Assembly: GCA_030834825.1 (NCBI GenBank)
Contig: JAUQXC010000905.1
Span: 1 to 34,101 of the forward strand
Direction of reading: 5' to 3'
DNA from: Thermoflexales bacterium
Lineage (GTDB): Bacteria > Chloroflexota > Anaerolineae > Fen-1058
DNA: 34,101 bases
The notes under the pieces were generated by a model that saw nothing but the letters and a program-made list of their open reading frames with translations, searched no databases and had not been told where the DNA came from. The translations under genes were made by a program, and so were the position numbers. Within the stretch, counting starts at the first letter, position 1; each line of letters opens with the position of its first letter. Below, in pieces: positions 1 to 34,101 of the stretch.

Positions 1-111
1 GAGCAGTGCCCCGCTTAGCAACGCGCGCGTATCAACCTGCGCAAGAAGGCGTCGGGCGAGCGTAAGTCTGGCGGCGGACGCTTGAGTCGGCACTGCGCTC
101 ATTGTAGTCAT
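1..111 (-). CDS. N-terminal fragment of an unidentified protein, cut by the window edge
   Basis: An open minus-strand frame starts at an ATG at 111 (a second in-frame ATG is at 102) and runs off the left edge without a stop, giving 37 codons. The peptide begins MTTMSAVPTQASAARLTL and continues with alternating Arg and Leu/Ala residues, ending LLSGALL. That would fit a cytoplasmic N-terminus leading into a first membrane helix, but 37 residues are too few to name a family. It is divergent from the PadR gene, and the 260 bases between them hold a perfect stem-loop and the PadR promoter. No clear Shine-Dalgarno sequence precedes the ATG. Existence as a gene is moderately supported; its function is unknown. 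Confidence 0.42.
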   Translation of the reverse strand, partial: MTTMSAVPTQASAARLTLARRLLAQVDTRALLSGALL

Positions 112-154
112 ATGCTTACAGTCGTAAAAGTGAGCCAAAAGTAACGGGTCTCCA

Positions 155-187
155 AACCTCCCGGAGGGTTGAGCCCTCCGGGAGGTT
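155..187. repeat. Perfect 14-bp inverted repeat with 5-base loop
   Basis: The arm AACCTCCCGGAGGG (155-168) is followed by the loop TTGAG and the exact reverse complement CCCTCCGGGAGGTT (174-187). There is no T-run on either side, so it is not a standard rho-independent terminator. It lies between divergent genes, upstream of the minus-strand gene starting at 111 and of the PadR promoter. Confidence 0.85.
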
Positions 188-275
188 GCTGATCGATGGC
201 GGATAAACAAATCGCCGCTAGGTGGGCCTATGTGTGGCGGACACCGAGTGAAATACCCCGGTGGTCGAACAGCTC

Positions 276-303
276 TTGACAAGCGGAAAACCGGGATTAT
301 ACT
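276..303 (+). promoter_or_regulatory. Sigma-70-type promoter of the padR-nmrA pair
   Basis: A consensus -35 box TTGACA (276-281) is separated by 16 bases from the -10 box TATACT (298-303). Transcription would start near 310, about 60 bases before the PadR start codon. A second TATAAT at 303-308 is spaced too far from the -35 to be the main box. Confidence 0.75.
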
Positions 304-306
304 ATA

Positions 307-329
307 ATAAATTATATATAATAATTTAT
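307..329. promoter_or_regulatory. Operator-like AT-rich inverted repeat at the PadR promoter
   Basis: ATAAATTAT (307-315) and its exact reverse complement ATAATTTAT (321-329) flank the 5-base centre ATATA. The repeat covers the predicted transcription start just downstream of the -10 box. A bound dimer there would block transcription, which fits autoregulation by the PadR protein encoded directly downstream. This role is inferred; the sequence is not the classical ATGT-N8-ACAT PadR box. Confidence 0.5.
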
Positions 330-372
330 ATATAGGCGGCGTTTTCACTTTGCACAGGAGATCAAAGCCCTC

Positions 373-924
373 ATGTTGAAATACGTTCTGCTAGGATTCT
401 TGAACTATCGCTCCCTCACCGGGTATGAGCTCAAACAGGCCATCAATCGATCGACAATTCATTTCTGGCATGCTGAGCTCAGTCAAATTTACGTGACGCT
501 CAAGGCTTTGGAAAACGAGGGATGCGTTACCTCAAAGATCCAGCCGCAAGCGGAACGGCCCGATCGGCGGGTGTATACCATCACGCGCAGCGGGCGGGCT
601 GCTCTCGCCCAGTGGCTGGCCCAACCGATTACGGAATTAGGGACGAAAAAAGAGCTGCTGCTGCTGAAACTGTTCTTTTCGGCCCAATTGGATAAAGATG
701 TTTTGCTCGCCCAGCTGCGGGTGCAGCGGGATCTGCATCAACAGCGCTATCACCTGATTCAAAATGAAATGGCGACGGAGATTCAGCAGTCGGCCGAGGA
801 GTATCCACAGCTGGTTAAAGATGCCGTGTTGTGGGAAGCGACCCGGCGGCTGGGCGAGCTACACGAAGAGGCGTACCTGCATTGGCTGGATGAAACGATC
901 GCGTTAGTTCAGAAAAAACTGTGA
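373..924 (+). CDS. PadR family transcriptional regulator
   Basis: This 183-residue cytoplasmic DNA-binding regulator has an N-terminal PadR winged helix (about residues 1-80). The hallmark opening is MLKYVLLGFL followed by GYELKQ, and the wing ends in RRVYTITRSGRAAL. A C-terminal helical region (about 90-180, rich in Leu, Gln and Glu) matches the Vir_act_alpha_C dimerisation domain of the longer PadR subgroup, and the length is normal for that subgroup. The AGGAG at 356-360 lies 12 bases before the ATG, a wide spacing. The strong promoter and the inverted repeat at 307-329 suggest autorepression. The downstream NAD(P)-binding gene begins 11 bases after the stop and is the likely co-regulated partner. 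PadR proteins usually respond to small aromatic or cationic molecules; the ligand here is unknown. Confidence 0.92.
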   Translation: MLKYVLLGFLNYRSLTGYELKQAINRSTIHFWHAELSQIYVTLKALENEGCVTSKIQPQAERPDRRVYTITRSGRAALAQWLAQPITELGTKKELLLLKLFFSAQLDKDVLLAQLRVQRDLHQQRYHLIQNEMATEIQQSAEEYPQLVKDAVLWEATRRLGELHEEAYLHWLDETIALVQKKL

Positions 925-935
925 AGGAGATGCGC

Positions 936-1808
936 ATGACACACACTATCCTCGTCGTTGGTGGAACGGGCATGCTGGGCGAGCCGGTCGCCCGTCGTTT
1001 ACTGGCCGATGGGTACCTGGTACGGATCCTGTCACGCTCGCCGGAAAAGGCGCAGGCCCGGTTGGGCGCTGAATTTGAGATCGTCAAAGGAGATGTCGAC
1101 GAACCGTCTTCGCTTGAAGCCGCCCTGTCGGGTTGTCAGGGTGTTCACCTCAACCTGCAGGGCGGCTTTGATTACGATCTGGAGCGGCGGGGCGCCGAGA
1201 ATGTAAGTCGCGTTGCAAGCCGAGTTGGCGTGCAGCGCATCACCTATACCTCAGGCGGTTCGGTGTGTGAGGAGAACTGCTGGTATGCTGGCACACGAGC
1301 CAAGTTTCAGGCCGAGGCGGCGCTCCAGGTCTCGGGTGTGCCTTACACGATCTTCCGCGATAACTACTTCATGGAGACGCTGCACAACTTTGTGCAAGGC
1401 AAAATGGCGCTGCACATTGGCCGACATCCCACACCCTATTCATGGCTAGCGGCCAATGACTATGCGCGGATGGTCTCCAAAGCATATTCAACACCAGCGG
1501 CGGCGAACAAGGTTTTTTACATCTGTGGGCCTGAAGTCCTGACCATGCGCCAGGCACTGCACATCTTCTGCGGCATCGCGCATCCCAAAGCGCGGATCGT
1601 TTATCTCTCCATTCGCATGGCTACGATCATCGCAAAGCTGGGCAAGCGCCGGGAATTACAGGCTGCGCTGCCGTTCTTTCGTTATTGCGAAACGGTGAAG
1701 TTCAGCGAATATCCGGCGGAGGCCAACGCACTGCTCGGCGCGCCGACGACGACGCTTGAAATGTGGAGTCGGCGTCACGTGCAGGGAAGTCAGTCCAGGC
1801 CCCAGTAG
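936..1808 (+). CDS. NmrA-like / atypical SDR NAD(P)-binding protein
   Basis: The protein has 290 residues and a Rossmann fold. The dinucleotide-binding glycine motif VVGGTGMLGEPVARRLL sits at the very N-terminus, followed by VRILSRSPEKA and GDVDEPSSLEAALSGCQGV, the usual NmrA/atypical SDR pattern. The middle part RITYTSGGSV with YAGTRAKFQAEAAL resembles the substrate region of these proteins, and YTIFRDNYFMETL follows. It may be an NAD(P)H-quinone reductase-like enzyme, a sugar epimerase relative or a redox-sensing protein; the sequence does not decide. The ATG at 936 is preferred over GTG 921 and ATG 930 because AAGGAG at 924-929 stands 6 bases before it and the fold begins immediately. That Shine-Dalgarno overlaps the padR stop codon, so the two genes form one transcript. 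Confidence 0.88.
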   Translation: MTHTILVVGGTGMLGEPVARRLLADGYLVRILSRSPEKAQARLGAEFEIVKGDVDEPSSLEAALSGCQGVHLNLQGGFDYDLERRGAENVSRVASRVGVQRITYTSGGSVCEENCWYAGTRAKFQAEAALQVSGVPYTIFRDNYFMETLHNFVQGKMALHIGRHPTPYSWLAANDYARMVSKAYSTPAAANKVFYICGPEVLTMRQALHIFCGIAHPKARIVYLSIRMATIIAKLGKRRELQAALPFFRYCETVKFSEYPAEANALLGAPTTTLEMWSRRHVQGSQSRPQ

Positions 1809-1834
1809 CCGGCCAATCTTAGAAAGCGTCAAGC

Positions 1835-2188
1835 TTATAGCCTCGGCGGCAACTGTGGCGGTCCGCCTGTGCCGGAAGGGCGAGCGGATTTCGGGTGCCT
1901 GGAATTCCACCAAGCGATGGCGCCGCTCAGCCCCGTCACGATGGCGCTGACGAGCGCGCCGCTATCGTCGATCTGGCCCAACAACGGAATCACATCGGGC
2001 AGCGCATCAATCGGGCTTACAATGTAAAGCCCTAACAGACCCGTGATGGTGAAGAAGACAATGCCCAAGCCGCGCAGGACATAGTAGCGGAGACGGCTCT
2101 GTGGCAACGCCAGCAAAATCAGAAACAAAGCGAATGTGCCGCAGCAGCCCCAGCAACTGATTCTGAGTAGTTCGCCAAGTTGTTCCAT
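1835..2188 (-). CDS. DUF1232 (YkvA-like) small membrane protein
   Basis: The protein has 117 residues. After a short N-terminus with a hydrophobic stretch (CCGTFALFLILLALP), it carries a second helix and the DUF1232 signature YIVSPIDALPDVIPLLGQIDD. This is the conserved loop of the family, whose role is unknown. A further hydrophobic segment (ALVSAIVTGLSGAIAWW) precedes a Pro/Arg-rich tail, so it is probably an inner-membrane protein with three or more helices. It is convergent with the NmrA-like gene, with 26 bases between the stops and no clear terminator. There is no Shine-Dalgarno sequence: a TATAAT at 2201-2196 ends 7 bases before the ATG, so the mRNA could be leaderless. Confidence 0.85.
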   Translation of the reverse strand: MEQLGELLRISCWGCCGTFALFLILLALPQSRLRYYVLRGLGIVFFTITGLLGLYIVSPIDALPDVIPLLGQIDDSGALVSAIVTGLSGAIAWWNSRHPKSARPSGTGGPPQLPPRL

Positions 2189-2195
2189 AGTGGTG

Positions 2196-2201
2196 ATTAT
2201 A
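2196..2201 (-). promoter_or_regulatory. -10 box TATAAT immediately upstream of the DUF1232 gene
   Basis: A consensus TATAAT on the minus strand (2201-2196) is followed by CACCACT and then the ATG at 2188. Transcription starting about 7 bases downstream of the box would begin at or next to the A of the start codon. No good -35 box is visible 16-18 bases upstream. Confidence 0.45.
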
Positions 2202-2290
2202 CTCTGCTTGGCGAACGACCCCGGAGGTTTTTATGGGCCAGCCTGTTTTGCCGGTCCGAACTATTGCGTGTTGTTGGCGGAGTATGCCAA

Positions 2291-2320
2291 TTGTCTACAC
2301 GGTCGGAGATATGTTACTAT
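2291..2320 (+). promoter_or_regulatory. Possible promoter of the secreted-protein gene pair
   Basis: TTGTCT (2291-2296) and TACTAT (2315-2320) are spaced 18 bases apart, an acceptable but imperfect sigma-70 pair. Transcription would start near 2327, placing the stem-loop at 2348-2390 in the 5' leader of the gene starting at 2484. Confidence 0.35.
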
Positions 2321-2347
2321 TTAATATGAAATTCATCGTTGCGGGGG

Positions 2348-2390
2348 AATTACTCGTCCTGATTGCGCTTGGCAATCAGGACGAGTAATT
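2348..2390. repeat. Perfect 19-bp inverted repeat with 5-base loop in the leader region
   Basis: AATTACTCGTCCTGATTGC (2348-2366) and its exact reverse complement (2372-2390) enclose the loop GCTTG. It lies between the divergent DUF1232 gene and the secreted-protein gene, about 94 bases before the latter's ATG. The 3' flank is ATTCAG, not a T-run, so a terminator role is weak. It could stabilise or attenuate the leader mRNA, or act as a protein-binding palindrome. Confidence 0.88.
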
Positions 2391-2483
2391 ATTCAGCCGC
2401 GAAGATTTCGGTTTCGTCTGACGCGTGCCCAAGGAGTGCGTCGTCGGTCTTTAACTAACAAGCCAAAAAAACAGGAGACACAC

Positions 2484-3734
2484 ATGCGATCACTTCCCAC
2501 TCTACCGTCCGGCCGTATCTTCACCAACCTGTTGCTCGTACTCATCCTCGCTGCGCTGCTGACCGGGAATGCCACGGCACAATCTGGCCCGGTGGGACCG
2601 CAAGCGCTGACTGGCACTGGGTTCACGTATCAAGGACAGCTCAGGAACGCCAACGGGCCAGTCAATGGGGTCTGTGATTTCCAATTTAGCCTGTGGGATG
2701 CCGACAGTGCCGGCGCTCAGGTTGGAACGACTCAGACCATGGCCGGCGTGAGTGTCAGTGGTGGCTTGTTCACTGTACAGCTGAACGAAGCTGGTCAATT
2801 CGGCGCAAGCGCCTTCAACGGTCAGGGCCGCTGGGTGGAGGTGGCCGTCAAGTGCGCCAGCGACCCAGCGCCGATCACCCTCAGCCCGCGCCAGCCGCTC
2901 ACCCCGGCGCCCTATGCGCTGGCGCTCCCCGGACTGCGCACCGAGCAGAACTCCACCAGCCCAAACATCCTCGGCGGCGCTGATGGCAACACCATTACAT
3001 CCGGCGCGGTCGGCGCCTCGCTCAGCGGTGGTGGCGCCAGCAGCTTCTTGCAGTCCATCACCGACGACTACGGCACGATCGCCGGCGGGCGCGGCAACAT
3101 CGCCGGCAACAGCAGCATCACCACTACCGATGCAGTCGCCGCGACCGTTGGCGGTGGCGAGGGGAATAGCGCCACTGGCTCGTACGCCACGATCCCCGGC
3201 GGCCTGAACAATAGCGCGGGAGCGTTCAGCATGGCGGCGGGGCGCCGGGCGAAAGCCTTGAACACTGGCTCGTTCGTGTGGGCTGACAGCACCAACGCCG
3301 ATTTCTCGTCCACGGCTGACAACCAGTTCTCCCTCCGCGCCGCCAACGGCATGTTTATCGCCAACGATGCCGGCGGAGCCAAGGTGGTGCCAGTCGGGAC
3401 TCGCTACCGCGACAACTCCATCGTCGCCTGGGCGCGTGTCACCGCCGCAGGTGGGGTGGACACGAATTTCAACATCGCGTCAGTGACAAGGGTCGCAGCT
3501 GGCCGCTACAATATCACACTCAACAGTTCGCTCTCCAGTGGGTTCAGCCTCGTACCGATCGTGACTGTCGAGACCGACCCAGATGGGATGGGCGTTCCGC
3601 CAACCGGCGCGGCCAATGTGCGGCTCGTCGCAACCAACCAGGTGGCGGCAGGGAACACCTTCGACGTGTACATCTACAACGGCAACTTTGCGCTCGTCGA
3701 CAACGACTTCCAAGTTATTGTGACTGGACGGTAG
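2484..3734 (+). CDS. Exported protein with YadA-head-like repeats
   Basis: The predicted product has 416 residues. A signal peptide (NLLLVLILAALLTGNATA, cleavage near residue 33) is followed by a domain common in Chloroflexota and Bacteroidota surface proteins: FTYQGQL, a LWDADSAG segment, GGLFTVQLN, and finally LSPRQPLTPAPYALA. Residues about 165-280 contain Gly-rich units of about 14-16 residues (TIAGGRGNIAGNS, ATVGGGEGNSATGSY, ATIPGGLNNSAGAF, SMAAGRRAKALNTGSFVWAD), as in YadA-type trimeric heads. A beta-rich C-terminal part follows (IVAWARVTAAGG, then VTRVAAGRYNITLNSS). There is no C-terminal membrane anchor and no YLP tail. The start at ATG 2484 is supported by AGGAG at 2473-2477 and by the signal peptide following directly. 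The next gene starts 4 bases after the stop. A role in adhesion or surface display is an inference. Confidence 0.82.
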   Translation: MRSLPTLPSGRIFTNLLLVLILAALLTGNATAQSGPVGPQALTGTGFTYQGQLRNANGPVNGVCDFQFSLWDADSAGAQVGTTQTMAGVSVSGGLFTVQLNEAGQFGASAFNGQGRWVEVAVKCASDPAPITLSPRQPLTPAPYALALPGLRTEQNSTSPNILGGADGNTITSGAVGASLSGGGASSFLQSITDDYGTIAGGRGNIAGNSSITTTDAVAATVGGGEGNSATGSYATIPGGLNNSAGAFSMAAGRRAKALNTGSFVWADSTNADFSSTADNQFSLRAANGMFIANDAGGAKVVPVGTRYRDNSIVAWARVTAAGGVDTNFNIASVTRVAAGRYNITLNSSLSSGFSLVPIVTVETDPDGMGVPPTGAANVRLVATNQVAAGNTFDVYIYNGNFALVDNDFQVIVTGR

Positions 3735-3738
3735 GTGC

Positions 3739-4044
3739 ATGATGAAACGACACATGACACCTCTGCAGCGCCGCCTCGCGTTCGTGCTGCTCATGCTGCT
3801 TGTGACCGCGATCTTGGGGAAAGGCGTAGTCGTAGCGCAGACTGGGGGCGGATACGATCTGACCTGGAGCACAATTGACGGTGGGGGCAGCAGCAGTGCC
3901 GGGGGCGGTTACCAATTGATCGGTACACTGGGCCAGCCTGACGCGGGAGCAACACTCAACGGTGGGGGTTATTCGCTTTCCGGCGGCTTCTGGGGCGGTG
4001 TATCGATCGACAGTAAGGTCTACCTGCCCTTGATACGCCGCTGA
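3739..4044 (+). CDS. Small Gly-rich exported protein with YLPLI tail
   Basis: The 101-residue protein has a signal peptide (LAFVLLMLLVTAILGKGVVVAQ). The mature part is built of Gly-rich beta-type motifs: GGGYDLTWSTIDGGGSSSAG, GGGYQLIGTLGQPDAG and NGGGYSLSGGFWGG. This pattern recurs in many short or C-terminal segments of Chloroflexota exported proteins, but its function is not known to me. It ends KVYLPLIRR, a tail shared in form with two exported beta-helix proteins in this window. The gene follows the YadA-head-like gene after 4 bases and is probably in the same transcript. The start could be ATG 3739 or 3742; the Shine-Dalgarno (GGTAGGTG) is weak, suggesting translational coupling. Confidence 0.75.
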   Translation: MMKRHMTPLQRRLAFVLLMLLVTAILGKGVVVAQTGGGYDLTWSTIDGGGSSSAGGGYQLIGTLGQPDAGATLNGGGYSLSGGFWGGVSIDSKVYLPLIRR

Positions 4045-4072
4045 GTAGTTGCTTATTAGGCATGTGTGCTCG

Positions 4073-4099
4073 GCTCGTGACATCTCACGGGCGGCTTTT
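4073..4099 (+). terminator. Putative terminator after the exported-protein pair
   Basis: GCTCGTGA and TCACGGGC (4073-4080 and 4085-4092, one G-U pair) pair around the loop CATC. GGC and TTTT (4096-4099) follow. The layout fits rho-independent termination of the plus-strand transcript from 2484-4044. Confidence 0.5.
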
Positions 4100-4126
4100 G
4101 CAGGCAGCGACTCTTTTATTGGAGGT

Positions 4127-4148
4127 AGGCGGCATAGGGATGCCGCCT
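4127..4148. repeat. 9-bp hairpin between convergent genes
   Basis: AGGCGGCAT (4127-4135) and ATGCCGCCT (4140-4148) enclose the loop AGGG, ending 5 bases before the stop codon of the minus-strand VOC gene. There is no T-run on either strand, so it may be a weak terminator or an mRNA 3'-end stabiliser. Confidence 0.55.
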
Positions 4149-4152
4149 TACA

Positions 4153-4542
4153 CTAAATCGTAATCTCAATCCGATTCCTGTCCGGATCAAGCACGCTGCT
4201 TTCGTAATAACCATCGCCGGTGGTGCGCGGGCCGTCGAGGATGGGATAACCGTCAGTGCGCAACCGATCGGTTAACGCCTCGACCGCCTCACGCGAGCCG
4301 ACCGAAAATGCGATATGAATGTAACCCGTGAATTGTTGCGCAACGTCATTCTGGCTCAGGGGCACAGTCGGCATTTGCATCAACTCCAGGCGTGCGCCGG
4401 CGGCAAAGGTGAGGAAGTACGACTCGAACTGCTTGCGCGCATTGACGTACTTGGCACTGGCTTGGCCGGCAAAGTACGTCTCATAGAAACTGCGCAGGCG
4501 TTCCAGATCGTGCGTCCAGATGGCGACATGTTCGATGTGCAC
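4153..4542 (-). CDS. VOC (glyoxalase/bleomycin resistance-like) family protein
   Basis: The protein has 129 residues, the normal length for a one-unit VOC protein with two beta-alpha-beta-beta-beta modules. The N-terminal module starts HIEHVAIWTHDLERLRSFYE, with the putative metal ligand His near residue 5, and continues to ARLELMQ. The second module starts GYIHIAFSV and ends SSVLDPDRNRIEITI, which places the usual Glu ligand near the C-terminus. Metal binding is therefore likely, but the substrate cannot be told. It starts at a GTG at 4542, 2 bases after the stop of the upstream C-GCAxxG-C-C gene, so translation is probably coupled. It is the last gene of the operon transcribed from about 8160. 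Confidence 0.9.
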   Translation of the reverse strand: MHIEHVAIWTHDLERLRSFYETYFAGQASAKYVNARKQFESYFLTFAAGARLELMQMPTVPLSQNDVAQQFTGYIHIAFSVGSREAVEALTDRLRTDGYPILDGPRTTGDGYYESSVLDPDRNRIEITI

Positions 4543-4544
4543 GC

Positions 4545-4994
4545 TTACTCTTTCTCCTTGATCAACGTTGCGACGATCTCCGCCGCATCCTGCACGAACT
4601 GCGGGCAGCGTTGGGTGAAGAGCTGCGCTTCGCGCGCTTGCCTCAAGCCCTCCGGTTGGCCGATGTCACAGCCCAGTAGCTCGCGGCACAAGATCGTCCC
4701 GTGTCGATCTTTGAACTGATCGATCACTTGCTGTGTCAGCGCGTACGCATTTTCTTTGGCAGCGGTGTCGGTGGCTTCGATCGATCCGGTTTTCAACCCG
4801 ATCGCCATGATCGCGCCCGTAACCGCTCCACACACTTCACCCTGGCGGCCCATGCCGCCGCCAAAGCCCGCAGCGATCTTCAACGCTAATTCACGCGATA
4901 AACCCAGCGACGGCGCGTAAGCCGCACACACGGCTTGCGAACAACTGAATCCTTGTTGGAACAAAGTCATTGCTTGATCGACAGAAGTGGTCAC
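4545..4994 (-). CDS. C-GCAxxG-C-C family (redox-type) protein
   Basis: The 149-residue protein has the family pattern: an N-terminal CSQAVCAAYA, the central GGGMGRQGEVCGAVTGAIMA with its GEVCGAxxG core, and later cysteines in ILCRELLGCD and FTQRCPQFV. The spaced cysteines suggest a metal- or redox-active site. The family is often annotated as C_GCAxxG_C_C or split-Soret-like and has no firmly established reaction. The start is a GTG at 4994 with AAGGAG 5 bases upstream. It follows the exported beta-helix gene after 9 bases and precedes the VOC gene by 2 bases, so it is an internal operon gene. It lacks a signal peptide and should be cytoplasmic. Confidence 0.88.
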   Translation of the reverse strand: MTTSVDQAMTLFQQGFSCSQAVCAAYAPSLGLSRELALKIAAGFGGGMGRQGEVCGAVTGAIMAIGLKTGSIEATDTAAKENAYALTQQVIDQFKDRHGTILCRELLGCDIGQPEGLRQAREAQLFTQRCPQFVQDAAEIVATLIKEKE

Positions 4995-5003
4995 GCGGTC
5001 TCC

Positions 5004-6644
5004 TTACGAATTGTTTTTGAAGATGACGGGCAAGTACACAAACTGCTGCGGCCAAAAGGCGATATTTGACAAGGCCGACCAGCCTGTCTCGTTCTGGGCT
5101 TTGAGCGCGAAGTAAATCATGCCTACCTGGTAGGGAACCGTAGCGGTGAAGCCAGAGGCTGTGCCGGACAAGGTCGTGGTCAACAATGTCGCCTCGTTCC
5201 AGTGGGCAGTGGTGATGAGTGTACCAGAATAGCGCAGAGTTGTGGTGAGTGCACCGGCCGGGGGCGTCCAGCGCAGCGTCGCCGTCAAGACATTGCTGGC
5301 GGTGATGGCGCGGGTCACGTGCAGATCGGTCACGGTGGCCGGCGCCGGAATGCCGTATTCATCCGCACCCATGTCCGCGGCACTGCCGATCGGGCGCGGA
5401 TCGCCGTCGACGTCGTCACTCACTTCGGCCGGTGCTGTGACTTGATCGATCACGGTGGTGGCGGTTGATAGCAAATGCAGATCGCCCGTTGAAGCGTTGA
5501 CGAACCAACCGGCCTGAGCGGTGGTGACATTGTTGCTCAACGTGCCATGGGCGCCGTCGCGTTCGCGCATCTGATCATTGACCAGGTTGTTGGTGAGCAT
5601 CGCCGTGGTATTGGGAAAGCGCCACTCGATGGCCGAGAAGGTGTTGGTCGGATCGGTGGAGTAGATGGTGTTGTGCAGGATGCGCGCGTTGCACGAATTC
5701 CACGCGCAGATACCGCAGTCGAAGTGATACTCCGAAGCAAACAAGTTGCTGTGATTGGCATAGACGAAGTTGTTGCGAATCACACCGCCGTAATCGTCCA
5801 CATAGCCGCTGGCGGCGGGGCAGGGATTATCGGAATAGGTACGTCCGCCGGGATCGGTCGTCAAGCCGAAGCCGATGCCGCGCGCATTGTTCTTCAAGAC
5901 GTTGCGTTCCACGGTGGTATCGCGGCAGCCGCGCCACAGGTGGATGCCATGTTCGGACAAGCCACTGCTGCACCAGAAGCCCTCGATGAGATTGTCGCGG
6001 ATGACCCAATTGCGCGATTGGTGCGCGTCCACGCCGCCGGTGTAGCAGTTGTTGCGGATGTGCGGCCGGCCCGCATCGGTCAGCTCGATGTGCGAACAGG
6101 CGATGACACCGTTATCGGTGTAGTAGCCACTGGTCGCCGGATTGATCTTGATGGCCTGCTCGCCGGGATCGACGATGTGGACGTTGTAGATCAGCGTGTT
6201 GAGCGTGTGCGCAGAGCCGCTGGTCGAGACGTGAATGGGATGATAGTACGCTTCGCGCAAAGTCATGTCGGCAATGGTCACGTTCGACGCGACGACTTGA
6301 ATAACTTCTTCGGTCTGGTAGTTGCCATCGAGGATGACGGCCTCGCGGTTGCCGCTGGCCGAACGCAAGGTGATGTTGGGCACATCGATGCGCAGATACA
6401 CGCCATCAAGGTTATACGTGCCATTGGCAATCAAGATCGTCGTGCCAGAAGCGGCGGAGTTGACGGCGTTCTCCAATTGCAAAACAGATGAGACGTTGAC
6501 GATGGTGCCGCCGGGTGGGGGCAGCGGCGAGCAGGCCTGCGGATCGATCGCGGGGGTAGCCGCCAATCCGATCGGTTGGGCCGGCCCCGCTAAAGTGATG
6601 AGGCACACTCCGACAAGCATAAAACGCCATAGGGCCTTGATCAT
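5004..6644 (-). CDS. Exported right-handed beta-helix protein with Fn3-like domain and YLPVI tail
   Basis: The predicted product has 546 residues and a signal peptide (LWRFMLVGVCLITLAGPAQP). A parallel beta-helix follows (about residues 45-400), seen as PGGTIVNVSSVLQLENAV, GTTILIANGTYNLDGV and a series of N/V-rich rungs such as SRNWVIRDNLIEGFW, DTTVERNVLKNNARGIG and GGVIRNNFVYANHSN. The helix ends with DVDGDPRPIGSAADMGADEY, a motif typical of such proteins. A fibronectin-III-like domain (about 430-530) and the tail FVYLPVIFKNNS complete it. Beta-helix proteins of this kind often bind or cleave polysaccharides, but no catalytic set can be assigned. The ATG at 6644 is chosen because AAGGAG stands 6 bases upstream and it overlaps the methyltransferase stop (ATGA). 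An exported protein inside an operon of cytoplasmic enzymes is unusual. Confidence 0.87.
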   Translation of the reverse strand: MIKALWRFMLVGVCLITLAGPAQPIGLAATPAIDPQACSPLPPPGGTIVNVSSVLQLENAVNSAASGTTILIANGTYNLDGVYLRIDVPNITLRSASGNREAVILDGNYQTEEVIQVVASNVTIADMTLREAYYHPIHVSTSGSAHTLNTLIYNVHIVDPGEQAIKINPATSGYYTDNGVIACSHIELTDAGRPHIRNNCYTGGVDAHQSRNWVIRDNLIEGFWCSSGLSEHGIHLWRGCRDTTVERNVLKNNARGIGFGLTTDPGGRTYSDNPCPAASGYVDDYGGVIRNNFVYANHSNLFASEYHFDCGICAWNSCNARILHNTIYSTDPTNTFSAIEWRFPNTTAMLTNNLVNDQMRERDGAHGTLSNNVTTAQAGWFVNASTGDLHLLSTATTVIDQVTAPAEVSDDVDGDPRPIGSAADMGADEYGIPAPATVTDLHVTRAITASNVLTATLRWTPPAGALTTTLRYSGTLITTAHWNEATLLTTTLSGTASGFTATVPYQVGMIYFALKAQNETGWSALSNIAFWPQQFVYLPVIFKNNS

Positions 6645-7270
6645 GTGGAACTCCTTAGGGCCGTGACACACCAGAAAGATCGATGACGATCTGCGTGTTG
6701 TGTGAGGTTGATCTCATGAAAACCGTTGTCTTCCAGCAGGTGCTGCACATCAGCGGCATTATAGAGCGTCAAGCCGTGGCGGGCAAAGTCTTTCTGTTGC
6801 AGACTGTCTTTGTCCGTGAAGCACAACACCAGATGGCCATGAACGTCGAGCGCGCGCGCGATCTCGGCGATGGCGCTCGGCGCGGCGGGCCAGTAGAAGA
6901 TCGAGTTTACGCTGACCGCTTTGGTGAAATGCCTGTCAGGATACGGCAGCTGTTCGGCCGTACCCACTTTCAAGTCCAGCTTTCCAGTTTGAACCAATGA
7001 TCGATAACGCGCCCGACACTGCTCCACCATTGTCGCTGAGACATCCACCCCACCAATGAAGCCGTCTGTGACCAGCACGGACATACGTCCCAACAGATAG
7101 CCACCGCCAAAGCCGACTTCAAGAACGCGATCAACCGAGTGCAAGTCGAGCTGCGCAAGAGATACGTCATTCAGCGGGCGATTGCGTCGGTTCCACAAGG
7201 GACCTAGAATCCAGCGGCCGATTGCACCAGCAGGATGGCTGAGTTGTTGCGCGATAAATTTAGCGGACAT
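6641..7270 (-). CDS. Class I SAM-dependent methyltransferase
   Basis: The protein has 209 residues with a seven-stranded methyltransferase fold. SAM-binding motif I is VLEVGFGGGYLLGRM; the acidic end of strand 2 appears in GGVDVSATMVEQC; KVGTAEQLPYPDRHFTKAVS is motif II. The segment VNSIFYWPAAPSAIAEIARAL and HGHLVLCFTDKD match Methyltransf_11-type enzymes. The N-terminus (AQQLSHPAGAIGRWILGPLWNRRN) resembles a group annotated as UbiE-like, but the acceptor is unknown. The gene starts 5 bases after the flavin oxidoreductase gene and its TGA overlaps the ATG of the beta-helix gene. This tight packing argues for a shared pathway or at least shared expression. Confidence 0.9.
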   Translation of the reverse strand: MSAKFIAQQLSHPAGAIGRWILGPLWNRRNRPLNDVSLAQLDLHSVDRVLEVGFGGGYLLGRMSVLVTDGFIGGVDVSATMVEQCRARYRSLVQTGKLDLKVGTAEQLPYPDRHFTKAVSVNSIFYWPAAPSAIAEIARALDVHGHLVLCFTDKDSLQQKDFARHGLTLYNAADVQHLLEDNGFHEINLTQHADRHRSFWCVTALRSST

Positions 7271-7275
7271 GGTAC

Positions 7276-8124
7276 TTAGCTTTTTGGTGGTCCCTGACGA
7301 ATCGCGGCCCGCATGGCTTCAAGCGAGTTGCGCTCCATGTATAACGCTTGCAGCCACCATGTCGCACCAGCCTCTTCAAGTTTCTGCAGCGACCGGCGGA
7401 TGTCGGCGCTGGTCTTGCCCAAGGTGACACGTGCACCGATGATGACGGCATCGAATGAAGTCTTGGCCGTGCGTTGCGATCGAATGAAAGCCAGCATCTC
7501 TTGCAGGTCAGGCGGCCTGATCCAGATGCCGTGTTTGTTCAAAGGGATGACGCCGTCCCACTTAGCTGCACGGCGAAACGGCGCTTTGTTTGGCCAGAAG
7601 CCGCCCACCCAAATGGGGATGCGGGGCTTTTGCGTGGGCACGGGCCTGAACGTCACTTTGTCCAGTTGATAGTGCTGGCCTTGATAACTGAAGGCTCGAC
7701 CGCGCCACAGGCCGTTCAGCACATCCAGTCCTTCATCTAACTTCTCAGCGCGCACACGCGGATCGGCTTCTTCACCGAAGACTTCGAACTCCGCATCGCC
7801 GGGTTCACCTAGCCCAACGCTCAAAATCAAACGTCCGCCGGAGAGGTTATCGAGCGTCGTCGTTTCGCGGGCCAGTTTCCAGGGTCGCCGTCGTGCGACC
7901 GGTGTGACGGTCGTGCCGAAGCGAATGCGTTTGGTCTGCATCGCCACCGCAGTCAGTGCCACCCACGGATCGATCATAGGCAGCTTCTGGTTCTTATTCG
8001 CCAGGATGTGATCCCAAATGAAGAAACCATCCCAATGAGCCTTCTCGGCTTCACGGGCGAGTTCGGCCAGAGCCAGCGCGCTGGTCTCTGCGCCGAAGTT
8101 GGGCAGGTAGACTCCGAAGTGCAT
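7276..8124 (-). CDS. LLM class flavin-dependent oxidoreductase (luciferase-like, F420 or FMN)
   Basis: The 282-residue protein is a TIM-barrel luciferase-like monooxygenase. It begins MHFGVYLPNFG, continues with AREAEKAHWDGFFIWDHI and DPWVALTAVAMQTKRIRFGT, and then has the characteristic TTTLDNLSGGRLILSVGLG. RPVPTQKPRIPIWVGGFWP is the second diagnostic segment. The family uses FMN or F420; which applies here is not visible, though F420-type relatives are common in Chloroflexota. AGGAGG stands 6 bases before the ATG at 8124, and the promoter at 8160-8189 makes it the first gene of an operon with a methyltransferase, a beta-helix protein, a C-GCAxxG-C-C protein and a VOC protein. Confidence 0.9.
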   Translation of the reverse strand: MHFGVYLPNFGAETSALALAELAREAEKAHWDGFFIWDHILANKNQKLPMIDPWVALTAVAMQTKRIRFGTTVTPVARRRPWKLARETTTLDNLSGGRLILSVGLGEPGDAEFEVFGEEADPRVRAEKLDEGLDVLNGLWRGRAFSYQGQHYQLDKVTFRPVPTQKPRIPIWVGGFWPNKAPFRRAAKWDGVIPLNKHGIWIRPPDLQEMLAFIRSQRTAKTSFDAVIIGARVTLGKTSADIRRSLQKLEEAGATWWLQALYMERNSLEAMRAAIRQGPPKS

Positions 8125-8159
8125 GAAGTGCCTCCTGTGTGATGTGATCGGCGGGTTTC

Positions 8160-8189
8160 AGTATATAGGCGAGGGAGAAGTCACGTCAA
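8160..8189 (-). promoter_or_regulatory. Promoter of the flavin oxidoreductase operon, with overlapping palindrome
   Basis: On the minus strand TTGACG (8189-8184) is followed after 18 bases by TATACT (8165-8160), or after 16 bases by TATATA (8167-8162). The -35 box is formed by the last codons of the upstream membrane-protein gene. It sits in the perfect 12-base palindrome CGTCAATTGACG (8184-8195), a possible operator. Confidence 0.65.
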
Positions 8190-9101
8190 TTGACGAATGT
8201 CACGAGATGATCGGGTAGGATGCGCTAAAGAATCTGGCGTCAACGCCTCTTTCACGAGGCGAGCGAGATCGAGTTGGTGGTGGCGTCCCCACCAACTGCT
8301 GAACTTGATGAGCAATAGCAGACCAATTACGATGGATACTCTCGACCAGATGGGCCAGATTGGCGCAAAGAATTCAACGACGGCTACTTGACTTACTCCT
8401 AACACTTTCACAATCAGCCATTCCAATCCGGCTACTGGAATGGCCAAGCCAAGCATCGCGAAGATCGACAAGAAAAGTAGATCCAGAGCCGACCAGCGAT
8501 ACCAAGCTTTAATATAGGTTCCGTGTGGGGTGGAGTGAAAGTGGCCATGCAGAACAATGGACACGCCTCTCCAATACCAGTTAGTCGAAGAAGATTGGCT
8601 CATGTCAAAGTGTTGACCGCCCCAGATCAAATTGAAGGTCTTCTTTTTGAGAGAGTCACGCACGATCCAATCGGGCAATGTAAGAAGTTCTTGAATACAT
8701 TCTGATGGAGTTGACCGTGCGAAGCATTCTATATTGGGCTTGCGCCAGGAGTCGAAGAGGAGTGAAAAGATGCCATCTAGCCAGCCATAAGCAGAACCTA
8801 ATTGAGTGGCTCTCATGGTCTTATCGTTTCGCTCGCTACCGCCAACGCCCAATACTATGAGTGTTGCTACCATGACAAATGGCCATGATATAAAAAAGAG
8901 AATACCCTGTGCTCGACTGAACCAATAGACCGGGTAGATCACTTCGGTATAATCACCGTGATTGCCCAAATAGTAATGGCCGGCTTCAATCTTGCCGTTG
9001 AGTCCATCACCTCCTAGCAAAAATGAAGAGATGAAGAACAGTAAAAAGTTCATCATACCCAGGTACATGATGAGTGCGGGCAAACGACGTAGACGCTTCA
9101 T
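8181..9101 (-). CDS. Hypothetical multi-helix membrane protein, AT-richer than its neighbours
   Basis: The 306-residue protein has four or five predicted membrane helices: LIMYLGMMNFLLFFISSFLL near the start, ILFFISWPFVMVATLIVLGV near 90, and a pair in the C-terminal third (LDLLFLSIFAMLGLAIPVAG and IWSRVSIVIGLLLLIKF). Between them is a polar part of about 100 residues: SECIQELLTLPDW, TFNLIWGGQHFDM, then VLHGHFHSTPHGTYIKAWYR leading back into the membrane. This layout recalls a recurring small domain of bacterial membrane proteins but is not assignable to a named family. The ATG at 9101 is preferred because it begins the first helix and lies 13 bases after the upstream stop. Base composition is visibly lower in GC than both flanking genes, suggesting a later arrival. 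Confidence 0.68.
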   Translation of the reverse strand: MKRLRRLPALIMYLGMMNFLLFFISSFLLGGDGLNGKIEAGHYYLGNHGDYTEVIYPVYWFSRAQGILFFISWPFVMVATLIVLGVGGSERNDKTMRATQLGSAYGWLDGIFSLLFDSWRKPNIECFARSTPSECIQELLTLPDWIVRDSLKKKTFNLIWGGQHFDMSQSSSTNWYWRGVSIVLHGHFHSTPHGTYIKAWYRWSALDLLFLSIFAMLGLAIPVAGLEWLIVKVLGVSQVAVVEFFAPIWPIWSRVSIVIGLLLLIKFSSWWGRHHQLDLARLVKEALTPDSLAHPTRSSRDIRQLT

Positions 9102-9114
9102 CTTGACGGCACGC

Positions 9115-11394
9115 TCACTTTCGGATGATGGGCAAATATACACGCTCTCCGCCCACCAGCAGATTGACACCGATCGTTTGTGTGATCCCCGTGCTGGTGG
9201 CCGTGATGGGAATAGCATACCACGTCGGCGTCAAGATGCCCGCTGAGCTGGTGACGATCAAGGTCGCAGCGCCCGGCGGCACGATGGAGAGCGGCGCGAG
9301 GTTGATGACTAGACTGGATGAAGGACGAGTGGCGGTCAGCGTGACGGTGGCGCTGAACGATCCGATCGGTTGAACGTTCACCGCGAAGGTCGCCGCTTCG
9401 CCGGGCCTGATGGCACGGGCGGAGGGTAGGGCATTCAGGGTGAAGCCATAACCTTGATATTCAAACGCGCCGATGTCGGGTGCTGCGCCCACGTAGCCGG
9501 GGTTGATGCCGGGCAGATAAAGGCCTTTGTCGATCAGCGTGCTGGAAGGGGCCAGGGTGTAATCGCCGCTGGCGGCGTCGGCAAAACCTGGCAGCACGTT
9601 GAAGCCGTGCATTTCCTGTCCCGTCTGCATGCGCAGTTCAGCCAGGGTATTCAGATGCCGATCGGACAGCTCGTCCCAATAGGCCAATTCGCCGGACCGT
9701 GTCGTATAGAGATCGTCGTAATCCAGATCGAGCGGTTGGGTGGGATTGGCGTTGTACAGCGCATAGTTGGTGCCTGCCCAGATGTTGTTGCGTGCGATGA
9801 TGGCCTGCCATGTTCCTGGTGAGTGGATGACGAAGCCATTATTGTCGGGCAGGGCAGCATCGGCGGTGTTGTGGAAGAGATACATCGTGCCGGATTGATC
9901 ATAGCCGCTGTTGAATTTGAAGGGCATGCCGCTGTAGTCGTTGTTGCCCACGCCTGTGCGATAGATCACGTTGCGCAGCGCATAGATCGGGCCTTCATAG
10001 ATCGGTGCGAGCGAGATGCCTACCAGCACATCGTGAAAGGTGTTGCCCCAGATGCGCACATTGCTGCACGTGCCGTCGGCCGAGAGGCCGTCATCGCCTG
10101 CGCGATAGACCAGATTCTCGTACACGTCAGTCTCGTTGGTCGAGCCGCCGTTATCATCTGAGGGGCAAGTGGTGAAGCCGTCGAAGTAATCGTGGAAGGT
10201 GTTGCGCCGAATAATGTTGCCGCGCCCCGTGACCGGATCGTAGAAGATCACGCCGCCTGATTCCAGGCCGCTGCCATCCTTTACAGCGTCCCACGGAAAG
10301 TCGAAGACGGTATCGTAGAAGACGTTGTCCTCGATCACGTTGCGGCCCGACGCGCGTTTGAGGCCGATGCCCACATCGTTGATGGCGAACGTGCAGCCGC
10401 GGACCAGGTTGTCACTGCCACCGTCGAAGTAGATGGCTTTGGCGTAATCGCCCTGGCCGTAATAGCGGAAGGTGAGATCGACAAAGGCGATGTTGTTTTG
10501 TTGCACGAAAAAGGCGGAGTTGTAACGCGAGACGTTCAGCGTCACGCCGGCCGGATTCGCGTCGCCGGCTAAGCGCACGTACAGACTCGTGCCATTGACG
10601 TAGAAGCCGGGAATGCCCCACTTGAGCGGGTTCAGATCGCTGAGGTTTTGATAAGGATACAGCCGCTGCCCGTTGGCTAACACCAGATGTGGATCGCCTG
10701 CGTTGACGGTGGCGCGATACACTCCGCCGCCCTGCGCGGTCCAGGTAAATGTCGCCGGATCAGAACCGTCGAGGATGGCCGTTTCGCCGGGATAGCTGCG
10801 CAGCACGATCGGGGAGCCGCTCGATCCGGAGCGCGGCAGGGTGAACTCGCCTTGATGGTAGATACCACCACGCAACACAATCGCTTGACCGGCCTGCGCC
10901 TGATTGATCGCGTAAGACAAAGCGCAGGGCGCAGCGAGACTGCATGTGCTGCCGCTGCCGGCGGATGTCACGTAGTAAGTTTTGCTCGGCGCAGGCACTG
11001 TGATTTCATTACGGGTGGAGGCCGTGTTTTGTACAGTCGCTCCATTCAACGGCCCGCCGTCAGGATCGTTGAATGTCACGCGCACATCGTAGGACGTGCC
11101 CGGTTGCAGCCAGAAAAGGCTGCCCACAAAGCGCGTGCTGCTGATGCGCGTCAACGGAAACCCGGGCTGATATGATCCGCCGCTGACACGGTACGCCACG
11201 CTGGCCGTAGCATCCTGATCGGGATCATCGCCGGTCCCGATGGTCACGATCACGCCGATGGCGTGAAAGGTGCCGTAGAGCTCGAGTGAGGCGGCGGCGC
11301 GAACGGGCGAGGCGGGGAGCAGAGCGATAATCAGGACGGCCATCAGCGAACAGCACAACAACACACGCAGCCCAAGAGAGAAACGGTGCATCAT
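9115..11394 (-). CDS. Large exported right-handed beta-helix protein with YLPII tail
   Basis: The predicted product has 759 residues. A signal peptide (LCCSLMAVLIIALLPASPVRA) is followed by an Ig/Fn3-like domain (about 35-125). The beta-helix entry then reads KTYYVTSAGSGSTCSLAAPC, QAGQAIVLRGGIYHQGEF and SYPGETAILDGSD, typical of DUF1565/PbH1 proteins. Helix rungs continue to about residue 600 (NLVRGCTFAINDVGIGLKRA, GNIIRRNTFHDYFDG, ATVNAG and others) and end APDIGAFEYQGYGF. A C-terminal Ig-like domain (about 640-745) and the tail ERVYLPIIRK close the protein. It is a plausible polysaccharide-binding or -degrading surface protein; the catalytic residues are not evident. AAAGGAG 6 bases before ATG 11394 fixes the start; the alternative ATG is at 11391. 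Confidence 0.87.
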   Translation of the reverse strand: MMHRFSLGLRVLLCCSLMAVLIIALLPASPVRAAASLELYGTFHAIGVIVTIGTGDDPDQDATASVAYRVSGGSYQPGFPLTRISSTRFVGSLFWLQPGTSYDVRVTFNDPDGGPLNGATVQNTASTRNEITVPAPSKTYYVTSAGSGSTCSLAAPCALSYAINQAQAGQAIVLRGGIYHQGEFTLPRSGSSGSPIVLRSYPGETAILDGSDPATFTWTAQGGGVYRATVNAGDPHLVLANGQRLYPYQNLSDLNPLKWGIPGFYVNGTSLYVRLAGDANPAGVTLNVSRYNSAFFVQQNNIAFVDLTFRYYGQGDYAKAIYFDGGSDNLVRGCTFAINDVGIGLKRASGRNVIEDNVFYDTVFDFPWDAVKDGSGLESGGVIFYDPVTGRGNIIRRNTFHDYFDGFTTCPSDDNGGSTNETDVYENLVYRAGDDGLSADGTCSNVRIWGNTFHDVLVGISLAPIYEGPIYALRNVIYRTGVGNNDYSGMPFKFNSGYDQSGTMYLFHNTADAALPDNNGFVIHSPGTWQAIIARNNIWAGTNYALYNANPTQPLDLDYDDLYTTRSGELAYWDELSDRHLNTLAELRMQTGQEMHGFNVLPGFADAASGDYTLAPSSTLIDKGLYLPGINPGYVGAAPDIGAFEYQGYGFTLNALPSARAIRPGEAATFAVNVQPIGSFSATVTLTATRPSSSLVINLAPLSIVPPGAATLIVTSSAGILTPTWYAIPITATSTGITQTIGVNLLVGGERVYLPIIRK

Positions 11395-11413
11395 GGCGGA
11401 CTCCTTTCGGTGT

Positions 11414-12106
11414 CTATGGCGAGGCAAAGACAAATGTCTCGGCGGCGTAACCATCTGCAGCGATGTAATCGTTCAGGGTCATCCCGACGGGTAGCACCTG
11501 CACATACAGGATATCACTTTCCGCGCGTCCGGCGGCAACGATGGCTAATCCATGACCCGCAAAAAAGTGGTGTTCATTGCCGTTGAAGATTCCGGCGAAC
11601 TCGGGTTCGCCGTGGTGGGCGATCAAATCGGAAAGCGAGAAGGCGGCATCGGCATTGGCGATGGCAACCAGTTTCAATGTGCTAGTCACCCTATCCACCA
11701 CGGCGACATCGGGTGTGTCGGGAAAGCGCGCGGCATAACGCAACGCCGTCGAGCCGCCCACTTGCCGATAGGCGGATGGATAACCGATGTGTTGGTACAG
11801 GTCGGTCAACTGAGATTGGCCCGGCTTCAGGCCGAGCAAATTGGATCGGGATGCTTCGCCCGCTGATTGAATGTCGGACGCCGGCGAGACAGCCTCAGCA
11901 TAGGGTGCCGCGCGTTTGGCCTCGCCCTGGCCGGAAAGGAAGAACTCGACCTTGCCACAGTGCGGACAAAAGTATACATCGAACGCTTCTTTGTTGATAA
12001 GAAGTTCTCCCCAGTCGCCGATGAACCCCCAGCGGGTTCCTTCGTGAAATTCACGCGTCCCGGCAAAAGCGAGCAGTGTGCCACACCGCAGGCATTGAAG
12101 ACTCAT
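11414..12106 (-). CDS. Zinc-ribbon protein with BamE/SmpA-like C-terminal part, function unknown
   Basis: The protein has 230 residues and no signal peptide. The first 60 residues form a zinc ribbon: CLRCG at residues 5-9, then FHEGTRWGFIGDWGELLINK and FDVYFCPHCGKVEFF, giving two CxxC pairs. After a linker, residues about 90-220 contain two similar openings, LLGLKPGQSQLTDLYQHIGYP and FSLSDLIAHHGEPE. They recall the G-x-S-x2-D-x3-x-G-x-P pattern of BamE/SmpA-like domains. That assignment is an inference. The start ATG 12106 begins the ribbon directly; the Shine-Dalgarno is poor. The beta-helix gene follows 19 bases after its stop, so co-transcription is likely. The zinc-ribbon gene upstream (12176-12385) is a probable partner in the same transcript. 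Confidence 0.75.
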   Translation of the reverse strand: MSLQCLRCGTLLAFAGTREFHEGTRWGFIGDWGELLINKEAFDVYFCPHCGKVEFFLSGQGEAKRAAPYAEAVSPASDIQSAGEASRSNLLGLKPGQSQLTDLYQHIGYPSAYRQVGGSTALRYAARFPDTPDVAVVDRVTSTLKLVAIANADAAFSLSDLIAHHGEPEFAGIFNGNEHHFFAGHGLAIVAAGRAESDILYVQVLPVGMTLNDYIAADGYAAETFVFASP

Positions 12107-12175
12107 CAGGCCCGCCGTGGTTTATCGGTGGATCACTCGTGCGGCGCTGGTGGTTGCTGACAATTGCGCGAGGGG

Positions 12176-12385
12176 CTAATCAAAATCCCAGATCGAGCGT
12201 TTGTCGTAGAAGTGCAATACAAAGCGGCATTGTTGGCAGATCAACAGGATGAGCTTGTGACTGGTCACGCCCCACTTGCTGTCGAGGCGCCCTTCTTCTT
12301 TTTGAAATTCCTGGCAGCCGCACAACGGACATTTAGGTAAACGCTGCTGCTGAAAGTCTTGATTCTGCTTGAAGGGGTCGTTCAT
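12176..12385 (-). CDS. Small zinc-ribbon protein
   Basis: The 69-residue protein carries two CxxC pairs, CPLCGCQEF near residue 19 and CQQCRFVLHFYD near residue 50. They are separated by the hydrophobic strand HKLILLI, the standard layout of a one-domain zinc ribbon. AGGAGGA 5 bases before the ATG is a strong ribosome binding site, which supports a real gene despite its length. Its partner may be nucleic acid or another protein; nothing more specific can be read. It is followed on the same strand by another zinc-ribbon gene after 69 bases. Confidence 0.78.
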   Translation of the reverse strand: MNDPFKQNQDFQQQRLPKCPLCGCQEFQKEEGRLDSKWGVTSHKLILLICQQCRFVLHFYDKRSIWDFD

Positions 12386-12517
12386 GAGAGTCCTCCTGAA
12401 AAAAGATGCCTCAAGGATACACGACGCTGCACACTCTCGCCCGACATTGACGTGACATTTTAGCGTCGAATCATCTCAAGTTGATAAATCGTATGCTCTC
12501 GCTTGTGTGTTATCCAT

Positions 12518-12592
12518 GAAATTCCACCGCTGTGCACGCAGAGAGCGCGGAGTTTTCGAACATGGCCTCTGCGCGCTCTGCGGTGAAAATTG
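12518..12592. repeat. Imperfect inverted-repeat intergenic element
   Basis: The left arm contains CACCGCTGTGCACGCAGAG (12526-12544). The right arm CTCTGCGCGCTCTGCGGTG (12567-12585) is its near reverse complement. The arms are extended by AAATTC and GAAAATT outside. The CTCTGCG...GCGGTGAAA wording resembles short intergenic repeats seen in many environmental bacterial genomes. It lies between two minus-strand genes and encodes nothing recognisable. Confidence 0.5.
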
Positions 12593-12632
12593 GTGCACCG
12601 GGCGCTCACTCATACTTGGCCGGGAGACTTCT

Positions 12633-12645
12633 GAAACCCGGTTTC
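12633..12645. repeat. Short palindrome at the 3' end of the DUF5680 gene
   Basis: GAAACC, a central C, then GGTTTC form a perfect 13-base palindrome whose last base is part of the DUF5680 stop codon. It has no T-run. It may mark the transcript end or belong to a short dispersed repeat family. Confidence 0.4.
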
Positions 12646-13115
12646 TAACTCTTAACCAGCCCGCCGTGGTAAAACAGTTCGTACACGATCTGGCCTTCAT
12701 GCTCGATCCATTCTTTGCCGTGGAAGAGTGAGACATCGCCTGTGTTGGTGTCCACGTAGCGCAGATCGTCGACGGTGGATGCGAAGCCGCCGAGGAAACG
12801 ATTCTCTTGATAGAGGCGCGTCAGACTGACTTTGATCACGTGTCCCGCCTGGGCCGAGCTGATTCGGTCGGGTTGGAGGATATAACCGAAGTAATTCATT
12901 CCCCACACCACCTGTTGTTGCCGGTAGACGATCTCTTCGCCGATAAAATCGCGCTCGCCCAGATAGCTGTCGTGATAGGCCCAGTCGCCGTCCACGAATT
13001 GCAGATCGTGCGAGCCCAGGCGATAGGGTAACAATTTCTGACCGCTACCGACGTAGGTGGCGGCTTTGGCGCGGATGATGAAGTCATGCAGGGCGGTGAG
13101 ATCAAGAGTGGTCAT
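12645..13115 (-). CDS. DUF5680 domain protein
   Basis: The 156-residue cytoplasmic protein matches the DUF5680 pattern through most of its length: LHDFIIRAKAATYVGSGQK, then LGSHDLQFVDGDWAYHDSYL, GERDFIGEEIVYRQQQVVW and GMNYFGYIL. The C-terminal 50 residues (YVDTNTGDVSLFHGKEWIE and YELFYHGGLVKS) extend the domain with an extra beta-rich part. In some proteins DUF5680 follows a DNA-binding helix-turn-helix, suggesting a sensory or effector-binding role, but here it stands alone. GGAG 7 bases before the ATG supports the start. It begins 36 bases after the SUMF1-like lipoprotein gene and may share its transcript. Confidence 0.85.
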   Translation of the reverse strand: MTTLDLTALHDFIIRAKAATYVGSGQKLLPYRLGSHDLQFVDGDWAYHDSYLGERDFIGEEIVYRQQQVVWGMNYFGYILQPDRISSAQAGHVIKVSLTRLYQENRFLGGFASTVDDLRYVDTNTGDVSLFHGKEWIEHEGQIVYELFYHGGLVKS

Positions 13116-13151
13116 GTTGTACTCCGAACAAAGCTGAGGCTGCCTGCGCGT

Positions 13152-13925
13152 TTAGTGCGCCGATCGGGCGCAGCGAAAACCGATATAGGGCACGCGGGTG
13201 ACGGGAGCCATATCGCGGCGCAACGAGGTGCGCATCGCCGCATCGAAAACGCCATAACCACCACCCCGCAAGGTCTTCAGCGTGCCGGTTAGCGGACCGG
13301 TTGGATTGTCACGCGGTGAAATGGTGTAGTAATCTTCGTCGTACCAATCGGCCGTCCATTCCCACACGTTGCCGGACATGTTAAAAGCGCCGTAGGGGCT
13401 GACGCCGTCGGGATAGCTATCAACCGCGACGGTGACAAGCTCATTATATGCCGAGTTGACACGCTGCGCATCAAACGTGGCGCCCCACGGAAAATTGCGG
13501 GCGTCCGTGCCGCGCGCGGCCTTTTCCCATTCGGCCTCCGTCGGTAGACGTTTCCCCGCCCACTGGCAGTAACGATCGGCCTCACTCCAAGTGACGTGGG
13601 CCACCGGATAGTTGCTATACTTCGGATTGGTGAAGTAACCGTTGGGATGCCGATCGGTGTAGCCTTCGACTGGCGGCGGGCAGGCTTGAGCCTCAACACA
13701 TTTTTGATAAAGTAAGTTGCTTACTTCGTATTGATCAATCCAGAAGGCGTCGAGATAGATGGGGTGGATCGGTTTTTCATTGGGTAAAACATCACTGCCC
13801 ATGGTGAACTCACCAGCCGGAACCTGGACTAACGGAGCGTGATCGTTTGTCCGGGGCGGGGTGGGGGTTGAACTGCAAGCGACAAACAGCAGAGCCGACA
13901 GGCCAACGCTGATGAGCTTAAGCAT
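13152..13925 (-). CDS. SUMF1/FGE-like domain lipoprotein, lacking the catalytic cysteine pair
   Basis: The predicted product has 257 residues. The N-terminus MLKLISVGLSALLFVACSS carries a lipobox with Cys at residue 17, so it is probably lipid-anchored on the outer face. The SUMF1 (formylglycine-generating enzyme-like) domain fills the rest: VQVPAGEFTMGSDVLPNEKP, FWIDQYEVSNLLYQKCV, YPVAHVTWSEADRYCQWAGK, RLPTEAEWEKAARGTDAR, FNMSGNVWEWTADWYD, LRGGGYGVFDAAMRTSLRR and GFRCARSAH. True formylglycine-generating enzymes have two cysteines shortly after the RGGS motif; here that stretch has none. It should therefore be a non-sulfatase-activating member, possibly a binding or scaffold protein. The ATG at 13925 is chosen for the lipoprotein signal; the Shine-Dalgarno is weak. 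Confidence 0.88.
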   Translation of the reverse strand: MLKLISVGLSALLFVACSSTPTPPRTNDHAPLVQVPAGEFTMGSDVLPNEKPIHPIYLDAFWIDQYEVSNLLYQKCVEAQACPPPVEGYTDRHPNGYFTNPKYSNYPVAHVTWSEADRYCQWAGKRLPTEAEWEKAARGTDARNFPWGATFDAQRVNSAYNELVTVAVDSYPDGVSPYGAFNMSGNVWEWTADWYDEDYYTISPRDNPTGPLTGTLKTLRGGGYGVFDAAMRTSLRRDMAPVTRVPYIGFRCARSAH

Positions 13926-13968
13926 GATCACAGCAGTGCACCTCGTCCAGGTTGGGATTTGTCCAAAC

Positions 13969-13998
13969 AAAAAACGCCCGACGAACCCCGCCGTGCGC
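13969..13998 (-). terminator. Putative terminator after the ComP-like kinase gene
   Basis: Read on the minus strand, a GC-rich imperfect hairpin (CGGCG, loop GGGTT, CGTCG with one G-U pair, plus flanking CGC/GCG) ends in TTTTTT (13974-13969). It lies 27 bases after the kinase stop and 44 bases before the lipoprotein ATG, so it would separate the two transcripts. Confidence 0.5.
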
Positions 13999-14024
13999 TT
14001 CTCAATATCGCTAACAACCAACGA

Positions 14025-17000
14025 CTAACCCGTTGGTTCGTGCTCACCGTTTTCGATGATGGGCATACTGAAAGAGAAAGTGCTGCCCTGCTCCAATTCG
14101 CTTTCCACCCAGATGGCGCCGCCTTGCAGTTCGATCAGGCTCTTGGTGATGGACAGGCCCAGACCGGTGCCGCGCTGCTCGCGCACGGACGGGTTTTGCG
14201 AACGGAAGAACTGCGTAAAGAGCTTGGCCTGATCTTCCGGCGCAATACCAAAGCCGGTGTCTTTCACGGCGCAAGCTAAATAGCCGGCCGGATTGGGTTT
14301 GAGCTGTTGCAAATCGGCGCGGGTCCAGTTGCCGCGTGGCGCCTGGCGTGGTTGAATCTCTTTCAAGTGCGAAACGGTAATGGACATGCTGCCGCCCGTG
14401 GGTGTGTACTTGTACGCATTGCTGACCAGATTGGTGAGAATCTGAATCAAGCGGGCGCGGTCGCCCAAAACGTTGGGCAGCTCGTCGGGCACATTGAGTT
14501 CGACCGTCATCTGCCGCTCGTCGATTTGCGCTTGCAGTGAGCGGATCGTCTCTTCGATGATGGGGCCGAGCGCCACCGGACCCATCTCCATCTTCAAGCG
14601 GCCGGTCTCAATGCGGCCAATATCCAACAGATCTTTAATCAGCGTGTTCAACCGCTCGGCGTTGAACTGCACCGTGGACAGGAACTGCTTCTGCATGTCG
14701 CTGACCGGTCCGGCCATGCCTTTGACCAGCAGGTCGTTGAAGCCCTTGATGGCCGTTACCGGTTGCGCCAATTCATGCGCGACCTCGCTGACGAACTTGC
14801 CCTTGGCATCGTTGGCGCGCTTCACTTCGGCGTATAACTGCGCGTTCGTGATGGCGATGGCGGCGTGGTCGGCCAGACGCGAGGCCGAGTCCAGGTGCAA
14901 AATGCTGAACGTCTCTTTGCGCGAGTTTTCCAGATTAATGACGCCGATCACTTCATTCTCGCGCTTGATGGGCACGCTTAATTGGGCTTTCGTCTCCGGG
15001 CAACCGGCGATGTAACGGTGATCCTGGCTGACATCGTTGACCAGGATGGGTTGTCCCGTGCGGGCGACCTGACCGGCCAGACCCTGATCCAGCGGCAGAG
15101 ATTGTGGCACGTACGTGTAGTTATGCGTGGCCATGAGCATCAGGGAATTGTCTTCGCGGTTGAGCAAGGCGATCGAGCCGGCCTTGGCATCAATCACCCG
15201 CAGGCCCCAATCCAGGGTCAATTCCATCACACGTTTGATGTCGAGCGAGGTGTTTAACTGCCGATCGATTTCCTGCAGCGTGCTTAACTCGTCCAGGCGT
15301 GAAGCCAGGGCCTGATCCGTCATGGTGAACAAGCGGGCGTTATCGACGGCGACGGCGGCGTTGACGGCAAAAGCGGTCAATAGGTTTTGATCATTTTCGT
15401 TAAACGAGTCGGTGCCGCGCTTGTTGATCAATTCGATCACGCCGGTGACTTTGTCCTTGACGATCATTGGCACCGCCAGCAAAGCGCGGGTGCTGAAGGC
15501 GGTGCTCTTGTCCATGTCGCGCAGCCAGCGTGAATCTTGTTGTGCTTCGTTGACGATCTGCGGACGCCGCGTCTGGGCGGCTGCGCCCACAATCCCTTTA
15601 TTCATGGGCATGCGTTGCCCGCGCAAGTCGGGCGCGGCGGGGCCGAGGGTCACTTCGAAGACCAACTCGTTGTGCTGCTCATCCACCAGCAGCAGCGAGC
15701 CTGCTTCGGCGTTGAGCAGTTCCATGGCCTTGGCGACAATGGTTGTCAGCACGGTTCGCAGATCAAGTGTGCTGGTAATGCTGCTGCCCACTTCGTTCAG
15801 TACGGCCAGCTGCCGGGCGCGCTCGGTGGTCTCACGATACAGGCGGCCTTTGTCCAGAACGCTGGCGGCCTGATCGGCAATGGCCGCGAAGATTTGCAGC
15901 TGCTCCGGACTGTACGCCACTTCTTCGCGGAAATCCGAGACGACCATGATGCCCATCGGGACGTTGCCTGCGTTGAGCGGCACCCCCATCCAGGCCCGGC
16001 CGGGTTTGCCCCCGGCGCTCAAGCCGCGCTTCTCGCATTCTTTCACGTAATCGTCGGTGACGATGGGCTGGCCGCGCCGCATGATCTCGCCGCTTAAGCC
16101 GGTATCGATCGGCCATTCGTCGTCGGGATACAACCGCTCGTTGCCTTCCACGTAGAACGCAAAGCGCATCGTGCCGCGCTTGGTGTCGGCCAGGGCCATA
16201 TAAAAGTTGCGGGTATCAATCACGCGGCTGGTCTGGGTATAAATCAATTCCAGAATGTCATCCGGGTCCAGCGTGAAGTTGATGGCCTGGCTGATGCGGC
16301 TCAGCGCATTCAATTCGCTGACGCGCCGTTGCAGGTCATCAAACACGACCGCGCGTTCCAGCGCCAGCGCGGTCTGATTGGTGAGCGAGGTGAGGAAGGC
16401 CAGGTCGTCGGTGGAGTAGATCTGTCCCGTTTGCTTGGGCCCCAGCGCCAGCCAGCCGTTGAGCTGTTGATGTCCGGTGAGCGGAGCATACAAGAACGCG
16501 CCGATCATTTCGATACGTGCTTGATCGGGCAGCAGCAGCTCGGGCAGTGCGTGGTCCGGCTGCAGAAAACGCGTCCCCCCCTCACTGCGCAACCAACGCG
16601 GCAAAGAACTGTCCAGGGGCCATTGGGTGGCAGTCGAAGGCAGGCGCGGCATCGCAGGATCGGGCTGCGCCACGAAGGAATTCATACGGACATCCAGGAG
16701 ATACACGTACAACACATCAGGCCGGAAGTAATCCAGCACTTGTTCACGCAGCGTCTGAACCACCGATGACAGATCGGATAATTCGGTCAGACGGCGGCTG
16801 TAGCTTTGCAGCAAGGCTTGTGTGTCATAGCGGCCCTTGAAGAAGATCCGCTCAATGGCGTGTTCCAGGCGCTGGCGGGGGAGATCGAGCAGCACAACCG
16901 CCAACAGCACAAAGAGCACCGCCAGACCCGGATTGGCAAACAGCGTCTGCGTCGATCCGGCTATCAGTGAGACCAGATAGGCGACGCCGAAATAGATGAC

Positions 17001-18149
17001 CACCACTAACGCGCCCGCGATCACGTATGAAGCGCTGGCGGTCAACAACCGATCGAAGTTCAGCTGGTTATAGCGCAGCATCGCGTACGCGATCGACAGC
17101 GGGAACAAGATCGTGCTGGGCATGTAGAACCAGGGATTGAAAGGCGTCGGATTGAAGAGACTCAAGCCGGCCCAGACCAGGAAAGGCAGGAACGCCAGCG
17201 TCGAACCCCATAAGATAATGCGGCTTTGTTGCAGCACGACGGGCGAATCGGATCTCACGCGCCGATAGATCTGCATGCCGAAGAAGACCGGGAGACTGGC
17301 GGCCATCGCCAGGAGCACCCAACGCTGCCAGGTCACATACGCCCAGGAATCGGTGGCCGTGTATAAGGTGAAGATGGCCAAGCCCGCCAGGACTAATCCC
17401 GGCACATAGACCACAAAACGCAGCAAGGGGTGCCGTTCGATGAGGCGTGATGTCTGGGGGAAGATCAAACTTAAGCTGAGGATGGCGCCACTGGCTGCGC
17501 CGATGGCCAGGAAGGCTGCCCATTGCAAGCGATTTGTCGTTGAACCGTCAAAGTAGGTGGCAAAGATGATGGAGGCGCTTCCGGCAAACAACGCCAGCAC
17601 TTGCGAAGTGCGTTGGTTGCCCCGTTGCCGAAACACCCAAATGGCGATCAGGAGATAGACCAACCCCAAGCCATAAGGTAACGCAAAAAGTGAAACGAAT
17701 TCGTCAGATCCCATCCTGCGCAGACTGCGTGTCGTTTCGCATTGATACACACCCGGCTCGATCATTTCACCACAGGGGCGGGGATCCTGAACAACCGATC
17801 GTTGGTAGGTCAGGCGGACGAACCCCTCTTGACGGGCAGCCGCGTTGATCACCTCTTGATCGTAAGTGAACTGATCTGTCACAGGTGTGTCGTTAATGCG
17901 AACGATATGATCAAGGGCAGCCAGTTGCACTGACGGCCCCCAGTCGCCTGCGCCCGCATCGGACACCAACAGATTCGGTTGGACTAACACGCTGGGAAAC
18001 GGCACTTTCTGGGTCCAATCGATGGCCAGCACCGGCGCGATGATGAACATCGCCGTGGCAGCAAGCAAGACGACAAAAACCACAGGCCAGGTGGCCTTCT
18101 GGCCGATGTCACGGAGTGGAGTCGAAGGAGGCGGCGTAAATGACGCCAT
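14025..18149 (-). CDS. ComP-like membrane/PDZ sensor histidine kinase with four GAF domains
   Basis: The protein has 1374 residues. Helix 1 is at about 21-43, followed by an external loop holding a PDZ-like segment (LAALDHIVRINDTPVTDQF, about 75-95). About nine further helices span 152-425, including PSTILFPLSIAYAMLRYNQ. This layout matches the sensor region of the Bacillus quorum kinase ComP. Four GAF domains follow (about 455-600, 617-769, 780-937 and 955-1102), each ending in an A-x2-N/D-A-x-L-type helix. The kinase core has the H-box FVSEVAHELAQPVTAIKGF with His1125, N-box LVSNAYKYTP, G1 DTGFGIAP and G2 GTGLGLSIT. ELAQPVT replaces the usual ELRTPLT. No response regulator is adjacent. The start lacks a good Shine-Dalgarno sequence. 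A promoter lies at 18255-18227, with a stem-loop in the leader. Confidence 0.9.
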   Translation of the reverse strand: MASFTPPPSTPLRDIGQKATWPVVFVVLLAATAMFIIAPVLAIDWTQKVPFPSVLVQPNLLVSDAGAGDWGPSVQLAALDHIVRINDTPVTDQFTYDQEVINAAARQEGFVRLTYQRSVVQDPRPCGEMIEPGVYQCETTRSLRRMGSDEFVSLFALPYGLGLVYLLIAIWVFRQRGNQRTSQVLALFAGSASIIFATYFDGSTTNRLQWAAFLAIGAASGAILSLSLIFPQTSRLIERHPLLRFVVYVPGLVLAGLAIFTLYTATDSWAYVTWQRWVLLAMAASLPVFFGMQIYRRVRSDSPVVLQQSRIILWGSTLAFLPFLVWAGLSLFNPTPFNPWFYMPSTILFPLSIAYAMLRYNQLNFDRLLTASASYVIAGALVVVIYFGVAYLVSLIAGSTQTLFANPGLAVLFVLLAVVLLDLPRQRLEHAIERIFFKGRYDTQALLQSYSRRLTELSDLSSVVQTLREQVLDYFRPDVLYVYLLDVRMNSFVAQPDPAMPRLPSTATQWPLDSSLPRWLRSEGGTRFLQPDHALPELLLPDQARIEMIGAFLYAPLTGHQQLNGWLALGPKQTGQIYSTDDLAFLTSLTNQTALALERAVVFDDLQRRVSELNALSRISQAINFTLDPDDILELIYTQTSRVIDTRNFYMALADTKRGTMRFAFYVEGNERLYPDDEWPIDTGLSGEIMRRGQPIVTDDYVKECEKRGLSAGGKPGRAWMGVPLNAGNVPMGIMVVSDFREEVAYSPEQLQIFAAIADQAASVLDKGRLYRETTERARQLAVLNEVGSSITSTLDLRTVLTTIVAKAMELLNAEAGSLLLVDEQHNELVFEVTLGPAAPDLRGQRMPMNKGIVGAAAQTRRPQIVNEAQQDSRWLRDMDKSTAFSTRALLAVPMIVKDKVTGVIELINKRGTDSFNENDQNLLTAFAVNAAVAVDNARLFTMTDQALASRLDELSTLQEIDRQLNTSLDIKRVMELTLDWGLRVIDAKAGSIALLNREDNSLMLMATHNYTYVPQSLPLDQGLAGQVARTGQPILVNDVSQDHRYIAGCPETKAQLSVPIKRENEVIGVINLENSRKETFSILHLDSASRLADHAAIAITNAQLYAEVKRANDAKGKFVSEVAHELAQPVTAIKGFNDLLVKGMAGPVSDMQKQFLSTVQFNAERLNTLIKDLLDIGRIETGRLKMEMGPVALGPIIEETIRSLQAQIDERQMTVELNVPDELPNVLGDRARLIQILTNLVSNAYKYTPTGGSMSITVSHLKEIQPRQAPRGNWTRADLQQLKPNPAGYLACAVKDTGFGIAPEDQAKLFTQFFRSQNPSVREQRGTGLGLSITKSLIELQGGAIWVESELEQGSTFSFSMPIIENGEHEPTG

Positions 18150-18186
18150 AGATAAATTTAGTGACGGATGAGGTTAGGTTGACTGT

Positions 18187-18211
18187 GGGGTTTGGGAGAG
18201 ACCCAAACCCC
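18187..18211. repeat. Perfect 10-bp inverted repeat with 5-base loop in the kinase leader
   Basis: GGGGTTTGGG (18187-18196) and CCCAAACCCC (18202-18211) enclose AGAGA. With a start site near 18220 on the minus strand, this forms a stem-loop at the very 5' end of the ComP-like kinase mRNA. No T-run follows on the minus strand. Confidence 0.8.
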
Positions 18212-18226
18212 GTTGATTTCCGGTTG

Positions 18227-18255
18227 ATTTTAGCATACGCCATAACATTTGTAAA
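18227..18255 (-). promoter_or_regulatory. Promoter of the ComP-like kinase gene
   Basis: On the minus strand TTTACA (18255-18250) and TAAAAT (18232-18227) are separated by exactly 17 bases, each matching the sigma-70 consensus at five of six positions. Transcription would start near 18220. Confidence 0.65.
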
Positions 18256-18287
18256 ACAGTACTTCTGGCACATCGCCGCTGGAGTGT

Positions 18288-18316
18288 TTGCGACGGTGTC
18301 GGGCGTGTTGTATAAT
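18288..18316 (+). promoter_or_regulatory. Promoter of the mutase-meaB-phosphatase-prs operon
   Basis: TTGCGA (18288-18293) and a consensus TATAAT (18311-18316) are separated by 17 bases. Transcription would begin near 18323, about 67 bases before the ATG at 18390. It is divergent from the kinase promoter; the two -35 boxes are 32 bases apart. Confidence 0.65.
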
Positions 18317-18389
18317 CGTCACGCGCTCTACCATTAAGTAAATGTTAGGGTAAGATGCTCTGGAGAAGTGGTGGGAAAGGTTAGAGGAC

Positions 18390-18788
18390 ATGGATAAGAA
18401 GATTCGGATCTTGATCGCCAAGCCCGGACTGGATGGGCATGATCGCGGTGCCAAGGTGATTGCGCGCGCCCTGCGCGATGCCGGCATGGAAGTAATCTAT
18501 ACCGGCTTACGCCAAACGCCGGAAATGATTGCCGAAGCGGCGCTGCAGGAAGACGTGGATGCTGTCGGCCTGTCCATCCTGTCTGGCGCGCATCTGACGC
18601 TGCTGCCCCGCGTTGTGTCGTGTTTGCAGGAACGGGGTCTGGAGGAGGTTCTGATCTTCGCGGGTGGCATCATCCCCGATGAGGATGTCACGTCCCTGAA
18701 GGATGCGGGGGTGACCGCTGTATTTGGACCGGGGACCAACACCGATCACGTGGTTGAGTTTATTCGTGGCCAATTCCAAACCGCCTGA
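18390..18788 (+). CDS. Cobalamin-binding subunit of methylmalonyl-CoA mutase type
   Basis: The 132-residue protein consists only of the B12-binding Rossmann-like domain. [20 protein letters not shown] contains the D-x-H-x2-G motif whose His replaces the lower ligand of cobalt. [18 protein letters not shown] and the Gly-rich [11 protein letters not shown] are the other two conserved segments, ending with [19 protein letters not shown]. This is the form found in split methylmalonyl-CoA (or related acyl-CoA) mutases, where the TIM-barrel subunit is a separate polypeptide. That catalytic subunit is not in this window. The MeaB GTPase gene overlaps its 3' end by 23 bases, consistent with assembly or repair of the B12 enzyme. 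Sibling mutases such as isobutyryl-CoA mutase have the same small subunit, so the exact substrate is open. Confidence 0.9.
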
Positions 18789-19785
18789 AGCCATTCCGGC
18801 TTTGGTTGACCGCGCCCTGCAAGGCGATCGGCGTGCGCTGTCCCGTTTGATCAGTCGTGTGGAAAACGGCGGCGCAGAGGCGTGGTCGGCCTTAGCGTCG
18901 ATTTATCCCCGCACGGGTCGGGCACAAATCGTTGGCGTAACTGGCGCACCCGGCACGGGCAAGAGCACGCTCGTCAGCGAGATCGCCAAGTATACCCGCC
19001 AGCATCAGCCAGCGATCACCGTCGGCATCGTCGCAGTCGATCCCACGTCGCCGTTCTCCGGTGGAGCCGTCTTGGGCGATCGCATTCGCATGCGCGATCT
19101 GGCAGGTGATGCCGGCGTATTCATCCGCTCGATGGCGACCCGTGGCAGCCTGGGCGGCCTGGCGCGCGCCACCACCGATGTGGTGAAGGTGCTGGATGCA
19201 GCCGGTTTTCAATTGATTCTGATCGAGACGGTCGGCGCCGGGCAAAGCGAGATCGATATCGCCCGCACCGCCGATACCGTCATCGTCGTCGAAGCGCCCG
19301 GGTTGGGCGATGAGGTGCAGGCGATTAAGGCGGGCATTCTGGAGATCGCCGATATTTTGGTTGTCAACAAGGCTGATCGGGATGGCGTGCAGAGCACGGT
19401 CAATGCCCTCCACACCATGATCGATCTGGGCAAAGCGCCGACCAGTGTGCTGCATCACGGTCAGTTGACCACGCTGGCCACACCGCCGCAGGTTGCTACC
19501 GATCGTTGGCGGCCACCGGTCCTCAAGACGATCGCGGCCGAAAGCACGGGGATCGCAGAGGTGCTGGAGGCCGTGACTCAGCATCGCGCCTATTTAAGCG
19601 CGCACCCAGAGGGGCAGCAGCGGGCGAGGGTGCGGGCCGCCATCGAGTTGGAGACGATCCTGCGCGAATCGCTGGTGCAGCAGCTGCTCGATCACATCGG
19701 ACCGGAAGCACTCACCCGCACGATCGATCAGGTGGCCGCTCGTGCGATCGATCCTTACTCTGCGGCCAAGCAGCTGCTCGCATGA
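18766..19785 (+). CDS. meaB: MeaB/ArgK-type GTPase, acyl-CoA mutase chaperone
   Basis: The predicted product has 339 residues, the normal length for the family, which protects and reloads methylmalonyl-CoA mutase with adenosylcobalamin. The P-loop is [17 protein letters not shown]. Then follow [53 protein letters not shown] (switch region), [20 protein letters not shown], and the guanine-specificity motif VNKAD. ArgK was an early and misleading name for the family. The GTG at 18766 is the most likely start because it begins just before the conserved N-terminal helices; it overlaps the upstream gene by 23 bases. Its TGA overlaps the next ATG (ATGA), so the histidine phosphatase is translationally coupled to it. 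Confidence 0.93.
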
Positions 19786-20387
19786 CACTCTTGCATTTGG
19801 TGCGGCATGGCCGCTCGCTCTGGAATGCCACCGGCCGGATTCAAGGTCAAATCGACATCGAGCTGGACGAGATCGGTTTACAGCAGGCGCAGCGGATTGC
19901 CGATCGGTTGGGGCGCGAACCGCTCACCGCGATCTACAGCAGCCCGCTGTTGCGCGCCCGAGTGACGGCGGAGGCCATTGCGGCTCGCTGTAAGTTGCCC
20001 GTGAATCTAGATGCACGTCTGATGGAATATGATTTCGGGGTGATCGGTGGTATGACGTGGACGGAGCTGGCCGCGAGTCATCCCGAGTTGGCGAATCGCT
20101 GGCTGGAAGATCCGTGGGCCGTGCCTGTGGCCGGGAGCGAAGAACGTGCTCATTTCGCGGCGCGCGTCATGGCCGCCATGCAGGATATTTGCGCGCGGTA
20201 TCCTACCGAACAAGTAGCCATCGTGGCACATGGCGGCACCTTTGCCGTGTATCTCGCCGCGATGTTGGGGCTGGAGCTGAACCGGCGCCACCCATTTCAT
20301 TTTGGTAACACGTCGTTAAGTTTGGTGGAAATGCGTGAAGGCGTGTTCCACATTCATAGCTTGAATAGTACGTGTCATTTGAGTTGA
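19782..20387 (+). CDS. Histidine phosphatase family protein (phosphoglycerate mutase-like)
   Basis: The 201-residue protein starts with the catalytic motif LLHLVRHGRSLWN, in which the His of RHG is phosphorylated. It continues with YSSPLLRARVTAEAIA (second Arg), LMEYDFGVIGGMTWTEL (acidic proton donor) and VAIVAHGGTFAVYLA (second catalytic His). This is the complete set of the branch that includes GpmB, CobC and acid phosphatases. The position after meaB would fit CobC-like alpha-ribazole phosphatase activity in cobalamin synthesis, but sequence alone cannot separate that from a general phosphatase. The ATG at 19782 overlaps the meaB stop by four bases and is strongly preferred over longer frames starting inside meaB. 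prs follows after 13 bases. Confidence 0.9.
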   Translation: MTLLHLVRHGRSLWNATGRIQGQIDIELDEIGLQQAQRIADRLGREPLTAIYSSPLLRARVTAEAIAARCKLPVNLDARLMEYDFGVIGGMTWTELAASHPELANRWLEDPWAVPVAGSEERAHFAARVMAAMQDICARYPTEQVAIVAHGGTFAVYLAAMLGLELNRRHPFHFGNTSLSLVEMREGVFHIHSLNSTCHLS

Positions 20388-20400
20388 AAGGCAAGCCCTG

Positions 20401-21372
20401 ATGCATAACGTCCGTACGTATGGTGATATTCGCGTGTTTGCCGGAACTTCGTGTCCCGATCTGGCCGAAGAAATCTGCGAGTGCCTGGGCGTGGCCCTCA
20501 GCCCGCGTGAGATCATCCGCTTTCCCAATGACAACATCTTCGTGCGGCTGTTGGCCAGTGTGCGGGGCAAAGATGTCTTTGTGATTCAAACCCTGACGGC
20601 TCCGGTCAGCCATCATATTGTGGAACTGTTGATTTTGTTGGACACCGTGAAGCGCGCCAACGCCGGCCGCATTACGGCTGTGATGCCCTATTACGCCTAT
20701 GGGCGCAGCGATAAGAAGGATCAGCCGCGGGTGCCGATTACGGCGCGCTTGCTGGCGGATTTGATCACCACGGCGGGAGCCGATCGCTTTCTCACGCTCG
20801 ATCTGCATGCGGGGCAGATTCAAGGTTTCTTCGGCATCCCCGGCGATGAGGTGAGTACTTTTTACCTGCTCAGCGATTACGTGATGGCCAAGCATCTGGA
20901 GCGCCAGCCGGGTGGGAGTGTGGTGGTCACCGCCGACTTGGGGTTTGCCAAGAAAGGCCGCAACTTTGCGCAGACGCTCAACTTGCCGATGGCCTTCATC
21001 GAGAAACGGCGCACCGGCAACGATGCCAAGGCGCAATCGCTGACCGTGATTGGCGAGGTGGAAGGGCGCTCGGTGATCCTGGTCGACGACGAAGTCGATA
21101 CCGCCGGCTCGGTGACGGGCGCAGTGAATATCCTGAAAGCCAATGGGGCCGGCGACATTTATCTCTGTTTCACGCATCCGGTCCTGTCGCCACCGGCGAT
21201 CGATCGGATCCGGGCGCTGCCGATCAAGGAAATCATCACGACCAACAGTGTGCCGTTGCCCGAGGACAAGCGTTTGCCGAACATGACGCTTTTATCCGTA
21301 GCGCCTTTGCTGAGCGAAGTCATTCTGCGCATACACGAGGGCATGTCGGTGGGCCAGATGTTCAACGAGTAG
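20401..21372 (+). CDS. prs: Ribose-phosphate pyrophosphokinase (PRPP synthase)
   Basis: The protein has 323 residues and makes PRPP from ribose 5-phosphate and ATP for nucleotide, His and Trp synthesis in the cytoplasm. The N-terminal half has RVFAGTSCPDLAEEI, REIIRFPNDNIFVRL and AVMPYYAYGRSDKKDQPRV, which is the ATP-binding flexible loop. Then comes DRFLTLDLHAGQIQGFF with its metal-binding DLH and the divergent but recognisable PRPP loop RSVILVDDEVDTAGSVTGA, where canonical enzymes have DMVDTGGT. The length is typical of the family. It is the last gene of the operon starting with the B12-binding subunit; no convincing terminator is visible directly after it. In many Chloroflexota prs copies vary at the PRPP loop, so this may be one of several paralogs. 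Confidence 0.94.
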   Translation: MHNVRTYGDIRVFAGTSCPDLAEEICECLGVALSPREIIRFPNDNIFVRLLASVRGKDVFVIQTLTAPVSHHIVELLILLDTVKRANAGRITAVMPYYAYGRSDKKDQPRVPITARLLADLITTAGADRFLTLDLHAGQIQGFFGIPGDEVSTFYLLSDYVMAKHLERQPGGSVVVTADLGFAKKGRNFAQTLNLPMAFIEKRRTGNDAKAQSLTVIGEVEGRSVILVDDEVDTAGSVTGAVNILKANGAGDIYLCFTHPVLSPPAIDRIRALPIKEIITTNSVPLPEDKRLPNMTLLSVAPLLSEVILRIHEGMSVGQMFNE

Positions 21373-21373
21373 C

Positions 21374-21401
21374 GGTCAGTTGTCAGTTATCAGTAATCAG
21401 T
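21374..21401 (+). repeat. Four tandem 7-base units ending in TCAGT
   Basis: The units GGTCAGT, TGTCAGT, TATCAGT and AATCAGT follow one another without gaps directly after the prs stop, and a degenerate unit TAACCAGT trails at 21402-21409. They look like a small slipped-strand-type tandem repeat. Confidence 0.6.
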
Positions 21402-21602
21402 TAACCAGTTGCTAGACGCACCGGCTTGTTTATGGCTTGTATCGAATAGATAACAAGGATACCCGTCGTATATTGTACAAAGCATCACAGCATACTTTCT
21501 CTGATGTAGAAGAGACCAGCCGGTTTCGAGCCAGGCTGGATGAGGTGAAGCAGTGGCACTAGTAAAAACCGCTGTCGGTGTGATGAACTATTCCTGCATG
21601 CC

Positions 21603-21742
21603 GTCATGCCCGAATGCTTTCGCCTTACCCGCCGCTTTGCGGCGGAGGCGCGCTGGGCGTGTCGGGCATCCAAGCTGATGGGTTAGCAAGTGCCGCCAAT
21701 AGGCAGGTGTCTGGATTCACGCCAGAAGCACGAGGGAATGAC
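21603..21742. repeat. Nested inverted-repeat element (REP or MITE-like)
   Basis: The outer arms GTCATGCCC (21603-21611) and GGGAATGAC (21734-21742) pair at eight of nine positions. Inside are ATGCCCGA (21606-21613) with TCGGGCAT (21662-21669), and a tight hairpin CCGCCGC-TTT-GCGGCGG (21629-21645). The 3' half resembles the GGATTC...GGGAATGAC wording of common bacterial dispersed repeats. No target-site duplication is obvious. Confidence 0.5.
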
Positions 21743-21807
21743 ATCGAGCGCGATTCGCGCAAGATGAAATCATAAACTAAAGATCACAGATCAGAAGTTG
21801 AGGTTAG

Positions 21808-24720
21808 ATGTTTAAAGCAATTGTCGCTAAATTTACCGGTGATCCGGCGCAGCGCACGCTGGCGAAGTATCAGGCCCTGCTGGACGAGGTCAATGCGCTG
21901 GAGCCGGAGTATCGAGCGATGTCCGAGGAAGAGCTGCGTCACCTGACGACGGAGTTCCGCGAGGAACTGCGCGCGAGCGTCAAGGATTTGCGTGAGCGCT
22001 GGGAAGAGGCGCGCGTTGCGGCACAGGCCGAAGACGACGTCGACCAGCGGCGGCAACAGGATTACGGCGTCAAGAAGATCGAGGATGAATATTTCAAGGC
22101 CGTTAATACCGTGCTGGCGGAGCTGATGCCGCAGGCTTTTGCGGCCGTGCGTGAAGCGTCGCAACGCACGATCGGCTTGCGGCACTTCGACGTGCAGCTG
22201 ATCGGCGGCGCCGTGCTGCACGAAGGCAAGATCGCCGAGATGAAGACGGGTGAAGGCAAGACGCTGGTCGCCACCCTGCCATTGTATCTGAATGCGCTGG
22301 CCGGGCATGGCGCGCACCTGATCACCCCCAATGATTATCTGTCCAAGGTCGGCGTGCAGTGGATGGGGCCGATCTACCACGCGCTGGGTTTGACCGTGGG
22401 TGTGATTCAGCACGAGTCGGCGTTTCTCTTCGATCCCACGGTGAAGTCGCAAGATGACCGCTACAACCATCTGCGGCCGGTGCCGCGGCGTGAAGCCTAC
22501 CTGGCCGACATCACTTACGGGACCAACAACGAATTTGGTTTTGACTATCTTCGTGATAATATGGTATGGGAATTGACGCAGTGTGCGCAGCGCGATCTGC
22601 ATTACGCCATTGTTGACGAGGTGGATAACATCCTGGTCGACGAAGCGCGCACACCCTTGATCATCTCCGGCCCGGCGGAAGAGAGCAGCGATCTGTATGT
22701 GCGGTTCTCGGAAGTGGTGCGCCGCTTGCAGCCGTCGAGCGACGACGACGCCGAGGAGCCGGATGGCGACTACGTCATCGAACACAAAACGCGCAACGTC
22801 ACGTTGACCGAACGCGGCATCGAGAAGATCGAGCGGATCCTGGGCGTGGAGAATCTGTACGAGACGCAGTACTTCGAGTGGATTCCGTATCTCGATAATG
22901 CGTTGCGCGCCAACGTGATCTACAAGCGCGACAAGGACTATATCGTCAAAGAAGGGCAGGTCATCATTGTCGACGAGTTCACCGGTCGTTTGATGTATGG
23001 CCGCCGTTACAGCGAAGGTCTACACCAGGCGATTGAGGCGAAAGAAGGCGTCGACGTTCAACGCGAGAGCCTGACCTACGCCACCATCACGTTTCAGAAC
23101 TATTTCCGCATGTACCGTAAACTGGCGGGCATGACCGGCACGGCCAAGACGGAAGAGGAAGAATTTCAGAAGATCTATAATCTGGATGTGGTGATTATTC
23201 CCACCCATCGCCCCATGGTGCGGGTGGATAACTCGGATATGATCTTCAAGACACAGGCGGGCAAGTTCAAGTCCGTGGTGGACGAAGTGGCGGAGCTGAA
23301 CGAGCAGGGGCGTCCGGTGTTGCTCGGCACGGTCGCGATCGAGACCAGTGAAATGTTGTCCGGCATGTTGAAGCGGCGTGGCGTTCCTCACAATGTCTTG
23401 AATGCGAAAGAACACGAAAAAGAAGCGACCTACATCGCGCAGGCGGGCCGCTCGGGTGCGGTCACCGTCGCTACGAACATGGCCGGGCGCGGAGTGGACA
23501 TTCTGCTGGGGGGCAACCCGGAAGGCATTGCGCGCGAAATCCTGCGCAAGAAGGGTGTCGATCTGACAGAGGTTCCACCGGAGGAGTGGGACGCGGCCTA
23601 TGCGGAAGCGAAGAAGCAGGCGGAGGCCGATCGGGAAAAAGTGGTGACGCTGGGTGGGCTGCATATCATCGGCACTGAGCGGCACGAGTCGCGCCGCATC
23701 GACAATCAGTTGCGCGGGCGCGCGGGCCGGCAGGGCGATCCGGGATCGAGCCGCTTCTACGTTTCGATCGAAGACGAGTTGATGCGGCGCTTCGCCGGCG
23801 ATCGCATTAAGAGCGTGATGGAATGGGCCAAGTTCGATGACGATCAGCCGCTGGAACATTCGCTGCTGAGCAAGTCGATCGAGCAGGCGCAGGTGCGGGT
23901 GGAAGGCTACAACTTCGACATCCGCAAGCACGTGCTGGAATATGACGATGTGGTCAACACGCAGCGCAATGTCATCTACGCGCAGCGCCGCAAGATCTTG
24001 AGCGAGAAGAATCTAAAGCCCATCATCGTCGACATGATCGCCGATGAGGTTCACGCCCTGGTGGCGCAGCATACCCTCGGCCCGCTTGACGATTACGATC
24101 TGAGCAGTTTGATGCTCGCGGCGCGGGGACTGATTCCCCTGCCGGCCAGCCTGACGCCGGAGGATTGGCGCGATCTGAAGCCGGATGTGATTGAAGAACA
24201 GTTGACGGAGTACGCCGCGCAGGCGTATGCGGAGAAAGAAAAGCAACTGGGCGACGTGATGCCGCAGGCCGAGCGCATTACGTTGCTGCGCGCGGTTGAC
24301 AATCATTGGGTGCGGCATTTGACCGATCTGGATACGCTGCGCGAAGGGATTGGCCTGCGCGCTTTCGGGCAGCAGAATCCCGTGGTGGCGTACAAGCGCG
24401 AAGCCGCCGAAACATACGACGATATGCTGACTTCCATTCGCAGCCAGGTTGCGCGCGATATCTATCGGGTGCAGCCGGCCCAATCGGCGCCGCCGCCGCA
24501 ACCCAGGCGGCTCAGCACCAATGCGCCGAGCAGTAGTGGCAGGGGCCGCCAGCCGGTACGCAAGGTGGCGGACGAAGTGGTGGGCCGCAACGATCCTTGC
24601 CCGTGCGGTAGTGGAAAGAAGTATAAACATTGCCACGGTGCGTCGGGGGCAGCCCCGTTGCCGGGCGGTAAGACCGGCAGCGGCGCCAAGATTGGCGCAC
24701 CTCCCAAGCAGCGAAAATGA
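21808..24720 (+). CDS. secA: Preprotein translocase ATPase SecA
   Basis: The 970-residue motor drives proteins through SecYEG at the membrane. RHFDVQLIGGAVLHEGKIAE leads into the Walker A motif MKTGEGKTLVATL (from residue 145). ITPNDYLSKV, GTNNEFGFDYLRDNM and DEVDNILVDEARTPLIISG (Walker B) follow. Later come the preprotein crosslinking region (YVIEHKTRNVTLTERGIEK), AGMTGTAKTEEEEF, NMAGRGVDILLGG and GGLHIIGTERHESRRIDNQL. The C-terminal zinc site CPCGSGKKYKHCHG is present, followed by a Gly/Pro/Lys-rich tail of about 26 residues. Walker A sits about 43 residues further in than in E. coli SecA (102), owing to a charged helical insertion at about residues 60-105. The stop overlaps the next ATG (ATGA). 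Confidence 0.97.
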   Translation: MFKAIVAKFTGDPAQRTLAKYQALLDEVNALEPEYRAMSEEELRHLTTEFREELRASVKDLRERWEEARVAAQAEDDVDQRRQQDYGVKKIEDEYFKAVNTVLAELMPQAFAAVREASQRTIGLRHFDVQLIGGAVLHEGKIAEMKTGEGKTLVATLPLYLNALAGHGAHLITPNDYLSKVGVQWMGPIYHALGLTVGVIQHESAFLFDPTVKSQDDRYNHLRPVPRREAYLADITYGTNNEFGFDYLRDNMVWELTQCAQRDLHYAIVDEVDNILVDEARTPLIISGPAEESSDLYVRFSEVVRRLQPSSDDDAEEPDGDYVIEHKTRNVTLTERGIEKIERILGVENLYETQYFEWIPYLDNALRANVIYKRDKDYIVKEGQVIIVDEFTGRLMYGRRYSEGLHQAIEAKEGVDVQRESLTYATITFQNYFRMYRKLAGMTGTAKTEEEEFQKIYNLDVVIIPTHRPMVRVDNSDMIFKTQAGKFKSVVDEVAELNEQGRPVLLGTVAIETSEMLSGMLKRRGVPHNVLNAKEHEKEATYIAQAGRSGAVTVATNMAGRGVDILLGGNPEGIAREILRKKGVDLTEVPPEEWDAAYAEAKKQAEADREKVVTLGGLHIIGTERHESRRIDNQLRGRAGRQGDPGSSRFYVSIEDELMRRFAGDRIKSVMEWAKFDDDQPLEHSLLSKSIEQAQVRVEGYNFDIRKHVLEYDDVVNTQRNVIYAQRRKILSEKNLKPIIVDMIADEVHALVAQHTLGPLDDYDLSSLMLAARGLIPLPASLTPEDWRDLKPDVIEEQLTEYAAQAYAEKEKQLGDVMPQAERITLLRAVDNHWVRHLTDLDTLREGIGLRAFGQQNPVVAYKREAAETYDDMLTSIRSQVARDIYRVQPAQSAPPPQPRRLSTNAPSSSGRGRQPVRKVADEVVGRNDPCPCGSGKKYKHCHGASGAAPLPGGKTGSGAKIGAPPKQRK

Positions 24721-25157
24721 ACGATTCTGAATCCCACTCACTACCCGAATGGCAACCTGCTCAACCGCGCAAGCGTTCCTCGCTGCCCGGCACCGGCGAT
24801 CTGTCGCGGCGCTTGATGGACGACATGGATCCGGAGGTTTTGGAGTTTCTCAAGACCACGGTGAATTCGTTCATCAAGTGGGATCTCGTCATCTTTTTCT
24901 TCGAGAATCCGCACACGACCGATACGATCGATAACATTGCGCGCTATATCGGGCGTGATGCGGCCGTGATCAAGCTCGACCTGGAGGACCTGGTCCGGGC
25001 CCAAGTCCTGGAACAACATGCCAGCGGCACGCTGACAGTCTATGCGCTGACCAAAGATGCCCAGATTCGTGAAAAGATCAAGCACTTTGTCTCGGCCAGT
25101 GATGATCGGCAATTTCGGGTCAAGGCCATCTATCACTTGATTCGCGGCACGCGGTAG
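24717..25157 (+). CDS. Winged-helix-like small protein overlapping secA
   Basis: The protein has 146 residues. A disordered Pro/Ser/Arg-rich start (LPEWQPAQPRKRSSLPG) is followed by a helical segment (DPEVLEFLKTTVNSFIKWDL). A compact region then reads like a winged helix: VIFFFENPHTTDTIDNIARY as helices 1-2, RDAAVIKLDLEDLVRAQVL as the recognition helix, and TLTVYALTKDAQIREKIKHF as the wing plus following helix. No family name can be given. The ATGA overlap with secA shows translational coupling. The KaiC-like ATPase gene starts 73 bases downstream, so this may be a regulator or adaptor of that module. DNA binding is an inference from fold-like pattern only. Confidence 0.78.
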   Translation: MNDSESHSLPEWQPAQPRKRSSLPGTGDLSRRLMDDMDPEVLEFLKTTVNSFIKWDLVIFFFENPHTTDTIDNIARYIGRDAAVIKLDLEDLVRAQVLEQHASGTLTVYALTKDAQIREKIKHFVSASDDRQFRVKAIYHLIRGTR

Positions 25158-25230
25158 ACGAGAAAGCGCTGCACTAGCCTGGCGGGCGGGGTCAGCGGTT
25201 TGCTGGTCGCGCCCGGTGGAGTGAAGATCC

Positions 25231-25992
25231 ATGGAACGAGTGAAAACCGGCATCAGCGGTCTGGATGAAATGTTAGACGGCGGCTTCCTGGGCCAGTCGG
25301 CCAACTTGGTGGAAGGTGCACCCGGCACGGGTAAATCCACGCTGGGCATGCAATTTATCCACAGCGGGATTATGCAGTTCAATCAGCCCGGACTGATTCT
25401 GACGTTCGAAGAATTTGCACAGCAGTATTACGACGACGCGACCAACTTCGGCTGGGACTTTCGTGCGCTGGAGCAGGCGAACAAATTGCGCGTCATCATG
25501 ACCAGCCCGGAGGTCAGCTATTCCGATTTGGGCGGCGTGGACGGGCGCATTCAGACCATGATCAAAGAGATTGGCGCTCAGCGGATTCTGGTAGACAGCC
25601 TCTCCCACTTCGATCGCTTAAGCGAAGACCCCGTGGCCTTGCGCGGCATTCTCTATGGCTTCATCAACTCCTTGAAGCGCGAAGGCTTGACCAGCCTCTT
25701 GACGCGTGAGAGCGGCGCATTGATCGGAGAGCTGGAAAGCCCTGAAGAAGATGTGGCTTTTGTCGCCGACTCGTATCTGATGCTGCGTTACGTGGAAATT
25801 GAAAGCGCGATCCGCAAGGCGCTGCTGGTGTTGAAGCTGCGCGGCAGCGATCACGCCAAGGACATCCGCCAGTATGAAATCACGCGCAATGGCATTGAAG
25901 TGCAGTCCAAATTCGAAGGCCGCGAAGGCATCATGAGCGGCAGCCCGCGCCGCATGGCCGATTCGTTTGTCGAAGCCTTTGTGCGGCGTTAG
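25231..25992 (+). CDS. Single-domain KaiC/RAD55-like ATPase
   Basis: The 253-residue protein covers one KaiC domain, whereas cyanobacterial KaiC has two. MERVKTGISGLDEMLDGGFL is the classical opening, followed by the Walker A motif [19 protein letters not shown] and the catalytic glutamate pair in LILTFEEFAQQYYDD. Walker B is RILVDSLSHFDRL. VADSYLMLRYVEIESAIRKA and LLVLKLRGSDHAKDIRQYEI are the end-of-domain strands with the conserved Arg/Lys, and ITRNGIEVQ closes it. A RecA-like hexamer is likely. The Ser/Thr phosphorylation site of clock KaiC is not expected in this type, and no KaiB or KaiA is nearby. GGAG about 10 bases before the ATG supports the start. It stands between a winged-helix-like gene and membrane/kinase genes, which suggests signalling rather than timing. 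Confidence 0.9.
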   Translation: MERVKTGISGLDEMLDGGFLGQSANLVEGAPGTGKSTLGMQFIHSGIMQFNQPGLILTFEEFAQQYYDDATNFGWDFRALEQANKLRVIMTSPEVSYSDLGGVDGRIQTMIKEIGAQRILVDSLSHFDRLSEDPVALRGILYGFINSLKREGLTSLLTRESGALIGELESPEEDVAFVADSYLMLRYVEIESAIRKALLVLKLRGSDHAKDIRQYEITRNGIEVQSKFEGREGIMSGSPRRMADSFVEAFVRR

Positions 25993-26000
25993 GATGACGG

Positions 26001-26294
26001 ATGAGTATGGTGATTGTGAATGATGTCCTGTTGTTGATTGCCTGGGGTGTCGTCTGTGTGTTGCTGGTGGTCCTCTATCGCATCGCCCGCTTCTATCAGG
26101 TCACCTCGGGACGCCTTTCGCGTTACCGCTGGTTTAGCGTGCCGTTGGTGCTGCTCGCCGGCGCGGTCGTGACCGATGTCTTTATTGTGGGCGGCCCCAG
26201 CTGGGTCGGCGATGTGCTGTTGCTCTTGGGCGGCGCCAGCCTGATCGGGTTGGGCTATAATCTCCTGCGTTTGATGACCGGGAGCCGATCGTGA
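26001..26294 (+). CDS. Small membrane protein, first of a related pair
   Basis: The 97-residue protein has three predicted membrane helices: VLLLIAWGVVCVLLVVLY (about 9-26), SVPLVLLAGAVVTDVFIVGG (about 46-65) and VGDVLLLLGGASLIGLGYNL (about 69-88). A short polar loop RIARFYQVTSGRLSRYRW lies after the first. No family is recognised. The RYRW segment and the V-x-LVLL...xD pattern recur in the next gene, so the two look like diverged duplicates. It starts 8 bases after the KaiC-like ATPase stop, and its own TGA overlaps the next GTG. It could anchor or link the ATPase to the membrane; that is an inference from order. Confidence 0.78.
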   Translation: MSMVIVNDVLLLIAWGVVCVLLVVLYRIARFYQVTSGRLSRYRWFSVPLVLLAGAVVTDVFIVGGPSWVGDVLLLLGGASLIGLGYNLLRLMTGSRS

Positions 26295-26629
26295 CGATCT
26301 TGACGATACCGGCCGCGCTGGCGGCCTACCTCGCGATTCTATATCTGTTGTACATTTTTGCGATGCTCAGTCGCAAACTGGGTGCCGTGACAAAAATGAA
26401 GCCGTACTATCGCTGGTTGTATGTGGCGCTGGCCCTGGTCCTCCTCTCATCCGTCTGCGATTGGATCGTACTGAGCGCGCCCACCGTGCCAGAGGCGGCC
26501 TCCGATTTGATCTTGAGTGAGTGGTTTTATCTGGTGGGTCATACCGTGCCGCTGGTGGCCGCGGCGATTCTGGCGCTCATCATTGTATTGCGTTACTGGG
26601 GCTGGCTGTTCCGGGAGCATGATCGGTGA
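26291..26629 (+). CDS. Small membrane protein, second of a related pair
   Basis: The protein has 112 residues and three predicted helices: LAAYLAILYLLYIFAML (about 9-25), LYVALALVLLSSVCDWIVLS (about 43-62) and VGHTVPLVAAAILALIIVLR (about 82-101). The second helix is preceded by KMKPYYRW, which aligns with the RLSRYRW of its neighbour. A loop APTVPEAASDLILSEW, absent from the neighbour, separates helices 2 and 3. The start is GTG 26291 (GTGA junction, GGGAG about 6 bases upstream) and the stop again overlaps a GTG, that of the giant kinase. Such tight coupling on both sides argues that the product acts together with the kinase. Confidence 0.78.
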   Translation: MTILTIPAALAAYLAILYLLYIFAMLSRKLGAVTKMKPYYRWLYVALALVLLSSVCDWIVLSAPTVPEAASDLILSEWFYLVGHTVPLVAAAILALIIVLRYWGWLFREHDR

Positions 26630-29600
26630 GAGACGTTAAGCGGCCCGCGCGCACACGAGCGACCTCGGCAGCCCCGCCGCCAATCGAGGCTGAGTCGTTC
26701 TTGTTTGCGCATGCTGGCCCGACCCTGGTGCTCGACCGACAGGGGCGAGTGCTGGCGGCTAACGCCTCAGCCATGCAGCTGTTGGGTGTCGCTGGGCCAG
26801 ATCTCCGTCAATCACCCTCCTTTGCAGGTTTCCTCGAGAGCAGCTCGCACTCACGCTGGCAGGAGTTGTTGCGCCAGATCGCCGTCAAGCGCGCCGAGGC
26901 GCGCGGCCTGCTCGATCTGACTCCACTCCTTCCCTCCCCCGGCGAGGCCGTCCTGGGTGCCCGCCGTGTCGAATTTGCCGGACGTCCCATTATTCAAGAG
27001 CGGCGCGTGGCGGCGATCCAGATCGTGCTGCGCCCCGTGAATGCTTCGGAAGCCGATCGCTTGCTGGTGCGCCAGGAGCGCACGACAGCCGCTCTGCAAC
27101 AAGTGATGACGGTGGTCAATTCCACGCTGGATTTGAATGCGGTCCTCAATGCCATCATCGATCGGCTGTGGGATGTCGTGCCCTACGACAGCGCTTCGCT
27201 CTTACTCAACGAACAGGGCCGCTATCGGCTGGTCATGACGCGCGGCCTGGCCGAGCCGCTGGAAGCTGCCCTGGCTGAGCAGGTGAATGATCTGCCCACC
27301 ATCCGTTCATTGCTGCAAGCTCGGGGGCCGATCTACATTCCCGATACGCATTCGGATCCACGCTGGTTGGGCATGATCGACAATAGCCCTGTTCGTTGTT
27401 GGTTGGGACTGCCGTTGTTCAGCCGTCGCCAGGATGAAATTCTGGGCATTTTGAATGTCGATAATTACCGGCCCGACGTCTACAGTTCGGAAGACATCCA
27501 GATGGCTTATGCGTTTTCGACGCAGGCGGCGGCGGCGATTGAGAATGCTCGCCTGCACGTTGAAGTGCGACGCCGCGCCGACCATATGGCGGCGCTCAAC
27601 AGCGTCTCGGCTACCGTCAGCCAGTCGCTTGATTTGGAAACAACCCTGAACACCGCTTTGGATAAAGCGCTGGAGGTGGTGGGTTTTGAAGCCGGTGCGA
27701 TCAGTCTGGTGGATGAAGAAGCGCAGGATTTGAGCATCCGCGTGCACCGGGGGTGGCGGCAGCAGGACCTGGCCAGCAACATGCACCTGCGCCTGGGACA
27801 GGGCCTGTCGGGCCAGGCCGTGGTCACGGGCGAAGTGATTGTGACGGGCAGCTTGGAGAATGAGTCACGTCTGGCGGTGCCGCAGGTGCGACAAGAAGGC
27901 GTGCAAGCCATGGCCCTGGCCCCGATGCGGGCGCGCGGGCGTGTGGTGGGCGTGCTGGGCGTCATGAGCTACGAACCGCGCACCATTGCCCCGCAGTCGA
28001 TCAACGTCATCCGATCCATCGCCGATCAGATCGGGGTGGCCATTGACAACGCCCAGCTGTTTGCGCGCGTGACGCGCCGCTCGCAGCAATTGGCGTTGCT
28101 GAATGAAGTGGCGCGTGACGTGCTGGCCACCCTGGATATGTCCGAACGCTTCCGACGCATCACACACTTGATCGGCGAGAAGTTCGGTTACGATTCGGTA
28201 AGTGTCTTCATGGTCGATCTTGAACGCCGGGATCTGGTGTTGCGTTCCAGTGCCGGCGGCAAAGCGCAGCAGCTGGGTCAACGTCAGATCCGCCAGCCCC
28301 TGGCCGAAGGTCTGGTCGGCTATGCGGCGCGCACGGGCGAGATCGTCAACGTGCCGGACGTCAGTCAAGATCCGCGCTACGTGGCCCACGTTGAGGCGGC
28401 GCTCGATCGCACTCGATCGGAACTGGCTGTGCCCATGAAGCGCGGCGCTGACGTGGTGGGTGTACTCGACATCGAGCACACCGAGCCGCAGGCTTTTTCG
28501 GCAGAAGATGCCGACATCCTGCGGTCGCTGGCCGACATGCTGTTGATCGCCATCAATAACGGCGCGCTCTATGATCAAGCCAGTCAGCGTGTCGCCGAGC
28601 TGACGGCCTTGCAAGAGGTGAGCCTGCGTGTGACGGCCTCGCTCGATCTCTGGTCGGTGTTGGACACCATCGCGCAAAATGCCCTGGCGCTCATCCAGTC
28701 TGACTATACCCACATCTTCCTCTACGATCCCGATAAGAATGAATTGGTGTTCGGCGCCGCGCTGCGCAAAGACGGCATGCGCGAACCTCGCGTGCCCTAC
28801 GCCGAATCAGAAGATCTCACCTGGCACGTCTTCCGGCAAGGCCAACCGGTGGTGATTAACGATGTCAGCCACGATCCGGTGTATCGCCAAAACTTGAACG
28901 TCGCCTCGATCGCGGCGTTTCCGCTCAAGCGCCCGGATGGGGTCATCGGCGTCTTTACCATGTCTTTCCTGGAGCAGCATACCTTCACCGCCGATGACAT
29001 CCGCGTGTTGACGCTGCTCTCAGATCTGGCGGCGATCGCCGTCAGCAATGCCCGGTTGTTTGAGCAGACCAAACGCCAGCTGGAAGAAATCCGCACGTTG
29101 CACGAACTGTCCCTGGCGGCCACGGCCTCGCTGGATTTTGAATTAGTTACACGGCACACCGTTGAAGCTTTGCAGCGTTCGCTGGGGTTCGAGTACATCG
29201 GCTTGTTCCTCGTCAACGACGAAGGCGACTACGCGCACCTCTTCGCCACATCCAGCCTGCAAGCCGAATATGAGCGTAATCGCTTTATCAAAGTCGGCGC
29301 CGGCATCGTGGGTTGGGCGATTGCGCAGGGTCTGCTGATCAATGTGCCGGACGTGCTGCAAGACCCGCGCCATCTGCCGGGGATCTCCTCCACCCGATCG
29401 GAACTCTGTGTCCCCTTGCGTGTGGGCGAGCGCATCATCGGCGCCATCGATGTGCAGAGTCCACGGGTCAATGCTTTTACCGCCAGCGACGAGCGCTTGT
29501 TGATGACCATCGCTGGTCAGTGGGCCGTCATCCTGGAAAACACCAAGCTGTTTGCCGCCGAACGTCTGCGCCGCGAACAACTGGAACGCCTGCAATCCAG

Positions 29601-31833
29601 CGCCGCGGCGATTGCCGCCGAGCTAGACTTGAATACTCTGCTCGACCTCATCGTGCAGGAAGCCACGCGCACGTTTAACGCACCAGCCGCCAGTCTGCTG
29701 CTCTTGAATCCCGTCGACCAGCTGCTGCGCATCCGGGCCAGTCGGGGACTGTCCGCGAATTTTGTGCCTCAGCTCCGCATCAAGCCGGAACGGCTGGGTT
29801 GGATCGCCGATGCCACGGGCCGGGGCCTGAAGGGCGAGTCGCAGTTGGTCGTCGATTTACGCGCCATGGAGGCGAGCGAGGAGCACCACCAGCTCTTTGA
29901 AGCGGAAGATTTGTGCAGCTTGATGCGCGTGCCCATTGTCAGCCGCGGCCGGTTGATTGGCGCGTTGGATGTGTACAGCCGATCGGTTCCACGCCGTTTC
30001 CGCGAAGATGAAGTCGATCTGGCCGAGATCTTTACCAGCCAGGCGGCGGTGGCGATCGAGAATGCGCAGCTGCTGGAAGAGACGCGCCGCCGCCTAGCTG
30101 AGATCTCGATCTTGTTTGAAGCGGCCCGCGCCGGGACCTCTTCGTTGGACATGGGCCAGGTGCTCGATCGGGTCCTGGAAGTGATCCGGCGTAGCCTGCG
30201 CTTTGAAACGTTTGAGCTCATTCTGTTTGATGCTGACACGAAGCTGTTGTATGCACGCGCGGGTTATGGCTTTGACCCGCACCCCCCCGATTTACCCATG
30301 CAGCTGGGTGAGGGCATCGTCGGGTGGGTCGCCCAGATGCGCCAGTCGCTGCTGGTCAACGACGTACAGCAGGATGCGCGTTATCGGCCCGTGGTGGACC
30401 AGACCCAATCGGAACTGGCCGTGCCCTTGCTGGCCGCCGATCGGCTGGTGGGCGTGATGAACGTCGAAAGTTCGCGCCTCAATGCGTTCACACCGGACGA
30501 TGAGCGACTATTGCAGACTTTAGCCGGCCAGCTGGCTGCGCTCATCGAGAATGCCCGACTGCATGAAGAGACGCAGCAGCGTCTGGCGGAAGTGTCAACC
30601 CTGTATGCTTTTGCCGAACAGCTAACCACCAGCATCGATCTGCCCACGTTGCTGGATTCGATCGTGGTGACGTTGAAAGGGGTGCTGCATTGCCGCGGCG
30701 TCAGCATTTCTCTGCTGAACCCTGAAACGCAGATGTTGGAGATTCGCGCGGCGGCCGGCTTGCAGCCGAAGTGGCGGCAGGCCGCTAAACTCAAAGTGGG
30801 TGAAGGCATCAGCGGCAAGGTGGCAGCGACGGCTGCGCCCATCTATGTGCCCGATGCCAGCAGTTTGCCCGACTTCATTTTCTTTGATCCGGTGGTGCGC
30901 TCGCTGCTGGTGGTGCCGCTCATGGTGAAAGATCGTGTCATCGGCACCCTGGCGATCGATCAAAATATCCCGGACGCGTTCAGCCAGGACGATGAGCGCA
31001 CCTTGACCATCGCGGCAGCACAAGCCGCCGCCGCGATCGAGAACGCGCAGTTGTATACCGATTTGGAAGAGCGCGCCGCCAAATTGGAGCAAGCCTATAA
31101 AGAGCTGCAGGAAGTGGACCAGCTCAAGGACGAGCTGGTGCAGAATGTCTCGCACGAACTGCGCACTCCTTTGACGTTTATCAAGGGCTATGTCGAATTG
31201 CTGTTGGAAGAGGACATGGGCGCACTCAACGAGGCCCAGCGCGAGAGCCTGACCATTGTGGCTGACAAGACCAATGCCTTGACGCGCCTGGTGAGTGACA
31301 TCATTTACTTGCAGCAGGTCGAGTGGGAGTCATTGCAGTTCAGCCAACAGGACATGCGCGACATGGCGCGCCTGGCCCTGCAGAGCTGCGAGATTGCCGC
31401 TATGACGTCGGGAATTTTCCTGCGCTTGGACGCAGACGCCGATCTGTCGCCAATTCCTGTCGATCGTGATCGCATCAATCAGGTATTTGACAACCTGCTG
31501 GGGAATGCCATCAAATTCAGCCCGCGCGGCGGCACCATCTCCATTGAAGTGAAAAACGCAGGCGAAATGATCCAGCTGGGTGTGCTGGATACCGGCGTGG
31601 GAATTCCCATCGATAAGCTGGAGAAAGTGTTCGATCGGTTTTATCAAGTGGACGGCTCGGCGACGCGCCGCTTTGGTGGAGCAGGGTTGGGCCTGGCCAT
31701 CGCCCGCCGGATTGTGGAGGCGCACGGGGGGCGCATTTGGGTGGAAAGCCAAGTGGGCTCAGGCAGTGCTTTCAAATTCACCCTACCCAAGACCCAGCCT
31801 CAACGCCGGCCCGCCACGGTTCGCATCAGTTAG
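26626..31833 (+). CDS. Giant PAS + 8xGAF sensor histidine kinase
   Basis: The 1735-residue protein appears soluble. A PAS domain lies at about 22-130 (LFAHAGPTLVLDRQGRVLAA). Eight GAF domains follow at about 160-305, 323-473, 489-643, 659-806, 824-971, 989-1144, 1160-1307 and 1323-1470. Each opens with a conserved S/T-x-LDL-type helix start and closes with an A-x-x-N-A-x-L-type helix. A coiled coil (EERAAKLEQAYKELQEVDQL) leads to the kinase core: H-box VQNVSHELRTPLTFIKGY with His1510, N-box DNLLGNAIKFSP, G1 LDTGVGIP, F-box KVFDRFYQ and G2 GGAGLGLAIA. All catalytic motifs are intact. The GTG start overlaps the upstream stop, with GGGAG 8 bases before it. No receiver protein is in the cluster. 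The GAF ligands are unknown; eight in a row is unusually many. Confidence 0.93.
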   Translation: MRDVKRPARTRATSAAPPPIEAESFLFAHAGPTLVLDRQGRVLAANASAMQLLGVAGPDLRQSPSFAGFLESSSHSRWQELLRQIAVKRAEARGLLDLTPLLPSPGEAVLGARRVEFAGRPIIQERRVAAIQIVLRPVNASEADRLLVRQERTTAALQQVMTVVNSTLDLNAVLNAIIDRLWDVVPYDSASLLLNEQGRYRLVMTRGLAEPLEAALAEQVNDLPTIRSLLQARGPIYIPDTHSDPRWLGMIDNSPVRCWLGLPLFSRRQDEILGILNVDNYRPDVYSSEDIQMAYAFSTQAAAAIENARLHVEVRRRADHMAALNSVSATVSQSLDLETTLNTALDKALEVVGFEAGAISLVDEEAQDLSIRVHRGWRQQDLASNMHLRLGQGLSGQAVVTGEVIVTGSLENESRLAVPQVRQEGVQAMALAPMRARGRVVGVLGVMSYEPRTIAPQSINVIRSIADQIGVAIDNAQLFARVTRRSQQLALLNEVARDVLATLDMSERFRRITHLIGEKFGYDSVSVFMVDLERRDLVLRSSAGGKAQQLGQRQIRQPLAEGLVGYAARTGEIVNVPDVSQDPRYVAHVEAALDRTRSELAVPMKRGADVVGVLDIEHTEPQAFSAEDADILRSLADMLLIAINNGALYDQASQRVAELTALQEVSLRVTASLDLWSVLDTIAQNALALIQSDYTHIFLYDPDKNELVFGAALRKDGMREPRVPYAESEDLTWHVFRQGQPVVINDVSHDPVYRQNLNVASIAAFPLKRPDGVIGVFTMSFLEQHTFTADDIRVLTLLSDLAAIAVSNARLFEQTKRQLEEIRTLHELSLAATASLDFELVTRHTVEALQRSLGFEYIGLFLVNDEGDYAHLFATSSLQAEYERNRFIKVGAGIVGWAIAQGLLINVPDVLQDPRHLPGISSTRSELCVPLRVGERIIGAIDVQSPRVNAFTASDERLLMTIAGQWAVILENTKLFAAERLRREQLERLQSSAAAIAAELDLNTLLDLIVQEATRTFNAPAASLLLLNPVDQLLRIRASRGLSANFVPQLRIKPERLGWIADATGRGLKGESQLVVDLRAMEASEEHHQLFEAEDLCSLMRVPIVSRGRLIGALDVYSRSVPRRFREDEVDLAEIFTSQAAVAIENAQLLEETRRRLAEISILFEAARAGTSSLDMGQVLDRVLEVIRRSLRFETFELILFDADTKLLYARAGYGFDPHPPDLPMQLGEGIVGWVAQMRQSLLVNDVQQDARYRPVVDQTQSELAVPLLAADRLVGVMNVESSRLNAFTPDDERLLQTLAGQLAALIENARLHEETQQRLAEVSTLYAFAEQLTTSIDLPTLLDSIVVTLKGVLHCRGVSISLLNPETQMLEIRAAAGLQPKWRQAAKLKVGEGISGKVAATAAPIYVPDASSLPDFIFFDPVVRSLLVVPLMVKDRVIGTLAIDQNIPDAFSQDDERTLTIAAAQAAAAIENAQLYTDLEERAAKLEQAYKELQEVDQLKDELVQNVSHELRTPLTFIKGYVELLLEEDMGALNEAQRESLTIVADKTNALTRLVSDIIYLQQVEWESLQFSQQDMRDMARLALQSCEIAAMTSGIFLRLDADADLSPIPVDRDRINQVFDNLLGNAIKFSPRGGTISIEVKNAGEMIQLGVLDTGVGIPIDKLEKVFDRFYQVDGSATRRFGGAGLGLAIARRIVEAHGGRIWVESQVGSGSAFKFTLPKTQPQRRPATVRIS

Positions 31834-31913
31834 TACTACAGAGTCAAGGGGCCGGCAGAGGCGCGCCCCGCGGTAGATTTTCCACAGGATCGGCAGCCGC
31901 TGCTTTGGAGCTT

Positions 31914-32984
31914 ATGGTCACGACACCATCCCGCACGATGCCCAGATCGACCCTTGAATTGAGGCGGCTGTTGCATGCACTGCCCAAGGTCGATCTGCAT
32001 CGCCATCTGGAAGGATCGCTGCGGTTGGAGACGCTGGCCGAGATCGCGCAGGAGCACGGCATTGATCTGCCCAGCTACAACATTGAGCAGCTGCGGCCCT
32101 ACGTGCAGTTCACCGACGAACAACCGGGCTTTCACCGCTTTCTAGAGAAGTTCAAATTACTGCGCCGCTTTTACACGACGCGTGAAGCCGTCCGGCGGGT
32201 GGCGTATGAAGCGGTGGTGGACGCGGCCTCAGACAATGTGAAGTATCTGGAGCTGCGCTTCAGCCCCTCGGCGCTGGCCCATGCCCAAAGTTTTCCGTTG
32301 CACGAAGTGACAGAGTGGGTGATTGAGGCGGTGGCGCAGGCCGAGTCGGAGACCGGCGTCATCGCACGCCTGCTGTGTGCCGTTGTGCGCCACGATAGCT
32401 TCGATCTGGCACGGCAGGTGATCGAAGTCGCCCTGGCCTATCGAGATCGCGGCATCGTCGGCGTCGATCTGACCGGCGACGAGGTCCATTATCCAGCGGC
32501 GCCGTTTGCCTCGTTATTCAAGCACGCGGCGGATCATGGTCTGGGGATCACCATCCATGCTGGCGAAGCCGGTGGCGCCGAGAATGTGCGTGAAGCCGTG
32601 GAAGTCATGCACGCGCAGCGCATCGGACACGGCATTCGATCGATTGAAGATTCCAATGTGGTGCAGCTGCTGCGGCAGCGCGGCGTGACGCTGGAGATTT
32701 GTCCCACCAGCAATTTACAGACGGGGGTGGTGGACAACTTCGGCCTGCATCCGCTGCGCGATCTCTACGTGATGGGCGTGAATGTAACCGTCAACACAGA
32801 CGATCCGAGCGTGTCCGATACCAGCCTGACCGACGAATACATGGTGGCAATGATGGGCCTGGGCGTGAAGCTGCGCGATCTGCGGGTCTGCACCCGCAAC
32901 TCGATTCGCGCGGCCTTCCTGCCACCGGAGGACAAACAGCGGCTGGAGACGTTGATCTTAAGCGAGTTTGACGCGTGGTTGTAA
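31914..32984 (+). CDS. add: Adenosine deaminase
   Basis: The predicted product has 356 residues and a TIM-barrel metal site that converts adenosine to inosine in purine salvage. The zinc-binding HxH is in LPKVDLHRHLEGSLR. Residues GDEVHYP, TIHAGEAGGAENVREAVEVM (His and Glu), RIGHGIRSIED (His), EICPTSNLQTG and VTVNTDDPSVSDTSL (catalytic Asp pair) complete the set. Length is normal. ATG 31914 is chosen because GGAG lies just upstream (3-base spacing) and earlier in-frame codons extend into non-homologous sequence; ATG 31938 is an alternative. The gene follows the giant kinase after 80 bases and is followed directly by the bidirectional terminator. Aminodeoxyfutalosine deaminases and adenine deaminases belong to the same superfamily and are less likely. 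Confidence 0.92.
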   Translation: MVTTPSRTMPRSTLELRRLLHALPKVDLHRHLEGSLRLETLAEIAQEHGIDLPSYNIEQLRPYVQFTDEQPGFHRFLEKFKLLRRFYTTREAVRRVAYEAVVDAASDNVKYLELRFSPSALAHAQSFPLHEVTEWVIEAVAQAESETGVIARLLCAVVRHDSFDLARQVIEVALAYRDRGIVGVDLTGDEVHYPAAPFASLFKHAADHGLGITIHAGEAGGAENVREAVEVMHAQRIGHGIRSIEDSNVVQLLRQRGVTLEICPTSNLQTGVVDNFGLHPLRDLYVMGVNVTVNTDDPSVSDTSLTDEYMVAMMGLGVKLRDLRVCTRNSIRAAFLPPEDKQRLETLILSEFDAWL

Positions 32985-32988
32985 CAGA

Positions 32989-33026
32989 AAAAGCGCGGGC
33001 CGGTTTCATCACCGGCCCGCGCTTTT
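32989..33026. terminator. Bidirectional rho-independent terminator between convergent genes
   Basis: AAAAGCGCGGGCCGGT (32989-33004) and its exact reverse complement (33011-33026) form a 16-bp stem with the loop TTCATC. The A-run on the left and the TTTT on the right give a U-tract to transcripts from both sides. It serves adenosine deaminase (+) and the membrane-anchored protein gene (-), whose stop codon overlaps the last base. Confidence 0.88.
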
Positions 33027-33763
33027 CAGGCGGAGCGTTCCCATTCCAGAATAGCGGCCTTGAGCACTCCGCGAATGATCAGGTCGGGCACTTCGTCGGC
33101 GTGTTGATAAAACTTCCGATCGACTTCGATCAGCATACTTCCATCGGCTGCGGCGCCCACATGAATTCTACGGTCGACGAACTCCGGGTAGCGCAGTAAG
33201 TTGTGCTGCAGAATTTTTTCAATTTGGTCGAGAATGGTGTTGGGCGGCGCCGGCCGCAGAGAAGTTGAGATGGGGGTGCTGCTTTTTGTCATCGCCTGGG
33301 CCACGCTCGGTTCGATGTAGGCCACGGGCACGGCTGGCGGCGCTGCCGCGCTCTCAACGGGCGGTGCTTTCAATTCAGGTTTGACAATGGGAATGGTTCC
33401 AGCAAAGCGCTGCAGGCCACTCAATGCTTCCAGTACCTTGTTCGCAGCGCGGTCATCGTGAATGTCTTTCAAGTTAAAGTACTGCATGCCATTCACTTCG
33501 ACCAGCCATTCGCCCGACACGGGATCACGCCGGACGAGGATGGCATCGGCCGGGACATAGGTGGCGGGGGTGCGGGTCAGGGCCTTCCCGGCGGTACCCG
33601 CCAGTCCCTTCACCCACTCCGGCGCGGGTTTGTCATCGGCGACAGCTTCATGGGCCATAGGCGTTTTAGTGCGCTGCCGCAGCATCAAGACCACGCCGAG
33701 CAACAAAAACAGCAGGGCAACGCCGATGATCGCCACAACTGGAATAAAACGCTCAACCGTCAT
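33026..33763 (-). CDS. Membrane-anchored protein of unknown function
   Basis: The protein has 245 residues. One N-terminal helix (FIPVVAIIGVALLFLLLGVVLML, about 6-28) is followed by a soluble part on one side of the membrane. Residues about 75-120 form a small domain (AILVRRDPVSGEWLVEVNGM, NLKDIHDDRAANKVLEALSG). A Pro/Ala-rich linker (about 125-175) leads to a second domain (ILDQIEKILQHNLLRYPEFV, GSMLIEVDRKFYQHADEVPD, ending KAAILEWERS). I recognise the two-domain pattern from other Chloroflexota proteins but know no function. It lies 15 bases downstream of mutM and is probably co-transcribed with it. ATG 33763 begins the anchor directly. Confidence 0.78.
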   Translation of the reverse strand: MTVERFIPVVAIIGVALLFLLLGVVLMLRQRTKTPMAHEAVADDKPAPEWVKGLAGTAGKALTRTPATYVPADAILVRRDPVSGEWLVEVNGMQYFNLKDIHDDRAANKVLEALSGLQRFAGTIPIVKPELKAPPVESAAAPPAVPVAYIEPSVAQAMTKSSTPISTSLRPAPPNTILDQIEKILQHNLLRYPEFVDRRIHVGAAADGSMLIEVDRKFYQHADEVPDLIIRGVLKAAILEWERSA

Positions 33764-33778
33764 ACTGACCTCGCTTAA

Positions 33779-34101
33779 TCACTTTTTCGCCTTCGTCTGG
33801 CGGTGGTGCTGCGGTTGGCAGTGCGGGCAGAAATGTGTCCCGCGCTGGCCTACCACGATCCTGCGCAGCGGTTGATGACAGCGATAGCACAGTTTGCCCT
33901 CGCGTCCATACACCCGCGGTGCGTAATCCCCCTCAATGACACCATCGCCGGCGTCCGTGCCCTGATCCTCGATCGCTCTGCGCAGCACTTTGCGGATCGA
34001 CCGATACAGCGCGGCAATCTCCGCCTCTGCCAAGCTATCCACCTTCCTGAGCGGATGAATCCCGGCTCGCCACAACGACTCGTCGGCGTAGATGTTGCCC
34101 A
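33779..34101 (-). CDS. mutM: Formamidopyrimidine-DNA glycosylase, C-terminal part (cut by window edge)
   Basis: The frame is open from the right edge and ends at 33779, giving about 107 C-terminal residues. It starts with GNIYADESLWRAGIHPLRK, the conserved part of the helix-two-turn-helix domain that contacts DNA opposite the lesion. The zinc finger follows as CYRCHQPLRRI with FCPHCQPQ (C-x2-C-x16-C-x2-C), including the conserved region that inserts at the abasic site. A short Lys-rich tail QTKAKK ends it. The protein removes oxidised purines such as 8-oxoguanine. The N-terminal catalytic Pro lies outside the window, so full function cannot be verified. The next gene follows after 15 bases. 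Confidence 0.93.
   Translation of the reverse strand, partial: GNIYADESLWRAGIHPLRKVDSLAEAEIAALYRSIRKVLRRAIEDQGTDAGDGVIEGDYAPRVYGREGKLCYRCHQPLRRIVVGQRGTHFCPHCQPQHHRQTKAKK

Follow-up and report, generated by a model that had tools for sequence, protein, structure and literature searches.

The window analysed here, a stretch of DNA of 34,101 nucleotides, carries the conserved gene order SecA, winged-helix protein (wH), KaiC-like ATPase, TM1, TM2 and histidine kinase, with an adenosine deaminase-like gene (Ada) behind it (Table 1). Overlaps of 4 bases join SecA to wH, TM1 to TM2, and TM2 to the kinase. Neither TM1 nor TM2 has a Pfam match over the cut-off, and none of the window ORFs searched with Pfam matches KaiA or KaiB. 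The ATPase belongs to the KaiC family of P-loop ATPases, as indicated by its PF06745 match and its Walker A motif GAPGTGKS. It is not an archaellum ArlH, for which it scores 42.2 bits compared to 204.7 bits for the best KaiC model of NCBIfam, both scores being below the models' own cut-offs. Neither is it a clock KaiC: a single PF06745 stretch was found in its 253 residues, rather than two RecA-like domains, and in the alignment to 8zn5 Ala and Phe occupy the positions of the KaiC Ser/Thr phosphorylation sites, which we take to lie in the STITD stretch of CII. The single RecA-like domain, the replaced phosphorylation-site residues and the two membrane proteins separating ATPase from kinase distinguish the window from the Kai-linked kinases, i.e., SasA and the kinase of the Rhodobacter sphaeroides kaiBC operon, which it resembles in having a KaiC-family ATPase encoded beside a kinase (excerpted text of PMC5520375).

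Table 1. Genes and kinase domains of the locus, with positions in the window.
Feature	Position	Strand	Remarks
SecA	21808..24720	+	upstream neighbour at most loci with KaiC
Winged-helix protein (wH), 146 aa	24717..25157	+	without Pfam match; model resembles ArsR/MarR regulators
KaiC-like single-domain ATPase, 253 aa	25231..25992	+	Pfam PF06745, 174.6 bits; PDB sequence match to KaiC
TM1, small membrane protein	26001..26294	+	conserved at locus
TM2, small membrane protein	26291..26629	+	conserved at locus; stop overlaps kinase start
Soluble PAS-(GAF)8-HisKA-HATPase histidine kinase	26626..31833	+	GTG start; 4-base overlap with upstream stop
PAS domain, N-terminal, residues 32-104	26719..26937	+	Pfam PAS_4, 25.3 bits (cut-off 23.1)
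GAF unit 1, residues 161-310	27106..27555	+	48-68% identity with positional orthologues
GAF unit 2, residues 328-478	27607..28059	+	strongly conserved, 77-88% with positional orthologues
GAF unit 3, residues 496-648	28111..28569	+	46-66% with positional orthologues
GAF unit 4, residues 666-811	28621..29058	+	51-69% with positional orthologues
GAF unit 5, residues 829-975	29110..29550	+	conserved, 64-86%; Cys928 invariant in 5/5 family members
GAF unit 6, residues 993-1149	29602..30072	+	not present in sister genus (G002, G004)
GAF unit 7, residues 1167-1312	30124..30561	+	56-69% with positional orthologues
GAF unit 8, residues 1330-1476, kinase-proximal	30613..31053	+	conserved, 78-88%; contains Cys1356
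HisKA, residues 1501-1565	31126..31320	+	Pfam; contains H box SHELRTPL
HATPase_c, residues 1613-1723	31462..31794	+	Pfam; N, G1, F and G2 boxes
Adenosine deaminase-like protein (Ada)	31914..32984	+	downstream boundary gene; start codon uncertain, listed ORF from 31737

The kinase is one soluble protein of 1,735 residues. The first-pass annotation had described it as eight consecutive GAF domains, without a membrane helix, ahead of a complete kinase core, and our domain searches bear this out. Each of three Pfam models recognises eight stretches, and not fewer (GAF_2, PF13185, 469 bits; GAF, PF01590, 433.7 bits; GAF_3, PF13492, 275.3 bits), and every one of the eight places on its own exceeds the GAF_2 cut-off (50.0-80.3 bits vs 28.6). 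The unit boundaries (residues 161-1476) were set by a profile built in the present analysis. HisKA and HATPase_c are present with all five boxes (H, N, G1, F and G2) of a HisKA-type sensor kinase, the H box beginning at residue 1509, 33 positions past the end of unit 8. Hydropathy windows of 19 residues over the whole protein gave no membrane helix; the top windows (1.70, 1.67 and 1.65), slightly above the threshold of 1.6 used for TM1 and TM2, all fall within the GAF cores of units 5 and 8, and the maxima of TM1 and TM2 are 2.67 and 2.46. The PAS domain at the N-terminus had been overlooked earlier and is added here. The genome of the window contains 150 GAF_2 matches, with a second-largest array of 7 GAFs among the 15 other contigs sampled, and single frames in relatives reach 9, 10, 12 and 15 GAFs, the last (L096, in G035) running off its contig and being a putative kinase.

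The spacing between units had been put at about 165 residues. Start to start it is not constant (163-174); the constancy resides in the linkers, which measure 17 residues in 7/7 cases. Across the lineage, both ends were covered for 264 of 283 adjacent GAF pairs (19 were dropped), and 224 of these 264 linkers have 17 residues. After removal of near-copies, 127 of 145 distinct linkers measure 17 (117), 24 (8) or 31 (2) residues, and the 18 outside this main class measure 16 (8), 21 (6), 18, 22, 23 and 42 (one each). The linkers hold these lengths while the GAF cores vary from 126 to 170 residues. The distance from the GAF end to the H box was 32 (32 kinases), 25 (4), 18 (1), 11 (1) or 43 (1) in 39 distinct kinases, thus placing 38 of the 39, all but the last, in one class modulo seven. 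Many of the linkers and kinases so counted share descent and are thus not independent events, and the profile's own edges could sharpen the constancy, a count from motifs alone being less tight, with a single distance in 35 of 48 cases. According to the excerpts of PMC6798134 and PMC9587094, a sensor-to-effector linker length held to heptads is a known rule of LOV and phytochrome photoreceptors. Those proteins have one or few sensors with a bilin or flavin, whereas in the window kinase the rule repeats along the GAF chain and no chromophore signature was recognised.

The first-pass annotation had named two ligand signatures to look for, the NKFDE motif for cyclic nucleotides and a cysteine for bilins. 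NKFDE, the signature of a cyclic-nucleotide-binding GAF, is present in none of the 38 mapped units of five same-family proteins, and a slightly different, NKFDE-like pattern occurs in 2 of the 389 units of all loci scanned. Cys928 (unit 5) and Cys1356 (unit 8), and no others, are invariant in the family, with a conservation of at least 90% for the latter in an alignment of 31 rows. Neither appears to lie at the position usual for the bilin cysteine in GAFs, and no bilin-type cysteine was recognised. A redox role for Cys1356 would be a guess. Archaeal cytoplasmic histidine kinases are likewise soluble with several PAS/GAF domains, but the excerpted text of PMC5847659 describes nothing comparable to the array, locus or linker rule of the window kinase.

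A single-chain AlphaFold2 model of residues 829-1735, based on 31 alignment rows, has a mean pLDDT of 81.2 and a pTM of only 0.39, and the relative placement of its domains is therefore unreliable. Helices of 46, 45 and 46 residues run unbroken between the GAFs, and one of 74 residues runs into the DHp. Single GAF units match the GAFs of PtsP by structure, and the best structural match of the tandem GAF segment is PDE5A GAF-A/B (Z 25.9, 325 residues, 3.9 A). PDE5A, PDE2A and the CyaB2-type cyanobacterial adenylate cyclase also carry serial GAFs on long helices, and sequence matches of the window GAFs include 1ykd and PDE5 chains. The tandem-GAF phosphodiesterases and the cyclase have two GAFs and a cyclic-nucleotide enzyme output, whereas the window kinase has eight, lacks NKFDE and has a kinase output. 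The stacked dimer contacts suggested in the first-pass annotation gain indirect support from the constant linkers, the heptad-class distance to the phospho-acceptor box, the unbroken connector helices of the single-chain model and the likeness to tandem PDE5A.

We lean slightly towards a reading in which this cytoplasmic kinase is an eight-GAF stack on a phase-locked spine, serving as an optional sensor behind a membrane module of KaiC-like ATPase, TM1 and TM2. Building on the observed architecture, linker lengths, unit orthology and gene order, this reading proposes that the kinase may form a parallel dimer in which the eight GAFs are stacked on a single coiled-coil spine that is continuous and locked in phase. 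Each GAF would be a station at which binding of a ligand or partner could alter the register or torque of the spine; the summed signal would reach the DHp helices and set autophosphorylation at His1510, and the phosphotransfer target would be a response regulator encoded elsewhere. Since the linkers keep helical phase, whole units could come and go with the signal left intact, and the array might thus lengthen or shorten in evolution by gain or removal of whole units. The kinase would be plugged in behind the conserved module, to whose KaiC-like ATPase it may be coupled. In the excerpted text of PMC1592074, the signaling helix (S-helix) is a helix of about 40 residues with a central ERT signature, and the prokaryotic inter-GAF coiled coils known at that time are antiparallel, which counts against a parallel stack. 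This precedent, and the displaced kinase relatives described below, lowered our confidence in the proposed stack and its optional place at the locus.

The optional place rests on the occupancy of the locus in the class Anaerolineae. Of 298 genomes of the class, 72 have a KaiC match with E no worse than 1e-30, and 57 of the 72, with KaiC at least 57% identical over nearly the whole protein, were kept. G091 was left out, its 81% match, at the end of a contig, covering no more than 72 residues; its record (L235) reads TM1-TM2-4 GAF frame-Ada. As sorted by script, TM2 is followed in the 57 by a kinase or GAF frame (28) or directly by the adenosine deaminase (18), with 11 assigned to neither class; read by eye, G275 is a kinase locus and G013 a deaminase locus. 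The contigs of G003, G010 and G016 break, and the kinase is on another contig. In G049 and G014, the kinase lies between SecA and Ada without an adjoining KaiC. Its absence in 18 of 57 genomes and these two placements mean that the kinase is not obligatory to KaiC. All 19 genomes read as without a locus kinase have other kinases. For unit 8 and the core taken together, full-length matches reach 46-47% in G293, G013 and G284 and, among the matches listed, at most 41% elsewhere, thus indicating displaced kinase relatives in at least three such genomes; G250 also has a frame whose identity is 56% with unit 8, along 153 residues, and 39% with the core.

These same observations favour the strongest alternative, namely that the kinase is independent of its neighbours and was inserted by chance into a conserved SecA-wH-KaiC-TM1-TM2-Ada order: the locus can do without it, it can do without KaiC, and a close relative sits elsewhere in G013, whose KaiC locus lacks a kinase, as also in G293, G284 and perhaps G250. 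We consider chance insertion possible but rather doubtful, because the kinase shares a 4-base overlap with TM2, because 31 of 32 locus kinases fall into one clade of the core tree (0.946; together with one G013 kinase from elsewhere, and with G054 outside), and because a sensor kinase also stands behind TM2 in three archaeal loci (see below).

The arrays at this locus differ in length. Among the 28 Anaerolineae loci with a kinase or GAF frame behind TM2, 22 frames are complete, the window included, and they have 0 (1 frame), 2 (3), 3 (8), 4 (4), 5 (1), 7 (3) and 8 (2) GAFs, eight thus being the top count. The kinase of G049 has nine. G003 has an extra unit ahead of unit 1, closest to unit 2 (46%), giving at least nine GAFs in a frame that is open at the contig end. 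The frame without GAFs (G062) has HisKA and HATPase_c, but its core shares no more than 41% identity with the locus cores, which makes it a possible rather than a secure orthologue. This range of 0 to 8 units at one locus, together with the dispensability of unit 6, the missing NKFDE motif and the uneven conservation of the units among same-family orthologues (64-88% for the slowest-evolving units 2, 5 and 8 vs 46-71% for units 1, 3, 4, 6 and 7), would suit an array whose role is chiefly structural, as spacer or scaffold, with most units binding nothing, only units 2, 5 and 8 as sensors or docking sites and neutral drift in length. We judge this unlikely, as all eight places stay above the GAF_2 cut-off, positional identity persists across genera, and another family (G008) also contains relatives of internal units. 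A period-of-three rule for units 2, 5 and 8 was dropped, being post hoc and because the spacing is altered once unit 6 is lost.

The units of the window kinase are 19-39% identical to each other, and each has one clear positional counterpart (46-88%) in four same-family proteins, except for unit 6 in G002/G004. Tandem duplication had been offered as one origin of the array, and although a G035 relative with four adjacent GAFs 65-74% identical demonstrates that the process exists, a recent duplication in the window lineage is highly improbable and was rejected, because neighbouring units are no more alike (25.8%, 7 pairs) than other pairs (26.2%, 21 pairs; permutation 0.59), and unit positions match across genera. 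Exactly unit 6 is absent from the genus of G002/G004, and the remaining linker, again of 17 residues, looks chimeric, its first third or so being like the unit 5-6 linker and the rest like the unit 6-7 linker. This is the trace expected of a whole unit cut out in register, and an insertion leaves the same trace. In the core tree, G003, which retains unit 6, branches outside G002 plus G000/G001 (support 0.808; G001 is of the same genus as the window genome), so that the simpler reading is that the genus of G002/G004 lost the unit, with separate gains as the alternative. In G008, units like 2 and 6 lie on one contig and units like 4, 3, 4, 5 (weak) and 8 on a second, an order which indicates that internal units were also shuffled. 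Regardless of family, the units nearest the kinase core group in a single clade (0.99); the final units of G054, G231 and G059 fall outside it.

The KaiC-TM1-TM2 arrangement extends beyond the class. Scanning named genome contigs yielded 41 loci, 12 of them titled outside Anaerolineae/Thermoflexia/Chloroflexi, and TM1 and TM2 lie beside KaiC at 4 of the 12; none was found at the other 8, including two Methanosarcinaceae records. Three of the four are from Methanosarcinales (L229, L231 and L233); in these, KaiC has two domains, and behind it come TM1 (scoring 44-48 bits), TM2 (scoring 60-68 bits) and then a histidine kinase of dCache-HAMP-PAS type. The fourth, from Chitinivibrionia (L225), has TM1 at 19.5 and TM2 at 35.0 bits, followed by an AMP-binding fragment; shuffled controls reached at best 13.4 with the TM1 profile and 6.7 with the TM2 profile. 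Core identity among the three archaeal kinases is 75-87%, so these cases are few and related. Their cores are at best 44.2% identical to a locus core vs 39.1% to the best non-locus core among the matches listed, a difference that is not decisive for a sister relationship.

We found no description of multi-GAF histidine kinases of Chloroflexi in the open-licence literature searched, nor of a SecA-KaiC-TM1-TM2-kinase cluster in the excerpted open-licence texts on KaiC in Anaerolineae. The archaeal KaiC-TM-kinase arrangement may have been mentioned earlier, as the excerpt of PMC5847659 cites an archaeal KaiC hub paper. We suggest, tentatively and with considerable reserve, that KaiC-like ATPase, TM1 and TM2 constitute an undescribed membrane-attached signalling module of Anaerolineae and some Methanosarcinales, with an interchangeable kinase slot behind TM2, which in Anaerolineae would be filled by a GAF array, locked in phase and tuned in length through gain and loss of whole units. 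Overall, the data point to a conserved KaiC-like ATPase/membrane-protein module beside sensor kinases in a bacterial class and some archaea, and to one locus whose related kinases have between zero and at least nine sensor domains, a series in which sensor number and linker phase can be compared within a single family for their effects on signalling. If the suggestion is true, the module with its GAF-array slot would be a natural experiment on how sensor number relates to kinase control.

The arrangement of a KaiC-like ATPase gene followed by the small membrane-protein genes TM1 and TM2 is also found outside Anaerolineae. In three Methanosarcinales archaea (L229, L231 and L233) it is followed by a dCache-HAMP-PAS histidine kinase, while in the Chitinivibrionia record L225 (6980-8397) an AMP-binding fragment, and no kinase, lies behind it. 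Another KaiC-like family, about 45-53% identical in four genomes, is represented by L179 (G000:C196), L180, L181 and L182, and neither TM1 nor TM2 was detected adjoining any of these four copies.

Further genes of the window are listed in the table below. The 245-aa protein had no match in Pfam and NCBIfam searches, and its relatives in genomes G001 and G003 (60 and 48% identical, respectively) are located near the adenosine deaminase gene, as it is in the window.

Other genes of the window
Feature	Position	Strand	Remark
C_GCAxxG_C_C redox-protein family member	4545-4994	-	adjoins glyoxalase-fold gene
FGE-sulfatase-domain protein	13152-14021		adjoins four-GAF histidine kinase gene
Histidine kinase with four GAFs	14025-18149	-	second multi-GAF kinase of the window
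245-aa protein	33026-33763	-	

Among relatives of the main kinase, the GAF kinase of G014 (L070, 5370-11229) is broken into two overlapping frames, the first with eight GAFs and the second with one GAF and the kinase core, whereas G049 carries a nine-GAF form within a single frame. The arrays of one genome, G035, are very long, with at least 15 GAFs in frame L096 (G035:C37) and 12 in frame L100 (G035:C326). Units 2-5 of L096 are 65-74% identical to one another and L100 has three copies where L096 has these four, which indicates that GAF units were gained or lost in tandem recently in G035.
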